DNA of 64,000 nucleotides from Rhizobiales bacterium GAS188 (lineage in GTDB: Bacteria; Pseudomonadota; Alphaproteobacteria; Rhizobiales; Beijerinckiaceae), in the NCBI GenBank assembly GCA_900104855.1, contig FNSS01000001.1, positions 4,898,001-4,962,000 of the forward strand, written 5' to 3'. The notes under the pieces are model-generated. The model was not told where the DNA came from. It saw only the letters and a program-made list of their open reading frames with translations, and did no database searches. Position numbers and translations under genes: made by a program. Below are positions 1 to 64,000 of the stretch, in pieces; position 1 is the first letter of the stretch; each line of letters starts with the position of its first letter.

Positions 1-1875
1 GTTGCCATCGACGAGTTGCGCCTCGCTCAGGCGTGGAAGGGAGAAGCGTTGCTGGTGCGCCGCGAGCGCGGGGCGGCGATCGACGAGCAGCCGTTCTCGC
101 TGGGTTGGCTCGCGCATCTTGTCCTGCGCGAGCGCAGGAACCTTCGCGAGGTCGTCATTGCGTCGCTGACGCTGAGTGTGCTGCAGATCCTCCCGCCGTT
201 TCTGGTGATGATCGCCATCGACAAGGTGCTCACGCACCAGAGCATGTCGACGCTCGGGATGATTGGGCTGATCCTGGCGCTTGCGACCGCATATGAGACC
301 CTTCTGGGCTATGCCCGCCGCGAGATCGTCGAGGTGATGTCGACGCGGCTCGACGCGCGCCTCAACCTGCATGTCTTCCGCCGGCTATTGGCGCTGCCGA
401 TCGACTTCTTCGAGCGCACGCCGACCGGCGAGTCGACCCATAAGGTGTCGCAGATCTTCAAGATCCGCGATTTCCTCACGGGCAAATTGGTCAGCACCTT
501 CCTCGACGTGTTCACGCTCGTGATCCTGCTGCCCTTCCTCTTCTGGATGAGCGCCACGCTCGCCTGGATGGTGCTGGCGGCCTCGGTCGCGGTCGCCTTG
601 ATGGTCTTTGCCTTCCTGCCGGCAATCGCACGGGTCTGGGCGAGGCTCATCGTGGCCGAGAACAAGAAAGGCGCAGTGCTGGTCGAGAGCGTGCATGGCA
701 TGCGGACCATCAAGTCGCTGGCGATCGAGAATGCCCGCAAGCAGGAATGGGACGAGCGCGTTGCCGAGGCCGGGCAGGCGCGCCTCGATGCCGGCCGGAT
801 TTCCAATTGGGCGCAGACGCTGGTGACGCCGATCGAGCGCTTCATCGATCGCGGCGTGCTCTTGATCGGCGCCTACGTGATCCTGACGATGCCGAGCGGG
901 ACGACGGGCATCACGGCCGGAAGCCTCATCGCCTTCATGCTGCTCGGCACGCGTGTCGCGAGCCCGCTCATCGGCATGGCCAAGCTGATGCAGGACATCC
1001 AGGAAGTGCGCACCTCGGTATCGCAAGTGGCCGACGTGCTCAATCATCCGACCGAGACTGCCGCGGCCCGCGGCGGCCTGCGTCCCAGGTTCGCCGGCGC
1101 CATCACCTTCGACGAGGTGACCTTCAGCTATCCGGGCACCAAGGCCACGGTATTGGAGCGGGTCAGCTTCGAGGTGCCGGCCGGCACCATGCTTGGCCTC
1201 GTCGGTCGCAGCGGCTCCGGCAAATCGACCATCACGCGGCTGCTGCAAGGCATCAATCGCGACTACAGCGGCTATTTGAAGATCGACGGCTCGGATCTGC
1301 GCGAGATCAACCTCACGCATCTGCGGCGCAGCTTCGGCGTCGTGCTGCAGGACAACTTCCTGTTCCGCGGCAGCGTGCGCGACAACATCGTCGCCGGCCG
1401 GCCGGGCCTGACCCTGGAGGACACCGTGCGCGCTGCCCGGCTGGCCGGCGCGGAGGAGTTCATCGAACGTCTGCCCCGCGGCTACGAGACCTGGATCGAG
1501 GAGGGATCGGCCAATCTCTCCGGCGGGCAGCGGCAGCGCCTGGCGATCGCCAGGGCGCTGGTCGCCGATCCGCGCATCCTGATCCTGGACGAGGCGACGA
1601 GCGCGCTCGACCCGGAGAGCGAGGCGCTCGTGAACGCAAATCTCATCCGCATCGGCAAGGGACGAACCATGGTCATCGTCTCCCATCGTCTGTCCTCGCT
1701 CGTCGATTGCGACCAGATTCTGGTCATGGAGAAAGGGGCAGCGGTGGATATCGGCCCGCACAGCGAGCTGCTCGAACGCTGCGCGATCTACCGCCAGCTC
1801 TGGGCGCAGCAGCACCGGCACCTCGAAGGCGGAGCGCGGCCCGCGACGCTGAAATCCGTTCCTCAGACGAGTTGA
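1..1875 (+). CDS. Type I secretion system ABC transporter (HlyB/PrtD-like), 5'-truncated by window edge
   Basis: Inner-membrane ATPase/permease of a type I secretion system, which exports an unfolded protein in one step with a membrane-fusion protein and an outer-membrane channel. The reading frame is open back to base 1, so the true start and any N-terminal C39-like domain lie outside. What remains is a six-helix exporter domain (roughly bases 130-1050) followed by a nucleotide-binding domain. Walker A GRSGSGKST lies near base 1206, the signature LSGGQRQR near 1516, Walker B ILILDEATSALD near 1576 and the H-loop His in VSHRLS near 1684. The segment WKGEALLVRR before the first helices resembles the linker after the degenerate peptidase domain in HlyB-type proteins. 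The stop is 5 bases before the adaptor gene, so the two are one operon. The exported substrate is not visible. Confidence 0.9.
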   Translation, partial: VAIDELRLAQAWKGEALLVRRERGAAIDEQPFSLGWLAHLVLRERRNLREVVIASLTLSVLQILPPFLVMIAIDKVLTHQSMSTLGMIGLILALATAYETLLGYARREIVEVMSTRLDARLNLHVFRRLLALPIDFFERTPTGESTHKVSQIFKIRDFLTGKLVSTFLDVFTLVILLPFLFWMSATLAWMVLAASVAVALMVFAFLPAIARVWARLIVAENKKGAVLVESVHGMRTIKSLAIENARKQEWDERVAEAGQARLDAGRISNWAQTLVTPIERFIDRGVLLIGAYVILTMPSGTTGITAGSLIAFMLLGTRVASPLIGMAKLMQDIQEVRTSVSQVADVLNHPTETAAARGGLRPRFAGAITFDEVTFSYPGTKATVLERVSFEVPAGTMLGLVGRSGSGKSTITRLLQGINRDYSGYLKIDGSDLREINLTHLRRSFGVVLQDNFLFRGSVRDNIVAGRPGLTLEDTVRAARLAGAEEFIERLPRGYETWIEEGSANLSGGQRQRLAIARALVADPRILILDEATSALDPESEALVNANLIRIGKGRTMVIVSHRLSSLVDCDQILVMEKGAAVDIGPHSELLERCAIYRQLWAQQHRHLEGGARPATLKSVPQTS

Positions 1876-1880
1876 CCGCC

Positions 1881-3281
1881 ATGGCCAGCAGCACCGCCCT
1901 CATTCCGCTGAGCCCGAGGCAGCAGCGCGCAACGCAGGAGCTGACGTCAGCGGCGCTCCTCGAATACCAATCCCCCACTGCCGCCTTGCTGGCCATGCCG
2001 ATTCGACCCGCGGCACGCAGCATCCTTTGGATCGTGGTCTCGATGGTGGTCGCCGGCGTCGCTGCCTCCGCCCTGATGCCCGTGGACATGAACGTTGCGA
2101 CGCCCGGAAGGGTTGTTTCGCTGCAGCCGACCGTCGTGGTCCAGCCTCTGGAGACCGCGATCGTCCGGGCGATCAACGTCCGTGAGGGACAGGTGGTGCA
2201 TGCAGGCGAGGTATTGGCACGTCTCGATGCAACTTTTTCCGCGGCCGATGCCGGCGCATTGGAGGCGCGGATGCGTAGCTACCAGGCGGAGGTCGACCGG
2301 CTCACTGCGGAATACTCGAATAGCCCCTACCTCCCTTCGACGGCGGATGCGCCGGCTGCTGTGCAGGCAGCGATCTATGGCCAGCGGCAGGCCCAGTACC
2401 GATTCCAGATGGAGAGCTTCGCGCAGAAGATCAGCGGGCTGCAGGCGCAGCTGACGCGGGCCCAGAGCGACGTGAAGGCGTTCGGGGAACGGTTGCAGAT
2501 CGCGATCGAGCTCGAATCGAAGCGCAGGGAGCTCGAGCGCCTGCAGGTCGGAAGCCAGATGAACCGCCTGAGCGCTCAGGACCAGCGTATCGAGATGCAG
2601 CGCAACTTCTCGGACGCTACCGGTAGCGCGGAGCGGGCGGATCGCGACCTGCGCCAGATGATGGCGGATCGCGACAGCTTCCAGCAGCAGTGGAAGACGC
2701 AGATCAGCCAGGAGCTGAACGAGCGAAGCCGGAGCCTCAACGACATCACGGAGAGCTTGCGCAAGGCCACGCTGCGCCATCAGCTCGTCGACTTGCGTGC
2801 CGAAGAGGATGGGGTGGTGCTCACGGTTGCGAAGGTCTCGGTCGGCTCGGTCATGCAGTCGGGCGATCAATTCATCACGCTGGTGCCGGTCAACGCCGCG
2901 ATGGAGGTCGAAGCGCGCATCGCCGGCGCCGATGCCGGTTACGTGCATAATGGGGAAGCCGTCACCATCAAGTTCGACACATTTCCGTTTGTGCAATACG
3001 GCGTAGCGGAAGGCTCGGTGCGAACGGTCAGCGCCGACAGCTTCATCGGCGGGGAAGAGACGCAGCGCGGCAGCGTCGTGAACCAGGGGCCGCAATCTGG
3101 CACCTATTTCAAGGCGCGCATAGCGATAGACGCGATCAAGATGCACGACGTGCCGGGCGGCTTCCAGCTCAAGCCGGGCATGCCGGTGAGTGCCGACATC
3201 CGAGTGGGGCAACACACGATCCTCAGCTACATTTTTGCCCGCGTGCTGCCGATCGGCCTCGAGGGCATGCGGGAACCTTGA
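1881..3281 (+). CDS. HlyD-family membrane fusion protein of type I secretion
   Basis: Periplasmic adaptor (466 aa) that links the ABC exporter to an outer-membrane channel. The ATG at 1881 is chosen because it sits 5 bases after the exporter stop; the frame is open far upstream but that part is antisense-like noise. The protein has a cytoplasmic tail of about 46 residues, one membrane helix (about 47-66, ILWIVVSMVVAGVAASAL), a first lipoyl-like half (about 85-115, with VVVQPLETAIVRAINVREGQ), and a long heptad-rich coiled-coil region (about 125-320). A second lipoyl half (DGVVLTVAKVSVGSVMQSG) and a beta-barrel end (GFQLKPGMPVSADIRVGQ) follow. This order is the family pattern and the length is usual. 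No TolC-type gene is in the window. Confidence 0.92.
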   Translation: MASSTALIPLSPRQQRATQELTSAALLEYQSPTAALLAMPIRPAARSILWIVVSMVVAGVAASALMPVDMNVATPGRVVSLQPTVVVQPLETAIVRAINVREGQVVHAGEVLARLDATFSAADAGALEARMRSYQAEVDRLTAEYSNSPYLPSTADAPAAVQAAIYGQRQAQYRFQMESFAQKISGLQAQLTRAQSDVKAFGERLQIAIELESKRRELERLQVGSQMNRLSAQDQRIEMQRNFSDATGSAERADRDLRQMMADRDSFQQQWKTQISQELNERSRSLNDITESLRKATLRHQLVDLRAEEDGVVLTVAKVSVGSVMQSGDQFITLVPVNAAMEVEARIAGADAGYVHNGEAVTIKFDTFPFVQYGVAEGSVRTVSADSFIGGEETQRGSVVNQGPQSGTYFKARIAIDAIKMHDVPGGFQLKPGMPVSADIRVGQHTILSYIFARVLPIGLEGMREP

Positions 3282-3317
3282 GGGGATAAACAGCAAGACA
3301 GGAGGGCAGGGCCGCGC

Positions 3318-5102
3318 ATGAGCGTCTTCGATCACCTGGTGGCGCCGGTCTCCTTGTCCGCACGGGTTCGGATCGGGCTCGACTTGATCGAACGTGGCGA
3401 GATCGTCAGGGGCTTCCGCCAGCTGGCGCGCTCGGCGCGTGGCGGGCTCGCCGAGGCGCAATACTGGGTCGGTCGCTGCTATCGGGACGCGGTCGGGGTG
3501 CCGGAGAGCCGCGCCGAAGCCGCGCGCTGGCTGGAGAGAGCCGCTTGCCGCGGCCATGCCGAGGCTCAGCACCTGCTGGCAGGCCTGCACCTGCAGGGCG
3601 TGGCTCGCCCGGAGCCTGCGCGTGAGCCGGTCGCCGGCCTCTTCTCGGAGGCGCAATCTGCCGGGCCGGACTATGAGACCGCGCTGCAATGGGCCCGCCG
3701 TGCCGCGCAGAGCGGAATAGCCGAGGCGCAGGCCTTGGTCGGATATATCCTCACTTCAGGCCCCGAGACGCTGCGCAATCCGGTCGAAGCGCAGGATTGG
3801 TATCGGCGCGCCGCGGCTGCGGGTTGCCCGCAAGGTTCTCTTGGTCTCGGCCTGGCGACGCTTTGGGTCGCTCGGGACGTGACCGGTCAACGGAAAGCGG
3901 CAGTTGAGATCCTTAAGGCCGCCTCCGCCGGTTTGCCGACGGCTGTCTACCTGCTGGGAGTCTTGACCGAGTTCGGGATCGGCGTCGCGCAAAACTTCGA
4001 GGCCGCCGCGCAGCTCTACAGCCAGACAGCGGAGAAGGGCGTGCCGGCAGGACAAATGCGCTGGGGTCTCGCCTTGCTCGAGGGGCGTGGCGTCGAGCGC
4101 AACCTCGTCCTCGGCGAGTCCTGGCTGCGACGGGCGGCGCTCGCCGGCGAGGCCCAGGCCGCGGCTTGGGTCGGCTATCTCTATGCGAGGGGTGGTGAGC
4201 TGCCACCCAACTATTCCGAGGCGGCGATCTGGTTCCAACGCGCCGCCGAGCAAGGGCATTTGCCAGCCGCCCGCACGCTTGCGCAGCTTTATTTCGTTGG
4301 CGCTGGTGTGGAGCGCGACCCCGAGCTCGCGAAACACTGGCTTCGCGTGGCGGCGGAGCAGGGCCACAAGGCTTCGCAGGCGGATCTCGCCAACCTCGTG
4401 CTCGCCGGAGGGGCAGGCTCGCAGGATGCGGTCCGCACTCGCCATTGGTTCGAGCGGGCCGCAGATGCGGGCGACCTGGTCGCTGCGTTCAATGTGGGCG
4501 TTTGCCTGGCTGAGGGCGTGGGCGTCGAGCGAGATGATCGAAAGGCGGCGAGGTGGCTCCGGCGGGCGGCGGACGGTGTCCCGAACGCGCAGTACTGGTA
4601 CGGTCGCATGCTGGTCGAAGGGCGGGGCCTGGACGCCGATCCGAAGGAAGGCCGCACCTGGCTCGCGCGCGCAGCCGAGGCTGGTATCGTCGATGCTCGA
4701 GTGGCGCTCGCGGAAATGATGGTGAACGGCCGGGGTGGGACGCGCGACCACAAGGCGGCGCTCGCTCTGTTCGAGGCGGCGGCGTTGCAGGGCCATGTCG
4801 GCGCCATGTTCGCTCTCGGAGCGTTGAATGACGGCGGCCACGACGTTCCGCAGAACCGCGCGGTTGCCCGGCGCTGGTTCCGCGAAGCGGCCGAGCGAGG
4901 ACACCCGCATGCGCAACTGATGCTCGGACGCTATCTCGTTCGCGGTTTGGCTAACATCACCGATCTCGAAGAGGGCCGGCGCTGGTTGGAAGCTGCACAA
5001 GGCGCCGGCGTCGCCGAGGCGGCGCCGGAGCTGGCCAGGCTGCCGCCTGACGGGGCGAGGCTCGCAGCGACAGCAGTAGATACGAGTGCATCCGCGGCTT
5101 GA
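3318..5102 (+). CDS. Sel1-repeat (SLR) protein
   Basis: A 594-residue protein made almost wholly of about 14 tandem Sel1-like repeats of 34-38 residues, each ending in a W-x-x-x-A-A-x-x-G pattern (for example AIWFQRAAEQG, KHWLRVAAEQG, RRWFREAAERG). Such repeats form an alpha-solenoid that binds partner proteins; in rhizobia the Sel1 protein ExoR is a known regulator, but this protein is much longer and shows no clear signal peptide. It starts with an ATG 36 bases after the adaptor gene, behind a GGAGGGCAGGG stretch, so it is likely cotranscribed with the secretion genes. A role as scaffold, regulator or partner of the exported protein is inference from position only. Confidence 0.88.
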   Translation: MSVFDHLVAPVSLSARVRIGLDLIERGEIVRGFRQLARSARGGLAEAQYWVGRCYRDAVGVPESRAEAARWLERAACRGHAEAQHLLAGLHLQGVARPEPAREPVAGLFSEAQSAGPDYETALQWARRAAQSGIAEAQALVGYILTSGPETLRNPVEAQDWYRRAAAAGCPQGSLGLGLATLWVARDVTGQRKAAVEILKAASAGLPTAVYLLGVLTEFGIGVAQNFEAAAQLYSQTAEKGVPAGQMRWGLALLEGRGVERNLVLGESWLRRAALAGEAQAAAWVGYLYARGGELPPNYSEAAIWFQRAAEQGHLPAARTLAQLYFVGAGVERDPELAKHWLRVAAEQGHKASQADLANLVLAGGAGSQDAVRTRHWFERAADAGDLVAAFNVGVCLAEGVGVERDDRKAARWLRRAADGVPNAQYWYGRMLVEGRGLDADPKEGRTWLARAAEAGIVDARVALAEMMVNGRGGTRDHKAALALFEAAALQGHVGAMFALGALNDGGHDVPQNRAVARRWFREAAERGHPHAQLMLGRYLVRGLANITDLEEGRRWLEAAQGAGVAEAAPELARLPPDGARLAATAVDTSASAA

Positions 5103-5183
5103 TGGCGCCGCGATTGCACCCCTCCCCCATACATTGGGCTCGTACGGCGACTTGATAGAGGTTCTTCAGCACAGGAGTCACAG

Positions 5184-5402
5184 ATGAGCGGATGGATGGT
5201 CAAGGTCAGCGACCGCGCAGAACCAACCTCGGTTCGTTTCTTCGCCGCTGCCGAGAGCAGCCCCACGGCCGCCCTTGTTGCGGTTCTAAGGATGGCAAAA
5301 TTGAAACCGTCAAAGGATCGGATCCAGACGTCGGGCCAACTTTCTGATCAAACCCTTGCGCGCCTGAAGATCAAACCGGGACAGGTTCGCGACGTCCTCT
5401 GA
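5184..5402 (+). CDS. Small hypothetical protein (72 aa)
   Basis: Unrecognised short protein beginning MSGWMVKVSDRAEP. It has a good ribosome site (AGGAG eight bases before the ATG) and typical GC-rich codon use, which is why it is kept. No membrane helix, signal peptide or metal motif is visible; the composition is basic and it ends QVRDVL. It lies 81 bases after the Sel1 gene and just before the IS5 element, so it may be the last gene of the secretion operon. Function unknown. The 230 bases between it and the insertion sequence hold no convincing gene. Confidence 0.55.
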   Translation: MSGWMVKVSDRAEPTSVRFFAAAESSPTAALVAVLRMAKLKPSKDRIQTSGQLSDQTLARLKIKPGQVRDVL

Positions 5403-5632
5403 CCCGCCGCCAGAGTTTGCGGCTCGATTTCGAGAGCTGGAGCACATTCCGGCGAAGTAGCCTCCGGATTGCCGCAGCAGATGCGGCAAAACAAAGAACC
5501 AGGACCCCCGGTCCGATTCACTCGGACCGAGGAAAACCGTCGCTGTGCCACGCGCGGTCCCTCCGCATTGCCTGCTCGACGGCCGTGCAGCTGCCATAGT
5601 CGTTTCGCGAGCGTACGAGGTACCTCCTCTTA

Positions 5633-6566
5633 GAGGCTGACTGAAAAAAGAAAGTTGGGTGATTTCAATCTGTTGTGATTCCGTTGGGTTGCGAAGCTCA
5701 AAGGAGATCACGATGGCTTGGACTGAAACCACCCGCGCGCACTATCGGCGCGATGCGTTGCGCTACGCAAGCGATCTTACCGACGCGGAATGGACGTTGA
5801 TCGAGCCGTTTCTGCCGACGGCTTCGAAGGTTGGGCGGCCGAGAAAGACGGACTTGCGCTCGGTGGTGGAGGCGATCCTTTATATGGCGTCGACCGGCTG
5901 CCAATGGCGCGCGATCCCCAAGGATTTTCCGCCCTACTCGACAGTGCAAGGCTACTTCTACGCTTGGTCGCACAAGGGTTTGTTGGCGCACATCAACCAC
6001 ATGCTGGTCATGGCCCTGCGCGAGATGGTCGGGCGAGAGGCCAGCCCCACGGCGGGCGTCATCGATAGCCAGTCGGTGAAGACCGCCGAATGCGGCGGCC
6101 CCAGAGGCTTCGATGCGGGCAAGAAGCTCAAAGGCCGCAAACGCCATATCGTCACCGACACCGAGGGCCATCTGGTCGGCGTGCAGGTTCACCCCGCCGA
6201 TATCCAAGACCGCGACGGCACACCGGACCTGCTGGCGTCGATCCGCTCGCTCTATCCGTGGCTGCGCCATGTCTTCGCCGACGGCGGCTATGCCGGAGAC
6301 AAGCTGCGCGACGCCATGACCACGCTCGGCCAATGGACTTTCGAGATCATCAAACGCTCCGACACCGCCAAGGGGTTCGAACTCCTGCCGCGTCGATGGG
6401 TAGTCGAACGAACCTTCGCTTGGCTCGGCCGATGCCGGCGGCTCGCGAAGGACTTCGAAGCCAGCATCGAGAGCGCCGTCGCTTGGATCCTCATCGCCCA
6501 CATCCGCCGCCTTACAAGAAGGCTGGGGAGAGCGTGAAATGCTGCCAGCCTTTATGAGTCAGACTC
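5633..6566 (+). mobile_element. IS5-family insertion sequence (IS1031/IS427-like), apparently intact
   Basis: A 934-bp element bounded by imperfect terminal inverted repeats: the left end reads GAGGCTGACTGAAAAAAG from 5633, and the right end, read inward on the minus strand from 6566, reads GAGTCTGACTCATAAAGG. Both ends are flanked by TTA (5630-5632 and 6567-6569), the 3-bp TNA-type target duplication typical of part of the IS5 family. It carries one full-length transposase gene. Intact ends, duplication and DDE residues suggest a fairly recent insertion. Confidence 0.9.
5713..6537 (+). CDS. IS5-family DDE transposase
   Basis: A 274-residue transposase. The ATG at 5713 follows AAGGAGATCACG, a strong ribosome site, and gives the usual N-terminus with the segment LTDAEWTLIEPFLP and GRPRKTDLRSVVEAILYMASTG. 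The catalytic triad can be read: Asp118 in VIDSQSVKT, Asp190 in VFADGGYAGD and Glu232 in WVVERTFAWLGRCRRLAKDFE. There is no frameshift, unlike IS5-family members that need programmed frameshifting. The gene fills nearly the whole element, with short non-coding ends. It should be able to mobilise its own element. Confidence 0.94.
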   Translation: MAWTETTRAHYRRDALRYASDLTDAEWTLIEPFLPTASKVGRPRKTDLRSVVEAILYMASTGCQWRAIPKDFPPYSTVQGYFYAWSHKGLLAHINHMLVMALREMVGREASPTAGVIDSQSVKTAECGGPRGFDAGKKLKGRKRHIVTDTEGHLVGVQVHPADIQDRDGTPDLLASIRSLYPWLRHVFADGGYAGDKLRDAMTTLGQWTFEIIKRSDTAKGFELLPRRWVVERTFAWLGRCRRLAKDFEASIESAVAWILIAHIRRLTRRLGRA

Positions 6567-6703
6567 TTATCCTAGAACCGGGGCGTGTTGGACCTTGAGC
6601 TGTTCCTCCATCGAATCGTAGATGACTCGCCGGCGCTGGGGCGGGCGCAGAGAGGGGGGCGACTGCATGTTCACTCACTAAGCTCCTCCGGGGGTTGTCC
6701 AGA

Positions 6704-7462
6704 ATGGGATCGACTGAGACGACGCATGAGCTTCCCTGTGCTCTGACCGAAGACTTTGCCAGGCGGATAGCAGGTCGATCTTCCCGAAAGAAATCGGGTG
6801 ATGGAGAGGTGCGCGTCGTACTCGCCGACAATCATCCCGTCTTTCTGCACGGGCTCTCCGCATTGCTTGGGCAGATGCCGAGCTTCAAGATCCTTGAAAC
6901 CAAGCTCGATGGCGTTTCCGCGCTTCAAAGCATACGCAAATTCGAGCCCGCGATCGCAATTCTCGGTATCTCCATGCCAGGGCTTGCGGGGATCGAGGTG
7001 TTGAAGCAGGTCGGAAAGGAAGGGCTTTCGACCCGGATCGTGCTTCTGATGGCGTTCGCGAGCGACGATGAACTCGTGGCGGCGATCACGAACGGCGCAT
7101 GGGGCATCTTGCCGAAAGAGTTCGGAGCCGATGCCGTTACGGATTGCGTGACAAAAGTTGCCGCCGGAGAGCGCTGGCTGCTGCCTGAGTTGGTTGACCC
7201 GGCCATGAGCCGCGAGGCGCAGCGGCGAATGGAGAATGAAAAGATGGAAGGTCTTCTGACGAACAGAGAATTCGAAATTTCAGTTCTCGTCGCAGAAGGG
7301 CTTTCCAACAAGCATATCGCGCAGCGCGTCGGAATCTCCGAAGGGACCGTCAAGATCCACCTCTGCAACGCCTATAGGAAGCTCGGTGGGATGAACCGGG
7401 CGTCCCTTACGTCCCTTGTCTATCGCTATCACGGTGGGCAACCCCCTGTGCTGAGACAATAG
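6704..7462 (+). CDS. NarL/LuxR-type response regulator with degenerate receiver
   Basis: Two-domain DNA-binding protein of about 252 residues: a receiver domain (about 36-155) and a LuxR helix-turn-helix (about 182-245, LTNREFEISVLVAEGLSNKHIAQRVGI and GTVKIHL). In the receiver the phosphoacceptor position is Gly88 (ILGISMPG where L-D-x-x-M-P-G is expected). The acidic pocket has one Asp (Asp42, ADNHPVF), the switch Thr is not present (LLMAFAS), while Lys138 (LPKE) is kept. It therefore probably works without phosphorylation, through a ligand, a partner or constitutively. The ATG at 6704 is preferred; a TTG three codons upstream is possible and an N-terminal extension of about 30 residues is unusual. 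It starts 138 bases after the IS5 element. No sensor kinase is nearby. The next gene is convergent. Confidence 0.85.
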   Translation: MGSTETTHELPCALTEDFARRIAGRSSRKKSGDGEVRVVLADNHPVFLHGLSALLGQMPSFKILETKLDGVSALQSIRKFEPAIAILGISMPGLAGIEVLKQVGKEGLSTRIVLLMAFASDDELVAAITNGAWGILPKEFGADAVTDCVTKVAAGERWLLPELVDPAMSREAQRRMENEKMEGLLTNREFEISVLVAEGLSNKHIAQRVGISEGTVKIHLCNAYRKLGGMNRASLTSLVYRYHGGQPPVLRQ

Positions 7463-7558
7463 ATCCCGTCCGCGCCCCCACGATTGGATCGGTGAGCGAA
7501 GCGTGTGGGCCGAAATCGCCGGACGGCGGCCGGTCCCGCCATGCGCGCGCGAGCGGCG

Positions 7559-8392
7559 TCAATCGCCGCCTGGCGTCCGGTTGGCGATGCTCGATCTCGC
7601 CCCGATCGGAAAATTGGTGAACTCGGTCAGGGCGTGGTCCTTGTAGCCGAAGATCTTGCCGGTGGTCTTCAGCTTGTCGAGATCGAGCAGCACCACACCC
7701 AAGGTCGGGATGATCTTCTCGCGCCAGATGAAGAGATAGAGATTATCGTCGATCGCATAATAATGGCAGCGATCGACATCCGCGAGGCCCCGCTCGGCGC
7801 CGGCGATGCAGTGCCAGGCATAGCGCTCCTCATTCAGGTAGACATGCTCGTAGAGCTCGCGCGGATTGTAGCGATGCCGGATGCGCAGGCCGACGAGATC
7901 GCGTGTGGGCGCGTGGTGCGGCGCCTGAGGCTTGAAGCTGCCACCGAGGCTCGCCGGACAGATATCGACGGCGACGCCGGTCAGTTCCTGCTGCTTCTGG
8001 GCGCGCCCCAGCAGGCCTTGATGGGATCGCGCCGCGTCCGGCAAGCGTCCGATGACTGCGGTCGCGGCCGATTTCTTGAAGTCGAGCACGAGGCTCACCG
8101 AGGTCGTGGTCGTCTCGCCGGTCTCGACGAAGTCGACGAGAAAGATGCCCGGCCGCGGCTGCGTCGCAAGATAGGCGTGCTCCGTGCCGCTTTCCGCTGC
8201 TGGAGACCGCGCCGACGAGCGACGCAGCAAGCGGTCGCCGACAAAGGAAAGCCGCACGATCTCGCCATCCGCGAAGGCAAGCTCGATGCGGCGCCCCGCA
8301 AGATCGGGCGACGCTTCCAGGATATTGCTGTCCGGCGCGAAGCTTTCGGCAAGCTCGCCGACCGGGATCCAGGCCGCGCTCTCGGCATCCAT
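7559..8392 (-). CDS. moaF: MoaF-like protein
   Basis: A 277-residue soluble protein that resembles MoaF of the Klebsiella monoamine regulon, best in its C-terminal half (RELYEHVYLNEERYAWHC, CHYYAIDDNLYLFIWREKI, GKIFGYKDHALTEFTNFPIG). The family folds as calycin-like barrels; its biochemical role is unsettled despite the molybdenum-cofactor name. No catalytic motif can be named. It shares a divergent promoter region with the split LuxR-type regulator and lies near a copper amine oxidase gene, the same association seen in monoamine (tyramine) use regulons. The symbol rests on recognised sequence features, not on a database search. Confidence 0.72.
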   Translation of the reverse strand: MDAESAAWIPVGELAESFAPDSNILEASPDLAGRRIELAFADGEIVRLSFVGDRLLRRSSARSPAAESGTEHAYLATQPRPGIFLVDFVETGETTTTSVSLVLDFKKSAATAVIGRLPDAARSHQGLLGRAQKQQELTGVAVDICPASLGGSFKPQAPHHAPTRDLVGLRIRHRYNPRELYEHVYLNEERYAWHCIAGAERGLADVDRCHYYAIDDNLYLFIWREKIIPTLGVVLLDLDKLKTTGKIFGYKDHALTEFTNFPIGARSSIANRTPGGD

Positions 8393-8734
8393 GCAGCAAC
8401 TCCTTTCGGGCGAGTGCGGCTGCGCGGGCCTCGCCGGGAGACCGGATCATCGGCCGATCGCCATGCCGGCGAAATCGACCCAATGGTGGATGGGGCAGGG
8501 CGCTGCCCTGGGACCGCGGGCGTCCCGCCCGCTCTTGAGACCGCAAAGCCGGCGCCCCGCTGGGACGAAGGGCGACCGAGACGGTCGCGGTCCCACCGCT
8601 GGCTCGCACTCTCCAGGGGCCAACCGGGGGACTTGCACACGGCAAGCTGCTGACGGATGATCGCGGAGCCGCGAGACCGGGCGGGACGGGAACCGCGGCG
8701 CATGGGTGAGAATGCGGGAAGTGGAGGCGATCTC
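8393..8734. promoter_or_regulatory. Divergent intergenic region (moaF-like / luxR-type) with an inverted repeat
   Basis: A 342-bp gap between the starts of the MoaF-like gene (minus) and the split regulator (plus), so promoters for both should lie here. Inside it, 8509-8518 (TGGGACCGCG) and 8586-8595 (CGCGGTCCCA) form a perfect 10-bp inverted repeat around a GC-rich core that itself contains the short palindrome GCGGGCGTCCCGCCCGC. This looks more like an interspersed repeat than an operator. No confident -35/-10 boxes were recognised. Confidence 0.45.
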
Positions 8735-8917
8735 ATGTTGCTGATCGCTGATCATATCGAGCCGGCCGTCGAACAGGCGATGAACTTCGTCTGCGGCATG
8801 ATGAACGGATCGACCTCGGCCTTTTATCTCGTCTCTCCCGATAGCGAGCCTTATGATTTCGTGCTGCGCAATGTGCAGATGGAGTTCCATCGCCATTATG
8901 TCGAGTCGAGCGCATGA
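8735..8917 (+). pseudogene. N-terminal fragment of a LuxR-type regulator (split gene)
   Basis: Sixty residues from the ATG at 8735 (ribosome site GGAGG 12 bases upstream) to a TGA at 8915-8917. The peptide resembles the start of the N-terminal domain of autoinducer/LuxR-like regulators and ends in HRHYVESSA. The next frame starts inside this stop codon (ATGA) and reads straight on as MNAYDPHSTRRL, which in intact relatives follows directly in one chain. Either the gene has a one-base frameshift (real or a sequence error) or the two halves are made separately by stop-start coupling. Confidence 0.6.
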
Positions 8918-9426
8918 ACGCTTACGACCCGCACAGCACGCGGCGCCTCGTCGGCCAGCACAAGCTTGTGGCGCGGCTCGATGAGGACTGCGAGCTTGCC
9001 TGTCGCGCCGATTACCGCGAATACCGGGCCTTCCTCGATGAGTTCGGCCTGGCGGATTCGCTCGAGTTCATGTTCCGCAGCCAGGGGAGCCTGGTCGCCG
9101 GCCTCAACATCGCCTGGGCCAAGGGCGCCCGCATTCCCGATGCCGCCGCGAGCCTCGCCGATCGCCTGCACGCCTATGTGGAGTTCAATCTCGAGCAGAG
9201 CCGGGTCCTGTCGGCGCCGCAGCGCCTGCGCGCCGCGGCCGATCGCTACGGGCTGACGGGGCGCGAGCGCGAAGTCGCGGAGCTCCTATGCTGCGGGCGG
9301 ACGAACCGGGAGATCAGCGCCTGCCTCGGCATCGGCCTTGCGACCGTCAAGACGCATCTCATCCATATCTTCGAGAAGCTCGGCGCCGAGAACCGCGCCG
9401 CCACCGTCGCGCTGTTGTCGCGCTGA
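8914..9426 (+). CDS. LuxR-type regulator, C-terminal part with helix-turn-helix
   Basis: A 170-residue product holding the rest of a ligand-binding-like domain and a complete LuxR-type DNA-binding domain (about 108-168: LTGREREVAELLCCGRTN, ISACLGIGLATVKTHLIHIF, ENRAATVALL). The start overlaps the stop of the preceding frame as ATGA. If both pieces belong together the protein is about 230 residues, the normal size for a single-domain-sensor LuxR protein. It is the nearest regulator to the MoaF-like and amine oxidase genes and a reasonable candidate to control them. That role is inferred from position. Confidence 0.75.
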   Translation: MNAYDPHSTRRLVGQHKLVARLDEDCELACRADYREYRAFLDEFGLADSLEFMFRSQGSLVAGLNIAWAKGARIPDAAASLADRLHAYVEFNLEQSRVLSAPQRLRAAADRYGLTGREREVAELLCCGRTNREISACLGIGLATVKTHLIHIFEKLGAENRAATVALLSR

Positions 9427-9443
9427 GCGGCCGCGCTCCTCTT

Positions 9444-9620
9444 CCCTCTCCCGCGCTCTTCGCGCGGGAGAGGGTGCCGAGACGAAGTCGAGGCGGGTGA
9501 GGGTGGTTCAGGGGAGCGACAACCCGGCCGGAGATATGGGGAAGTCGATCGAGCTCAATCGCCCCTCATCCGCCCTCACTTCGTTCGGGCACCTTCTCCC
9601 GCGAAAAGGGCGGGAGAAGG
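9444..9620. repeat. Pair of inverted palindromic repeats (interspersed family)
   Basis: Two copies of a 60-65 base palindromic repeat in opposite orientation, 9444-9506 and 9562-9620. Each has an outer hairpin (CCCTCTCCCGCG...CGCGGGAGAGGG in the first, CCTTCTCCCGCG...GCGGGAGAAGG in the second) and a spacer leading to CGGGTGAGGG or CCCCTCATCCG. The same type recurs at 17820-18040. They lie between the convergent ends of the regulator and the amine oxidase and could act as terminator or messenger-stabilising structures. Confidence 0.7.
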
Positions 9621-9636
9621 TTGGCGCTGGCGCCCC

Positions 9637-11673
9637 TCAACCCGCCTTGTTGCCAGGCTCCGGCCTTACTGCGCGCGCATCGACGCTGTTGCCGCCCGGC
9701 CCAGCCGGCAGGTCCATGGCGGCATTCGCCGAGAAGAAGCCGTTCGGCTTCAAGGTGAAGCCCGCATATTCGACCGGCATCACCGGGAAATCCTCGGGCT
9801 TGCAGACATGGGTGTGGCCGAAGCTGTGCCACAGCACGATGTCCCGGTTCTCGATCTCGCGGTTCTGCTGCACATAGCGCGGCAGCCCGTCGCCGCCCGC
9901 ATGCACATTCGGATAGTCGCCGCTCGCATATTTCTCTGAAGGCGCGAAGGGCGTGACCCAGACATGCTTGGCGGCAAAGCCGCCACGCCGATGCGCGAAG
10001 CTGCCTTCCTGGGCGAGCATCACCGGGCTCGGCTGCACCATGAGCTTGTAGCCGGTCGGCTTGCCGACGCTGTTTGCGACATTGGGGTTGACGATCTTCC
10101 AATAGCGCCCGGTCGCGCCATTCGCCTCGCGTACCGCATCGAGCTCGCGGCTCAGCACCCGGCTCGTCGTGTCGAAGACATTGCCATGGGGGTTGTCGGC
10201 GCCCCAGGGTCTCGGCACGAATTCGTGCTCGGTCACGCTATTGCGGTCGCCATCGACCATCATATGCATGCGCACATTGAAGAAATGCTGATGGGTCGGC
10301 CCGCCCAGCCCCTCATCCACCATGCCGCCCCAGGGATAGGCGGCGCCCGGCGCCACCGCTGCCGTCTGGATGATGCCGGTGAGCTTGGCCTCGAGCTGGA
10401 TGGTGCCGTCGTGGTAGAGATACCAGTAGAAGCCGTAATCGTAATTGCCGACGGTCGCGAAGAAGCTGATCACCAGCCGGCGCGAGCGGCGCACCTCATA
10501 GACGTCGCTGCGGAAGTCGTAATGCTTCCACAGGATGCCGCTATCCTCCTCATGCATGCAGACGGCGTTCTTCATGACCGTGGGATGGCCGTGATCATCG
10601 GCCGCCGGCACGTCGAAATAATGGATATGGCCGAGGCAGTCGCAGCCGAGCTCGAGCGCGTTCGCGAGCCGCCCGAGACCGTATTCGCCGGCGTCGAAGG
10701 CGCTCTTCCAATAATGGTTGGCGCTCGGATCGGCGTAGGGAACCACCATCTCGGTCACGCTCGCCCTGTAGATGATGGGCCGCTCCCGGCCGCCATCGCG
10801 ATAGGCGAGCTGATGCAGCACGAGACCTTCACGCGGCGTGAAGCCGATGCGGAAGCTCCAATTCTGCCATTCCACCTTCCAGCCCTCGACCGTGAAGCTC
10901 GGCCCCTCGGGCTGGATGATGTGCAGCGGCTTCAGATCCGTGCGCGTCTCGGGCCAGGCGCCGCGATCGTAATTGCGCGCCTTCATGGGGATGGGCGCTG
11001 CCTCCTCGTCCACGAGATCGATGATCTCACCGGCTACCAGATCGACGACCGCGACCAGACCCTCGATCGGATGCGCATAGGCATTGTCCTTGGTGTGGGA
11101 GCGATAATAGCTCACGGCGCGAACGATGCGGCGCCCGCGCTCGAACTCGCGGTCGAAGAAGCCTGAGGAGAAGGGGTCGACCTGGACGAGACCGATATCG
11201 GCTTCGCTCAAGCCGCGCCGCCGCACCGCCGCCAGCCAGCGCGGATCGGCTTTCACCGTCTCCTCACAGCGAACGAACTCCTCGATCATGATCGGCGGCT
11301 GACCGTAAGGAGGATGCTGCGATGGGATGGCGGTAGACGACGTCACTTTGCGCTCGGCCAAGTCGATGACCGCTTCGAAGGCCTCGCCGCTGCGGCGATC
11401 GAGCACGATGACGAAGGCCTGTCGCCTTATGGCCCCTCCGTCGCGATGCGAAAGGACAGCGTCCTTCGCGGGCTCCTCGAGGCGCATCATGACGAAGCGA
11501 TGCGCGTCGCCGAGCTTGAAATGCGAAATGGCGAGGCGCCGTGTCGCCTCGATCTCGGCTGCGCTCAACGGGTCGAGCGGATGGAGCGCGGGCGCAGCGC
11601 CGGCCGTGGCTTGAGCCGGGGAAACAGGGCGGGGCTCTTCGCCTTCGGGGCAATGATCACAGGGCTTGTCCAT
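9637..11673 (-). CDS. Copper-containing primary amine oxidase (topaquinone enzyme)
   Basis: Oxidises primary amines to aldehydes with release of ammonia and hydrogen peroxide. At 678 residues it has the usual bacterial length, close to the Arthrobacter phenylethylamine/histamine-oxidase type. The topaquinone precursor is Tyr411 in GNYDYGFYW and the catalytic base Asp327 in FDAGEYGLG. The copper ligands are His461 and His463 in THQHFFNVRMHM and His622 in GHTHVCKPEDFPVMP. The spacing between these residues matches the family. No secretion signal is visible; the N-terminus has a CxxC (CDHC). The gene is flanked by palindromic repeats on both sides and lies near the MoaF-like and LuxR-type genes and upstream of a HAAT importer, suggesting use of an aromatic or aliphatic monoamine. 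The substrate cannot be read from sequence. Confidence 0.95.
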   Translation of the reverse strand: MDKPCDHCPEGEEPRPVSPAQATAGAAPALHPLDPLSAAEIEATRRLAISHFKLGDAHRFVMMRLEEPAKDAVLSHRDGGAIRRQAFVIVLDRRSGEAFEAVIDLAERKVTSSTAIPSQHPPYGQPPIMIEEFVRCEETVKADPRWLAAVRRRGLSEADIGLVQVDPFSSGFFDREFERGRRIVRAVSYYRSHTKDNAYAHPIEGLVAVVDLVAGEIIDLVDEEAAPIPMKARNYDRGAWPETRTDLKPLHIIQPEGPSFTVEGWKVEWQNWSFRIGFTPREGLVLHQLAYRDGGRERPIIYRASVTEMVVPYADPSANHYWKSAFDAGEYGLGRLANALELGCDCLGHIHYFDVPAADDHGHPTVMKNAVCMHEEDSGILWKHYDFRSDVYEVRRSRRLVISFFATVGNYDYGFYWYLYHDGTIQLEAKLTGIIQTAAVAPGAAYPWGGMVDEGLGGPTHQHFFNVRMHMMVDGDRNSVTEHEFVPRPWGADNPHGNVFDTTSRVLSRELDAVREANGATGRYWKIVNPNVANSVGKPTGYKLMVQPSPVMLAQEGSFAHRRGGFAAKHVWVTPFAPSEKYASGDYPNVHAGGDGLPRYVQQNREIENRDIVLWHSFGHTHVCKPEDFPVMPVEYAGFTLKPNGFFSANAAMDLPAGPGGNSVDARAVRPEPGNKAG

Positions 11674-11767
11674 CGCAGCATCATCTCCAAGATGGCCGGC
11701 CTTCGCAATCCACCCTTCGGAGGATGGGGGCGGGGTGCGTGAATGTCTTGAGAGCGCTGGGCGCGAT

Positions 11768-11968
11768 CACCTCTCCCCTTGCGGGAGAGGTCGGATCACG
11801 ACCGCAAGGGAGTGATCCGGGTGAGGGGGGCAGGTCCTGCTTCGGAGGTGGGGTCAGGGCAGCCATTCCGAACCAAGGTGAGGCGGTCGTCGGAGAGCCG
11901 GCGCTGCCCCCCCTCACCCGATCCTCGCCTGGGGGCTCGGATCGACCTCTCCCACAAGGGGAGAGGTG
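11768..11968. repeat. MITE-like palindromic element, copy A
   Basis: A 201-bp element with terminal inverted repeats: it begins CACCTCTCCCCTTGCGGGAG and ends in the near complement CTCCCACAAGGGGAGAGGTG. Inside, each arm carries a second palindromic block ending GGGTGAGGGGGG (left) and CCCCCCTCACCC (right), around a core of about 60 bases. Copy B (20213-20430) and interrupted copy C (27639-29190) share the same layout. It fills about half of the 421-base gap between the amine oxidase start and the HAAT binding-protein gene, where the promoters of both should also lie. No coding potential. Confidence 0.75.
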
Positions 11969-12094
11969 GGCGCCGGCGCCTCAACCGTTCGGTGGATTGC
12001 GATTTTCCATGCCTGATGAAGACTCAAGATGGCGCGTGCCACGCCGTTTCGCCTGGCATCCGCGCGGCGGCAGAACAAGCATAGGGGAAGAGGG

Positions 12095-13303
12095 ATGCGC
12101 AAAGGGTCGATGCTGCTGGCCGCGCCGCTGGCGCTGGTTTTCGGCGCTCTCGCTTCGGGCGAAGCCTTGGTGCAGAGCGAAACCTTGGCACAGTCGGGGC
12201 CGAGCTGCGCTGGCGGCTCCATCAAGCTCGGCGCCATCTCGACCGTGACCGGCGCCGCCGATTTCAGCGAGGTGCCGAAGGCCGCCAAGGCCATGTTCGA
12301 CAAGCTCAACGCCTCGGGCGGGATCGCAGGCTGCAAGATCGATTACCACATCGAGGACGACAAGGGCGATCCGCAGATTTCCGCCCAGGCGGCGCGCGGC
12401 CTCATCGACAATGACGGGGTCGTGGCCATGGTGGGCGGGGCGAGCTTCGTCGATTGCCAGGTCAATGCCGGCACCTATCAGCGCAAGGGGGTGCGCGCCG
12501 TGCAGGGCCTCGGCATCGATGCGGCCTGCTTCAACACGCCAAGCGTGGCCCCGGTCAATGTCGGTCCCTTCACGCTCTCGACCGCCATGGGCTACTACGC
12601 CACGCAGGCGCTGAAGGTGAAGAAGCTTTGCGCCTTCTTCATCATCATCGGGGGCACCCAGGAGGCTTATGGCAAGGGACTCGCTGCCTGGGAGAAGCTG
12701 TCTGGCCAGAAGATCCATCTCGTCGATCTGACCTTGCCGACCCAGGGTGATCTGACGCCCTATGTCATCAAGGCGCGCGATGCCGGCTGCGAGGCGGTGA
12801 TCAACAATTCCGTCGAGCCGGGCGTGGTGCAATGGGTCAAGACGGCCGATGCCCAGAAGATCACCGGCATCGACTGGCTGTTCCTGGCGCCCGGCTACAC
12901 CGACCAGGTAGCGAAGGCGCTCGCAGGCTCCCATCAGCCCGTCTATGTCGGCACCGAATGGGAACCCTATGCCGAGAAGGGTTCGGCCGCCAATAAGGAG
13001 TGGGTCGAGACCATGAACGCCGCGGGACGCCCGCTGACGGCCTTCTCGCAGGGCGGCTATCTCTCTGCGGCAATGCTCATCGACGTCCTCAAATCGATGC
13101 ATGGCGAGATCACCCGCGCGAGCGTCACGCAGGCCCTGACCGACATGCAGCCGATCACCAACCCGCTTGCCGGGTCGGCCTATGTCTTCGGCGCGGCCAA
13201 GACCCATTCGCCGATGCAGGCGACCAAGGTGATGAAGCTCGATCCGGCCGGCAGCTGGACGGTGATGACGCCCGACTGGGTCGTCCTGCCGAAGACCGAA
13301 TGA
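12095..13303 (+). CDS. HAAT-family ABC transporter substrate-binding protein
   Basis: Periplasmic binding protein (402 aa) of a branched-chain amino acid/amide-type importer. The ATG at 12095 follows AGGGGAAGAGGG and starts a Sec signal peptide (MRKGSMLLAAPLALVFGAL, cleavage near AQS). The mature part begins with the family pattern SIKLGAISTVTGAADFSEVPKAAKAMFDKLN and carries the ligand-fold segment GGIAGCKIDYHIEDDKGDP. Four or more cysteines in the mature chain suggest disulfides. It is followed by its permease and ATPase genes in one rightward operon. The ligand may be an amine or amide, given the neighbouring amine oxidase and acetylpolyamine-type deacetylase, but HAAT ligands cannot be predicted from sequence. 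Confidence 0.9.
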   Translation: MRKGSMLLAAPLALVFGALASGEALVQSETLAQSGPSCAGGSIKLGAISTVTGAADFSEVPKAAKAMFDKLNASGGIAGCKIDYHIEDDKGDPQISAQAARGLIDNDGVVAMVGGASFVDCQVNAGTYQRKGVRAVQGLGIDAACFNTPSVAPVNVGPFTLSTAMGYYATQALKVKKLCAFFIIIGGTQEAYGKGLAAWEKLSGQKIHLVDLTLPTQGDLTPYVIKARDAGCEAVINNSVEPGVVQWVKTADAQKITGIDWLFLAPGYTDQVAKALAGSHQPVYVGTEWEPYAEKGSAANKEWVETMNAAGRPLTAFSQGGYLSAAMLIDVLKSMHGEITRASVTQALTDMQPITNPLAGSAYVFGAAKTHSPMQATKVMKLDPAGSWTVMTPDWVVLPKTE

Positions 13304-13349
13304 GGCTGCGCCGAGCCAGGGTGGCGCCCGCCATCCTTCGACGCTGCTC

Positions 13350-14219
13350 ATGAATGCGATGCTCACCTCGGCGGTCGCCGGCCTCGCTGCCGGCGGCGCC
13401 TATGCGCTGCTCGGCGTCTGCACGATCTTCACCTATCGGCTGGTCGCCGTCGTCAATTTCACGGGCGCCGCCAGCGGGGCGGTCGGCACCTTTGCGTCGA
13501 TCGCCCTGATCGAGGCCGGTTTTCCGGTCGCGATCGCGGTCGGTGCCGGCATCCTCACCGGCGCTCTTGTCGGGCTCGCCATCGGCATGGTGATGACCAG
13601 CTGGTTCTTCGAGGCGCGGGCGCAGACCAAGGCCGCCGTCACCGTGGCGCTGCTCGTCGGAATGGTGGCGCTCGGCCTGCGTCTCACCGGGGGACAGCAT
13701 CCGCATCAGTTCCGCGAGCTCGTCCCGGGCTCGGCGCTCCGCCTGGCCGGGGTCGAGATCACGGCGGCCGCGGCCCTCACCATCGCGCTCGCGGCCTGCT
13801 TCACCGCGGCGGCGGAGCTGCTGCTGCGGCAGACGCGTTTCGGGCTGCGCCTGCGGGCGCTGTCGGAGCGCCCCATGGCGGCCGAGCTGATCGGCATCCC
13901 GGTCCGCTTCTTGTCGCTCACCGTCTGGACAGTCAATGGCGCCATCACCTCCTTCGCCCTGATGATCATCGCGCCGCAGCGCTCGCCGGATTTCATGTCG
14001 CTCAGCTTGCTGGTGGTGCCGGCGCTCGCGGCCGCGCTCGTCGGTTCCTTCGAGAGCTTCTGGATGGCGGCGCTTGGCGGCCTCGCCATCGGCGTGATCG
14101 AAGGCGCGGCGAGCGATCTGACGAGCCTCAGCCAGTATCGCGGCGCCGTGCCGTTCCTGGTGATCTTGTCGGTGCTGATGTGGTCGCAACGGGGAGCCCG
14201 CTGGGATGAGGCGAGATAG
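13350..14219 (+). CDS. HAAT-family ABC permease (LivH-like)
   Basis: A 289-residue inner-membrane permease with about eight hydrophobic helices, starting MNAMLTSAVAGLAAGGAYALLGV, the typical LivH opening. The conserved loop that contacts the ATPase lies around GLRLRALSERPMAAELIGIPV. The gene begins 46 bases after the binding-protein stop and overlaps the next gene by 14 bases, so translation is coupled. It forms the membrane pore with the LivM part of the following fusion protein. Confidence 0.9.
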   Translation: MNAMLTSAVAGLAAGGAYALLGVCTIFTYRLVAVVNFTGAASGAVGTFASIALIEAGFPVAIAVGAGILTGALVGLAIGMVMTSWFFEARAQTKAAVTVALLVGMVALGLRLTGGQHPHQFRELVPGSALRLAGVEITAAAALTIALAACFTAAAELLLRQTRFGLRLRALSERPMAAELIGIPVRFLSLTVWTVNGAITSFALMIIAPQRSPDFMSLSLLVVPALAAALVGSFESFWMAALGGLAIGVIEGAASDLTSLSQYRGAVPFLVILSVLMWSQRGARWDEAR

Positions 14220-15939
14220 CCTGCGCGCCTCGGCGATCATCGTGGGTCTTTGCGCGCTCGCCGGCCTCGCCGGGGCGGGCTTGCTCTCCGATTATTGGAT
14301 CTTCCTGGCGACCTCGGTGCTGATCACGGCGGTTGCCCTGCAGAGCCTTGGCCTGGTGATCGGCCGCACCGGCATGATCTCGCTCTGCCAGATGTCTTTC
14401 GCAGGAGTAGGCGCCTGGACGGTCGCCGCGCTCAATCGCGCCGGCTTCCCGGGCGGCCTTGCTCTGTGGATCCTCATCGGCGGGCTCGCCGCCGCACCCT
14501 TCGGCATTGCCATCGGCCTGCCGGCCTTACGCCTGCGGGGGATCAACCTCGCCATCGTGACGCTCGGCTTCGCGACGGCCTTCGATGCTGTGCTCGCCAC
14601 CATCACCTTTCCCGGCCAGACCGAATTCGTGGCGGTCGAGCGCCCCGAACTCTTCGTGAGCGATACCGGCTATTTCCTGTTCACGCTGATCGCCTATGCG
14701 CTCATCGCCATCAGCCTCGAATTCCTGGCGCGCAGCCGCCTCGGCGCCGCGTTCCTCTCCATCCGCCATTCCGAGCGTGCCGCCGCCGCCCATGGCGTCG
14801 ACATCGTCGCGGCGAAGCTGATCGCCTTCGCGGTCAGCGCCTTTTTGGCCGGCATCAGCGGTGGGCTGCTCGCCGGCTATCTCGGCACGCTGGTCTCCGA
14901 CAATTTCAACATGATGCAGTCGCTGGTGCTGTTCGTGACAGCCACCATGGTCGGCGCGCAATTCGCCGAAGGCGCCGTCATCGGCGGGCTGCTGGTCACA
15001 CTGGTGCCCGAATTGTTGCGCCGGCTCGGCCTGGCGCAGGATATCGGCGCCGTCCTGTTCGCCTTCGGCGCCACGCATGCGCTGAGCGCCGGCGAAAGCA
15101 TGAGCGAGGCATTGCGCCGCCTGCTGCGCCGGCTGTTTCCTGCGTCCGAGGAAACCGCGCGCTCCGTGGGCAAGGCGCTCCCGATCGCCGCTCGGCTACG
15201 CCGGCAGCCTGCCGCGGAACCGCTCGCCATCGAGGCCCTGACGGTTCGCTACGGCAATGTGGTGGCGCTCGATCGTGTCGACCTTGTCGTGCCGCGCGCC
15301 GGTGTCATCGGCCTCATCGGGCCGAACGGGGCGGGCAAATCGACGCTCGTCGACGCGGTCACGGGCTTCCTGCCTCATTACCAGGGCAGCGTGCGGGCCG
15401 ATGGCGTGAGGCTCGACGGCATGGCGGCGCATCTGCGGGCCCGCACCGGCATCCGCCGCACCTGGCAGACGACGCGCATCGCGCCCGATCTCTCGGTTGG
15501 CGAATATGTGCGGCTCGCCGCTCGCGACCTCGCCACTGCCGATGTCGCCGCCATCCTCGATTGGCTCGGCTACCCGCGCGGCGACCAGCTGGTCGCGAGC
15601 GTCGATGCCGGCACGCGCAGGCTGCTCGATCTTGCGGGCGTCGTGGCGGCGCGCCCGCTTGTCGTCCTGCTCGACGAGCCGGCGGCCGGCCAGTCCTATG
15701 ACGAGGCCTTGCGGCTCGGCCAGCGCATCGCCGAGATCCCGGAGCGCTTCGGCTCCTCGGTGCTGCTCGTCGAGCACGATATGGATCTCGTCCGGGCGGC
15801 TTGCTCGGCCGTCACCGTGCTCGATTTCGGCTCCGTCATCGCTTCCGGCCCGACGCGCGAAGTCCTCGACCTGCCGATCGTGCGCAAGGCCTATCTCGGC
15901 GCCGAGCTGGCGATGGAGGAGGCAATGGACGGGATATGA
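14206..15939 (+). CDS. HAAT-family fused permease-ATPase (LivM-LivG)
   Basis: One 577-residue chain joins a LivM-type permease (about 1-320, about nine hydrophobic helices, with the loop SIRHSERAAAAHGVDI) to a LivG-type nucleotide-binding domain (about 340-570). Walker A GPNGAGKST is near residue 372 and Walker B VVLLDEPAAG near 486, followed by an H-loop His in LLVEHDMDLV. The ABC signature is unusual: where LSxGQ is expected it reads VDAGTRRLLDLAG. LivMG fusions occur in alphaproteobacterial HAAT systems, so this is probably real and not a lost stop codon; there is no internal ribosome site at the junction. The gene overlaps the next by four bases (ATGA). Confidence 0.9.
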   Translation: MRRDSLRASAIIVGLCALAGLAGAGLLSDYWIFLATSVLITAVALQSLGLVIGRTGMISLCQMSFAGVGAWTVAALNRAGFPGGLALWILIGGLAAAPFGIAIGLPALRLRGINLAIVTLGFATAFDAVLATITFPGQTEFVAVERPELFVSDTGYFLFTLIAYALIAISLEFLARSRLGAAFLSIRHSERAAAAHGVDIVAAKLIAFAVSAFLAGISGGLLAGYLGTLVSDNFNMMQSLVLFVTATMVGAQFAEGAVIGGLLVTLVPELLRRLGLAQDIGAVLFAFGATHALSAGESMSEALRRLLRRLFPASEETARSVGKALPIAARLRRQPAAEPLAIEALTVRYGNVVALDRVDLVVPRAGVIGLIGPNGAGKSTLVDAVTGFLPHYQGSVRADGVRLDGMAAHLRARTGIRRTWQTTRIAPDLSVGEYVRLAARDLATADVAAILDWLGYPRGDQLVASVDAGTRRLLDLAGVVAARPLVVLLDEPAAGQSYDEALRLGQRIAEIPERFGSSVLLVEHDMDLVRAACSAVTVLDFGSVIASGPTREVLDLPIVRKAYLGAELAMEEAMDGI

Positions 15940-16640
15940 GCGCGCTCGTCGTCGAGAGCCTGAATGTCGAGCGTGCCGCACTGCCGGTGCTGCGCGATGC
16001 CGGCCTCAGCGTCGAGGCCGGCTCGATCAGCGTGCTGCTCGGTGCCAACGGCGCCGGCAAGACGACGCTGCTCGAGGCCGTGTCCGGAATCATCCCCATC
16101 AAGGCCGGCAGCGTCGCTATCTGCGGGCGGCGGGTCGAGCGCCTCTCGGCCGGGTTGAGGGTGCGGGCAGGCCTCGGCCATGTCGAGCAGGGCCGCACCG
16201 CCTTCCGGCAGCTGACGACCGAGGAGAACCTGCTGGCTGGGCTGCATCGCGACGCCTCGCTGGCGCAGGCCTATGATCTATTCCCGGAGCTCCTGCAGCG
16301 GCGCAATGTGCGGGGCGGGCTGTTGTCGGGCGGCGAGCAGCAGATGCTGGTGATCGCGCGAGCCTTGCTCGTCCGGCCGAAAGTGATCCTGATCGACGAG
16401 ATGTCCGCGGGCCTTGCTCCAGTTGTGGTCAAGCGGCTGATGAGCGCCGTGCGCAAGCTCGCCGAAGAAGGTCTCGCGGTCCTGCTGGTCGAGCAATTCG
16501 CGGCGCTCGTTCTCGCCATCGGCCGGCGCGCCTATGTGCTGCGCCGCGGCCGCATCGTCTTTGACGGCAGCTGTGCCGAGCTCTCGGCCGATCCCGCACG
16601 GCTGCACGATCTGTACCTCGGCGCCTCGGCGCATAGCTGA
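15936..16640 (+). CDS. HAAT-family ABC ATPase (LivF-like)
   Basis: A 234-residue ATP-binding subunit; the ATG at 15936 overlaps the fusion gene stop as ATGA. Walker A GANGAGKTT lies near residue 34, the signature is LSGGEQQM, Walker B is VILIDEMSAGL, and VLLVEQF carries a Gln-Phe instead of the usual H-loop His, as LivF proteins often do. It pairs with the LivG domain of the preceding fusion to energise the importer. It is the last transport gene of the operon; the deacetylase-family gene follows 39 bases later and is probably cotranscribed. Confidence 0.91.
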   Translation: MSALVVESLNVERAALPVLRDAGLSVEAGSISVLLGANGAGKTTLLEAVSGIIPIKAGSVAICGRRVERLSAGLRVRAGLGHVEQGRTAFRQLTTEENLLAGLHRDASLAQAYDLFPELLQRRNVRGGLLSGGEQQMLVIARALLVRPKVILIDEMSAGLAPVVVKRLMSAVRKLAEEGLAVLLVEQFAALVLAIGRRAYVLRRGRIVFDGSCAELSADPARLHDLYLGASAHS

Positions 16641-16679
16641 GGGTCGCCTCTCTACGTGAACCCGATCGGAGACACGCTC

Positions 16680-17792
16680 ATGCCCCGCACCGCCTTCTTC
16701 CACGACGAGAAATGCCTCTGGCATGTCGGGCAAATGCATGCCGGCTCCTTGCCGGTCGGCGGCTGGGTGCAGCCGCCGTCGAGCGGCGGCCTCGCCGAAT
16801 CTCCCGACAGCAAGCGGCGTCTCAAATCGCTGATGGATGTCTCAGGGCTAAGCGCGCGCCTCGATCTGCGCTCGGCGCGGCCGCTCAGCGAGGAAGACCT
16901 GCTGCGCGTTCACAGCAAGCCGTATCTCGCCGAGTTCGCGCGGCTTAGCGCCGGCACAGGCGGCTTCGTCGGCGACAATGCGAGCTTCGGCAAGGGCAGC
17001 TACGAATATGCCAGGATCTCGGCGGGTCTCGTGAGCGCCGCCGTCGAGGCGGTGCTCGCCGGTGAGGTGGCGAACGCCTATGCGCTGTCGCGCCCGCCCG
17101 GGCATCACTGCCTGCCCGACCAGGCAATGGGCTTCTGCTTCCTCGCCAATATCGCGCTCGCGGTCGAGCTCGCCATCGCGCGCCACCGGCTCGCCAAGGT
17201 CGCCGTTCTCGATTGGGACGTGCATCACGGTAACGGCACCGAGGCGATCTTCTATGAGCGCGGCGACGTCATGACCATCTCGCTGCACCAGGAACGCTGC
17301 TTCCCGCCGACGAGTGGCTCGGCCGCCGATCGGGGGCGTGGCAAGGGCGAGGGCCATAACCTCAACATCCCGCTGCTGCCCGGCGGCGGCCATGCGGCCT
17401 ATGTCGACGCCTTCGAGCGCCTCGTCCTGCCGACGCTCGAGCGTTACCGGCCCGACCTCATCGTCATCGCCAGCGGCTATGACGCGAGCGGCCTCGATCC
17501 GCTGGCGCGCATGCAGCTCCACAGCGAAAGCTATCGCTGGATGATGCAGCAGATGCTGAGGCTCGCGGGAGATCTCTGTGGCGGACGCCTCGTCGTCGCG
17601 CATGAGGGCGGCTATTCGGAAAGCTATGTACCGTTTTGCGGGCACGCGCTGATCGAGGCCCTGAGCGGCGAGCGCACGGAGGTCGTCGACCCGGTGCTCG
17701 ATTTCATCAGGCTGCAGCAACCGAGCGAGCGCTTCGTCGCCTTCCAGCGCACGCTTCTCGACGAACAGGCGAGGGCGCTGGGGCTGGCGTGA
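16680..17792 (+). CDS. Histone deacetylase / acetylpolyamine amidohydrolase family enzyme
   Basis: Zinc hydrolase of the arginase-deacetylase superfamily (370 aa). In bacteria these remove acetyl groups from acetylpolyamines or similar amides. Visible residues: the His pair of RPPGHHCLP (His142-His143), zinc ligands Asp180 and His182 in LDWDVHHGNGTEAIF, the third ligand Asp268 in ASGYDASGLDPL, and a Gly-rich loop HEGGYSE. The ATG at 16680 is chosen over an upstream GTG because of the GGAG spacing. Its place behind a HAAT importer and near amine oxidase and omega-aminotransferase genes supports a role in acetylated amine use, with the transporter delivering the substrate. This pathway role is inference. 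Confidence 0.9.
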   Translation: MPRTAFFHDEKCLWHVGQMHAGSLPVGGWVQPPSSGGLAESPDSKRRLKSLMDVSGLSARLDLRSARPLSEEDLLRVHSKPYLAEFARLSAGTGGFVGDNASFGKGSYEYARISAGLVSAAVEAVLAGEVANAYALSRPPGHHCLPDQAMGFCFLANIALAVELAIARHRLAKVAVLDWDVHHGNGTEAIFYERGDVMTISLHQERCFPPTSGSAADRGRGKGEGHNLNIPLLPGGGHAAYVDAFERLVLPTLERYRPDLIVIASGYDASGLDPLARMQLHSESYRWMMQQMLRLAGDLCGGRLVVAHEGGYSESYVPFCGHALIEALSGERTEVVDPVLDFIRLQQPSERFVAFQRTLLDEQARALGLA

Positions 17793-17819
17793 GGGTGAGG
17801 GCGCAACACTCGTGCGCGT

Positions 17820-18040
17820 CCCTTCTCCCGCTTGCGGGAGAAGGTGCCCGACCCCCGGACGCTTGTTCCGGGGGGAGGGCGGATGAGGGACGCTGCTCAA
17901 GCCCATCACCGATAGTTCTCAACCGTCCGAGCTGCCTTCACGGCCCCAAGATCACTCCCGATCGCCGCCGCCGCGATCCACCCTCACCCGGCTCGACTGC
18001 GTCTCGCCACCCTCTCCCGCGCGAAGGGCGCGGGAGAGGG
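17820..18040. repeat. Pair of inverted palindromic repeats between convergent genes
   Basis: Two palindromic repeats, 17820-17889 and 17978-18040, in opposite orientation and of the same type as those at 9444-9620 (CCTTCTCCCGCTTGCGGGAG at the left, CCCTCTCCCGCGCGAAGGGC and its hairpin partner at the right). They fill the 257-base gap between the convergent deacetylase-family and monooxygenase genes and probably end transcription from both sides. No gene is seen in the gap. Confidence 0.7.
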
Positions 18041-18049
18041 AAGAGAGCG

Positions 18050-19543
18050 CTACGCCGCCGTGACGTGATAATCCGGTGCAGACGCGAGATAGCGCCCGAA
18101 AGCATCTGCGTCAGGCGGCGAGAACTTCTCGACGATCGGATTCCGGCGGTGTTCGGTCGCGCCCATATCGGCGATGAGCTCGTCGAGATGCTTGAAGTGA
18201 TAGGGCGCGACGCAGAGCCCGCCATAGACGCTGGCGGCCGGCCGTTCATGGCGTCGCCAATGCAGCATCATGTCGATATTGGCGCGCATCTCGACTGGCG
18301 TCGGCTGGCGGGCAAGCTGACCGTCCGCATAACGGACCAGCCAGTTCGCCCCGATCTCGGCGCAGAGCACCGTGCAGAATGACGAGTTGAAGCCGACGAA
18401 ACCCAGGTCGGGAAGATCCGGATTGGCGATCAGTCGATAGAGGCGATACTGGCCGTCCGGCTCGACGAGTTTCTCCTGATACTCGCGCGGCAGGAACGGC
18501 ACGCCGAGCTTCCAGCCGGTCGCCAGGATGACGATATCGGCTGTGATGCGTTCGCCGCCGGTCAAAACAACGCTCGATCCCTCATAGCGATCGATCGTGC
18601 CCTTTATGCCCTTGATCCGTCCATCGGCGACCATGGGATAATAGCCGGGCGTGGCGATGGGAATCGAGCAGTTCACCGCCTCTTCGATCGGCTTGGACGG
18701 AACCATGCGGCATTTGCCGAGCTTGTACTGGATCTTGAGAAGCCCCTCCAGCGCTCGCCAATTCGCCCAGACGAAGGGTCTCGCGATGGTATGATTGAAG
18801 CGCGAGCGGCGGCTCTGGTCCCAGCCGGCAAACATCTCTTCTTGCGCCCGCACATAGAGGATGTGCTTGAAGTTGATCAGGCCGCCGATGAAATAGGGAA
18901 TTCGCCATAGCGGCTCACGAAGCACATTGACCACGGTGGCGGCGCCCGCATCCACGGCGTTCACCGCAATATCGGTCGCCGATTTCGAACCGCCGAGCAC
19001 CATGACCCTCTTGCCCTTGAGGATCGCCGGATCCGTATATTCGGAGGAATGCAGGATCGTGCCGCCGCTGGCCTTGAACTCCGCGCTTCCCGGGTGATCG
19101 ACCATATTCTTGTCGCTGAATTGGCCGGTGCATATCGCGACGAAGTCAAAAGCTTCCTTCGCCGTTCCCTCAGCGGATTCGAGCGTCAGTCCCCAACCGG
19201 ATCGGCCGACCGGAAACCGGTCCATGGCCATGACCTTGGTATTGAGCCGCAGATGCGCCTCGAGACCGTGATCGCGAGCGAAGCCCGCAAGATACGCATG
19301 GACCTGCGGCCCCTTGGGCCATTCCGGATAAGCATCCGGCATGGCCTTCCCCGTATAGCGATAGAGCTCCTTGGGGCTCTGGGTCTGGACATCCGGATAG
19401 GAGCGCGATGGTTCCCATACGCCGCCGATGCCGGCGCTGCGTTCCAGGATCGTGACCTTGTGGCCGCGCTCCTTGAAGGTCTTTGCGGCGATCAGCCCGC
19501 TGACGCCGGCGCCGATGATGCCGATAGTCTTCTGCACGACCAT
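18050..19543 (-). CDS. Flavin-containing monooxygenase (FMO/BVMO class)
   Basis: A 497-residue NADPH- and FAD-dependent monooxygenase likely to oxygenate a heteroatom or a ketone. The FAD-binding Rossmann motif is GIIGAGVSG (8-16). The second dinucleotide motif, for NADPH, is VMVLGGSKSA. Between them FKASGGTILHSSEY resembles the class B monooxygenase fingerprint F-x-G-x3-H-x3-Y/W, with Ser-Gly-Gly in place of its strict start. There is no signal peptide. It lies 105 bases downstream of the cupin gene on the same strand. In an amine-use region, N-oxygenation is plausible, but a Baeyer-Villiger reaction cannot be excluded. Confidence 0.87.
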   Translation of the reverse strand: MVVQKTIGIIGAGVSGLIAAKTFKERGHKVTILERSAGIGGVWEPSRSYPDVQTQSPKELYRYTGKAMPDAYPEWPKGPQVHAYLAGFARDHGLEAHLRLNTKVMAMDRFPVGRSGWGLTLESAEGTAKEAFDFVAICTGQFSDKNMVDHPGSAEFKASGGTILHSSEYTDPAILKGKRVMVLGGSKSATDIAVNAVDAGAATVVNVLREPLWRIPYFIGGLINFKHILYVRAQEEMFAGWDQSRRSRFNHTIARPFVWANWRALEGLLKIQYKLGKCRMVPSKPIEEAVNCSIPIATPGYYPMVADGRIKGIKGTIDRYEGSSVVLTGGERITADIVILATGWKLGVPFLPREYQEKLVEPDGQYRLYRLIANPDLPDLGFVGFNSSFCTVLCAEIGANWLVRYADGQLARQPTPVEMRANIDMMLHWRRHERPAASVYGGLCVAPYHFKHLDELIADMGATEHRRNPIVEKFSPPDADAFGRYLASAPDYHVTAA

Positions 19544-19648
19544 GGCCGCAACCTCGCTCGTTCGAGATCAAGTCGAATAGGCCTCTCCGTCGCCTCGGGA
19601 CGGCGCAGCGACGGGCCGCCCGCCCCAACGGCCTGGCCTGCTGTCCGG

Positions 19649-20098
19649 TCAGTCGTTGGCCTCGGGGGCTAAGAAATTCACCTCGTGCCGTGCCGAGATC
19701 TTCGCCACCTCTTCGGGATCGGCGACATTGTGGAGGTTGTTGAACAGCTCTTCGAGCATGCGCGCCGGTGATACCCAGAACAGTGCGCGGGCGTCCTTGT
19801 CCGATTTGTTGAAATAGCCATGCGGGATGCCGCGCGGCAGGCGCACCAGGTCGCCGGCCTTGGCCTTCACCCATTGCCCGTCGAGCTTGAGGTCGAGCAC
19901 GCCCTCCTGGACGAGGATGAATTCCTCCTGGGTCGGGTGAATATGGACGGGGACAAATTGCCCGGGCTTGCTGTTCGTCTCGAAGGCGAAAGTCGAATCG
20001 CAGACCGCCTTGGGGAAATAGACCTGGCCCAATATGTTCCAGGTCTTGCCGTCATAGCCGGCACCGCTCTCAGTGATGCCCTTCTGCAGATCAGCCAT
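19649..20098 (-). CDS. Cupin-domain protein
   Basis: A single-domain cupin of 149 residues. Motif 1 is HIHPTQEEFILVQEG, with two His and a Glu as metal ligands, and motif 2 is PRGIPHGYFN, which supplies a further His. The start MADLQKG at 20098 is preceded by GGGAGGATCCG, a better site than the GTG/ATG six codons upstream. Such proteins may be small dioxygenases, isomerases or sensors; the reaction cannot be assigned. The gene precedes the flavin monooxygenase on the same strand and probably shares its transcript. Confidence 0.85.
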   Translation of the reverse strand: MADLQKGITESGAGYDGKTWNILGQVYFPKAVCDSTFAFETNSKPGQFVPVHIHPTQEEFILVQEGVLDLKLDGQWVKAKAGDLVRLPRGIPHGYFNKSDKDARALFWVSPARMLEELFNNLHNVADPEEVAKISARHEVNFLAPEAND

Positions 20099-20212
20099 CG
20101 GATCCTCCCTTGCCAACCGTCTCGTTACCGAGCTCGAGCCTGGGTCGAGAGGAGAGCAGGTCCAACGCCGATCCGCAATCTGGATCTATCCGGAATGCTA
20201 AGCGCAGACGCC

Positions 20213-20430
20213 TACCTCTCCCCTTGCGGGAGAGGTCGATCCGAGCCGCCAGGCGAGGATCGGGTGAGGGGGGCTGGCGCCGACCCCGGGCGGACCGACC
20301 AATAGGCAATCGCAGCAAGCTTGGCATTGGAATGGATGCCGTGACCTGATTCCCGAGGGCGGCAGCTGCCCCCCTCACCCGGATCACTCCCTGCGGTCGC
20401 GATCCGACCTCTCCCACAAGGGGAGAGGTG
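20213..20430. repeat. MITE-like palindromic element, copy B
   Basis: A 218-bp element with the same build as copy A: left end ACCTCTCCCCTTGCGGGAGA, right end CTCCCACAAGGGGAGAGGTG, inner blocks GGGTGAGGGGGGC and GCCCCCCTCACCC, and a core with GCAATCGCAGCAAGCTTGG that is nearly identical to the core of copy C (CAATCGCGGCAAGCTTGG at about 29067). It occupies most of the 353-base gap between the omega-aminotransferase stop and the cupin start. No gene lies in this gap. Confidence 0.78.
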
Positions 20431-20451
20431 AGGCCGGCGCCTTCACCAATC

Positions 20452-21783
20452 TCAGGCGATGGCGGCGAGCACGCGCCGCAAGGTGTCGAAGATCTGGGCG
20501 ATCTGCGCCTCCGACACGATCAGCGGCGGGGAGAGCGCGATGATGTCGCCCGTCACCCTGATCAGAAGCCCTGCCTCGAAAGCCGCGACCAGCGCCTCAT
20601 AGGCACGGGCTCCAGGCGCCCCTGCGCGCGGCTCGAGCTCGATGCCGGCGATGAGGCCGAGATTGCGGATGTCGATCACATGCGCGGCATCACGCAGCGC
20701 ATGCGCGGCGCTCTCCCAAGTGCCGGCAAGCTCGGCGGCGCGGGTGAGCAGGCCTTCCTTCTCGTAGATGTCGAGCGTCGCGAGGCCCGCCGCGCAGGCC
20801 GCCGGATGGCCCGAATAAGTGTAGCCGTGGAAGAGCTCGATGAACTGCTCGGGTCCCTTCATGAAGGCGTCGTGCACGGCGCGGCTGGCGAAGACGGCGC
20901 CCATTGGGATGACGCCGTTGGTGAGGCCTTTCGCGGTCGTCATCAGATCGGGGGTGACGCCGAAATACTGGGCAGCGAACGGCGCGCCGAGCCGTCCGAA
21001 GCCGGTGATCACCTCATCGAAGATCAGCAGGATGCCGTATTTGTCGCAGATCGCGCGGAGCCTCGCGAGATATCCTTGCGGCGGAACGAGGACGCCGGTC
21101 GAGCCTGCGACCGGCTCGACGATGACGGCCGCCACGGTCTCGGGGCCATGCAGCGAAAGGATGCGCTCGAGCTCGTCGGCGAGCTCGGCCCCATGCTGCG
21201 GCACGCCGCGCGAGAAGGCGTTCCTCTTGAGGTCATGCGTGTGCGGCAGATGATCGACGGCGGGAAGCTGCGGGAAGACGCGCCGGTTGTTGACGATGCC
21301 GCCGACCGAGATGCCGCCGAAGCCGACGCCGTGATAGCCGCGCTCGCGGCCGATCAGGCGGGTGCGCTGCCCCTCGCCGCGGGTCCGGTGATAGGCGAAC
21401 GCGATCTTCAGCGCGGTGTCGACCGACTCGGAGCCGGAGCCGGTGAAGAAGATGCGGTCGAGGCCCTGCGGCGCGATGGCTGCCAGTCTCGTGGCGAATT
21501 CGAAGGCGAGCGGGTGGCCCATCTGGAAGGTCGGCGCGAAATCGAGCGTCATCAACTGGTGCTCGACCGCGGCGGCGATTTCCGCACGCGCATGTCCGGC
21601 ACTCACGCACCAGAGGCCCGCAGTGCCGTCCAGCACTTCGCGGCCATCGGCGGTGCGATAGGACATGCCGCTCGCCGAAGCGAGGAGGCGCGGCGCTGCT
21701 TTGAACTGGCGATTTGCCGTGAACGGCATCCAGAAGGCTGAAAGATCGAGCGTGTTGCGGGCGATCTTGGTGCTCACATTCAT
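20452..21783 (-). CDS. Class III aminotransferase, omega-amino acid--pyruvate type
   Basis: PLP enzyme of 443 residues that should move the terminal amino group of beta-alanine, 4-aminobutyrate or other omega-amines to pyruvate. The N-terminus LDLSAFWMPFTANRQFKAAPRLL is typical of omega-amino acid:pyruvate aminotransferases. The PLP phosphate loop GSGSES is at 115-120, Asp256 (IFDEVITGFGR) binds the pyridine nitrogen and Lys285 (TTAKGLTNG) forms the Schiff base. It is transcribed away from an XRE-cupin regulator across a 143-base promoter region with clear palindromes, a usual arrangement for PuuR-like control. It fits the amine catabolic theme of this region. Confidence 0.93.
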   Translation of the reverse strand: MNVSTKIARNTLDLSAFWMPFTANRQFKAAPRLLASASGMSYRTADGREVLDGTAGLWCVSAGHARAEIAAAVEHQLMTLDFAPTFQMGHPLAFEFATRLAAIAPQGLDRIFFTGSGSESVDTALKIAFAYHRTRGEGQRTRLIGRERGYHGVGFGGISVGGIVNNRRVFPQLPAVDHLPHTHDLKRNAFSRGVPQHGAELADELERILSLHGPETVAAVIVEPVAGSTGVLVPPQGYLARLRAICDKYGILLIFDEVITGFGRLGAPFAAQYFGVTPDLMTTAKGLTNGVIPMGAVFASRAVHDAFMKGPEQFIELFHGYTYSGHPAACAAGLATLDIYEKEGLLTRAAELAGTWESAAHALRDAAHVIDIRNLGLIAGIELEPRAGAPGARAYEALVAAFEAGLLIRVTGDIIALSPPLIVSEAQIAQIFDTLRRVLAAIA

Positions 21784-21860
21784 GGCGGCCTCCCTTTGCT
21801 GCTGATTTGTGCCATGCAGCCTGAAACCGAAACAAGTCTATTTCTTCATGCGTATAACCT

Positions 21861-21907
21861 ATTGAAAACACTTGATATCGATTGCAATGTGTTCAATATA
21901 CTGAACA
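21861..21907. promoter_or_regulatory. Putative operator with inverted repeats between aminotransferase and XRE-cupin genes
   Basis: In the AT-rich divergent promoter region there is a perfect 6-bp inverted repeat TGTTCA (21890-21895) and TGAACA (21902-21907) with a 6-base spacer. A wider imperfect pair is ATTGAAAACAC (21861-21871) and GTGTTCAAT (21889-21897). The site lies 20-66 bases before the regulator start and about 80-120 bases before the aminotransferase start, a position fit for autoregulation and control of the divergent gene. Confidence 0.55.
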
Positions 21908-21926
21908 TCCGAAACGGAGGCTGGCC

Positions 21927-22475
21927 ATGGAGCTCGATGTCGGGGCGCGCCTGAGGATGGTTCGGACGCGCCATGGGCTGTCGCAGCGCGAGCTCGCGCG
22001 GCGCGCCGGGGTGACGAATGCGACGGTGTCGCTGATCGAATCGAACAAGGTGAACCCCTCGGTCGGGGCGCTGAAGCGTCTGCTCGACGGCGTGCCGATG
22101 GGCCTTGCCGAATTCTTCTCGCTCGAGCCGATCCAATCGGCCCGGCATTTCTACGACGCCGCGGATCTCGTCGAGATCGGCAAGGGCCCGATCTCCTATC
22201 GGCAGGTGGGAGAGCAGCTCGCCGAACGCAGCCTGCAGATCCTCAAGGAGCGCTATGAGCCGGGGGCGGATACCGGGCGCGTGCCGCTGGTCCATCAGGG
22301 CGAGGAGGGCGGCATCGTCATTTCGGGCCGCCTCGAGGTGACGGTCGGCGAGGAGCGGCGCGTGCTCGGCCCCGGCCAGGCCTATCTGTTCGACAGCCGT
22401 CTCCCGCACCGCTTTCGCAATCTCGGCAAGGAGGCTTGCGAGCTGATCAGCGCCTGCACGCCTCCGACCTTCTGA
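21927..22475 (+). CDS. XRE-family regulator with C-terminal cupin (PuuR-like)
   Basis: A 182-residue regulator: an XRE-type helix-turn-helix (about 6-60: LRMVRTRHGLSQRELARRAG, TNATVSLIESNKVNPS) joined to a cupin domain (about 105-178: YEPGADTG..PLVHQGEEGGIVISG.. and LFDSRLPHRFRNLG). PuuR and similar proteins sense polyamines or their products through this domain. The start at 21927 follows CGGAGG; a frame extension upstream would run through the palindromes. It is divergent from the omega-aminotransferase and probably controls it and itself. Confidence 0.92.
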   Translation: MELDVGARLRMVRTRHGLSQRELARRAGVTNATVSLIESNKVNPSVGALKRLLDGVPMGLAEFFSLEPIQSARHFYDAADLVEIGKGPISYRQVGEQLAERSLQILKERYEPGADTGRVPLVHQGEEGGIVISGRLEVTVGEERRVLGPGQAYLFDSRLPHRFRNLGKEACELISACTPPTF

Positions 22476-22615
22476 GGGCCTGTTTGAAAGCGTGGTTGTC
22501 AGCGGAGGTTCGCGCTATGGTGCAAAGACGCGGTCGGAGAGCTAGGACCTAGACCCCCGCCGCCGAGGGAGGGAATCCGACAGGGCCACTGCTTCATTGT
22601 CAAAGGAGAACTGCC

Positions 22616-22909
22616 ATGTCCGAGTACATGCTTCTCTGCAACTTTACCGACCAAGGCGTTCGGACCGTCAAGGACGTGCCGAAACGTAGAGCGGCCGCCA
22701 GGGAGCTGGGCAAAAAGCTCGGCGTTGAAATCAAGGTCGGCTACCTCGCCATAGGAACCTATGACGTCATCATCCACGCCGAGGCCACCGACGATGAGGC
22801 CATGGCCAAGTTTCTCTTGTCGCTGGCAGCTAAGGGAAACTTGCGGACGACCACGGTCAAGGTGTTCCCTGAAGCGAATTTCGACAAGATCGTCGCGGCG
22901 GTCGTGTAA
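22616..22909 (+). CDS. GYD-domain protein
   Basis: A 97-residue protein of the GYD family (small ferredoxin-fold domains), recognisable by MSEYMLLCNFTDQGVRTVKDVPKR and by GYLAIGTYDVIIHAEATDDEAMAKFLLSLAAKGN, which carries the namesake Gly-Tyr-Asp-like turn. The start has AAGGAG at good distance. Family members have no firm biochemical role. It stands alone, 140 bases after the regulator gene and convergent with the RidA-like gene. Confidence 0.85.
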   Translation: MSEYMLLCNFTDQGVRTVKDVPKRRAAARELGKKLGVEIKVGYLAIGTYDVIIHAEATDDEAMAKFLLSLAAKGNLRTTTVKVFPEANFDKIVAAVV

Positions 22910-23014
22910 GCTGGAGGGCTGCCGAGGAGAAGGATTCGCAGCACTTCGACAGAGATCATCGCGCTGCGGCGGCAGAGCTGCTCGGCGCGATAGCCTCCTT
23001 GGATCGCGCCTGCG

Positions 23015-23395
23015 TCAGTCGCCGGCCAGCGCGATGCAGGCGAACGCGACCTTCGCTTCGGTCGGGACACCGAAGCGGGCCGTGTGACGCGCCGGCAGGC
23101 CGGCCGGAAAATGCTTCACATACTCCTCATTGCAGGCCGCATAATCGGCGGGATCCGTGATCAGCATCGTGACTTGCACGACGCGGTCGAGACTGCTGCC
23201 GGCCTCGCGGAGGATGCCGCTGACCACGGCGAGCGCGTTGCGAACCTGCTCGGCGGGCGTCCTGCCGCGATCGATGCCGCGCGCCGGATCGTGCGGGGCC
23301 GACTGGCCGGAGACGAAGACGAGGCCGGCGGCGCGCGTCGCGAGGCTGAACGGCCGCGACGAGCCGAATTCAGGCGGTCCGATGAAGTCGGTCAT
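23015..23395 (-). CDS. RidA / YjgF / UK114 family protein
   Basis: A 126-residue trimer-forming protein of the RidA family, which hydrolyses reactive enamine/imine intermediates released by PLP enzymes or acts in specific catabolic routes. Family segments: GLVFVSGQSAPHDP near the N-terminus, TPAEQVRNALAVVSGILREAGSSLDRVVQVTMLI in the middle, and PARHTARFGVPTEAKVAFACIALAGD at the end. The catalytic Arg of Rid proteins sits in this last part; here PARHTARFGV provides Arg residues near it. It may serve the imine-forming amine oxidase and aminotransferase reactions encoded nearby. Confidence 0.85.
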   Translation of the reverse strand: MTDFIGPPEFGSSRPFSLATRAAGLVFVSGQSAPHDPARGIDRGRTPAEQVRNALAVVSGILREAGSSLDRVVQVTMLITDPADYAACNEEYVKHFPAGLPARHTARFGVPTEAKVAFACIALAGD

Positions 23396-23499
23396 GAGCT
23401 GCTTCCCTCGCCATTCACCTGTTTTTGACCTGTATTATCAGGTGAAGCGAGCGCGTTGCGCGGCATGATGCTCCCGCCCTCCTCATTTCCAAAACCCCC

Positions 23500-24531
23500 T
23501 CATTTGCCGAGCGCCGGGATGATCGAGGTGTCGATGATCTTCTCGGCATCGACACCGGCATCGACCATGCCCTGGCTCTTGAACCAGGTCACCTGGTTGC
23601 GCACATCGTCGGTGTCGAGCTTGGCGTCCTGATCGAAATAGAGCGTGCCTGCGAGGATCTTCGCCTTGGCGTCGGGATCTCCCGGGAAGACATATTTGTT
23701 GATCATGGCGATGGAGGCGTCGGTCGCGGCGGTGTAGACGAGCTTGCCATCCGCACCCTTGGTCAGGAACTGCTCGCGATAATCATTCACCCCGTGCTGA
23801 TAGGCGCGCGCGAAACGCGCCACGGCCTCGCGATGCGCGGCGAGCGTCTTCTGGGAGATGAAGATCGCGGTGAGCTGATAGGGCACGTAATCGCTGACCC
23901 AGCCGATGATCTTGATCTTGCCGGCCATTGCCAGCGGATTGGCGTTGTCGCGCGTCGTGATCATGGCATCGACCTGGTCGGTCTGCACGGCAGCGAGCAT
24001 GTTCGGCACGGTCTGCAGCACGCGCAACTGCACCTTGCTCAGATCGAAGCCGAGCTTCTCGGCGATGCGGCCGATCATGTAGTGGAAGGACGAGCCCGTC
24101 TGGGTGATGGCGAGGCTATGGCCCGGCATTTTCGATACATCCGTCAGTCCAGCCGCGAAAGCCTTGTTGGAGACGAGGATCGCCGAGCCCTCATAGCCCT
24201 TGGCCTCGCGCAGCATGCCGCCGATGACATGCAGGTCGGCCTTGGCGGCGAGATTGTAGAAGCCTGCGGTCAGCGCGGTCGCGCCGATGTCGATATCGCC
24301 GCTGGCGACGGCGGCAGCGATAGGCTGGGCCGCCTGGAAGGGCTTGACCTCGATCTCGACGCCTTCCTTGGCGAAATAGCCGTTCTCCTGCGCGATATAG
24401 AGGGGAGACGCCGCGGTCGATGTCAGGGTGCCGACCGTCAGCTTCTCGGCCTTGGCGGGCATCGCGGCCAGCAGGCCGATCGCGGCGAAGACAATGGCCG
24501 CCAGCGGCGCCGCGCCTCGGTGAAGCCTCAT
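23500..24531 (-). CDS. NMT1/SsuA-type ABC substrate-binding protein
   Basis: A 343-residue periplasmic binding protein. The start MRLHRGAAPLAAIVFAAIGLL gives a Sec signal peptide ending AKA; the longer open frame upstream is ignored. The mature protein starts EKLTVGTLTSTAASPLYIAQENGYFAKEGVEIEVKPF, the standard opening of SsuA/TauA/NMT1-like proteins, followed by the ligand loops GDIDIGATALTAGFYN and LAITQTGSSFHYMIG. It is divergent from the ATPase and permease genes of the same system, which is less usual than one operon; the 155-base gap between holds a near-perfect 20-bp palindrome. Confidence 0.9.
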   Translation of the reverse strand: MRLHRGAAPLAAIVFAAIGLLAAMPAKAEKLTVGTLTSTAASPLYIAQENGYFAKEGVEIEVKPFQAAQPIAAAVASGDIDIGATALTAGFYNLAAKADLHVIGGMLREAKGYEGSAILVSNKAFAAGLTDVSKMPGHSLAITQTGSSFHYMIGRIAEKLGFDLSKVQLRVLQTVPNMLAAVQTDQVDAMITTRDNANPLAMAGKIKIIGWVSDYVPYQLTAIFISQKTLAAHREAVARFARAYQHGVNDYREQFLTKGADGKLVYTAATDASIAMINKYVFPGDPDAKAKILAGTLYFDQDAKLDTDDVRNQVTWFKSQGMVDAGVDAEKIIDTSIIPALGK

Positions 24532-24588
24532 CTCGTTTCCTTCCCTGTCAGCCTTGGATATCGCTCGGGTCCATATAGCAGGCCCGAC

Positions 24589-24608
24589 GCCATAACATGT
24601 GCTATGGC
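24589..24608. promoter_or_regulatory. Near-perfect 20-bp palindrome in divergent transporter promoter
   Basis: The sequence runs GCCATAACA / TG / TGCTATGGC; the two 9-base arms differ at one position. It lies 58 bases before the binding-protein start (minus) and about 80 bases before the ATPase start (plus), in the only short gap between the two transcription units of the SsuABC-like importer. It fits an operator for a dimeric regulator that controls both directions. No regulator gene is adjacent. Confidence 0.5.
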
Positions 24609-24686
24609 CGGCGAGAACGAGGGCACAGTCGGAGTGACGGAAATGGGAAACGTGCCTCAGGCGGGCCGGCGACGGCAAAACCTGCC

Positions 24687-25532
24687 ATGACGCTGACGGA
24701 TGCCACGGTTCCGGCAGGCCAGGCCGCTGGGGGCGCCATGACCGGAACGCACAGCGCCAACCTTCGCCTGACGATCGACAAGGTCAGCCACAGCTATGGC
24801 GAGACCTTCGCGCTCGACACGATCGATCTCGCTTTCGAGCCGGGCGAGGTGGTGGCGCTGGTCGGCCCCTCGGGTTGCGGCAAGTCGACGCTCCTCAACA
24901 TCCTCGGCGGCCTGCTGCAGCCGACGCGCGGGCGCGTGCTGATCGAGGGCAAGGTGCCGGAGGGTTGCCTCAACCCGCTCACCTATGTGTTCCAGGATTT
25001 CGCGCTGTTGCCCTGGCGCAGCGTCGCCGGCAACATCTCGCTCGTGCTCGAGGATGCGATGCGCGAAGCGAGCGCCCGCGAGACCCGTGTCGCCGAGGTG
25101 CTGCGCCTCACTGGGCTCGCCGATTTCGCCGGCGCCTATCCGAAGCAGCTTTCGGGCGGCATGCGCCAACGGGTCGGCATCGCGCGGGCTCTCGCGGTGC
25201 GACCGGCCTGCCTGTTCATGGACGAGCCGCTCTCGGCGCTCGATGCGCAGACCCGGACCTTGCTGCTCGACGAGTTCGCCTCGCTGATCGCACGCGCCGG
25301 CACCACGACCGTCTATGTGACGCACAACCTGAACGAGGCGGTGCGCCTGGCGCATCGCGTGGTGGTGCTGTCGCGCCGTCCGGGGCGGGTCAAGGAGGTG
25401 GTCGCGATCGAGCGCCCCATCGAGACCAGGCGCGAGGGCGATGCCGACCTCATCGAGGTCGAGAAGCGCCTGTGGACCATGATCCGCGACGAAGCGAGCG
25501 CTGCCGACAAGGAGCTCGACAATGCATCTTGA
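24687..25532 (+). CDS. SsuB/TauB-like ABC ATPase
   Basis: ATP-binding subunit of a nitrate/sulfonate/taurine-type importer (about 281 residues from the ATG at 24687; an ATG at 24738 is an alternative and would remove a non-conserved tail). Walker A GPSGCGKST, Q-loop VFQDFALLPWRS, signature [15 protein letters not shown], Walker B CLFMDEPLSALD and the H-loop His of YVTHNLNEAVRLAHRVVVL are all present. It overlaps the permease gene by 11 bases. The cargo cannot be assigned. Confidence 0.93.
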   Translation: MTLTDATVPAGQAAGGAMTGTHSANLRLTIDKVSHSYGETFALDTIDLAFEPGEVVALVGPSGCGKSTLLNILGGLLQPTRGRVLIEGKVPEGCLNPLTYVFQDFALLPWRSVAGNISLVLEDAMREASARETRVAEVLRLTGLADFAGAYPKQLSGGMRQRVGIARALAVRPACLFMDEPLSALDAQTRTLLLDEFASLIARAGTTTVYVTHNLNEAVRLAHRVVVLSRRPGRVKEVVAIERPIETRREGDADLIEVEKRLWTMIRDEASAADKELDNAS

Positions 25533-26313
25533 TGCGGGTGTCGTTCCCTTCCGTGCCGTCGGCTTCGCGCCGCGAAACCGGCCGCTCGCCGGCGTTGCGA
25601 CCTTGCTCGGCCTGATCGCCCTCTGGCAGATCGGCTCTTCGACCGGCTTCATCCCGGAGCTCTTCCTGCCTTCGCCCGCGGCCGTTTCGCGCTCGCTCTG
25701 GCGGCTCGCCGTGTCGGGGGAATTGTGGAAGCATCTCTCAGCCTCGCTGGCACGGCTCGCCATCGGCTGGACGCTCGGCACCGTGATCGGCGTCTCGGCC
25801 GGCTTCGCGGTCGGCATCTTCACGATGGCGCGCTCGCCGGTGCTCGCCCTCGTCTCGGCCCTGTTCCCGATCCCGAAGATCGCGCTCGTGCCGCTGTTCA
25901 TCATCTGGTTCGGCATCGGGGAAGGCTCGAAGATCGCGACGCTCGCGATCGGGGTCTTCTTCCCGACCGTGATCAACACCTATTCGGGCGTCGACAATGT
26001 GCAGCGCAACCTGATCCTGATGGGCCAGAGCTTCAACCTGTCCTCATGGTCCATCATCCGCAAGATCGTGCTGCCGGGCGCGCTCCCTTCGGTGCTGGCG
26101 GGCTTCCGCATCACCATCTCGGTCGCCATCATCCTCCTGATCGCGGCCGAGATGATCGGCGCCGACCGCGGCATCGGCGCCTTCATCCTCTCGGCGGGCA
26201 ATCTCTACCAGACCGATGATCTGATCGCAGGCGTCGTCGTGCTTTCCGTCATCGGCCTGTGCCTGTCCACCATCCTGTCGCGCATCGAGCGTGCGGCGCT
26301 GGCTTGGCGCTGA
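25522..26313 (+). CDS. SsuC/TauC-like ABC permease
   Basis: A 263-residue inner-membrane permease with about six hydrophobic helices. The cytoplasmic EAA-type loop is recognisable around LILMGQSFNLSSWSIIRKIVLPGALPSVLAG, which docks to the ATPase. It overlaps the ATPase gene start to stop and is followed 47 bases later by an FAD oxidoreductase gene, so the three are probably one operon. With the divergent binding-protein gene it forms a complete SsuABC-like importer. Confidence 0.92.
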   Translation: MHLDAGVVPFRAVGFAPRNRPLAGVATLLGLIALWQIGSSTGFIPELFLPSPAAVSRSLWRLAVSGELWKHLSASLARLAIGWTLGTVIGVSAGFAVGIFTMARSPVLALVSALFPIPKIALVPLFIIWFGIGEGSKIATLAIGVFFPTVINTYSGVDNVQRNLILMGQSFNLSSWSIIRKIVLPGALPSVLAGFRITISVAIILLIAAEMIGADRGIGAFILSAGNLYQTDDLIAGVVVLSVIGLCLSTILSRIERAALAWR

Positions 26314-26360
26314 CCTTGGCGCTGAGGCGATATCAACCGCCGATACAAATGGGTGCGAAT

Positions 26361-27620
26361 ATGCCGTCCTCCCGCGAGCGCTACGACGTTGCCGTCATCG
26401 GCGGGGGCGCGGCGGGCGTGGCGGCCGCTTCCGGCGCCGGACGTGCGGGCGCGCGTGTCCTGCTGGTCGAGCGCTACGGCTTCCTCGGAGGGGCGGCGAC
26501 CAACGCCAATGTGCTCGCCTATTGCGGCTTCTTCATCCAGGGCGAGGCCGCCACGCCTGCTGTCGGCGGCGTCGGGGCGCAGGTGCTGGAGCGCTTGCGC
26601 GAGCTCGGGGTCGATCCGTCGCCGGTGCGGGCGCCGAGCGGCAACTGGATCGTCATGCTGCAGCCCGAGGCCGTGAAGACCGTACTCGACCGGCTCGTCC
26701 TCGAAGCCGGTGCGGAATTGCGGCTGCATGCCCTGCTCACCGGCGTCGAGCGCCAAGGCGACCGGATCGAAGCGATCAGGATCGCCGACCATAGCGGCAC
26801 GACCGAGATCGAGGCCAGGACCTTCGTCGATGCGAGCGGGGAGGCCGATCTCTCCCATCTCGCCGGCGCCACGCTCATGTCGGACGGCCCGGGCCACAAG
26901 CTGCAGGCCGCCTCCTTTCCGATCCGCATCGGCGGGGTCGCCTCGGATATCGGCCTTGGCCGCGAGGAGCTCGCGGAGCTGGCGCAACAGATCAATCTCG
27001 GCCTCGACGCCGAGCGCATCCGCGAGGATGGCGGCATTTTCCTGCGCATGCCGGGCACGCATGAATTCTGGTGGATGACGATCGACCTCGAAACCGACGG
27101 CGTCTCCTCGGCGAGCCTGTCCGAGGCCGAGACGCGCGCCCGCGCCATCGCCTGGGCCTGCCTCGAAGGGCTGCGTCGCCGGCCCGGCTTCGAGGCCGCC
27201 CATATGGTCTCGACCGGGCCGCAGCTCGGCATCCGCGAAAGTCGTCGGCCGCGCGCCCGTCTCACGCTGTCGCGCCAGGATGCACAAGCCGGCCGCAGGC
27301 TTGCCGGCAGCGTGGCGCGCGCCGCCTGGCCGATGGAGATCCATGAGCGGCCGGGCCGGCCGACCTTCATCCCGATCGGCGGGGAGGGGTTCTTCGACGT
27401 GCCGCAAGAGGCGCTGTCGGCAGACGGCCTCGACAATCTCTGGCTCGGCGGCCGCGTCATCGGCAGCGATGCGGCGGCCTATGGCTCGGTGCGGGTAATG
27501 GGAACTGCCTTCGCGACCGGGCATGCGGCCGGGCTTGCGGCCGCGATCCAGGCTGAAGACGGTGAGGTCGAGACCGCGCGGTTGCGCCGGGCGCTCCTGG
27601 CGCAGCATGCGATCGTTTAG
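26361..27620 (+). CDS. FAD-dependent oxidoreductase (FAD_oxidored type)
   Basis: A 419-residue flavoprotein. The N-terminus MPSSRERYDVAVIGGGAAGV carries the Rossmann GxGxxG pattern (GGGAAG) with the following VLLVERYGFLGGAATNANV, the usual signature of the FAD_oxidored family. The C-terminal FAD contact NLWLGGRVIGSDAAAYGSVRVMGTAFATGHAAG is also present. An ATG four codons upstream (26349) is possible. It follows the permease gene closely, so it may process the imported compound. The reaction cannot be assigned; relatives act on varied acids and amines. Confidence 0.87.
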   Translation: MPSSRERYDVAVIGGGAAGVAAASGAGRAGARVLLVERYGFLGGAATNANVLAYCGFFIQGEAATPAVGGVGAQVLERLRELGVDPSPVRAPSGNWIVMLQPEAVKTVLDRLVLEAGAELRLHALLTGVERQGDRIEAIRIADHSGTTEIEARTFVDASGEADLSHLAGATLMSDGPGHKLQAASFPIRIGGVASDIGLGREELAELAQQINLGLDAERIREDGGIFLRMPGTHEFWWMTIDLETDGVSSASLSEAETRARAIAWACLEGLRRRPGFEAAHMVSTGPQLGIRESRRPRARLTLSRQDAQAGRRLAGSVARAAWPMEIHERPGRPTFIPIGGEGFFDVPQEALSADGLDNLWLGGRVIGSDAAAYGSVRVMGTAFATGHAAGLAAAIQAEDGEVETARLRRALLAQHAIV

Positions 27621-27638
27621 GGTGAGCTGCGGCGCTTA

Positions 27639-27711
27639 CACCTCCCCCCGAAAGGGACCCCTTGTGGGAGAGGTCGGCTTTGAAGAGCGAAGCGATGAGA
27701 AGCCGGGTGAG
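27639..27711. repeat. MITE-like element, copy C, left part (interrupted by IS110)
   Basis: This 73-base piece begins CACCTCCCCCCGAAAGGGAC and ends CCGGGTGAG, the left arm of the element described as copies A and B. The arm stops at the point where A and B continue with GGGGGC. The missing right part resumes at 29030, after the IS110 element. Confidence 0.72.
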
Positions 27712-27758
27712 CAACTGTGATTTTGGGCTCCCGATTATGTCATTGGGCCAGCGGTCTC

Positions 27759-27821
27759 GGGACCGTCAATGACGCTTCGCGCCGCCTGCGGCGGTGGCCT
27801 TCGGCCATCATTGACCGTCCC
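27759..27821. repeat. Structured inverted repeat in the IS110 3' non-coding end
   Basis: Arms GGGACCGTCAATGA (27759-27772) and TCATTGACCGTCCC (27808-27821) pair over 14 bases with one mismatch. The 35-base loop contains two further small hairpins (CCGCCTGCGGCGG and TGGCCTTCGGCCA). It lies 80-142 bases after the transposase stop, inside the element. It may terminate transposase transcription or protect the messenger. Confidence 0.6.
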
Positions 27822-27900
27822 TGCGAGCGCTGGCCTTCGGAGGCGCAGGTCGGGACGAAGGGATGGTCGCTCGCCGGTCGAACCAAGGGATGGTCGGGGG

Positions 27901-28842
27901 TCATGCGGTTTTGACCTGCCAATCCATTCCATCGCGCACCATGGCGTTGAGGATGACCAGGAGCTTGCGCATGCAGGCGACGAGCATGACCTTGGGTTCC
28001 TTGCCGGCAAGCCGCTTGGCGAATTCGGCAATGATCGGATTGTGGGTCCTGGCCGAGAGGGCGGCCATATAGAGCACCTCCCGCACCGCCCCCCGTCCAC
28101 CCTTGATGTGGCGCTTGCCGCTGCGCTGGCCGCTGTCATTGTCGAAAGGAGCGACACCGACCAAGCTGGCAATGGCGCGCCGCGACAAGTGGCCGAGCTC
28201 GGGCAGGAGCGCGATCAGCGTCTGCGACAGCACCGGGCCGACGCCGGGCACGGTGCGCAGCCGCCTGGCGAGCCCGTTCCAGTCGGCATGCTCGGCAGTG
28301 AGCTTGGCCAAGGCCTTGTCATGGGCTGCGAGCGCGCGTTGGAACTTGACCCGCAACGCCTCGGCCGTGCGGCGCAGCGCCTTATCGCGCAGGTGCTCGA
28401 GCTGGTTGGTGCAGTCGTCGATCCAAGCGCGCAGCTGACGACGGAACGTCAGGTGCTCGCTCAACGAGTCCAGTTCGCGCCGGCGGCCGGGTTGGGGAGC
28501 CTCGATCATCACCGCGGTGAACTGCGCAATCGTGCGGGCGTCCACACGATCGTTCTTCGCAAGCCTGCCCTTGGCCTGGGCGAAGCGACGCACCTGCAGC
28601 GGGTTGAGGAGCGCGACCTCCAAGCCCTGCGCCTCCAGCGCGTCGATGACCTCGCGCTCATACCCGCCCGAGGCCTCCAGGCCAACTCGCACCACCTGGC
28701 GCTCCCTGAGCCAGAAGGCGAGCTCTTCCAAACCGGCAGCATCACGCTTGAACCGCGAGACCTCGTCACGCTTCGGCCAAAGCGCGACGTCGAGCCATTG
28801 CTTGCTGACATCGATGCCGGCATTCGTTACCATCTGTGCCAT
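27901..28842 (-). CDS. IS110-family transposase (DEDD recombinase with serine)
   Basis: A 313-residue RNA-guided-type recombinase. The RuvC-like N-terminal domain has Asp11 (NAGIDVSKQ), Glu56 (GLEASGGYE), and Asp98 and Asp101 (KNDRVDART). A coiled-coil stretch follows (about 130-185), then the HhH-like VPGVGPVLSQTL. The C-terminal Transposase_20 domain contains VGVAPFDNDSGQRSGKRH, where the conserved Ser of the DSG motif (Ser237) is the likely nucleophile, and KGGRGAVREVLYMAALSA. The gene is complete. Its ATG at 28842 lies inside the closing stem of the predicted leader RNA. Confidence 0.94.
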   Translation of the reverse strand: MAQMVTNAGIDVSKQWLDVALWPKRDEVSRFKRDAAGLEELAFWLRERQVVRVGLEASGGYEREVIDALEAQGLEVALLNPLQVRRFAQAKGRLAKNDRVDARTIAQFTAVMIEAPQPGRRRELDSLSEHLTFRRQLRAWIDDCTNQLEHLRDKALRRTAEALRVKFQRALAAHDKALAKLTAEHADWNGLARRLRTVPGVGPVLSQTLIALLPELGHLSRRAIASLVGVAPFDNDSGQRSGKRHIKGGRGAVREVLYMAALSARTHNPIIAEFAKRLAGKEPKVMLVACMRKLLVILNAMVRDGMDWQVKTA

Positions 28843-29000
28843 CTTCCGATCCCTTCCTTGCGGTTCGGCCTTCGTGACCGTGCAACTGTTCGGGCTTGTG
28901 AAGATGGAGAGAAGGCACCTTGCTCACCCACGGTCTTAAGCCAAGGGGGTAACGGGCTCTCCTCTCCAGGGCCGGCGCGGCGGCCTACCGCGCCGGCCCA
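28839..29000 (-). ncRNA. Predicted bridge RNA (seekRNA) of the IS110 element
   Basis: On the minus strand the leader folds into three parts in order. (1) A 12-bp hairpin, 28999-28969, with GGGCCGGCGCGG pairing CCGCGCCGGCCC. (2) A stem-loop closed by GGAGAGGAG (28967-28959) and CTTCTCTCC (28914-28906), with internal segments CCCCCTTG (28949-28942) and GGGTGAG (28929-28923). (3) A stem-loop closed by CCATCTTC (28907-28900) and GAAGATGG (28846-28839) with ACAGTTGC (28889-28882). CCCCCT equals the target left of and including the core CT, GGGTGAG is complementary to core plus right target CTCACCC, and ACAGTTGC equals the element's right end plus core C. This order matches a bridge RNA with target-binding then donor-binding loop, as known for IS621. 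No search or expression data support it yet. Confidence 0.62.
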
Positions 29001-29029
29001 GTCCTTTTTGGCACATTTTCAAGACACAA
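28843..29029 (-). promoter_or_regulatory. IS110 left-end non-coding leader
   Basis: This is the 187-base leader between the element's left end and the transposase ATG. In IS110-type elements a promoter is completed only when the ends join in the circular form. Here the left end begins TGTGTCTTGAAAATGTGCC on the minus strand; a -10-like AT-rich patch is visible (GAAAATGTG) but no good -35 box, consistent with the -35 being supplied by the right end after circularisation. Confidence 0.4.
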
Positions 29030-29190
29030 GGGGGCAGCGCAGGCTTCGGGGAACCCTGCCAATACACAATCGCGGCAAGCTTGGAGCCGGCGTGGCTGCC
29101 CTGAGCTGGCTTCCCAAGGCAGGAGCTGCCCCCCTCACCCGGAGCACTCGCTGCGCTCCTGCTCCGACCTCTCCCGCAAGGGGAGAGGTG
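29030..29190. repeat. MITE-like element, copy C, core and right part
   Basis: Continues copy C after the IS110 insertion: it begins GGGGGCAGCGC, contains the core CAATCGCGGCAAGCTTGG shared with copy B, then GCCCCCCTCACCCGGAGC and ends CTCCCGCAAGGGGAGAGGTG. Together with 27639-27711 it rebuilds a full element of about 230 bp. It sits just downstream of the DUF1684 gene stop. Confidence 0.75.
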
Positions 29191-29209
29191 GACGCTGGCG
29201 CGCGCCCGA

Positions 29210-29923
29210 TCAGGCCCGCAAACGACGTGGGCCCTCTACTGCCTCAGCGTCTCGGCTCCGCTCGCCGGCATTCACCGCGAAAGGAAGCCTGTTCGCCGGC
29301 GGACAGAGCGGGCAGATCCAGGCCGCGTTGAGCGCGCATGACGGCGGGTAGAGGAAATTGAGGTCGAGCAGGATGCGCTTGCCGTCCGCGTGCAAGCCGA
29401 GATTGGCGCCCTTCGTCGTATCGAAGAGATAACGGCCTCCGCCATAGCTCGTCGTCCCGTTGGTCTCGTCACCGACCGGCAGCCACAAACCCCCGCCATA
29501 GATGTCGAGCCAGTAGAGGTCGAGCGAATGGGGCGCTCCACGATGCAGAAACCTGGCCACGCCGATCCTTCGATAAGGTAGCGCTCCCTCGGATATCTCG
29601 GTTTCGAGGGAGATCTCCTCGACCGCGTAGTCGACCTCGCCGACGAAGCACAATTGCGGATCATAGGCATGATAGTCGAAGCCGTCGAAGCGTTGCTTCT
29701 CGAGATCCGTCAGGGCCGAGCAGGCATGGTGCTTGTAGAGATGGTCGCGCCGCTCGCGGAAATGCATCCACGCCGCTCGCGGGTCGGCGCCATGGGCGGC
29801 TCGCACCTCGTGATAAATCGCCGCGACCGCCTCCCGCCACCCGATAAGGGCGGCCGCATAGGGACCTGAAACCACCGATATTCTCCCGCCGCCATCGCGC
29901 TTCCTGCGGGACTTGGGGCGCAC
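29210..29923 (-). CDS. DUF1684-family protein
   Basis: A protein of up to 237 residues with the DUF1684 pattern: WREAVAAIYHEVRAAH near the start, LDLYWLDIYGGGLWLPVGDETNG, then YGGGRYLFDTTKGANLG and a C-terminal LDLNFLYPPSCALNAAWICP followed by NRLPFAVNAGE. The family has no settled function; the C-terminal block is highly conserved and contains two Cys here. The GTG at 29923 gives the longest form; an internal GTG with GGGAGA upstream (near 29877) would remove about 15 basic residues. The gene is divergent from the truncated hydrolase. Confidence 0.82.
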   Translation of the reverse strand: MRPKSRRKRDGGGRISVVSGPYAAALIGWREAVAAIYHEVRAAHGADPRAAWMHFRERRDHLYKHHACSALTDLEKQRFDGFDYHAYDPQLCFVGEVDYAVEEISLETEISEGALPYRRIGVARFLHRGAPHSLDLYWLDIYGGGLWLPVGDETNGTTSYGGGRYLFDTTKGANLGLHADGKRILLDLNFLYPPSCALNAAWICPLCPPANRLPFAVNAGERSRDAEAVEGPRRLRA

Positions 29924-30195
29924 CCCCTCGCGAGGGAAGCGTCCGCGACCTCACGATCCGGTGATCACGACTCGACGAAGATTGAGTGGATCAACACGCG
30001 CATCCTTGTTCGGTGTTGATATCGCCTGGTTTTTCGCTGACGATTATCGCGGCGATGCGTCGGGACGCGCGCCGGCCTGGATGCGCAGCCTTCGTCCCAA
30101 TGCCGAGGCAGTCTTCTCGCGGCCTGCGCCATCGCCGCAAATTGCAGCAGGATGGTATCGTAAGCAGCAAGTTGCATCGATCGCGAAGGCTCCAT

Positions 30196-30803
30196 TGGGG
30201 GCGCTCTATCCGGGCATGGTCGAGCGCATCGCCCCGTTCTGCGGCTCGGCCAAGTGCTCGCGCCATAATTTCGTGTTCCTGGAAGGCGTCAAGGCGGCGC
30301 TGACGGCGGATGCCGCCTTCAAGGATGGCTGGTACGGGGCGACGAAGCCGGCGCGCGGCCTGCGGGCCATGGCGCGCGTCTATGCCGGCTGGGGCTTCTC
30401 GCAAGCCTTCTACAGGCAGAAGCTCGATATCGAGGCGCTCGGCTATTCCTCGCTCGAGGACTTTCTCGTGGCCTTCTGGGAAGGCATCTTCCTGCCGCGC
30501 GACGCCAATAACCTCCTCACCATGCTCTGGACCTGGCAGAACGGCGACATCAGCGACAACGAGCTCTATCGCGGCGACTACGCCAAGGCGCTCGGCGCCA
30601 TCAAGGCCAAGGCCTATGTCATGCCGGGGACGACGGATCTCTACTTCCCGCCGGAGGACAGCCAGAACGAGGTGGCGCATATGCCGAACGCTACCTTTGT
30701 GCCGATCACCTCGGTCTGGGGGCATTTCGCCGGCGGTCCGGGCACCAGCCCTGCCGACGTCGCCTTCCTCGACGGCAAGCTCAAGGAGCTGCTCGCGAGC
30801 TGA
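30196..30803 (+). pseudogene. 5'-truncated alpha/beta hydrolase (homoserine O-acetyltransferase-like)
   Basis: From about base 30196 the frame matches the C-terminal two thirds of MetX-like alpha/beta hydrolases: GALYPGMVERIAPFCGSAKC, HNFVFLEGVKAALTAD, GLRAMARVYAGWGFSQAFYR, and LEDFLVAFWEGIFLPRDANNLLTMLWTWQ. The catalytic Asp (PGTTDLYFP) and His (SVWGHFAGGPG) remain. The first third, with the HG oxyanion loop and the nucleophile elbow GxSMG that should directly precede GALYP, is missing; the upstream frame is open to 29913 but reads as unrelated Arg/Pro-rich sequence. It cannot be catalytically active as an acyltransferase. It is most likely a remnant. Confidence 0.75.
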
Positions 30804-30886
30804 GACCACGTCGCGCGCCTCAGACGCAGCTTCCACGCAGCCGCCTCGCATCTCTGGCCAGGCCGACGAAGTCGTGCTATTTCTAT

Positions 30887-30898
30887 TTGTATAGACAA
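30887..30898. promoter_or_regulatory. Short palindrome TTGT-ATAG-ACAA upstream of DUF1330 gene
   Basis: TTGT (30887-30890) and ACAA (30895-30898) form a small inverted repeat in an AT-rich patch 28 bases before the DUF1330 start. The form resembles operators of GntR-type repressors (TTGT-N-ACAA). No GntR gene is in the window, so the regulator is unknown. Confidence 0.35.
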
Positions 30899-30925
30899 AA
30901 CCAGATATCGAGAGGGGAAGCCTGC

Positions 30926-31207
30926 ATGTCGGTCTACATCGTGTCGCGCGTCGACATCTCGGATATGGAGACGATGAGCGGATATATGGCGGCGGCGCCG
31001 GAGACGGTCGCGGCGCATGGCGGACGCTACATCGTGCGCACCGCCAACATCGAAAAGCTCGAAGGCGAGACGAGCTGCGACCGCGTGGTCGTCCTCGAAT
31101 TCCCGACGCGCGAGCAGGCGCTGGACTGGTACAATTCGCAAGACTACCGGCCGTTGCGCGACATACGCTGGCAGGCCGCCAAGGCGAGCATCCTGCTGGT
31201 GGAATAA
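30926..31207 (+). CDS. DUF1330-family protein
   Basis: A 93-residue ferredoxin-fold protein of the DUF1330 family: MSVYIVSRVDISDMETMSGYMAAAPETVAAHGGRYIVRT, then DRVVVLEFPTREQALDWYNSQDYRPLRDIRWQAAKASILLVE, which carries the family pattern W-Y-x-S-x-x-Y. The ATG at 30926 follows GAGAGGGGAAG. The biochemical role of the family is unknown. It precedes the ankyrin-like gene by 109 bases and may share its transcript. Confidence 0.9.
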   Translation: MSVYIVSRVDISDMETMSGYMAAAPETVAAHGGRYIVRTANIEKLEGETSCDRVVVLEFPTREQALDWYNSQDYRPLRDIRWQAAKASILLVE

Positions 31208-31316
31208 CCGCCCATCTGGGGAATCCCGGCAGACGAGCGTATAGAGGTCACGAGCGCTCAGCGCCCGAGATGGGCGCCGTGGGCGGATTTGGCTCGAGCC
31301 TCATTGGAGGGATCAG

Positions 31317-31724
31317 ATGAGCGATGCAACGCGTCTCGATCCGGATCTCGTCCGCGACTTCGTCGGCAAGGCCCATAGCGATCTCGGATATGTCCGCGAC
31401 CTGCTGCGGCAGCGGCCGGCTCTGGCCAATGCCGCCTGGGATTGGGGCGGTGGCGACTGGGAAACCGGATTGGGAGCGGCGGCGCATGTGGGGCGCAGGG
31501 ACATCGCACTCTATCTCCTCGACAACGGGGCGCGCCTCGACATCTTCGCCGCGGCGATGCTCGGTCACCTGGAGATCGTGCGCGCCATGCTGGACGCCTT
31601 TCCGGAGGCGCGGAAATGGCGGGGGCCTCATGGGATACCTCTGTTGAAGCATGCCGAGGCAGGAGGTGAAGGCGCCGCACCCGTTGCCGATTTCCTGCGC
31701 GGGCTCGGTGAAGATTCGGCCTGA
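31317..31724 (+). CDS. Ankyrin-repeat-like protein
   Basis: A 135-residue soluble protein with two to three ankyrin-type helical repeats: YVRDLLRQRPALANAAWDWGGGDWETGLGAAAHVGRRDIALYLLDNGARLDIFAAAMLGHLEIVRAMLDAFPEAR. The helix pairs A-A-x-x-G-R-x-D-I-A-x-Y-L-L-D-N-G-A-R are the clearest unit. The start follows GGAGGGATCAG. Probably a protein-protein binding module; partner unknown. It ends just before a 34-bp perfect inverted repeat and is convergent with the FAD-linked oxidase gene. Confidence 0.8.
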   Translation: MSDATRLDPDLVRDFVGKAHSDLGYVRDLLRQRPALANAAWDWGGGDWETGLGAAAHVGRRDIALYLLDNGARLDIFAAAMLGHLEIVRAMLDAFPEARKWRGPHGIPLLKHAEAGGEGAAPVADFLRGLGEDSA

Positions 31725-31773
31725 GCCGCTGGTCGCGGGAGGAGGGAGATGATCAGCGCTGATCGCCTCCCTC

Positions 31774-31848
31774 CCCCACGAAGCCGGCTGGAAGCCGGCG
31801 GTCCAAGGGAAGATTGGACCGCCGGCTTCCAGCCGGCTTCGTGGGGGT
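31774..31848. terminator. Perfect 34-bp inverted repeat with 7-base loop (bidirectional terminator or mobile palindrome)
   Basis: The arms at 31774-31807 and 31815-31848 are perfectly complementary over 34 bases, with loop GGGAAGA. The stem begins CCCCCACGAAGCCGGCTGGA and itself contains the shorter palindrome GCCGGCTGGAAGCCGGC. It lies between the ankyrin-like gene (plus) and the FAD-linked oxidase gene (minus), so it can end transcription of both operons. No U-tract follows in either direction, so it is not a classical intrinsic terminator. Confidence 0.6.
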
Positions 31849-31874
31849 TGGGGTAGCGGGACCTAACTTGTCTT

Positions 31875-33296
31875 TCAGCCCTCGGAACCGCGCAGGATCT
31901 TGCCCGGGTTCAGGATCCCGTCGGGATCGAAGGCTGTCTTCACGGCGCGCATGAGCGCAAGCTCGGTCGGCGTCCGCATGCGCTCGAGGGCATCGCGCTT
32001 GACGAGGCCGATGCCGTGCTCGGCGCTGACCGTGCCGCCTAGCGAGAGGGCTGCGTCCTCGATCGCCCGGGCGAGGCTTGGCCAATGGGCGATGAAGGCC
32101 TGAGCTTGCATGCCGGGAGGCGCGAGCACGTTGAAATGGATATTGCCGTCCCCGACATGGCCGAAGGGGACAGGCAGGCAGCCGGGCACGATCGCCGCCA
32201 CGGCGCTAGCGGCGCGCTCCACGAAATCCGGGATGGCGCCGATCGGAACTGCGGTGTCGCTCTTGAGGCAGCCCGGACGTTCGATCATCGCCTCCGCGAT
32301 GCCTTCGCGCAGCCGCCACAGGGCCTGGCGCTGGGCTTCGCTCGCAGCGATCGTGCCGGCCAGCACCAGCCCATCCTCCAGGCTCGCTGCCAGGAGATCG
32401 TCGAGCGCCCGCTCGATGTCGAAATAGGAGCTGGCGCTGTCGGCCTCGATCAGCACGAGCCAGGGAGTGACCGGCTCGAAGGGCTCGCGCGTCGCACCGA
32501 CATGGGCGAAGTGAAAGACGAGACCCTGGCGCGGCATGACCTCGAAGGCGCTGATCGCTTCCCCGAGCGCGGTCTGGGCGCGGGTGAAGAAGGCGAGCAC
32601 CGGCGGCAGCGATGCGAGGCCGATACAGGCCGTGCCGCGCACCTTCGCGGCCGGGCGCAGGCGCAGGGCCGCTGCCGTGATCAGGCCGAGCGTGCCTTCG
32701 CTGCCGATCAGCATCTGCTTCAGGTCGTAGCCGGCATTGTTCTTGGGCAAGGGCGAAAGCTGCGACAGGATGCTCCCATCGCTCATCACGGCTTCGAGCC
32801 CCAGCACCTGCTCGCGGGCCATGCCGTAGCGCAGCACCGTGTTGCCGCCCGCATTGGTCGAGAGATTGCCGCCGATCTGGCTCGAGCCCGCCCCGCCATG
32901 ATCGAGGCCGAGCAGGCGCCCGACCCTGGCCGCAGCCTGCTGCACCTCATGCAACGGACATCCCGCCTCGACCGTGATGCTGTTGCCCGTGGTGTCGAGC
33001 GCACGGATCTTGCGCATGCGCTCGAAGGAGACGACGACGCTTCCGTGCTCGGCCGAAGGGCAGGCGCCGCCCGCAAGGCCGGTGCCGCCGCCGCGCGGCG
33101 TGAGCGGGATGCCGGCCGCCGCGCAGATCTTGACGATCTCGGACAGCTCAGCCGTGCTGCGCGGCCTGACGACGCAAAGAATGCCGCCATCGGCCTGGCG
33201 GGCGAGGTCGCCCCGATAGCCGGCGAGGTCGGCTGGCGCGTCGAGCACGGCGTCTTCTCCCGCCGCGCGACGCAGGGCGGCGACCAGAGAGGTCAT
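31875..33296 (-). CDS. FAD-linked 2-hydroxyacid oxidase/dehydrogenase (GlcD/D2HGDH-like)
   Basis: A 473-residue flavoprotein of the FAD_binding_4 / FAD-oxidase_C type, which oxidises D-2-hydroxyacids to 2-oxoacids. The PP-loop for FAD is TPRGGGTGLAGGA, followed by GGAGSSQIGGNLSTNAGG and GSEGTLGLITAAALRL. The substrate/metal region has PFGHVGDGNIHFNVLAP and SAEHGIGLVKRD, and the end FDPDGILNPGKI is typical. It overlaps the HisC-like aminotransferase gene by four bases (ATGA), so it is the last gene of the leftward operon. Next to an aminotransferase and histidine ammonia-lyase, the substrate could be an imidazole-lactate-like hydroxyacid; this is inference. Confidence 0.88.
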   Translation of the reverse strand: MTSLVAALRRAAGEDAVLDAPADLAGYRGDLARQADGGILCVVRPRSTAELSEIVKICAAAGIPLTPRGGGTGLAGGACPSAEHGSVVVSFERMRKIRALDTTGNSITVEAGCPLHEVQQAAARVGRLLGLDHGGAGSSQIGGNLSTNAGGNTVLRYGMAREQVLGLEAVMSDGSILSQLSPLPKNNAGYDLKQMLIGSEGTLGLITAAALRLRPAAKVRGTACIGLASLPPVLAFFTRAQTALGEAISAFEVMPRQGLVFHFAHVGATREPFEPVTPWLVLIEADSASSYFDIERALDDLLAASLEDGLVLAGTIAASEAQRQALWRLREGIAEAMIERPGCLKSDTAVPIGAIPDFVERAASAVAAIVPGCLPVPFGHVGDGNIHFNVLAPPGMQAQAFIAHWPSLARAIEDAALSLGGTVSAEHGIGLVKRDALERMRTPTELALMRAVKTAFDPDGILNPGKILRGSEG

Positions 33297-34402
33297 TGTG
33301 CGGCGAGCACCTCCGTCAAGGCGCCGATGACAGCGTCAGTGTCCTCCTGCGTGCCGATGCTGATGCGCAGCGCCCCTGGCGTGTCCCGCCAGGCGAAAGG
33401 CAGGACGAAGATGTTGCGCGCCTTGAGTGCGGCGGCGAGCTCGGTCGCCGGGCGAGGAGCGACGAGCGCGAGGAAGTTGGCGGCGCTCGGCAAGGGCTCG
33501 AAGCCGAGCTTCCTCAGGCCTTCGGCGAGGCGAAGGCGCTGGGTCGCAGTATGATCCAGCAGATCGGCGAGATGCTGCTCCTCGTCGAGGGCGGCGCGCG
33601 CGCCCGCAAGCGCCACGGCGTTGACGCTGAAATTCACGCGGATCTTGCGATAGGCGTCGGCGATGGCGGCCGAGCTCGCGATGCCGTAGCCGACACGGAC
33701 GCCCGCGAGGCCGAAGGCCTTGGAGAAGCTGCGCGTCACGATCCAGGGCGCCTTGCGCCGCTCGAGCACAGGAAGCGCCGGCGGCGCACCCGCATGCTGC
33801 CCGAATTCGTAATAGGCTTCGTCGAAATGCAACAGCAGGTCCTCGGGCAGGGCCTCGACCAGCCGCTCGATGCCGGCGGGTTCGAGCAGCCCTCCGGTCG
33901 GATTTTGCGGCGTCGCGACATAGACGAGCCGCGTGCGCGGGGTGAGGGCCGCGAGCATCGCCTCGACATCGGCGATCCCGTCCGGCCGCACCGGCACGCC
34001 CACATAGGTCGCACCGCGCAACGCAATGGTCTTGGCATAGGTCGGGAAGCCCGGAACCGGTGCGATTGCTTCGTCGCCGGCATCGAGCGCGATATCGGCG
34101 CTGGCATAGAGGAGCTCGTTCGAGCCGGCCCCGATGATGATGCGATCTTGCGCAACGTCGTTGCGCGCCGCGAGCGCGGCGATCAGCTCCTGCCCGTCAT
34201 GATCCGGATAGCGGTTGAGCGCGCCCGCGGCCGCCTGCATGGCGGCCACCACGCGCGGGGCCGGTGGGAAGGGCGATTCGTTCAGATGCAGGCTGCGCAG
34301 CGGCGAGGATCTATCGGGCTCGACCGACCGGCTCTGCGGCGGCGCCGATCTCAGCCGCTGGATGCGGGGAACAGGAACGAGCTCGGTCGGGTGCTGTGTC
34401 AT
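33293..34402 (-). CDS. HisC-like class I/II aminotransferase
   Basis: A 369-residue PLP enzyme closest in pattern to histidinol-phosphate aminotransferases: LHLNESPFPPAPRVVAAM, ALNRYPDHDGQELIAALA, ATPQNPTGGLLEPAGIERLV (NPTG at 167-170), Asp194 in HFDEAYYEF, the Schiff-base Lys228 in TRSFSKAFGLAGVRVGYG and the C-terminal Arg in ALRISIGT. Its place in an importer/histidine ammonia-lyase operon, not a his biosynthetic operon, suggests a catabolic role such as transamination of histidine or an aromatic amino acid. Translation is coupled to the next gene. Confidence 0.9.
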   Translation of the reverse strand: MTQHPTELVPVPRIQRLRSAPPQSRSVEPDRSSPLRSLHLNESPFPPAPRVVAAMQAAAGALNRYPDHDGQELIAALAARNDVAQDRIIIGAGSNELLYASADIALDAGDEAIAPVPGFPTYAKTIALRGATYVGVPVRPDGIADVEAMLAALTPRTRLVYVATPQNPTGGLLEPAGIERLVEALPEDLLLHFDEAYYEFGQHAGAPPALPVLERRKAPWIVTRSFSKAFGLAGVRVGYGIASSAAIADAYRKIRVNFSVNAVALAGARAALDEEQHLADLLDHTATQRLRLAEGLRKLGFEPLPSAANFLALVAPRPATELAAALKARNIFVLPFAWRDTPGALRISIGTQEDTDAVIGALTEVLAAQ

Positions 34403-34474
34403 GGCAGTTTCCGTTGGGAGTTCCGCTTGGATTGCAGCGCGAAGCCGCGCGTCAGGTGAGGTGCCGCCCTCGTA

Positions 34475-36037
34475 TCAGTGGGCCATGCTCTCGACCAGCG
34501 GTTCCTTCACCAGGTCGTCGAGCCCGCCCTCGAGCAGCAGGCGCTTGGCTGCCGCGATGTCGGGCGCGAAGAACCGGTCATGCGCGTAATGCGCCACCTC
34601 GGCGCGCAGGCGCCGCACCGCTTCGGCGAGCGGTGCGGCTGGCTGGAGCGGCTGGTGGAAATCGACGCCTTGGGCGGCGCTGAGCCATTCGAGCGCGGTG
34701 ATGGTCGCTGCATTCTCCGCCATCTGGGCCAGGCGATAGGCGCCATGGCAGGCCATCGACACATGGTCCTCCTGATTGGCGGAGGTCGGGATGGAATCGA
34801 CGGACGCCGGATGGGCCAGCATCTTGTTCTCGCTGGTCAGGGCGGCGGCGGTCACCTGGGCGATCATGAAGCCCGAATGCAGCCCCGAATTCTCGATCAG
34901 GAAGGGCGGCAGGCCAGACAGGGTGGCATCGACGAGAAGGGCCTGGCGACGCTCCGACATCGAGCCGATCTCGCAGATGACGAGCGCGATGATGTCGGCC
35001 GCGAAGGCGATGGGCTCGGCATGGAAATTCCCGCCCGAGAGCACCTCGCCGTCTTCCGGGAAGACCAGTGGGTTGTCCGAGACGCCATTGGCTTCGTCGC
35101 CGAGGATGCCGGCGCAATGGCGCAGATTGTCGAGGCAGGCGCCCATCACTTGCGGCTGGCAGCGCATGCAGTAGGGGTCCTGCACTTTCAGCGTCGCGCG
35201 ATGCGCTTTGCGGATCGGGCTGTCGGCGAGCAAGGCGCGATAGACGGCCGCGACATCCTTCTGGCCGCGATGGCGTCGCAGCGCCTGGATGCGGGCATCG
35301 AAGGGCGTGTCATTGCCCTTGCAGGCCTCGACCGAAATCGCGCCCGTGACCAGCGTCGCGCGCAGCAGATCCTCGGTGAGGAACAGGCCGTGCAGCGCCA
35401 GCGCCGTCGAGACCTGCGTGCCGTTGATGAGGGCGACGCCTTCCTTCGGTCCGAGGCTCATAGGCTCCAGACCGGCAAGCGCAAGGCCTTCGGTCGCCGG
35501 CAGCATGCGCCCCTCATGGCGTATCTCGCCAAGCCCCAGCAGGGCAGCCGATATATGCGACAGGGGAGCAAGGTCGCCCGAGGCGCCGACCGATCCTTTG
35601 GCGGGCGTGCAGGGATAGACACCGGCATTGACCAGAGCGAGGAGGGCTTGGATCAGCTCCCAGCGCACGCCCGAATGGCCTTGGGCCAGCGCCGTCGCCT
35701 TCATGACCATGATCAGCCGCACCAGATCGTCGCTCAAGAGCTCGCCCGTGCCGGCGCTGTGCGACAAGATCAGGTTGCGCTGCAGCTCGGTGAGCTTGTC
35801 ATCGTCGATGCGCACGCTCGCAAGCTTCCCGAAGCCGGTATTGACCGCATAGATCGGCCGACCCGTCGAGATCAGGTCGAGGATGGCGCGGTGGCAGGCC
35901 CCGACCTTGGCGCGCGCGCCTTCAGCCAGCGTGACCTTCGGCCCCTCGCGCAGGATCTGCCGCCAGGTGGAGAGCGGCACATTGCCGGGCTCGACGACGA
36001 TATCGGGGCGCGCGGATGTCGCCTGCTGGTTACGCAT
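34475..36037 (-). CDS. hutH: Histidine ammonia-lyase
   Basis: Removes ammonia from L-histidine to give trans-urocanate. It has 520 residues. The Ala-Ser-Gly that cyclises to the MIO electrophile is at 152-154 (KGSVGASGDLAPLSH), Tyr63 lies in IYAVNTGFGKLA, and the substrate-selectivity pair reads Ser-His in NLILSHSAGTGE (about 92-93), the histidine-type pair and not the His-Leu or Phe-Leu of tyrosine or phenylalanine lyases. The end SADSIPTSANQEDHVSM-like segment (DSIPTSANQEDHVSMACH) is also typical. It sits 15 bases after the ATPase gene of the TrpXYZ-like importer on the same strand, so import and deamination are coexpressed. The intact MIO motif argues against an ergothionase-type lyase. 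Confidence 0.93.
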   Translation of the reverse strand: MRNQQATSARPDIVVEPGNVPLSTWRQILREGPKVTLAEGARAKVGACHRAILDLISTGRPIYAVNTGFGKLASVRIDDDKLTELQRNLILSHSAGTGELLSDDLVRLIMVMKATALAQGHSGVRWELIQALLALVNAGVYPCTPAKGSVGASGDLAPLSHISAALLGLGEIRHEGRMLPATEGLALAGLEPMSLGPKEGVALINGTQVSTALALHGLFLTEDLLRATLVTGAISVEACKGNDTPFDARIQALRRHRGQKDVAAVYRALLADSPIRKAHRATLKVQDPYCMRCQPQVMGACLDNLRHCAGILGDEANGVSDNPLVFPEDGEVLSGGNFHAEPIAFAADIIALVICEIGSMSERRQALLVDATLSGLPPFLIENSGLHSGFMIAQVTAAALTSENKMLAHPASVDSIPTSANQEDHVSMACHGAYRLAQMAENAATITALEWLSAAQGVDFHQPLQPAAPLAEAVRRLRAEVAHYAHDRFFAPDIAAAKRLLLEGGLDDLVKEPLVESMAH

Positions 36038-36052
36038 ATTCTATCTCTTCCT

Positions 36053-36847
36053 TCAGCTGAGCAGCAGCGCGTCGTCCGACAGCTCTTCGCCCTGATCGCG
36101 CCGGAACAGGTCGAGGAGATCCTTGACGTCCATGGCGGCGCGTTGTGCTCCGCAGACATCGAAGACGATCTTGCCGCGATGGAACATGACGGTGCGGTCG
36201 CCATATTGCAGCGCCTGCGCCATGGAGTGCGTCACCATCACGGCGGTGAGCTCGAGCTCGGCGACAATGTCGCGCGTGAGGTTCATGACGAATTCGGCGG
36301 TCTTGGGATCGAGAGCCGCAGTATGCTCGTCGAGCAGCAGGACACGCGTCGATCCGGTGGTCGCCATGACCAGGCTCACGGCCTGGCGCTGGCCGCCCGA
36401 CAACAGCCCGACCTTGTCGTCGAGGCGGTTCTCGAGCCCGAGATCGAGCAGCTTGAGGCGCTCCACGGCCTGTTGGCGCAAGCTGCGATCGATCGCGAAG
36501 CGGAAGCCGCGCGGCTCGGTGCGGCCGCGCGCCAGCGCGAAGTTCTGCAGGATGGTCAGGTCTTCGCAGGTCCCCATCTTCGGGTCCTGGAAGACGCGCG
36601 AGATCAGCCTGGCGCGCCGATGCGGCGGCCAGCTCGTGATCTCGACATCATCGGCCACGACGCGCCCAGCATCGGGCCTGATCACGCCGGCGATCACATT
36701 GAGCGCCGTCGATTTGCCGGCGCCGTTCGAGCCGATCACGGTCAGGAACTGCCCCGTCGGCACCGACAGGTCGACGCCGCGCAAGGCCGGCGATTCGAGC
36801 GGCGTGCCGGCGTTGAAGGTCACGCGGATATCGGAGAGCGCGATCAT
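36053..36847 (-). CDS. TrpZ-like ABC ATPase
   Basis: ATP-binding subunit (264 aa) of an importer of the PF04392-binding-protein class. Walker A GSNGAGKST, Q-loop VFQDPKMGTCEDLTI, signature LSGGQRQAVSLVMAT, Walker B VLLLDEHTAALDP with a His after the Glu, and MVTHSMAQALQYGDRTVMFHRGKI with the H-loop His. The DEHTAALDP form is typical for this class, which serves amino acids such as tryptophan in Firmicutes. Its start overlaps the permease stop (ATGA). Confidence 0.9.
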   Translation of the reverse strand: MIALSDIRVTFNAGTPLESPALRGVDLSVPTGQFLTVIGSNGAGKSTALNVIAGVIRPDAGRVVADDVEITSWPPHRRARLISRVFQDPKMGTCEDLTILQNFALARGRTEPRGFRFAIDRSLRQQAVERLKLLDLGLENRLDDKVGLLSGGQRQAVSLVMATTGSTRVLLLDEHTAALDPKTAEFVMNLTRDIVAELELTAVMVTHSMAQALQYGDRTVMFHRGKIVFDVCGAQRAAMDVKDLLDLFRRDQGEELSDDALLLS

Positions 36848-37749
36848 TTCACGGCTCCGCGCTTGAGCAGCCGGCCCATTCCGGAGCGCGACGACTGGCC
36901 GATCAAGGCCAGGGCCACGAGCAGCGCCGTGACGAGCTGCACATCGGAGGATCTGAGGTCGAGAAAATCCGCATCGAGCGCCAGGGCGACCGCGAAGCGA
37001 TAGAGGAGGGCGCCGGCGAGGCAGGCGAAGGTCGCTTGCGCGATGGTGCGGGTCGGCAGGATCGAGGTGCCGACGATCACCGATGCCAGCCCGACGATCA
37101 CGACGCCAATCCCCATATGGGCGTCGGCGGAGCCGAAGGTCTGGGCGAATAGGGCGCCCGAGAGCGCCACGAGCGCATTGGCCATGCCGAGGCCGAGAAG
37201 CTTCATGCGCCCGACATTGATGCCGTTGGCCGCGGCCATGTTGGGATTAGCGCCGGCGGCACGCATGCTCATGCCGATTCCCGTCGCCAGGAACAGGTCG
37301 AGCGCGAATTTGGCGGCAACCACGATGATCGCAACCAGGATCGGGTTCAGCTCATAGCTCGGCGCTCCCCAGCCCTCGAGGGGCGCGAAGATGGTCTTGA
37401 CGCCGAGCAGCGGCTTGTTCGGCCCGTTCATGATGCGCAGATTGATCGAGTAGAGCGAGATCGCGACCAGGATCCCGGCGAGGATGTGCAGGATGTTGAA
37501 GCGCACATTGAGATAGCCGGTGACATATCCGGCAGCGAAGCCCGCAACGGCCGCCGCTACCGTGGCCGGCCACGGATTCCAGCCGGCCGAGACGATCAGC
37601 ACGGCCGAGACCGCGGCGCCGAGCGGGAAGGAGCCTTCGACGGTCAGGTCGGGAAAATCGAGGATGCGGAAACTGAGGAAGGCGCCGAGCGCGACCAGGC
37701 CGAAGATCAGGCCGACCTCGATCGTGCCGAGAAACTCATAAAGCGACAT
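36844..37749 (-). CDS. TrpY-like ABC permease
   Basis: A 301-residue membrane permease of the BPD_transp_2 type with eight to nine helices. It opens MSLYEFLGTIEVGLIFGLVALGAFLSFRILDFPDLTVEGSFPLGAAVSA, the standard form for partners of PF04392 binding proteins. Its end GRLLKRGAVK overlaps the ATPase start. It is the pore of the importer that feeds the histidine ammonia-lyase operon. Confidence 0.9.
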   Translation of the reverse strand: MSLYEFLGTIEVGLIFGLVALGAFLSFRILDFPDLTVEGSFPLGAAVSAVLIVSAGWNPWPATVAAAVAGFAAGYVTGYLNVRFNILHILAGILVAISLYSINLRIMNGPNKPLLGVKTIFAPLEGWGAPSYELNPILVAIIVVAAKFALDLFLATGIGMSMRAAGANPNMAAANGINVGRMKLLGLGMANALVALSGALFAQTFGSADAHMGIGVVIVGLASVIVGTSILPTRTIAQATFACLAGALLYRFAVALALDADFLDLRSSDVQLVTALLVALALIGQSSRSGMGRLLKRGAVK

Positions 37750-37827
37750 GCTGCCCGATCATCAAAGCTGTTGAAAGGTGCCTTCCGCAACGACCGCGAA
37801 CGGCGATCATCTGCGCAAGATATGCGC

Positions 37828-38811
37828 TCAGTTCACCACCTTGGTGGCGTGGGCGAGGACGGCTTCCGGCAGGCTCACGCCCATGGCGGCCGCCGAGCCC
37901 TTGTTGATCACGACGTTGAAGACCGGGAGCTTGGTGTAGGCGATCACCGCGTCGATCTCGCCGGGCTTCTTGCCCTTGAGCACCTCGGCGACCATGTGGC
38001 CGGCGAGACGCCCGACCTCGATATAGTCGAGCCCGAGCGAGGCCAGCGCGCCGCGATCGACGCCGCGGGTCTCGCCGGTGAAGATCGGCGTCTTGGTATC
38101 CTGGCCGATCTTGACGATCGTCTCGAGCGCCGCCACCACCGTCGTGTCGTTCGGGATATAGATTGCATCGACCCTGCCGACGAGCTTGTTTGCCGCCGCG
38201 ATCACCTCATTGCTGGTCGGCGCCGTCGATTCGACGACCTCGATGCCGAGCGGCGCTGCCGCCTCGCGCAGCCAGCCGAGATTGGCGAGCGATGAGTCGA
38301 GGCCCGGATTGTAGACGAAGCCGAGCTTCTTGAGCTTCGGCAGGATCTCGCGGAACAGCTTGAGCTGCTCGACGATAGGCGCGGCATCCGAGACGCCGGT
38401 CACGTTGCCGCCGGGCGCCTGGTATTGCGCGATCAGCTTGGCCTTCACCGGGTCGGTGACGGTTGCGAAGACGATCGGGATGTCCTTGGTGGCGGCCGCC
38501 ATGGCCTGCGCCGTCGGGGTGGTGATGGCGACGATCACGTCGGGCGCGTCGCCGACGAATTTCCGGGCGATCTGCTGCTGCGTCGCGGTGTTGCCGTTGG
38601 CGCTCTGATACTCGACCGTGATGTCCTTGCCCTCGACGAAGCCTTTCTCGGCGAGGCCCTTGAGAACCCCCTCCTTGGTCTCGAGCAATTGCGGCACCTC
38701 GACCACGCTCGATATGGCGATCTTCTTCATGCCGGCGGCTTGCCCGGCCGTGGCCGCGGCGAGCGCGCCTAGCCCGGCGAGCCATAGGGTCAGTCTGCGG
38801 GACCGGTTCAT
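37828..38811 (-). CDS. TrpX-like ABC substrate-binding protein (PF04392 class)
   Basis: A 327-residue periplasmic binding protein. The start MNRSRRLTLWLAGLGALAAATAGQAAG gives a Sec signal peptide with cleavage after AQAA-like QAA; an upstream frame extension is ignored. The mature chain begins MKKIAISSVVEVPQLLETKEGVLKGLAEKGFVEGKDITVEYQSANGN, the clear pattern of the ABC_sub_bind family, and contains IVFATVTDPVKAKL and YIPNDTTVVAALE. It is the first gene of the six-gene leftward operon and is divergent from the IclR regulator. The likely ligand is histidine or a related imidazole or aromatic acid, from context. Confidence 0.92.
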   Translation of the reverse strand: MNRSRRLTLWLAGLGALAAATAGQAAGMKKIAISSVVEVPQLLETKEGVLKGLAEKGFVEGKDITVEYQSANGNTATQQQIARKFVGDAPDVIVAITTPTAQAMAAATKDIPIVFATVTDPVKAKLIAQYQAPGGNVTGVSDAAPIVEQLKLFREILPKLKKLGFVYNPGLDSSLANLGWLREAAAPLGIEVVESTAPTSNEVIAAANKLVGRVDAIYIPNDTTVVAALETIVKIGQDTKTPIFTGETRGVDRGALASLGLDYIEVGRLAGHMVAEVLKGKKPGEIDAVIAYTKLPVFNVVINKGSAAAMGVSLPEAVLAHATKVVN

Positions 38812-38946
38812 CTGCTGCTCCTTGCGGCAATCCATGTCGACCCGGGCGGCGGGACTGCCCCGGCTCACCCTCCCGAGGGTGATTATTTATCGATTCCGTT
38901 GCTCGTCTCTTGCCATATCGTGAGCAAGTGTTCCACAATAGGAGCA
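38812..38946. promoter_or_regulatory. Divergent promoter region of importer/hutH and IclR operons
   Basis: This 135-bp gap lies between the binding-protein start (minus) and the IclR start (plus). It contains TTGCTC (about 38899-38904) and GAGCAA (about 38931-38936) as an inverted pair and, just before the IclR start, TCC-ACAATA-GGA (about 38932-38943), a short palindrome of the kind bound by IclR-type dimers. The region is clearly richer in A/T than the genes. Exact promoter boxes could not be fixed. Confidence 0.45.
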
Positions 38947-39777
38947 ATGAACACGCAAGCTGTCAACTCCACCTTGTCGGAAACTGCCGCGCCATTGCCT
39001 AATCCCCAAGGGGTCGGGCTGCTGGTGAAGGCCTTTCAGATCCTCGATCTCTTCACCGATCAGAGATCCGCCTGGACGCAGGCCGATCTTGCCCGCGAGA
39101 CGGGTCTTGCCCGCTCGACAATGAGCCGGCTGGTGCGCTTCCTCGCGGCGCGCGGCTATCTGCTGGAGCGCCATGGCCGCTACACGCTCGGCTTCACGGC
39201 GGTCGATCTCGGCAGGCGGGCGCAATCCCAGTTCAACCTGGTCGACCTTGCCTATGACCTGATCGCCGAGCTCGCCCAGACGACGGCGGAGACCGTGATC
39301 CTCACGGGCTATGACGAGGCGCGCGCCCATGTCGTCTGCCTCGCCCAGATCGCCAGCCGCTATGGTGGGCTGCGCGTCTTCGAGAGCGTCGGCACGGCCT
39401 ATCCGCTGCATTCAGGCGCCACCGCCAAGGCGGTGCTGGCTTTCCTGCCGGAGCGGCAGATCGAGAACGTGCTCGGCGGCGATCTCGCACCCGTCAACCC
39501 GGCGATCGAGACCAACGTCGCCAAGCTGCGCGAGGACATCGCGCGCATCCGCGAGCGGCATTTCGCCGTCACCTTCGAGGAGACCTATCCGGGCGTGACC
39601 GGCGTCGGTGTGCCGGTGCTCACGCCGCGCGGCCAGCCGCTCGGCTCGATCGCCGTCGCCGGGCCGGCCAATCGCATGGACGAAGAGGCGATCGCACGCT
39701 GTGCCAAGGCGCTGCTCGAGGTCGGCCGCAAGGTCACAGCGCGCATCGCCGGCACGGCTGCCGGAGAGCCGGCGTGA
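38947..39777 (+). CDS. IclR-family transcriptional regulator
   Basis: A 276-residue regulator with an N-terminal winged helix-turn-helix (about 24-85: GVGLLVKAFQILDLFTDQRSAWTQADLARETGLARSTMSRLVRFLAARGYLLER) and a C-terminal GAF-like effector domain (about 100-265, with GTAYPLHSGATAKAVLAFLPE and TYPGVTGVGVPVLTPRGQPLGSIAVAGP). It is the first gene of the rightward operon with the MDR, CoA-transferase and urocanate hydratase genes, and divergent from the importer/hutH operon, so it probably controls both. Hut operons are usually controlled by HutC (GntR); an IclR here is unusual. Confidence 0.93.
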   Translation: MNTQAVNSTLSETAAPLPNPQGVGLLVKAFQILDLFTDQRSAWTQADLARETGLARSTMSRLVRFLAARGYLLERHGRYTLGFTAVDLGRRAQSQFNLVDLAYDLIAELAQTTAETVILTGYDEARAHVVCLAQIASRYGGLRVFESVGTAYPLHSGATAKAVLAFLPERQIENVLGGDLAPVNPAIETNVAKLREDIARIRERHFAVTFEETYPGVTGVGVPVLTPRGQPLGSIAVAGPANRMDEEAIARCAKALLEVGRKVTARIAGTAAGEPA

Positions 39778-40781
39778 TGGGCGCCTTACCGCAGACTATG
39801 CGCGCCTGGCGCTCCCTGTCGCGCGGCACTGCCGGTCTCGCTTGGGCCGAGGCTCCCTGCCCGAGCCCGGCGGCTAACGAGGCGCTCTTGCGCGTCGAAG
39901 CGGCCGCCTTGAATTTCTCCGACCTGTTGATGATCGATGACGCCTACCAGGTGCGCCCGCCGCGGCCTTTCGTGCCGGGCCAGGAGATCGCCGGCCGCGT
40001 GGTCGCCGCGGGTCCACAATCCGGCCTCGAGGTCGGCGCGCGGGTCGCGAGCAAGGTGCTCTGGGGCGGCTTCGCCGAATATGCGCTGGTGCGCGGCGAC
40101 ATGGCGTTGTCTGTTCCCGACACGATGCCGCTCGAGCGGGCGGCGGCCTTGCCGGTCGTCTACATGACGGCGCTCGTCGCCCTCACCGAGAGCACCAAGG
40201 TCAAGGCCGGCGACACGGTGCTGGTGCTCGCGGCCGCCGGCGGGGTCGGCCTCGCCAGTGTCGAGATCGCCAAGCATCTCGGGGCTCGCGTCATCGCGGC
40301 GGCGGGCGGCGAGGACAAGCTCGCCTTGGCGCGCCGCCATGGCGCCGATGCGACGGTCGATTATCGCGAGGCGGGCTGGTCGGCGACGATCAAGGAGCTG
40401 ACCTCGGGGCGCGGCGTCGACGTCATCGTCGATCCGGTCGGCGGCCCTGCGACCCAGGAGGCGCTGCGGGCGCTGGCCTGGGAGGGACGCCTGCTGGTCA
40501 TCGGCTTCTCCTCGGGCGTGATCGCCCAGATCCCCGCCAACCGTTTGCTGCTCAAGCGGGCCTCCGCGATCGGCGTCTATTGGGACCATGACCGCGACGC
40601 CGCCATGCTGGCGCGCCTTTCGGCTGAGCTCGCGCGGCTCGCCGGCAATGGCGCCCTCGATCCGCATATCGGGGCGCGCTTCCCGATGGCCGAGCTGCCG
40701 CAGGCGCTCGCCAGCCTCGCGGCGCGCCAGATCACGGGCAAGGCGGTGCTGACGCTCGCCGACGAGGATCGACACGCATGA
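39777..40781 (+). CDS. Zinc-independent medium-chain dehydrogenase/reductase (quinone oxidoreductase-like)
   Basis: A 334-residue NADPH-dependent reductase of the MDR superfamily. The N-terminal GroES-like part has NFSDLLMIDDAYQ and PFVPGQEIAGRVVAAG; the Rossmann part has VLVLAAAGGVGLASVEIAKHLGARVIA. No structural zinc cysteines are present, as in quinone/enoyl reductases. The ATG at 39777 overlaps the IclR stop, and its end overlaps the CoA-transferase start by four bases. A role in reducing an alpha,beta-unsaturated acid or CoA ester (urocanyl-like) is conceivable but not shown. Confidence 0.88.
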   Translation: MGALPQTMRAWRSLSRGTAGLAWAEAPCPSPAANEALLRVEAAALNFSDLLMIDDAYQVRPPRPFVPGQEIAGRVVAAGPQSGLEVGARVASKVLWGGFAEYALVRGDMALSVPDTMPLERAAALPVVYMTALVALTESTKVKAGDTVLVLAAAGGVGLASVEIAKHLGARVIAAAGGEDKLALARRHGADATVDYREAGWSATIKELTSGRGVDVIVDPVGGPATQEALRALAWEGRLLVIGFSSGVIAQIPANRLLLKRASAIGVYWDHDRDAAMLARLSAELARLAGNGALDPHIGARFPMAELPQALASLAARQITGKAVLTLADEDRHA

Positions 40782-41977
40782 ACGGATTGCCTCGCCATCT
40801 CTTCGAAGGGCTGCGCGTGCTCGACCTGACGCGGGTGATGTCGGGTCCCTTCTGCACCTCCATGCTCGCCGATCTCGGCGCCGAGGTGATCAAGATCGAG
40901 ATGCCGGACTTCGGCGATGAAGGCCGCCATTTCGCGCCGCATGTGGAGGGCGAGAGCACCTATTTCGCGCTCCTCAATCGCGGCAAGCGCAGCGTCACCG
41001 TCAATATGCGCAAGCCCGAAGGCGTCGGCCTGGTCCGCGACCTCGCCCGCAAGGCCGACATCCTGGTCGAGAATTTCCGCCCCGGCGTGATGGAGCGTCT
41101 CGGCCTCGGCCATGCGGCGTTGCAGGAGCTCAATCCCCGCCTGATCTATGCCTCCATCTCCGGCTTCGGTGAGGACAGCCCTTATGCCGACTGGCCGGCC
41201 TTCGATCTCGTCATCCAGGCCATGAGCGGCCTGATGAGCGTGACCGGCGAGGCCGGCGGCCGCGCCACCGCGGTCGGGGAGAGCATCGCCGATGTCGCGA
41301 CCGGCATGTTCGCGGCCTGGGGAATCGCCGCCGCGCTCTACGACCGCGAGCGCACCGGCAGCGGCCGCCGCGTCGAGGTAGCGATGCTCGATTCGGTCCT
41401 GTCGATGCTGCTCACCGGCCTCGCCCGCCGCCTGTTCACCGATCAGCCGACGCGCCGGGTCGGCAACCGGCATCCGGAGACCTATCCGGTCGACAGCTTC
41501 GCGACCCGCGATGGCGATCTGGTCCTGGTCGGCTTTTCGGACCAGATCTTCAGGCGCATCTGCGAGGCCATCGGCCGCCCCGAGCTCGCCGACGATCCGA
41601 AATTCCGCAGCAATCGCGACCGCAATGCCAATGAGGCCGAGCTGCGCGCCGTCATCGCGGATTGGGCTGCGGGGCTGACGCGCGAGGACGCATTGGCTCG
41701 GCTGCGCGCTGCAGATGTGCCGGCGGCGCCCGTGTGGACACTCGATGACGTGCTCGCCAGCGGCCATGTGGCGGCGAGAGGCATGCTGCAGCCGGGCAGC
41801 AACGGCAAGCTCGGCGAGATCCGCCTCGTGCCGCAGCCCGTCCAGTTCGCCAAGTCCGAGCGCGTCGCCCCGATGCGCGTGCCCCTGCTCGGCGAGGATA
41901 CCGACGAGGTGCTGCGCCAGGAGCTCGGCCTCGACGATGCGGCCATCGCCGCCCTGCGTGCCGCCCAGGCTATTTGA
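40778..41977 (+). CDS. CaiB/BaiF-family (class III) CoA-transferase
   Basis: A 399-residue class III CoA-transferase that moves CoA between carboxylic acids through an aspartyl-CoA anhydride. Family blocks: [60 protein letters not shown], and the catalytic Asp143 in [20 protein letters not shown]. The start overlaps the MDR stop. It lies 44 bases before the urocanate hydratase gene. A CoA-transferase is not part of the classical histidine route, so the operon may act on an imidazole acid as a CoA ester. Confidence 0.92.
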
Positions 41978-42021
41978 TCGAAGCCGATCTGAGCGACAGC
42001 GATTTGACTGAAGGAAAGACG

Positions 42022-43689
42022 ATGCTCCGCAAGAATGATCGGATCGTGCGCGCGGCGCGCGGCAATGAGCTCACCGCCAAAAGCTGGCAGACCGAGGCGC
42101 CGTTGCGCCTGCTCATGAACAATCTCGATCCCGACGTGGCCGAGCGTCCCGAGGAGCTCGTGGTCTATGGCGGCATCGGGCGCGCGGCCCGCAATTGGGA
42201 CGCCTTCGATCGCATCGTCGCCACCCTCAAGAAGCTCGAGCAGGACCAGACCCTGCTGGTACAGTCGGGAAAGCCGGTCGGGGTCTTCCCGACCCATCCC
42301 GGCGCGCCGCGCGTGATCATCGCCAATGCCAACCTCGTGCCCAAATGGGCCACATGGGAGGTGTTCAACGCCCTCGATCGCAAAGGCCTGATGATGTACG
42401 GCCAGATGACGGCCGGCTCCTGGATCTATATCGGCTCGCAGGGCATCGTCCAGGGCACTTATGAGACCTTCTCGGAGATCGGCCGGCGCCATTTCGGCGG
42501 CAGCCTCGCCGGGCGCTGGTTCCTGACCGGCGGGCTCGGCGGCATGGGTGGCGCCCAGCCGCTCGCCGCCACCATGGCCGGCGCCTCGATCCTGGTCGTC
42601 GAGTGCCAGCAGAGCCGCATCGAGTTCCGCCAGCGCACCGGCTATCTCGACCGCTCGAGCCAGGATCTCGACGAGGCGCTGGCCATGATCGAGGAGGCGC
42701 GCAGGACGCATAAGCCGGTATCGATCGGCCTCCTGGGCAATGCCGCCGAGGTCTATCAGGAGATCCTGCGCCGCGGTGTCGTGCCGGATGTGGTCACCGA
42801 CCAGACCTCGGCCCATGATCCGGTGCATGGCTATCTGCCGGCCGGCTGGAGCGTCGCCGAATGGCTCGACCGGCAGGCCAGCGACCCGGCCGGCACCGCT
42901 ACGGCCGCCAAGACCACCATGGCGGCGCAAGTGCGGGCCATCCTCGCCTTCCAGGAGAAGGGGGCGATCGCGCTCGATTACGGCAACAATATCCGCGCCA
43001 TGGCGCAGGAGATGGGCGTCGAGGCCGCCTTCTCCTATCCCGGCTTCGTCGAAGCCTATGTGCGGCCGCTATTTTGTCTCGGCAAAGGGCCGTTCCGCTG
43101 GGTGGCGCTGTCGGGAGATCCCGAGGACATCTACCGCACCGACGCCAAGGTGCGCGAGCTCATCCCCGACGATCCCTATCTCGACAACTGGCTGGACAAG
43201 GCGCGCGCCCATATCCGCTTCCAGGGGCTGCCGTCGCGCATCTGCTGGCTCGGCCTTGGCCAGCGCCACCGGGTCGGCCTCGCCTTCAACGAGATGGTCG
43301 CCAGGGGCGAGCTCAAGGCGCCGGTGGTGATCGGGCGCGACCATATGGATTCGGGCTCGGTCGCCTCGCCGATGCGCGAGACCGAGGGCATGCTCGACGG
43401 CTCGGATGCCGTGTCCGATTGGCCGATCCTGAACGCCTTGCTCAACTCGGCCTGCGGCGCCACCTGGGTCTCGTTCCATCATGGCGGAGGCGTCGGCATC
43501 GGCTATTCGCAGCATAGCGGCATCGCGCTCATCGCCGACGGCACGCAAGAAGCTGCCGAGAAGATCGGCCGCGTGCTGTGGAACGATCCCGCGACCGGCG
43601 TCATGCGCCATGCCGATGCGGGCTATGAGACGGCGATCGCCTGCGCTCGCGCCAATGGGCTCGAGTTGCCGAGCCTCGACGGTCTCTGA
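42022..43689 (+). CDS. hutU: Urocanate hydratase
   Basis: Adds water to urocanate to give 4-imidazolone-5-propionate with tightly bound NAD+. It has 555 residues, the normal length. It contains NAD-binding [43 protein letters not shown], the segment with the conserved Cys [22 protein letters not shown], and [25 protein letters not shown] near the end. The ATG at 42022 follows GAAGGAAAG; a TTG 16 codons upstream is less likely. It is the last gene of the IclR-led operon and convergent with the second HAAT operon. Its partner hutH is in the divergent operon. Confidence 0.95.
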
Positions 43690-43730
43690 GCGGGCGGCCG
43701 GGAGAACGGTCGCCGCGAGTACAGCTTGCT

Positions 43731-44669
43731 TCAGCGCTGCGGCTCGAGCCTCTGTGTCGCGCCCACCGCCGGCAGTGCCAAGGGGGTGATCCGTTCCGGC
43801 AACAGGCCGCCGGGGCGCCAGCGCAGGATGACGATCAGCGAGACGCTGATGAGGAATTCGCGCAACGCCGCGCCCTGCACGGGGCTCAGGCCCGGAATCA
43901 GCGGCACGACGAAACGCGACGATTCCAGGAAGAAGACGACGACCACGGCGCCGAGGATGGCGCCGCGATTATTGCCGAGCCCGCCCGCCAAGAGCGACAG
44001 CTTGATGTAGAGCGTCAGCAGCGGCACGAAGATGTCGGGCGCGATGAAGGAAGTGTAGTGGCCGTAGAGCGCGCCGGCGAGGCCGAGCGCCGCCGAGCCC
44101 GCGGCGAAAGCCTTGATCTTGAACGCCATCACCGGTTTGCCGGCGACCGCAGCCACCTGCTCGTCATCGCGGATGGCCCTGAGCACGCGCCCGAAGGGCG
44201 AGTGGCAAAGCCGCTCGGCGAGCACGAAGGCGATGATCACGATGGCCGAGACGAGGCACAGATAGACGAGGTTGAATTCGTCAGGCGACAGTGTCGAGCG
44301 GAAAGGGCCCGCTATGCCGGACAGGCCGTCTGTGCCGTTGGTGAGCCAGATCTCGTTATTGGCGATGACGCGGATCGTCTCGGCGAAGCCGAGCGTCACG
44401 ATCGCCATATAGTCGCCGCGCAGCCTCGCGGTCACGAGCGTCACCAGCACGCCGGTGAGCGCCGCCGCGATGGTGCCGGCCAGCATGCCGACGACGATCG
44501 GCAGGCCGAGCTTCAAGGTCAGCAGCGCCGACACATAGGCGCCGACCGCGAAGAAGCCGACAAGGCCGAGATTGACCATGCCCGCCATGCCCCAGATGAC
44601 GTTGAGGCCGAGCGCCATGAGCGCATAGATGCCCGCCGAGACCGCCATCGAGATGAGGTAGTTCTGCAT
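43731..44669 (-). CDS. HAAT-family ABC permease (LivM-like)
   Basis: A 312-residue permease with about nine helices. It carries the LivM pattern NLGLVGFFAVGAYVSALLTLKLGLPIVVGMLAG, LRGDYMAIVTLGFAETIRVI and the ATPase-contact loop PFGRVLRAIRDDEQVAAVAGKPVMAFKIKAF. It is the last gene of the second HAAT operon (LivG-LivF-binding protein-LivH-LivM). The 41 bases to the urocanate hydratase stop contain no clear terminator. Confidence 0.92.
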   Translation of the reverse strand: MQNYLISMAVSAGIYALMALGLNVIWGMAGMVNLGLVGFFAVGAYVSALLTLKLGLPIVVGMLAGTIAAALTGVLVTLVTARLRGDYMAIVTLGFAETIRVIANNEIWLTNGTDGLSGIAGPFRSTLSPDEFNLVYLCLVSAIVIIAFVLAERLCHSPFGRVLRAIRDDEQVAAVAGKPVMAFKIKAFAAGSAALGLAGALYGHYTSFIAPDIFVPLLTLYIKLSLLAGGLGNNRGAILGAVVVVFFLESSRFVVPLIPGLSPVQGAALREFLISVSLIVILRWRPGGLLPERITPLALPAVGATQRLEPQR

Positions 44670-44682
44670 GTTGCGCCTGACC

Positions 44683-45558
44683 TCAATAGGCCCGTTGGCC
44701 GAGAATGCCCCTCGGCCGCAGGGTCAGGACCAGGAGGATCGCCAGGAAGCCGACGGCGCTGCGATAATTCGGCGACAGCACGACGAGGCAGAGCTCCTCG
44801 CCGATGCCGATCGTCAAGGCTCCGACGACCGCGCCCGGAATGCTGCCGAGGCCGCCGACCACCGCCGCCGCGAAGATCGACAGGATGGTGCGAAAGCCGA
44901 TCAGGGGATCGATCGTGGTGTCGAGGCCGATCAGCATGCCGCCGAGCCCCGCAAGCCCCATGCCGACGAAATTGACGAGCCTCGCGACCGTGTTGGCGTT
45001 GATGCCCTTGATGTCGGCGAGCGTCGGGTTGTCGGCGACGGCCCGCATCGCCTTGCCGGCGCGGGTGAAGGAGAGGAACAGGAACAGCGCTGCCATCACG
45101 ATGACGGCGACCGCGAGGTTCTCGAGCTGCTGGGGTCCGACCCTGATGCCCTCGAAGCGCCAATCGCGTTGGATCGGCAGGTCGTAGCCGCGTAGCTCAT
45201 TGCCGAAGACGAAGCGGACCGCGCTTTCGAGCATGATGGTGAGGGCAATCGAGCCGATCGCCGTGGTGATGAAGCCCGCGGCCCGCAGCGGCTTCAGCAC
45301 CGCCTCGTCGCTGAGGACGCCGACTGCGCCGGCCGCGAGGAACGCAACGCCGAGGCAGGGCAGGAGCGGCAGGCCGAGCACCACATTGGCGAGATAGCCC
45401 GCGAAGGCGCCGATCGTCGCGTGCGAGGCGAGCGCGAAATTCGGGAAGCGCAGCACCGCATAGATCGCGGTGAGCCCGATCGCCGGAACCGCGAGGATCG
45501 TCCCGGTCATGACGCCATTGACGACGAGCTGTGCCAGCTGCGGTAGCGAAACCGGCAT
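44683..45558 (-). CDS. HAAT-family ABC permease (LivH-like)
   Basis: A 291-residue permease starting MPVSLPQLAQLVVNGVMTGTILAVPAIGLTAIYAVLRFPNFALASHATIGAFAGY, the LivH opening. The loop FTRAGKAMRAVADNPTLADIKGINANTVARLVNFVGMGLAGLGGML contacts the ATPase. The start (45558) overlaps the binding-protein stop as ATGA. It pairs with LivM to form the pore. The long open frame upstream of this ATG is antisense to nothing real and is ignored. Confidence 0.92.
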   Translation of the reverse strand: MPVSLPQLAQLVVNGVMTGTILAVPAIGLTAIYAVLRFPNFALASHATIGAFAGYLANVVLGLPLLPCLGVAFLAAGAVGVLSDEAVLKPLRAAGFITTAIGSIALTIMLESAVRFVFGNELRGYDLPIQRDWRFEGIRVGPQQLENLAVAVIVMAALFLFLSFTRAGKAMRAVADNPTLADIKGINANTVARLVNFVGMGLAGLGGMLIGLDTTIDPLIGFRTILSIFAAAVVGGLGSIPGAVVGALTIGIGEELCLVVLSPNYRSAVGFLAILLVLTLRPRGILGQRAY

Positions 45559-46760
45559 CAGGCGATCTTGAGCAGCTTGAACTTGCCGCCTTCGACGAGC
45601 TGGTAGCGGAACTTGCAGTCCGTCACATCGCCGATCTCGTTGAATTCGCAGGGCCCGCTCGCTCCTACGTATTTGATCTCCTTGCCGTCGGCGAGGAGCT
45701 TGAGCCCATCGATGGCGCTGTAGACCTTGACGCCCGCGGCCTGCGAGATCTTGCGCACATTGTCGCGCAGCGCCGTCCCGGTCGCCTCCTTGGCCTTGGC
45801 GATGGTCAGGACGACGAGGCTGATCCAGTCGGTCGCCTGGGTCACATAGGCATCCGGATCCTTGATGCCGAGCCGCTTCTCGACGAGGCCGAAGGCCGGC
45901 GAATCGATGTCGGAGGAGGGTTGCACCGTGTAGGTGCCTTGCGTCACCTCGGGCGGCAGCGAATCGACCACCTTCTGCGTCACCGCATAGGATTGCGCGA
46001 AGCGCGGCCCGTTGAACCCCGCGCGATAGAGGTCGCGCAGCATGATGGTGACGTCCGGCGCATAGCCATTGATGTAGATGAGGTCGGGATTGGCCCGCAG
46101 CGCCTGGTCGATCTCCGAGCGATAAGTGGTCTTGTCCTTCTCGTAGATGAGGCTGCCGGCGAGCTTCGATTGGTTCCTCGAGAGGACCTCGTCCATGCGG
46201 GTCTGCATCGGCAAGGCGAAGGGCGCCTGGATCGACATCAGATAGACCTGCTTTATGCCGAGGCCGGCGATGAACTCGGCATGCTTCAACGCCTGCAGCT
46301 GCGTGTTCGGCTGGGTGCGGATCAGATAGCCCTGATGCGGCAGGAGCGTTATCGAATCGGCCCCGGAGACGGTGGTGAGGAAGGTCTTGCTCTCCCAGCA
46401 GACGGGAGCGACCGCCGTGGTGACGGCCGAGGCCCAAGTGCCCATGATCACCGGCACCTTGTCGACATCGATCAGCTTATGGGCGGCGCGCACCGCGGCC
46501 TCGGGATTGGTCTCGTCATCCTCGACCACGAGCTCGATCTTGCGGCCGAGGACGCCGCCCGCCGCATTCACCTCATCGGCGACCGCCTGCATGGCCTTGA
46601 GCATGCGCGGCCCGTCGAAGCTGCCGGCTCCAGTCAGGGGCGTGAGCACGCCGAGCCGCACGGGGGCACCACCCTGAGCGCTGGCGCCGAAGGGCGAGGT
46701 GCCGGAAAGCGCGAGGCCGCCGGCCCCGATCAGGAAGGCGCGGCGCGATGAGTGCGTCAT
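45558..46760 (-). CDS. HAAT-family ABC substrate-binding protein with Tat-type leader
   Basis: A 400-residue periplasmic binding protein. The leader MTHSSRRAFLIGAGGLALSGTSPFGASAQ has a twin-arginine motif SRRAFL, suggesting Tat export. The mature start GGAPVRLGVLTPLTGAGSFDGPRMLKAMQAVADEVNAAGGVLGRKIELVVEDDETNPEAAV is the classic HAAT pattern. The gene stands between livF and livH, with a 21-base inverted repeat in the 115-base gap upstream. Its ligand is unknown; the neighbouring histidine/urocanate genes suggest an imidazole compound or amino acid. Confidence 0.92.
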   Translation of the reverse strand: MTHSSRRAFLIGAGGLALSGTSPFGASAQGGAPVRLGVLTPLTGAGSFDGPRMLKAMQAVADEVNAAGGVLGRKIELVVEDDETNPEAAVRAAHKLIDVDKVPVIMGTWASAVTTAVAPVCWESKTFLTTVSGADSITLLPHQGYLIRTQPNTQLQALKHAEFIAGLGIKQVYLMSIQAPFALPMQTRMDEVLSRNQSKLAGSLIYEKDKTTYRSEIDQALRANPDLIYINGYAPDVTIMLRDLYRAGFNGPRFAQSYAVTQKVVDSLPPEVTQGTYTVQPSSDIDSPAFGLVEKRLGIKDPDAYVTQATDWISLVVLTIAKAKEATGTALRDNVRKISQAAGVKVYSAIDGLKLLADGKEIKYVGASGPCEFNEIGDVTDCKFRYQLVEGGKFKLLKIA

Positions 46761-46790
46761 TTGGACCACCTCGTTTCTTCTGTGAGGGCA

Positions 46791-46865
46791 AGTAGCGGAA
46801 TATAGCAATCGCGGACGGCATCGAGGCTGAGGACATCCAGTCTCCGATTGCCACTTTCCGCTACT
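46791..46865. repeat. Inverted repeat in leader of HAAT binding-protein gene
   Basis: The arms 46791-46811 (AGTAGCGGAATATAGCAATCG) and 46845-46865 pair over 21 positions with three mismatches, including a perfect outer 10 bp (AGTAGCGGAA / TTCCGCTACT). The loop is 33 bases. The structure lies between the LivF stop and the binding-protein start on the minus strand. It could separate messenger levels of the ATPases and the binding protein, by partial termination or by protecting the 5' end of the downstream message, or be a regulator site. Confidence 0.55.
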
Positions 46866-46875
46866 CGCTTTTTCG

Positions 46876-47580
46876 CTATCCACCGAGAAATATGCGTCGA
46901 ATTTCCGGATCGGCGGCCAGCTCCGCCGCCTCCCCGGTGCGGCTGTTGCGGCCATCGACCAGAATGTAGGCGCGCTGCGCGATGGTCAATGCTTCCGAGG
47001 CATTCTGCTCGACCATGGCGATCGCCACCCCTTCCCGGTTGATGGCGAGGATGGTCTCGAACAGCGTCTCGGCGGCGACCGGCGACAGCCCGGCCGAAGG
47101 CTCGTCGAGCAGCAGCAGGATCGGCTCGACCATCAGGGCCATGGCCATCGCCAGGATCTGACGCTCGCCGCCCGACAGGCCGCGCGCCGCCAGCCGCCGC
47201 TTCGTAGCGAGGACCGGGAATTTCTGGAAGACGGCGTCGATGCGCGAGGCGGCGCCGGCATCCACATAGCCGCCCATTTCGAGATTCTCGCGCACCGACA
47301 TCGAGGGGAAGATGTTGTGCTCTTGGGGCACATAGGCGAGGCCGAGCCTGGCGATCTCGCGCGCCGGACGTCCGCCGATCGCCTCATCGCGCAGCGTGAT
47401 GCTGCCGCGGCTCGGCTTGACGATGCCGGCGAGCGTCTTGAGCAGCGTCGATTTGCCGGCCCCGTTCGGGCCGATGATGGCGACGATCTCCTTCGGCTCG
47501 ACATGGAGGTCGACGCCCTTGAGGATCTCGTCGGCCGCCGTGTAGCCCGCCACGATATCGGTCGCCGTCAGGAGGCCCAT
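46876..47580 (-). CDS. HAAT-family ABC ATPase (LivF-like)
   Basis: A 234-residue ATP-binding subunit: GPNGAGKST, YVPQEHNIFPSMSVRENLEMG, signature LSGGERQILAMAMAL, Walker B ILLLLDEPSAGLSP, and IAMVEQNASEALTIAQRAYIL with the Gln-Asn typical for LivF. The start overlaps the LivG end by 13 bases. It is part of the second HAAT importer. Confidence 0.92.
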   Translation of the reverse strand: MGLLTATDIVAGYTAADEILKGVDLHVEPKEIVAIIGPNGAGKSTLLKTLAGIVKPSRGSITLRDEAIGGRPAREIARLGLAYVPQEHNIFPSMSVRENLEMGGYVDAGAASRIDAVFQKFPVLATKRRLAARGLSGGERQILAMAMALMVEPILLLLDEPSAGLSPVAAETLFETILAINREGVAIAMVEQNASEALTIAQRAYILVDGRNSRTGEAAELAADPEIRRIFLGG

Positions 47581-48338
47581 TTGCGGCGCCCCATATAGGC
47601 TTCCTGCACCGCCTCGTTGCGGGCGAGCTCGGCGAATGTGCCTTCGACCAGGCGTCGCCCTTCAGCCATCACGATCACATGGTCGCAGAGCTTTGAGATC
47701 ATGTCCATGTGATGCTCGATGAGCAGGATGGTGATGCCGTCAGCCGTGAGGCCGCGCAGATGCGCGCCGATTTCGCGCGTCAAGGTCGGGTTGACGCCAG
47801 CGACCGGCTCGTCGAGCAAGATCAGCTTGGGCGAGGCCATCAGGGCGCGGCCGATCTCGAGCAGCTTCTTCTGGCCGCCCGAGAGATTGGCGGCGCGCTC
47901 CCCGAGCACCCGCGTCAGGTTGAGGCGCTCGGCGATCACGGCGGCGCGCGAGGCGAGCTCCTCCTCGCGCCGCCTCACCTGCGGCGGTCGCAGGAGCGCC
48001 GCCGTCAGGCCCTCGCCCGGCTGGCCCTGGCCGTAGAGCAGCAGGTTGTCGAACACCGACAGGCGCGGGAAGCCGCGCGCGATCTGGAAGGTGCGCACCA
48101 GGCCAAGCCGCGTGATCTGGTCGGAGCGGCGGCGGGTGATGTCCTGCCCCTCGAACAAGATCCGCCCGGAATCGGGAGGGATCAATCCGGAGATGCAGTT
48201 GAAGAGCGTGGTCTTGCCGGCGCCGTTCGGTCCGATCAGCCCGGTGATCCGGCCCGGCTCGACCGTGAAGCTCGCGCCGCGCAGGGCGTGGACACCGTAG
48301 AAGCTGCGGGTGACGTCTTGGATTTCGAGGATCGGCAT
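47568..48338 (-). CDS. HAAT-family ABC ATPase (LivG-like)
   Basis: A 256-residue ATP-binding subunit from MPILEIQDVTRSFYGVHALRG (start at 48338; a longer form from 48407 lacks conserved sequence). Walker A GPNGAGKTT, TFQIARGFPRLSVFDNLL, signature LSGGQKKLLEIGRAL, Walker B LILLDEPVAGVNPTL, and IEHHMDMISKLCDHVIVMAEGRRL with the H-loop His. It is probably the first gene of the second HAAT operon, 128 bases after the amidohydrolase gene on the same strand, which may belong to the same transcript. Confidence 0.92.
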   Translation of the reverse strand: MPILEIQDVTRSFYGVHALRGASFTVEPGRITGLIGPNGAGKTTLFNCISGLIPPDSGRILFEGQDITRRRSDQITRLGLVRTFQIARGFPRLSVFDNLLLYGQGQPGEGLTAALLRPPQVRRREEELASRAAVIAERLNLTRVLGERAANLSGGQKKLLEIGRALMASPKLILLDEPVAGVNPTLTREIGAHLRGLTADGITILLIEHHMDMISKLCDHVIVMAEGRRLVEGTFAELARNEAVQEAYMGRRKWAS

Positions 48339-48466
48339 TCGCAGGACAATCCGGGCATCCCCCATGATGCAGGCGGCAAGGCGGGAGCCGGAGCAGGCTC
48401 TCGTCAATGCAGCACGATAGGTGAGGCCGCGAGCCTGTCAATCGCGACCGCGCGAGCCGATCGGTC

Positions 48467-49420
48467 TCAGGCCTTGTCGAAGAGGCCGAGCAGGCGCGCC
48501 GCATTGACGTCGCGGATCCGGCGCGCTGCCTCGGGGTCGAGGCCGGCATCGGCGATATAATCGATAGCGCCCTGGAAGACCTCGCCGCGCAGGAAGGGAA
48601 AATCGGTGCCGAGCACCAGGCGATCGGCGCCGAAGCTCTCGACGGCGGCTCGTAGGGCCGGGCGATGGTTATGGCCGACCGTGTCATACCACATGCGCTT
48701 CGCAGCATCGCTCGGCTTTTCCGGCGCGTCGGGGGCCTCGAACCGATATTGATGGTCGAGGCGCTGCAGCAGCATCGGGATGGCGCCGCCGAGATGCGAA
48801 TTGATGATCTTGAGGTTGGGATAACGGCTCAGGATCCCATAGGCGATGAGATGCATCACCGCGACCGTGTCCTCGATCGGCGCGCCGACCATCCAGGTCA
48901 TGTTGTGTTTCTGGATGAGGGGCGAGTGGCAGCCGCAGCCTTCGGGATGGATGAAGAGCACGCTGCCGCGCCGATCGAGCTCTTGATAGATCGGCGCGAA
49001 GGCCGGATCGGCGATGGAGCGGCCGAGGATGGCGGTGGTGATCGCCACACCCACCATGCCGAGCTCGTCGAGGGCGCGCCGCAGCTCGGCGAGCGACGGC
49101 TCGACATGCGGCAGGGGGAGCGAGGCGAAGGCCTTGAAGCGCCGTGGCCAGCGGTCCACGGTCTCGGCATATTGGTCATTGATCCGGCGCGCGGCTTCAA
49201 GTGCGCGGGCAGCGTCCTCGAAATGGGGCGCCTGCGGCGGGCTCGACAGGATCTGCATCTCGACGCCTGCCCGATCCATGAGCGCGAGGCGCGCCTGCAT
49301 CTCGGCATCGCCCGGCCCCGCGCCGCTCCGGCGCTGCGCCCCCGTCGAGGTCCTGCCGAAGCGCTCGAGCAGGTCGAGATAGGCCTCGCTCCACAGATGC
49401 GCATGCACGTCGATTCTCAT
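48467..49420 (-). CDS. Amidohydrolase_2-family enzyme (ACMSD-like)
   Basis: A 317-residue metal-dependent hydrolase or decarboxylase of the ACMSD class. The ATG at 49420 follows AGGAAGTTTC and gives MRIDVHAHLWSEAYLDLLERFG, with the first metal pair His-x-His. A second His lies in VLFIHPEGCGC, a further one in IINSHLGGAIPMLLQRLDH, and the metal-binding Asp in LVLGTDFPFLRGE. Family members decarboxylate or hydrolyse aromatic and imide-like acids. It precedes the HAAT operon, close to the histidine/urocanate genes, and could substitute for HutI in opening an imidazolone-type ring or act later. This is inference. Confidence 0.86.
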   Translation of the reverse strand: MRIDVHAHLWSEAYLDLLERFGRTSTGAQRRSGAGPGDAEMQARLALMDRAGVEMQILSSPPQAPHFEDAARALEAARRINDQYAETVDRWPRRFKAFASLPLPHVEPSLAELRRALDELGMVGVAITTAILGRSIADPAFAPIYQELDRRGSVLFIHPEGCGCHSPLIQKHNMTWMVGAPIEDTVAVMHLIAYGILSRYPNLKIINSHLGGAIPMLLQRLDHQYRFEAPDAPEKPSDAAKRMWYDTVGHNHRPALRAAVESFGADRLVLGTDFPFLRGEVFQGAIDYIADAGLDPEAARRIRDVNAARLLGLFDKA

Positions 49421-49859
49421 GAAACTTCCTTTCCCGACATGGCTGCGGACTCCCCCGACGGCGCCAAGTGGACCGCAGCTCGACCTTGGCCGCATATTGC
49501 CGCGTCCACACCGGGAACGCAATCGATTGCACGTGCCCTCCACAAGTCCTGCGCCAGGCCGCTTGCTGCGCGGACGGACTTCGCCAGTGAGCGATCAGAC
49601 GATGGGACTCTTCCGCGCCGCCGACGCGCCAATCGGCTTCTCGTTACTCGAAATTAACTGAAATTGTGGATGGATCGGCAGCCATCCCTGTACCGACTCG
49701 AGCGCAGCATGCGCTTCGCCTGGGCAGATTGCGTGAGATCAACGTGAGTTCGGTCCCTCTCATCCGCGTGCTTCAGCTCATGCGCGTCTCGGCGGCGCCG
49801 TTCGTCCCTGCACAACGAGCGAGGTCGGCGCGAACACCTTCGCCCTCGAAGGCCCGGTC
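49421..49859. other. Intergenic region without recognised gene
   Basis: A 439-base gap between the divergent amidohydrolase and O-antigen-ligase-like genes. Short open frames are present on both strands but have neither a good ribosome site nor recognisable sequence. An A/T-rich patch near 49645-49672 (TACTCGAAATTAACTGAAAT) is a likely promoter area. No repeat of the families described elsewhere is seen. Confidence 0.5.
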
Positions 49860-51122
49860 GTGAGCAGCGTCGCAGGCAGCCTCGACGCTCCGGCGCCGCC
49901 GCGTCGTTTCGTCGTCTCGAAACGCGGCGTCGAGCGCGGCTTTCTGTTCCTCCTGACGACCTCGGCCTTTCTCGCCCTCGTCGAACCCTCACCTTACGAA
50001 TTCGTCTTCTCGATCGTCGTCATCGTCTTCGTGGTCAGCGGCGGCTTGCGCCTACCGGTTTCGATCCTGCCATTGGTCTTCTGCATGATCGGCTTCGGGG
50101 TCGGGGGCTTCATCAGCCTTGCGCCCTATCTCAACGAATCCGATTCGGTGATGTTCACGCTGATCTCGGCCTATATGTGCGTGACCACCGTCTTCTACGC
50201 CATGCTGCTGCGCGTCGACGCTTTCGGTCGCCTCGAGGCACTGCGAAAGGGCTATGTGCTCGCCGCCATCCTGGCCTCGTTGGCGGGCATCATCGGCTAT
50301 TTCGATGTCGGCGGCCTCGGCGAGATATTCACGCGTTACGACCGCGCCGCCGGCACCTTCAAGGATCCGAACGTTCTCGGTACCTTCGTGATCCTGCCGC
50401 TTGTCTACCTCGTGCGCTCGCTCTTCGTGGAGAGAGTGAGGCTGCTGACGCTTGTCGTCATCGGCATTATCCTGTTCGGCGGCGTCTTCCTTTCCTTCTC
50501 CCGCGGCGCTTGGGTCCATGCAGTGGCATCACTGGCGCTGATGACGATCCTCACCTATCGGGTCAGCGTCGATGGAACGGTGCGCCGGCGCATCTTCGCG
50601 ATTTCGGTCGCCGGAGTGGTCGCCATCGCGGCTGCGCTGCCGGTTGCGCTCAGCTTCAGCTCGATAAGCACGCTATTCGAGACCCGCGCCAGCCTAGAAC
50701 AAAGCTACGACCTCGGCGAACAGGGGCGCTTTGGCAATCAGTTGGCCTCGATACCGCTGCTGATGGAGCGGCCGAACGGCTTCGGACCGCATCGCTTTGT
50801 CCAATACTTCCCCGAGGACCCTCACGACGTCTTCGTCAACGCCTTCGCCTCCTATGGCTGGCTCGGCGGCTTCAGCTATCTCGTCTTGATCATCATGACG
50901 ATTGCGATCGGGTGGCGCGTCGTGCGCGCCGACTTCCCGCTGCGCAGCCACGCTATCGTGATCTGGTCGACGCTGTTCGTGCAGATCCTCCAGGGCTTCC
51001 AGATCGACACCGATCACTGGCGGCATTTCTGGCTGATGCTCGGCCTCGTCTGGGGGATGTTTCCGGCGGTCCGGTCGCTGAGATCGAATCAATCTGCGAA
51101 GCGCTCGCTTCCGCCTGCCTGA
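49860..51122 (+). CDS. O-antigen ligase / polymerase-like membrane protein
   Basis: A 420-residue integral membrane protein with about ten to twelve hydrophobic helices and a larger periplasmic loop (about 265-315, with TLFETRASLEQSYDLGEQGRFGNQLASIPLLMERPNGFGPHRFVQYFPEDPHDVFVNAFASYG), the pattern of the Wzy_C / WaaL class. The PHDVFVNAFASYGWLGG segment matches the conserved P-H-N-x-x-L-x-x-x-x-x-x-G region of that family. The start is GTG at 49860. No glycosyltransferase or sugar genes are nearby, so it stands alone. Whether it ligates O-antigen, polymerises a polysaccharide or acts on a protein cannot be told. Confidence 0.85.
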   Translation: MSSVAGSLDAPAPPRRFVVSKRGVERGFLFLLTTSAFLALVEPSPYEFVFSIVVIVFVVSGGLRLPVSILPLVFCMIGFGVGGFISLAPYLNESDSVMFTLISAYMCVTTVFYAMLLRVDAFGRLEALRKGYVLAAILASLAGIIGYFDVGGLGEIFTRYDRAAGTFKDPNVLGTFVILPLVYLVRSLFVERVRLLTLVVIGIILFGGVFLSFSRGAWVHAVASLALMTILTYRVSVDGTVRRRIFAISVAGVVAIAAALPVALSFSSISTLFETRASLEQSYDLGEQGRFGNQLASIPLLMERPNGFGPHRFVQYFPEDPHDVFVNAFASYGWLGGFSYLVLIIMTIAIGWRVVRADFPLRSHAIVIWSTLFVQILQGFQIDTDHWRHFWLMLGLVWGMFPAVRSLRSNQSAKRSLPPA

Positions 51123-51356
51123 CTTGCCCCGCCATTCATCCGGACGTTCGGCGGGCTCTTCGGCTGATCGATCCCGCTTCCGCGACCGCGACGAAGGCCG
51201 CGCCGCCGCCGAGCTTCTTCGTTCGGCTTTTCCGGAAATGAGTTCCCCGTACTGCAGCCTAATCCGAACGTTCGGCGCATGCTATGTGGTGCTCATTCAA
51301 CCAGGACGAAGCGCCGCGAAGACGCCGCCCTCCGCCCCAAATCGAGGATAAGAGAG

Positions 51357-52274
51357 ATGCTTCGCTTTGCGTTGGGCGTTCTTGGCGCCCTTGCGGTTTC
51401 GCTGCCGGCGGCGGCGCAGGTCCAACCTTTCCCGTCGAGCTTTCGGACGCAGGAGATCGCGACCAACGGCGTCACCCTCCATGTGCGGATCGGCGGCCAG
51501 GGGTCGGCGGTGGTGCTGCTGCATGGATACGGCGAAACGGGCGATATGTGGGCCCCGCTCGCGGCCGAGCTCGCACGCGATCACACGGTAATCGTGCCCG
51601 ACCTGCGCGGCATGGGGCTCTCGTCACGTCCCGAGAGCGGCTACGACAAGAAAACGCAAGGCCGGGATATCGACGGACTGCTGGATGCCTTGAAGATCGA
51701 CAAGGCCGATCTCGTCACGCACGACATCGGCAACATGGTCGGCTACGCCTTTGCGGCCCAATATCCCGATCGCGTCACCAAATTCGTCCTCATGGATGCA
51801 CCGCTGCCCGGAATCGGCCCCTGGGATCAGATCGTGCAGAGCCACGCCCTCTGGCATTTTTCCTTCTGGGGTCCCGACGCCGAACGTCTGGTCGCCGGCC
51901 GCGAGCGCATCTATCTCGATCGCTTCTGGAACGAGTTCTCGGCCGATCCGAAGAATTTCGGTGAAGCGTCGCGGAAGCACTATGCGAAGCTCTACGCCAG
52001 GCCCGGCGCCATGCATGCCGGCTTCGCACAGTTCAAAGCCTTCGATCAGGATGCGCAGGACAACAGGGCCCTTGCCGCCAAAGGCAAGTTGACGATGCCG
52101 GTGCTCGCGATCGGCGGCGAGAAATCCTTCGGCCCAACGATGGCTGTCGTCATGCGTGCCGCAGCGACCGACGTCACCGAGGCCGTGATCCCGAAATCGG
52201 GCCACTGGCTGATGGAAGAGCAGCCCACCGCCACCATTGCCTCCGTGCGCGCTTTCCTCGATCGCAAGGGTTGA
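51357..52274 (+). CDS. Exported alpha/beta hydrolase, epoxide hydrolase-like
   Basis: A 305-residue enzyme with a Sec signal peptide (MLRFALGVLGALAVSLPAAAQ). The core has oxyanion motif LLHGYGETGDMW, RPESGYDKKTQG and the nucleophile elbow LVTHDIGNMVGYAFA, where the nucleophile is Asp123, as in epoxide hydrolases and haloalkane/haloacetate dehalogenases rather than Ser esterases. The catalytic His283 is in PKSGHWLMEEQP. The start has AGAGAG at good distance. It ends 4 bases before the convergent acetoacetate decarboxylase gene stop. The substrate would be an epoxide or haloacid met in the periplasm. Confidence 0.87.
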   Translation: MLRFALGVLGALAVSLPAAAQVQPFPSSFRTQEIATNGVTLHVRIGGQGSAVVLLHGYGETGDMWAPLAAELARDHTVIVPDLRGMGLSSRPESGYDKKTQGRDIDGLLDALKIDKADLVTHDIGNMVGYAFAAQYPDRVTKFVLMDAPLPGIGPWDQIVQSHALWHFSFWGPDAERLVAGRERIYLDRFWNEFSADPKNFGEASRKHYAKLYARPGAMHAGFAQFKAFDQDAQDNRALAAKGKLTMPVLAIGGEKSFGPTMAVVMRAAATDVTEAVIPKSGHWLMEEQPTATIASVRAFLDRKG

Positions 52275-52278
52275 GCCC

Positions 52279-53037
52279 TCAGCCGACGGCGCCGTCCTTC
52301 ATGTAGTCGAACAGCACGCGCCCGAACGGCAAGGTGAGGTCGGCGATGAAGTGATGCGCGGCGACGACGCGGCGCACCGGCAGATCGGCGACTGGTGCAT
52401 TGACATGCGCCATGAGATGCAGCCGCCCAGGTCCCATCCAGGAGCCCTTGACGGTGATCTCGGTGAGGTTGAGGGCCACGAGCTGGCAGATCTCGGGCTT
52501 ACCCGTGATGCTGGGGATGAGCTTGAGATTGACTTGCGTCTTGCTCAGCGTCGCGGTGGTCGCGGCGCCATTGCCCGCCATGCTCTCATGCTTGTAGCCC
52601 ATGGTGCCGACGGCGACCATCTGGCCCGCATATTGGAGCGTGCCGGTGAGCGTGTCCTTGACGATCTCGAGCTTGGGATGGGCGTATTTCTTGGGGAAGC
52701 CCCAGATCTCGCGGCCGGCAGCGATCGGCGGATCGTCGTCGAGGTACATCTGCGAGACGAAACTCATCTCCTCGCCGGCGAAGCGGCAAGGGATGACGAG
52801 GCCGGATTCGGTATAGCTGCCGAAGCCCGAGGAGTCGGGCATCTTGATCCACTCATAGTTGACGAAAGGCTGGTCGGCAGGCTCCAGCGGCTCTGGAAGC
52901 TGGGCCCGGATGAGGGCTGGGTCGGTCTCATAGGTGATGACGAGATATTCGCGATTGACGAAGCGATAGGGGCCGGCCGGATAGCTCGGCCCGGCGGCCG
53001 GCATCGAGGGGAGCTTGAGCACATCCGCCTTGAGCAT
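52279..53037 (-). CDS. adc: Acetoacetate decarboxylase
   Basis: A 252-residue decarboxylase that turns acetoacetate into acetone and CO2 through a Lys Schiff base. The catalytic pair is Lys116-Lys117 in REIWGFPKKYAHPKLEI, with the conserved Glu-rich segment PFVNYEWIKMPDSSGFGSYTESGLVIPCRF. The start MLKADVLKLPSMPAAGPSYPAGPYRF follows GGAGGCC; the longer frame upstream is not conserved. It is divergent from the patatin gene, an association often seen with 3-hydroxybutyrate metabolism. No 3-hydroxybutyrate dehydrogenase gene is in the window. Confidence 0.93.
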   Translation of the reverse strand: MLKADVLKLPSMPAAGPSYPAGPYRFVNREYLVITYETDPALIRAQLPEPLEPADQPFVNYEWIKMPDSSGFGSYTESGLVIPCRFAGEEMSFVSQMYLDDDPPIAAGREIWGFPKKYAHPKLEIVKDTLTGTLQYAGQMVAVGTMGYKHESMAGNGAATTATLSKTQVNLKLIPSITGKPEICQLVALNLTEITVKGSWMGPGRLHLMAHVNAPVADLPVRRVVAAHHFIADLTLPFGRVLFDYMKDGAVG

Positions 53038-53369
53038 TCTGGCCTCCTTCATGGATCGGCTCGCCGACGGGCGGCAAGAGATCTCGATCGCGACGCAATA
53101 TTCGGCATCCGCGGTGACGCGGGATGGGCGCTTGCGCCACAAGCACATTCCTTGCCAGCGGCGATAGCGACGCCTCGCTCGATTGCCGGGTGAGCTATGG
53201 CGAGCCTCGCTGACAAGCGTGTGACGCGCCGTATTGGCGGCGCGTCATGAGCGCGTCACCGCTGCTTCGCCATTCTGGTTCCGGTGAAGCGACCTGCTGG
53301 TCGCCCGGAGGATGGCGCGACACCGAAGAGCCGCGGAAAGCTCCCTCAGAGCATATTGGAACGACGATC
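53038..53369. other. Divergent intergenic region, adc-like / patatin
   Basis: A 332-base gap that should hold the promoters of both divergent genes. Open frames that run through it lack ribosome sites. Near 53170-53240 short inverted pieces (GCGACGCCTCGC, GACGCGCC...GGCGCGTC at about 53223-53246) are present, the latter an 8-bp inverted pair around TATTGGC-like A/T. No further feature is seen. Confidence 0.45.
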
Positions 53370-54533
53370 ATGAACGGTGAAGCGCCGACAGCGGCTGAGC
53401 CGCAGCCCGACGGGATCTGGCGCCCCGAGCGCTGCGAGAGGGTGGCGCTCGTCCTGCAGGGTGGCGGGGCGCTCGGCGCCTATCAGGCCGGTGTCTACCA
53501 GGCGCTCCATGAAGCGCGCATCGAGCCGGACTGGGTCTCGGGCGTCTCGATCGGCGCCATCAACTCGGCGATCATCGCCGGCAATCCGCCCGAGCGGCGC
53601 CTCGAGCGCCTGCGCAGCTTCTGGGAACGCATCACCGACCCCAAGATCTGGGCCTTCACTCCCGATGGAGACGTGTTTCGCAGGGCGCGCAACGCCGCAA
53701 GCTCGCTGTTCACCGCGTCCCTTGGCCAGCCGGGATTCTTCACGCCGCGCTTCCCGGGGCCCTGGTTGAGCGCGGTGGGCGCCCGCGACGCGACGAGCTA
53801 TTACGACACCTCTCCCCTGCGCGAGACCTTGTGCGAGCTCGTCGATTTCGAGCTCTTGAATGCGCGGGCGGTTCGCTTCTCGGTCGGGGCCGTCAATGTG
53901 CTGACCGGCAACTTCGTCTATTTCGACAATGCCGACGGCAGGATCGAGCCCGAGCATGTGATGGCGAGCGGCGCCCTGCCTCCGGCGCTGCCCATGGTCA
54001 AGATCGGCACCGATCATTTCTGGGATGGAGGCATCGTCTCGAACACCCCGCTGCAGCATCTGCTCGAGCAGGAGGACAATCTCAACGCGCTCGTCTTCCA
54101 GCTCGATCTGTTCAGCGCCCGAGGGGCCTTGCCGCGCGACATCCAGGACGTGATGGCCCGTCACAAGGACATCATGTATTCCTCGCGCACCCGTTACAAC
54201 ACCGACGTCTTCAGGCGCCTGCACAACTGGAAAGCGCAGCTTTATCAGGCGCTCGCCAAGGTGCCGCCGGATCAGCTCACTGCGGACGAGAGACGGCTGC
54301 GCGACGAGCTCGCCCATCAGCCCGAGATCACCATCCTGCACCTCATCTACCAGCAGAAGGCTTATGAGGGGCACGCCAAGGACCATGAATTCTCGGGCAC
54401 CTCGATGCGCGAGCATTGGCAGAGCGGCTATGAGGACACGAAGCGCAGCCTGAAGCGGCGTGACTGGCTGGCCCTGCCGCCGCCGGGCTCGGGCGTCGTC
54501 GTGCATGACGTGCATCGCGAAGACGCAGGCTGA
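53370..54533 (+). CDS. Patatin-like phospholipase (with DUF3734-type C-terminus)
   Basis: A 387-residue lipid acyl hydrolase. The oxyanion loop is LVLQGGGALGAYQAGVYQAL (GGGALG at 31-36), the nucleophile Ser60 in SGVSIGAINSAIIAG, and the catalytic Asp219 in DHFWDGGIVSNTPLQHLL. The C-terminal third (RDIQDVMARHKDIMYSSRTRYNTDVFRRLHNW and LIYQQKAYEGHAKDHEFSGTSMREHWQSGYEDTKRSL) matches the DUF3734 extension found in patatins near 3-hydroxybutyrate genes. The ATG at 53370 is chosen; the longer frame upstream lacks conserved sequence. It may release fatty acids or hydroxyacids from storage or membrane lipid. Confidence 0.91.
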   Translation: MNGEAPTAAEPQPDGIWRPERCERVALVLQGGGALGAYQAGVYQALHEARIEPDWVSGVSIGAINSAIIAGNPPERRLERLRSFWERITDPKIWAFTPDGDVFRRARNAASSLFTASLGQPGFFTPRFPGPWLSAVGARDATSYYDTSPLRETLCELVDFELLNARAVRFSVGAVNVLTGNFVYFDNADGRIEPEHVMASGALPPALPMVKIGTDHFWDGGIVSNTPLQHLLEQEDNLNALVFQLDLFSARGALPRDIQDVMARHKDIMYSSRTRYNTDVFRRLHNWKAQLYQALAKVPPDQLTADERRLRDELAHQPEITILHLIYQQKAYEGHAKDHEFSGTSMREHWQSGYEDTKRSLKRRDWLALPPPGSGVVVHDVHREDAG

Positions 54534-54955
54534 GCGCGCCCGTCCGAGGGCATTTCCTGTCGGCGCTGATTTGGGCTTGTCCGACGGGCCGGGCTGAAGC
54601 AGGATGGGGCCGAAGCCGATAGCGATCTCGGGGGTCATTGGGGGCATCCTGCCCTGCCTTTGTGATCGGGCTTCGCAATAACGGGCACTGAAGGGGGCCG
54701 ATGGTCAGGAGCATCTCCTGGCTCGGCCTCGCCGGGAGAGCTGCGCTCCGCTGCTGCTACAGGCCGGCGAGAGGGGCCTGTCCGCGGCGATCATCGTCAT
54801 ATTCCGGCTCGGTTCCTCGTTCCCGCGCAGGGTTCATTATTTCCCGCAAACTTGAGTTTACCATTTTAAATTTGCTGTGCTATCGTTTTACCATCTCATT
54901 GAGGCAAGAGGCCGCGCCGTCGCGAAGAAACAATAATCAAATATTTCCGTGAAGC
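54534..54955. promoter_or_regulatory. Promoter region of peptide-type ABC operon with direct repeats
   Basis: A 422-base gap. The last 130 bases are strongly A/T-rich for this genome. TTTACCAT occurs twice in direct orientation, at 54857-54864 and 54887-54894, exactly 30 bases apart (about three helical turns), 62 to 99 bases before the start codon. This looks like a pair of binding sites for one regulator. The earlier part of the gap shows no convincing gene. Confidence 0.5.
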
Positions 54956-56758
54956 ATGGAGAACGTCATGCAAGAGCAGGAGCTGCGTCGTCTGATCTCG
55001 CGGGTGAAGGGCGGCACGCTATCGCGCCGCGCCTTCGTGCAGAAAATGCTTGCCGTGGGTCTGACCGCGCCCATGGCCGGGCAGATGCTGAGCCATTCCG
55101 GCGTCGCCATGGCGCAGACGGCTTCGGGCTACAAGCCGACCAAGGCCGGGGGTGGCGGACCCGTCAAATTGCTGTTCTGGCAGGCGCCGACACTGCTCAA
55201 CCCGCATTTCGCGGTCGGCACCAAGGATCAGGAAGCCTCCCGCATCTTCTATGAGCCGCTGGCCGGCTGGGACGGAGAGGGCAATCTCAAGGCGATCCTC
55301 GCCGCGGAAATTCCAAGCCTCGAAAATGACGGCCTCGCGAGTGACGGCATGTCGGTCACTTGGGTCTTGAAGAAAGACGTGAAATGGCATGACGGCACGC
55401 CGTTCACTGCCGATGATTGCGTGTTCAATTGGAAATACGCCTCAGATCCGGAGACGGCCGCAACCACCGTCGGTACCTATAAGGACGTCACGGTCGAGAA
55501 GATCGACACCTATACCGTGAAGGTGCGGTTCAAGAAGCCGACGCCGTATTGGGCCGATGCCTTCGTCGGGACGCGCGGCATGCTCATCCCCAAACACCTT
55601 TTTGAGGCCTATAGCGGCGCCAAATCGCGCGACGCGCCGACCAATCTGAAGCCTGTCGGCACGGGGCCGTATAAATTCGTCGATTTCAGGCCGGGCGACC
55701 TGGTCAGCGGCGCGATCAACACCAACTATCATGTGCCGAATCGACCGTATTTCGACACGGTCGAGATGAAGGGCGGCGGCGACGCCATATCGGCGGCCAG
55801 AGCCGTGCTGCAGACCGGTGAATATGACTTTGCCTGGAACCTGCAGGTCGAGGACGAGATCCTCAAGAAGCTCGAGGATGGCGGCCAGGGCCATGTGGCG
55901 ATCGTCGATGGCGGCGATATCGAGCATATCCAGCTCAACACCACCGATCCCTGGACCGAGGTCGACGGCGAGAGGTCGAGCCCGAAGACCAAGCATCCGA
56001 GCTTGAGTGACAAGGCGGTGCGCGATGCCTTGAATCTGCTGGTCGATCGCGGCTCGGTGCAGAAATTCATCTATGGGCGCACGGGTGTGGCGACCGCCAA
56101 CTACCTCAACAATCCCGAGCGCTATCGCTCCAAGGCGACGAAGTGGGAGCTGAACATCGACAAAGCCAACCAGATGCTCGACGCCGCCGGCTGGAAGCGC
56201 GGTGCGGACGGCGTACGCGAGAAGGACGGCAAGAAGTTGAAATATGTCTACCAGACCTCGATCAATACGCCACGTCAGAAAACTCAGGCGATCGTCAAGC
56301 AATCCTGCCAGAAGGCCGGCATCGAAATCGAGCTGAAATCAGTCACAGCCTCGGTGTTCTTCTCGTCAGATGTCGCCAACCCGGATACCTATCCGCATTT
56401 CTACTGCGACCTCCAAATGTATACGACAACCATGACCGAACCTGACCCTGGGGAGTTCATGAAGGTGTTCATCGCGAATGAGGCCGCCAGCAAGGAGAAC
56501 AAATGGCAGGGGCGCAATATCCTGCGGTGGCGCAACGAGGACTACGACAAGGCCTATCACGCGGCCGAGGGCGAGCTCGATCCGGTGAAGCGCGCTGCGC
56601 TCTTCATCAAGATGAACGAATTGGTCATCGCCGACACCGCCGTCATTCCGGTCGTCTATCGGCCGAGGGTGGCGGGCCTTAAGAACAAGGTCGTGGCGCC
56701 GCTCAGCGGCTGGGACAATAATCTGTGGCTGATCTCGGACTGGTATCGCGAAACATGA
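54956..56758 (+). CDS. Peptide/nickel-type ABC substrate-binding protein with Tat-type leader
   Basis: A 600-residue periplasmic binding protein of the SBP_bac_5 family. The leader has a twin-arginine motif SRRAFVQK (23-30) followed by a hydrophobic stretch and AMAQ, so it is probably Tat-exported. The mature protein has KLLFWQAPTLLNPHFAVGTKDQEASRIFYEPLAGWD, LKKDVKWHDGTPFTADDCVFNWKYASDPETA and VGTGPYKFVDFRPGD, all typical of the family. An ATG four codons later (54968) is a possible start. It heads a five-gene operon of a complete DppABCDF/Opp-type importer. Ligand unknown. Confidence 0.93.
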   Translation: MENVMQEQELRRLISRVKGGTLSRRAFVQKMLAVGLTAPMAGQMLSHSGVAMAQTASGYKPTKAGGGGPVKLLFWQAPTLLNPHFAVGTKDQEASRIFYEPLAGWDGEGNLKAILAAEIPSLENDGLASDGMSVTWVLKKDVKWHDGTPFTADDCVFNWKYASDPETAATTVGTYKDVTVEKIDTYTVKVRFKKPTPYWADAFVGTRGMLIPKHLFEAYSGAKSRDAPTNLKPVGTGPYKFVDFRPGDLVSGAINTNYHVPNRPYFDTVEMKGGGDAISAARAVLQTGEYDFAWNLQVEDEILKKLEDGGQGHVAIVDGGDIEHIQLNTTDPWTEVDGERSSPKTKHPSLSDKAVRDALNLLVDRGSVQKFIYGRTGVATANYLNNPERYRSKATKWELNIDKANQMLDAAGWKRGADGVREKDGKKLKYVYQTSINTPRQKTQAIVKQSCQKAGIEIELKSVTASVFFSSDVANPDTYPHFYCDLQMYTTTMTEPDPGEFMKVFIANEAASKENKWQGRNILRWRNEDYDKAYHAAEGELDPVKRAALFIKMNELVIADTAVIPVVYRPRVAGLKNKVVAPLSGWDNNLWLISDWYRET

Positions 56759-56801
56759 GGTCGAGCCTCGTACGAAACGCCTCGGGGGCGCGGATGCGCT
56801 A

Positions 56802-57761
56802 ATGGGACGCTATCTGACCCGACGCCTGCTCATCGCCGTCCCGAGCCTGATCGGCATCAGCATCGTGCTCTACACGGTGCTGGCGCTCGCGCCCGGCGAT
56901 CCCTTCGGCGAGCTGACCACCAATCCGAACGTGCCGCCCGAGGTAGCCGTGGCGCTGCGGGCGAAGTTCGGCCTCGATGATCCGGTCATGCTGCGCTATG
57001 TGCGCTGGCTGCTCGCGATGCTGCATGGAGATTGGGGCTTCTCCTTCGTCAGCCGCGTGAATGTCGACACGCTCATCCTGCAGCGTTTGCCCGCCACCTT
57101 GATCGTGATCGGCTTGTCGCAGGTGCTCGCGCTCCTGATCGCGCTGCCGGTCGGTGTCTTTGCGGCGACCCGCCCCTATTCACTGTTCGACCAGATCGCC
57201 AATACGCTGGCTTTCATCGGCTTCTCGTTGCCGACCTTCTTCACCGGGCTGCTGTTCATCCTGGTGTTCTCCATTCATCTCGATTGGCTGCCCTTCGTCT
57301 ACCGCTCCGATCTCAGCTCCACGGGATGGCGTTGGCTCTGGGAGGAGTTCCGCCAATCGATCATGCCGATCGCGGTGCTCGGCTTGTTCCAGGCCGCGTC
57401 CTGGACGCGCTATGTCCGCTCGGCCATGCTCGACGTCATCCGCCTCGATTATGTGACGACGGCGCGCGCCAAGGGCTTGCGAGAACACAAGGTCGTCATG
57501 AAGCATGTGGTGCGCAACGCCCTCATCCCGGTGGTGACGCTCGTCGCGCTGCAGATGCCGGCGATCTTTGGCGGCGCCATCGTCACCGAGCAGATCTTCC
57601 GCGTGCCCGGCATCGGTTCGCTGCTCATCTCTTCGATCCTCGCCAATGACACGCCCGTCATCATGGCGGTGACCTTCGTCTTCGCCTGCCTCGTCATCCT
57701 GTTCAACCTGGTCGCGGACATCCTGTATGGCTGGCTCGATCCCCGCATCGCTTACCGCTGA
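56802..57761 (+). CDS. Dipeptide-type ABC permease (DppB-like)
   Basis: A 319-residue inner-membrane permease with six helices, opening MGRYLTRRLLIAVPSLIGISIVLYTVLALAPGDPFGEL. The EAA loop TTARAKGLREHKVVMKHVVRNALIPVVTLVALQMPAIFGGAIVTEQIFRVPGIG matches DppB/OppB. It begins 43 bases after the binding-protein stop and overlaps the next gene by 35 bases. Confidence 0.93.
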   Translation: MGRYLTRRLLIAVPSLIGISIVLYTVLALAPGDPFGELTTNPNVPPEVAVALRAKFGLDDPVMLRYVRWLLAMLHGDWGFSFVSRVNVDTLILQRLPATLIVIGLSQVLALLIALPVGVFAATRPYSLFDQIANTLAFIGFSLPTFFTGLLFILVFSIHLDWLPFVYRSDLSSTGWRWLWEEFRQSIMPIAVLGLFQAASWTRYVRSAMLDVIRLDYVTTARAKGLREHKVVMKHVVRNALIPVVTLVALQMPAIFGGAIVTEQIFRVPGIGSLLISSILANDTPVIMAVTFVFACLVILFNLVADILYGWLDPRIAYR

Positions 57762-58680
57762 CGCGGCTGCCGACGCGATCGCGTCGGGGCATGGCCTGTC
57801 GCCGCATGTGTCGCCGGCGCGCGAGGCCTGGCGGCGCTTGCGCCGCCATCGCCTCGCTGTGGTCAGCGCCATCATCCTGCTGCTGCTGATGCTCGCCGTC
57901 GTCCTCGGTCCTGTCATCTGGGCCTTGCCGATCAACGATGTCGACTTCACGGCGCGTCTCGAGGTGCCCTCATTGGCGCATCCCTTGGGCACGGATGATC
58001 TCGGGCAGGATATTCTGGCGCGCATGCTCTATGGCGGGCGCATCTCGCTCGCCGTCGGACTTGCGGCGATGCTGGTCTCGATCGTGGTCGGCACCCTGGT
58101 CGGGGCGGTCGCGGGCATTTCGCGCGGCAGCGTCGACGCGGGCCTGATGTGGCTCACGGATCTCTTCCTGTCGCTGCCGCAATTGCCGCTCCTGCTCCTC
58201 CTCATCTATCTGTTTCGGGATGCGCTCAAGGGCGTATTTGGCCCTGAGGGCGGGGTGTTCGTGCTGATGGTCACCGTCATCGGCGGCTTTCGCTGGATGC
58301 CCGTCGCGCGGCTGGTGAGGGCTCAGTTCCTGTCGCTGCGCGAAAAGGAGTTCGTCGAGGCGGCACGGGCGCTCGGCGCCTCGACCTTCCGGCAGGTCAC
58401 GCGCCACATCCTGCCGAATGCGCTCGGGCCGGTGATCGTGGCCGGCACGATCAATGTGGCCGACGCGATCATCGCCGAAGCGACGCTTTCCTTCCTCGGC
58501 CTCGGCTTCCCGCCCGATATTCCGACCTGGGGCCGGATCCTGTTCGACGCCAAGGACTATCTCGACGTCGCGCCCCATTGGGCGCTGTTTCCGGGGGCGG
58601 CCATCTTCCTCGCCGTGCTCACCATCAACTTCATCGGTGATGGCCTGCGCGACGTGCTCGACCCACGCAAGATCTTGTAG
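57727..58680 (+). CDS. Dipeptide-type ABC permease (DppC-like)
   Basis: A 317-residue permease partner of DppB. It has the N-terminal part [37 protein letters not shown], then [29 protein letters not shown] and the EAA loop [59 protein letters not shown], both diagnostic. The start at 57727 overlaps DppB by 35 bases; a later Met-less start cannot be excluded. Confidence 0.93.
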
Positions 58681-58706
58681 GCAGCCGCTTGGAAGCAACA
58701 CCCCGT

Positions 58707-59684
<978 letters not shown>

Positions 59685-59697
59685 GAACTCGGGCCCC

Positions 59698-60672
59698 GTG
59701 AGCGAACCCCTCCTGCGCGTCAAGGACCTCGTCAAGAACTTCCTGGTGAAGGGTGGGCTGCTCGGGCGCGAGGTCGGCAAGGTCCATGCCGTCGACCATG
59801 TCAGCTTCGACGTTGATGCCGGCAAGACCTTGGGCGTGGTCGGCGAGTCGGGTTGCGGCAAATCGACGACGGGGCGGTGCATTCTGCGGTTGATCGAGCC
59901 GACCTCGGGCGAGATCTGGTTCGAGGGCAGGGATGTCACGGCCCTCGACCGCAAGGCGCTGCGGGCGCTCGCCCGCGACATGCAGATCATCTTCCAGGAC
60001 CCCTATGCGTCGCTCAATCCGCGCATGACGGTCGGCGCGATCATCGGCGAGGCGCTGACCATTCACGGGCTCGCCAAATCAACGCGCGAGCACAATGAGA
60101 GGGTGGCCCAGCTTCTCGAGACCGTCGGGCTGAAATCCGATCATATGCGCCGCTATCCGCATGAATTCTCGGGCGGTCAGCGGCAGCGCATCGGTATCGC
60201 GCGGGCGCTTGCGGTCGAGCCCAAGCTGATCATCTGCGACGAGCCGGTATCGGCGCTCGATGTCTCGATCCAGGCCCAGGTGATCAACCTCCTGGAGGAT
60301 CTGCAGAAGCAGTTCAACCTGACCTACATTTTCATCGCCCATGATCTCTCGGTGGTCGAGCATATCAGCGACCGCGTCGCCGTGATGTATCTGGGGCGCG
60401 TCGTCGAGATCGCCTCGGCGCGCGATCTCTATGCCGACCCGCTGCATCCTTATACGGAAGCGCTGCTCTCGGCCGTGCCGATCCCGGATCCCAAGGTGAA
60501 GCGCCAGCGGATCATGCTGCAAGGCGATGTGCCGAACCCGATCCAGCCGCCTCCGGGTTGCCACTTCCACACGCGCTGCCCGATCCGGCAATTGCCGCTC
60601 TGCTCCACGGAAAGGCCAGAATTGAAGCGCCGCGCCGACGGGCATCAGGTCGCCTGCCATTTGCGGGGGTAG
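59698..60672 (+). CDS. Dipeptide-type ABC ATPase (DppF-like)
   Basis: A 324-residue ATP-binding subunit with GTG start at 59698, 13 bases after the DppD stop. Walker [33 protein letters not shown], signature [15 protein letters not shown], Walker [17 protein letters not shown], and [28 protein letters not shown]. The C-terminus has [16 protein letters not shown], again a Cys cluster. It completes the importer; a composite inverted repeat follows the stop. Confidence 0.93.
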
Positions 60673-60700
60673 AGGTAGTCGACGAGGCCGTCCGGGCCAG

Positions 60701-60863
60701 TTCGTCATGGCCGGGCTTGTCCCGGCCATCCACGGCTTTCTATCCTTGGCAATGGGCGACTCGATCCACAAGTTAAGACCTGAGCGATCGCGAGTTGGCG
60801 CCCCTACAGGACACGGATTTTAAGAAAGGCGTGGATGGCCGGGACAAGCCCGGCCATGACGAA
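60701..60863. repeat. Composite element with 34-bp perfect terminal inverted repeats
   Basis: The arms 60701-60734 (TTCGTCATGGCCGGGCTTGT...) and 60830-60863 are perfectly complementary over 34 bases; pairing continues inward for about seven more bases after one mismatch (CTTTCT). Each arm contains the palindrome GGCCGGGCTTGTCCCGGCC. The 95-base centre has no gene. The 163-bp unit looks like a short non-autonomous element or a pair of interspersed repeats, and it lies between the Dpp-type operon and the ada gene. The rest of the 320-base gap is featureless. Confidence 0.7.
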
Positions 60864-60992
60864 TATCAGATATTTCAATATGTTGGCATCTTTATGAATT
60901 GCCGCGCAAGAGCCGGAGTGTGGCGCTGAGAGGCTGCGCCTAGATCAGGGTCGACGACAATGCCTACAGAGACAGGAACAAGGAGGCATCCG

Positions 60993-62093
60993 ATGCACGC
61001 CCTGCCGTCCAGCCCATCCGCCGCTTTGCCGCCGCGCGACACGCGTTTCGCCGATGACGACGCTCGTTGGGCGGCCGTGCGCCGCCGCGACCCGGAGGCC
61101 GACGGTGCCTTCGTGTTCGCCGTCGCCACCACCGGCGTCTATTGCCGCTCGACCTGCGCCTCGCGTCCGGCGCGGCGCGAGAATGTCACTTTCCATGCGA
61201 CGCCGGTCGAGGCGGAGGCCGCGGGCTTTCGTCCGTGCAAGCGCTGCCGGCCCGATCTGCCGCCGCGTTCCGAGCGCGAGGCGGCGCTGATCGCCGAGGC
61301 CTGCCGCTCGATCGAGGCGGCCGAGGAGGAGCTGTCGCTCGCCGAGCTCGCCGCCAAGGCCGGGCTCAGCCCGCATCATTTCCACCGCATCTTCAAGCGC
61401 ATCACCGGCGTGACGCCCAAAGCCTATGCGGCCGCGCATCGCCAGGGCCTGGTGCAGGAGAACCTCGCGGCGGGATCGGGCGTGACCGAGACCATCTACG
61501 CCTCGGGCTTCAATTCCTCCGGACGCTTCTACGAGGCGGTCTCGGGCATGCTCGGCATGACGCCCTCCGCCTATCGCAAGGGCGGGGAGGGGGAGGAGGT
61601 CTGCCATGCCATCGGGCGCTCTTCGCTCGGTTGCGTGCTGGTCGCCGCCACGCGGCGTGGAGTCTGCGCTATCCTGATCGGCGATGATCCGGCGGCGCTG
61701 CGCGCCGACCTCAGATCGCGCTTCCCAAAGGCTGCGCTGATCGAACCCTCTCCGGGCTTCGCCGAGCTGGTCGCGGAGGTGGTGCGCTTCGTCGATGATG
61801 CGAGCCATGCCAAGGGCCTCGGCCTGCCGCTCGATATTCGTGGCACGACTTTCCAGCGTCGCGTCTGGGAAGCATTGCGCGCCATCCCGTCGGGCGAGAC
61901 GGCGAGCTATGCCGAGATCGCCGAGCGCGTCGGCAGCCCGCATGCGGTGCGCGCCGTGGCGAGCGCCTGCGGGGCGAACAAGCTCGCGGTCGCCATACCG
62001 TGCCATCGCGTGATCGCGGCCGATGGCGGGCTCGCCGGCTATCGCTGGGGCGTCGAGCGCAAACGGCGCCTGCTCGAGCGGGAGCGCGGCTGA
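60993..62093 (+). CDS. ada: Bifunctional Ada: DNA alkylation-repair methyltransferase and regulator
   Basis: A 366-residue Ada protein in normal domain order. The N-terminal zinc-binding methyl acceptor domain has Cys51, Cys55, Cys82 and Cys85 (YCRSTCASRP and RPCKRCRPD; Cys51 is the methylphosphotriester acceptor by position). An AraC-type helix-turn-helix follows (about 105-195, LSLAELAAKAGLSPHHFHRIFKRITGVTPKAY), then the O6-methylguanine methyltransferase domain with Cys337 in IPCHRVIAADGGLAGYRWG. The ATG at 60993 has a perfect AGGAGG. It is followed with a TGATG overlap by the 2OG-oxygenase gene, so the pair is induced together by alkylation damage, as in classical ada operons. Confidence 0.95.
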   Translation: MHALPSSPSAALPPRDTRFADDDARWAAVRRRDPEADGAFVFAVATTGVYCRSTCASRPARRENVTFHATPVEAEAAGFRPCKRCRPDLPPRSEREAALIAEACRSIEAAEEELSLAELAAKAGLSPHHFHRIFKRITGVTPKAYAAAHRQGLVQENLAAGSGVTETIYASGFNSSGRFYEAVSGMLGMTPSAYRKGGEGEEVCHAIGRSSLGCVLVAATRRGVCAILIGDDPAALRADLRSRFPKAALIEPSPGFAELVAEVVRFVDDASHAKGLGLPLDIRGTTFQRRVWEALRAIPSGETASYAEIAERVGSPHAVRAVASACGANKLAVAIPCHRVIAADGGLAGYRWGVERKRRLLERERG

Positions 62094-62845
62094 TGCGCCC
62101 CGCAACCGCCGAAACCCGCCTCGACGATGCCGTGCTGTCGTCCGTCGCGGCGCGCGTCGCGGCGCTCGACTGGCCGCGCATCGCGGCCGAGCTCGACGCC
62201 GGCGGCGCGGCGACGACCGGCATTGTGCTCACGCCTGAGGAATGCGCCGGGCTCGCACGCGGCTATGGCGACGATGACGCCTTCCGCAGCCGCGTCGTGA
62301 TGGCCCGCCATGGCTTCGGGCGCGGCGAGTACAAATATTACGCCTATGCGTTGCCGGAGCCGATCGGGGCCTTGCGCGGCGCGTTCTATCCGCGCCTCGC
62401 GGCCATCGCCAATCGCTGGGAGGAGGCGCTCGGCCGCCCGAGTGATTACCCGGCGGAGCACCAAGCCTATTTGGCGCGCTGCCACGAGGCGGGCCAGAAA
62501 CGACCGACCCCGCTGCTGTTGCGCTACGGGGTGGGCGATTACAACTGCCTGCATCAGGATCTCTATGGCGCCTTGTCCTTCCCGCTGCAGGTCGCCTTCC
62601 TGTTGAGCTCACCGGGCAAGGATTTCACCGGCGGCGAGTTCGTGCTCACAGAGCAGCGCCCGCGCATGCAATCGCGTGCCGAGGTGGTGTCGCTGCGCCA
62701 GGGCGAAGGCGTGATCTTCGCGGTCAATCAGCGGCCGGTGCAAGGGGGGCGCGGTGTCTATCGCGTCGCCATGCGCCACGGCGTCAGCCGCCTGCGTTCG
62801 GGCGAGCGCTATACGCTCGGCGTCATCTTCCACGACGCCGCCTGA
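62093..62845 (+). CDS. 2-oxoglutarate/Fe(II)-dependent oxygenase (ada-linked)
   Basis: A 250-residue dioxygenase. The iron facial triad is His154 and Asp156 (CLHQDLYG) with His229 (AMRHGVSRL); an Arg for 2-oxoglutarate follows (RSGERYTLGVIFHDAA). The fold type is closer to prolyl-4-hydroxylase-like proteins than to AlkB, since the AlkB pattern WHxD and RxSxxR are absent. Start and ada stop overlap (TGATG). The tight coupling to ada suggests a role in alkylation stress; the substrate (DNA, protein or metabolite) is not known. Confidence 0.88.
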   Translation: MRPATAETRLDDAVLSSVAARVAALDWPRIAAELDAGGAATTGIVLTPEECAGLARGYGDDDAFRSRVVMARHGFGRGEYKYYAYALPEPIGALRGAFYPRLAAIANRWEEALGRPSDYPAEHQAYLARCHEAGQKRPTPLLLRYGVGDYNCLHQDLYGALSFPLQVAFLLSSPGKDFTGGEFVLTEQRPRMQSRAEVVSLRQGEGVIFAVNQRPVQGGRGVYRVAMRHGVSRLRSGERYTLGVIFHDAA

Positions 62846-62856
62846 GGATCAGATCT

Positions 62857-63987
62857 TCAGTGCGCGCGGCCGCGATTGCGCGTGGCCTCGATCGCCAGGC
62901 TGTAGCGCGACAGCCCGAAGCAGATGCACCAGAACACCGCCGCCGCCACCACATAGGCGGTGGCGCGCACCTGCTGCGCCCGCAGCCATTCGGGATCGGC
63001 GAGGCCGGCCTGCAGCACGCCGAGAAAATCGAACAGCCCGACGATCAGGACGATCGTCGTCTCCTTGATGATAGTGATGCAGACATTGACGATGCCGGGC
63101 AGCGCGATGGTGATGGCCTGCGGCACGACGATGAGCCAGGTGCTCTGGGTTCGCGACAGGCCAAGGCTGGCGCCAGCTTCATGTTGTTCCTTGGGCACGC
63201 CCTGGAGGCCGCCGCGGAACACTTCGGCAAGCGTGGCGGCTTCGAACAGCGTGAAGGCGATGAGGGCGCGAATCAGCTTGTCCGTCTCGATGCCGGGCGG
63301 CACGAAGAGCGGGAACATCACGATCGCCAGGAACAACACGCCGACGAGGGGCAGGCCGCGCACCATGTCGATGAGGCCGCCCGCCATCGCGGCGATCACC
63401 GTCATGTCGGAGCGGCGCGCCAGCGCCAGGAGAAGGCCGATGGGCAAGGCGGTGGCGATCGACCAGGCGGCGACGATCACGGTCAACATCAAGCCGCCCC
63501 AGGCGCTGCTCGGCACATAGGTCAGGCCCACGACGCCGCCGGTGAGAAGTATGCCGGCGCTGACCGCATAGACCGGCAGGAAGATGGCGATGAGGTGCTG
63601 GCGATGCTGGGCGCCGCGCATGAGGATTGCGGCGAATCCGGCAAGGCCTGCGAGCCCGGCGAGATGCACGCGCCAGCGCTCCGCTGCCGGATAGGAGCCA
63701 TAGAGGATCTGGTCGGCACGCAGCTTGATGAAGATCCAGCAGGCGCCGTCGCGATCGACGCAGTCGCGCCCGGAGCTTCCCGACCAGACGGCGTCGATGA
63801 CCAGCCAGCGGAAGAGCTGCGGCAGCGCGTAGGCCGCGGCGCCGATCAGCAGCAGGGTCAGGGCGGCGTTGAGCGGCGAGGAGACGCAGCTCCTGAGGAA
63901 CCGGCCAAGCCCGCGCAGCGACATAACAAGCGCGCGTAGCGACAGAAATGGCCCGCGCAGCGAGAGGAAAGGGCTTGCGGCGCGCAT
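62857..63987 (-). CDS. aapM: General L-amino acid ABC permease (AapM/BztC-like)
   Basis: A 376-residue inner-membrane permease with about eight helices. The long N-terminal part with a periplasmic loop (LVIDAVWSGSSGRDCVDRDGACWIFIKLRADQILYGSYPAAERWR) is characteristic of AapM/BztC. The C-terminal half has the HisMQ-type loop EVFRGGLQGVPKEQHEAGASLGLSRTQSTWLIVVPQAITIALPGIVNVCITIIKETT. The N-terminus has an unusual repeated LSLRGPFLSLRALVMSLRGLG. It converges with the 2OG-oxygenase gene, 11 bases away. Its start overlaps the stop of the upstream gene (ATGA-like), so this is the third gene of an aapJQMP-type operon cut by the window edge; no aapP follows, since the downstream neighbour is on the other strand. 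Confidence 0.9.
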   Translation of the reverse strand: MRAASPFLSLRGPFLSLRALVMSLRGLGRFLRSCVSSPLNAALTLLLIGAAAYALPQLFRWLVIDAVWSGSSGRDCVDRDGACWIFIKLRADQILYGSYPAAERWRVHLAGLAGLAGFAAILMRGAQHRQHLIAIFLPVYAVSAGILLTGGVVGLTYVPSSAWGGLMLTVIVAAWSIATALPIGLLLALARRSDMTVIAAMAGGLIDMVRGLPLVGVLFLAIVMFPLFVPPGIETDKLIRALIAFTLFEAATLAEVFRGGLQGVPKEQHEAGASLGLSRTQSTWLIVVPQAITIALPGIVNVCITIIKETTIVLIVGLFDFLGVLQAGLADPEWLRAQQVRATAYVVAAAVFWCICFGLSRYSLAIEATRNRGRAH

Positions 63988-64000
63988 CAGCGTGTGACCA
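63987..64000 (-). CDS. 3' end of a gene upstream of aapM (probably AapQ-like), cut by window edge
   Basis: On the minus strand the last 14 bases read ..GTC-ACA-CGC-TGA, with the TGA overlapping the aapM start codon (TGATG). In aap/bzt operons the upstream gene is the permease partner AapQ. Only three codons and the stop are visible, so the call rests on operon order alone. Confidence 0.3.

Follow-up and report, generated by a model that had tools for sequence, protein, structure and literature searches.

A probable IS621-type bridge RNA in the leader of an IS110-group element inserted in REP-like repeats

Background

IS621 of Escherichia coli carries its guide RNA in the left end of the element, with a target-binding loop followed by a donor-binding loop; in the accessible parts of its descriptions, the left guides equal and the right guides complement the transposase strand, and the core is CT (PMC11208160, PMC11208158). 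ISEc21, another member of the IS110 family, has an upstream non-coding RNA, the seekRNA, in which the match to the bottom strand lies 5' of the match to the top strand (PMC11187229, in part). ISPpu9 of Pseudomonas putida is an IS110-family element that resides in REP sequences, and its structured leader has been proposed to bury the ribosome-binding site (PMC8450116, in part). The element described here, on the minus strand of a 64,000-nt stretch of Rhizobiales bacterium GAS188 DNA (the window), is like IS621, ISEc21 and ISPpu9 in these respects. Its leader very probably encodes an IS621-type bridge RNA, with guides that match both the element ends and the target repeat (Table 1). With good support, the assignment adds a further case to a kind of system already known: the element is ordinary in kind and, as far as the searches reach, looks new as an individual.

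Table 1. Coordinates of the element, its target site, its gene and the predicted parts of its leader, in window positions
Feature	Position	Strand	Basis
IS110-group element, 1317 bp without cores	27712..29028	-	exactly the same stretch common to 12 copies
Left core CT	29029..29030	-	dinucleotide common to both ends
Right core CT	27710..27711	-	junction comparison
Left target flank, CTGCCCC in window copy	29031..29037	-	junctions of copies
Right target flank CACCCG, 12 of 12 copies	27704..27709	-	junctions of copies
Recombinase, 313 aa, D11 E56 D98 D101 and S237	27901..28842	-	domain matches, alignment
5' GC hairpin of bridge RNA	28969..28999	-	fold
Target-loop outer stem, 5' strand GGAGAGGAG	28959..28967	-	fold; swap test
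Left target guide UACCCCCUU	28943..28951	-	guide scan; weakest guide, 6.5 of 8
Right target guide GGGUGAG, complement of CTCACCC	28923..28929	-	guide scan
Target-loop handshake bases CA, pairing donor positions 7 and 6 (G, T)	28921..28922	-	
Target-loop outer stem, 3' strand CUUCUCUCC	28906..28914	-	fold; swap test
Donor-loop outer stem, 5' strand AUCUUC	28900..28905	-	fold
Left donor guide ACAGUUGC, equal to element right end ACAGTTG plus core C	28882..28889	-	guide scan
Donor-loop inner hairpin, holding CACGAAG	28866..28880	-	folds
Right donor guide ACCGCAAG	28857..28864	-	guide scan, alignment; layout as in IS621 (PMC11208158, in part)
Donor-loop handshake bases GA, the G pairing target position 7 and the A unpaired with position 6	28855..28856	-	
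Donor-loop outer stem, 3' strand GAAGAU, holding start-codon A and U	28841..28846	-	fold

Element ends, copies and target site

A search of the element's own genome found 12 full copies, with 99% identity or more across the element and no differences in the first 195 nt of the leader. All 12 are inserted at the same place and in the same orientation in a REP-like palindromic repeat, and their comparison fixes the ends, bearing out the proposal of an earlier, sequence-based note that the element is bounded by CT cores. There is no duplication beyond the core: only CT is common to both ends, and uninterrupted sites have one CT. The site pattern is a run of five to seven Cs, then T, then CACCCG. 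Counted with the core C, the run (left target 29031-29035 in the window) has five Cs in the window copy, six in nine copies and seven in two, a variation that could come from slippage or from loose pairing of the left guide; the letters 5' of it are GCTG in 11 copies and GTCG in one.

The uninterrupted target, the 17-mer GCTGCCCCCCTCACCCG, has 90 exact occurrences in the genome as against none for a reversed control, and 135 as against four when up to two mismatches are allowed; 15 uninterrupted sites were read in eight fetched stretches. Two uninterrupted copies lie on the + strand of the window itself, at 29125-29141 and 20365-20381, one of them in the repeat adjoining the element. Elsewhere in the genome, at C2:416676-417032, there are three Y1_Tnp (PF01797) matches, one of them strong; this locus is possibly the REP-associated transposase for the target repeats.

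The putative bridge RNA precedes the gene, within the left end, and so places the element in the IS110 group rather than IS1111. As to the subterminal inverted repeats of 7-17 bp that are an IS1111 trait, reading the ends by eye found only CACA/TGTG flanking the donor core. The right end, at 189 bp, is about as long as the left, at 186 bp; in IS110-group elements the left end is usually the longer one, according to the accessible text of PMC11208160. The right-end stretch 27712-27900 folds strongly (-77.5 kcal/mol). About 50 nt of it recur at six other places in the genome with 92% identity, and a 126-nt part recurs at a seventh with 85%; the stretch is possibly a host repeat that the element carries.

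Recombinase and relatives

The recombinase matches the N-terminal RuvC-like DEDD domain PF01548 (E 1.6e-21) and the C-terminal domain PF02371 (E 3.8e-17), both above cut-off, as well as NF033542, 'IS110 family RNA-guided transposase'. It is 28% identical to the recombinase of IS621, which it matches in the PDB with E 9.4e-26. All five catalytic residues are kept, and in an alignment of 14 relatives and IS621 they are identical in IS621 and in the proteins of all 15 groups. The IS621 counterparts of D11, E56 and D101 are D11, E60 and D105. Those of D98 and S237, catalytic D102 and S241, are given in the accessible text of PMC11208158.

Relatives were searched in 248 genomes of the family and 397 of the order. 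The set chosen comprised 14 multi-copy groups, with two to five copies fetched for each and their ends and targets read; cores and anchors were assigned by hand once the junctions had been read. The recombinases of these relatives are 34-44% identical to that of the window, and among all 15 the median identity is 36% and the maximum 63%. The best full-length relatives among the matches listed are 46-47% identical, in addition to one plasmid place at 60-80% that is counted with its details unlisted. A search of genome contigs for relatives gave only one, and the element is absent from three of three other genomes of its genus, one of which has a weak 52-nt match (E 4.5e-4).

Predicted fold of the leader

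Folding gives a 5' hairpin, a target-binding loop and then a donor-binding loop that ends at the transposase start codon. The GC hairpin, the two stem-loops and their IS621-like order had all been proposed in the earlier note, and direct reading of the sequence places its segments where it had put them: GGGTGAG at 28929-28923, ACAGTTGC at 28889-28882 and CCCCCTTG at 28949-28942. The fold of the leader (28835-29000) has an energy of -80.3 kcal/mol (z -3.67, none of 200 shuffles as good); when the 5' hairpin is removed z is only -1.50, with 15 of 200 shuffles as good, so the two guide loops gain little support from folding a single sequence. An Rfam scan of the region returned nothing above gathering score. 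Whole-leader MAFFT alignment yielded no consensus structure, probably because the guides and the 5' part vary, and it was replaced by landmark-based folding in which guide bases were barred from pairing.

Both loops are kept across related leaders, as strand-swap tests indicate. None of 20,000 strand swaps gave as good a target-loop outer stem, and for the donor-loop stem 58, 248 and 54 of 20,000 were as good at three segment lengths; these shorter segments replaced longer ones that reached into the target-loop stem (138 of 20,000). By-eye counts of folds with guides barred find the target-loop outer stem in every one of the 15 leaders, the hairpin between its guides in 14 (not in G008b) and the donor loop in 12 (not in G037, G443 or G475). 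RNAalifold on the donor loop recovers the closing pairs and the inner hairpin, with compensating changes in six of ten pairs; the four pairs that join guide stretches are probably not real in the complex.

A donor-loop model of six pairs matches at E <=0.01 in 42 of 46 further loci, a set chosen from outside the 15 groups and lacking the partial L046, L058 and L059. The matches sit at the 5' end of the transposase, on our reading of the coordinates, and IS621 is one of the 42, matched at its own donor loop (E 0.0086). Second matches at E <=0.01, away from the query transposase, occur in L075 (2466-2539), L076 (3017-3110) and L085 (2867-2949) and perhaps belong to neighbouring elements.

Guides and their sites

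In the target loop, the predicted guides are preceded by the linkers CGU (left) and GU (right). The right target guide stands as earlier proposed, being the complement of CTCACCC and fitting its own target in the scan, and so does the left donor guide, which equals the right end of the element and the core C. The left target guide also stands in kind, with a shift of register: the IS621 register gives UACCCCCUU, at 28951-28943. Against the six-C target of nine copies it has one mismatch and one wobble in eight, and the fit is worse for the five-C window copy and the two seven-C copies; scored alone against the window leader, another relative's target surpasses its own (7.0 versus 6.5). The right donor guide is, by guide scan and alignment, ACCGCAAG, split as in IS621: CAAG pairs with CTTG, a G.T wobble follows, one base is flipped out, and AC completes the pairing. 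For the window leader alone, 9 of 3000 CT sites drawn at random from the window reach the target-guide score and 11 of 3000 the donor-guide score, which makes the evidence from this one leader moderate.

Comparison among relatives provides strong evidence for a bridge RNA. The cores of the 15 groups are CT in ten, CC in four and AT in one, the flanks differ, and leaders with other guides belong to other, matching targets. When targets are swapped among leaders and scanned with left and right guides together, the leader's own target is best in all 15 (alone in 12, tied in three), the mean score being 13.2, compared with 10.9 after swapping. In the donor scan the own and swapped means are 13.4 and 11.7, and the own donor is first in 11 of 15 (six alone, five tied) and not first in four. 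In neither test was any of 20,000 permutations as good. Taken singly, the left target, right target and left donor guides likewise each give 0 of 20,000, and the right donor guide gives 0-8 of 20,000, depending on the scoring; with the core left out, the right flank performs less well (331 and 452 of 20,000). A single guide ranks its own site first or tied in 5 or 8 leaders of 15 (left target), 9 (right target), 10 or 11 (right donor) and 14 or 15 (left donor), the paired values reflecting different scorings. One relative, G008b, has the same right target guide GGGTGAG as the window element and sits in the same right target, CTCACCC.

At handshake position 1, all 15 leaders pair with the other DNA through either loop. 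The donor-loop pairs are G:C, A:T, C:G and one G.T; the target-loop pair is always C:G and so carries no information. Position 2 pairs in 8 of 15 leaders in the target loop and in 4 of 15 in the donor loop. Two groups have features of their own: G436 (L121-L125), with the AT core, has GT at the left in one copy and a target-loop handshake CU of which both bases pair AG, and the target of G443 (L128-L132) lies within a conserved repeat, so that the shared left flank runs well past the element.

The start codon in the predicted donor-loop stem

In the full fold the A and U of the start codon (28842-28840) pair within AUCUUC/GAAGAU. Start-codon pairing was followed in 39 leaders with donor loops folded alone, the product of similarity filtering of 47 (13 of the 15 groups and 34 of the 42 loci matched by the donor-loop model). 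Left out were G448 and G436, in which no start codon follows the right donor guide at a distance of 4-24 nt; L045, a copy of L044; L086, L036, L051, L075 and L074, in which start codon or guide was unplaced in range; and L087 and L054, which lack a guide pattern. The start codon lies 8-19 nt 3' of the right donor guide in the 39 leaders (4-24 allowed), and at least two of its bases are paired in 25 and at least one in 31. With swapped strands the former number averages 17.9, and 1 of 150 swaps reaches 25; the mean of donor-stem pairs, 11.6, is above all 150 swaps. Start-codon pairing in these folds thus appears to exceed modestly that of swapped strands. Before filtering, 40 of the 42 loci could be placed, with at least two bases paired in 25 and at least one in 30. 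In G008b and G020 a GUG start codon faces CAC in place of CAU, and in short-segment duplexes the start codon is unpaired in 6 of the 15 groups. Unlike the window element, whose start codon is folded inside the stem, IS621 has a gene that begins directly after the RNA, if the bridge RNA ends where we take its 3' end to be; when IS621 is folded likewise, part of its start codon can pair.

In ISPpu9, weaker structure in the 5' UTR leads to more tnp translation, according to the accessible part of the report (PMC8450116). Taken with the start-codon pairing in the window element and in the 39 leaders, this suggests that guide and message might compete for one RNA. It is quite possible, though we would stop short of calling it probable, that in this branch of IS110 the donor-binding loop doubles as the translation start of the recombinase, its closing stem pairing the start codon and the ribosome-binding site lying between the right donor guide and the stem. 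If so, one RNA would serve as guide or as message, and a recombinase that binds its own leader would stop its own synthesis. A literature search for bridge RNA or IS110 together with start codon or ribosome binding site found nothing on this topic, most subscription papers and preprints lying outside its scope.

Proposed mechanism and alternative explanations

On the bridge-RNA reading, one transcript would carry both loops. In the target loop, the left guide would pair with one strand of the REP-like site and the right guide with the other, in the stretch around the CT core; the donor-loop guides would pair with the excised circle where its two ends are joined. Both DNAs would be held on the bridge RNA by the DEDD/serine recombinase, which would cut next to the CT; strands would then be exchanged with the help of the handshake bases, and the circle inserted without duplication. 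For the window element we infer transcription, binding, circle formation and recombination alike. No good promoter was found across its circle junction, the best junction-spanning sigma-70-like site having 6 of 12 letters; TTGAC occurs at one fixed place in 8 of 14 relatives.

The leader might instead be a plain structured 5' UTR that controls transposase translation, as in ISPpu9, with guide matches that arose by chance in C-rich sequence. The ISPpu9 experiment and the start codon within the donor-loop stem, both in the window fold and with at least two of three bases paired in 25 of 39 leaders, are in keeping with such control, as are, for the window leader alone, the 9 and 11 of 3000 random sites that match its scores. 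Chance would not easily make all 15 leaders fit their own targets when none of 20,000 swaps does as well, nor would it easily make guides change along with the CT, CC and AT cores; this account is highly improbable. That all 12 copies lie in one palindromic repeat family would also be expected if a protein recognised the REP palindrome or its structure and the RNA served otherwise. Related recombinases, however, have quite different targets, each written in its own leader, and we give recognition by protein hardly any credence.

Within the bridge-RNA reading, the position of the right donor guide can be disputed. The earlier note had offered CACAAG (28900-28895), located 5' of the left donor guide, or CACGAAG (28876-28870), which in the folds forms the inner-hairpin loop. 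CACAAG makes the longer unbroken match to the left end of the element, six bases to CTTGTG. It nevertheless shares position 28900 with the donor-loop stem and is without an equivalent in the aligned G457 leader; in IS621 the right donor guide is found on the other side of the left one, as the accessible text of PMC11208158 has it. The 3' site (28864-28857), by contrast, occupies the same columns of the alignment in 14 of the 15 leaders, as we read it, and its core-facing letters AAG, AGG and AAU track the core in 15 of 15 by hand assignment. CACAAG is therefore a very unlikely right donor guide, and ACCGCAAG is the one adopted here.

Read as a bridge-RNA element, this is a compact multi-copy system with readable guides and 90 exact uninterrupted targets in its own genome. 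The 15 leader-target pairs, with CT, CC and AT cores, form a test set for guide rules, and the placement of the start codon in the stem makes sharing of the leader between guide and message directly testable.

Comparison with described systems

Named relatives in the plasmid collection are the ISMno7-annotated IS110 elements of Methylobacterium nodulans plasmids, which are about 43% identical. ISEc21 differs from the window element in that its target is a linear site in IS3-family transposase genes and that a 74-nt short form with the target matches is the more abundant RNA, by the accessible account (PMC11187229). ISPpu9 differs in its two small RNAs, Asr9 and Ssr9, as described in the available portion of PMC8450116. 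With IS621 the window element shares the same five catalytic residues and, as far as the accessible texts describe them, the split right donor guide ending in CAAG with its non-canonical G-T contact (PMC11208158), the handshake bases and a REP target (PMC11208160, PMC11208158). Unlike IS621, it has target and donor guides of its own, a long right end and one base flipped out in the right donor guide, where IS621 has two according to the same partial account.
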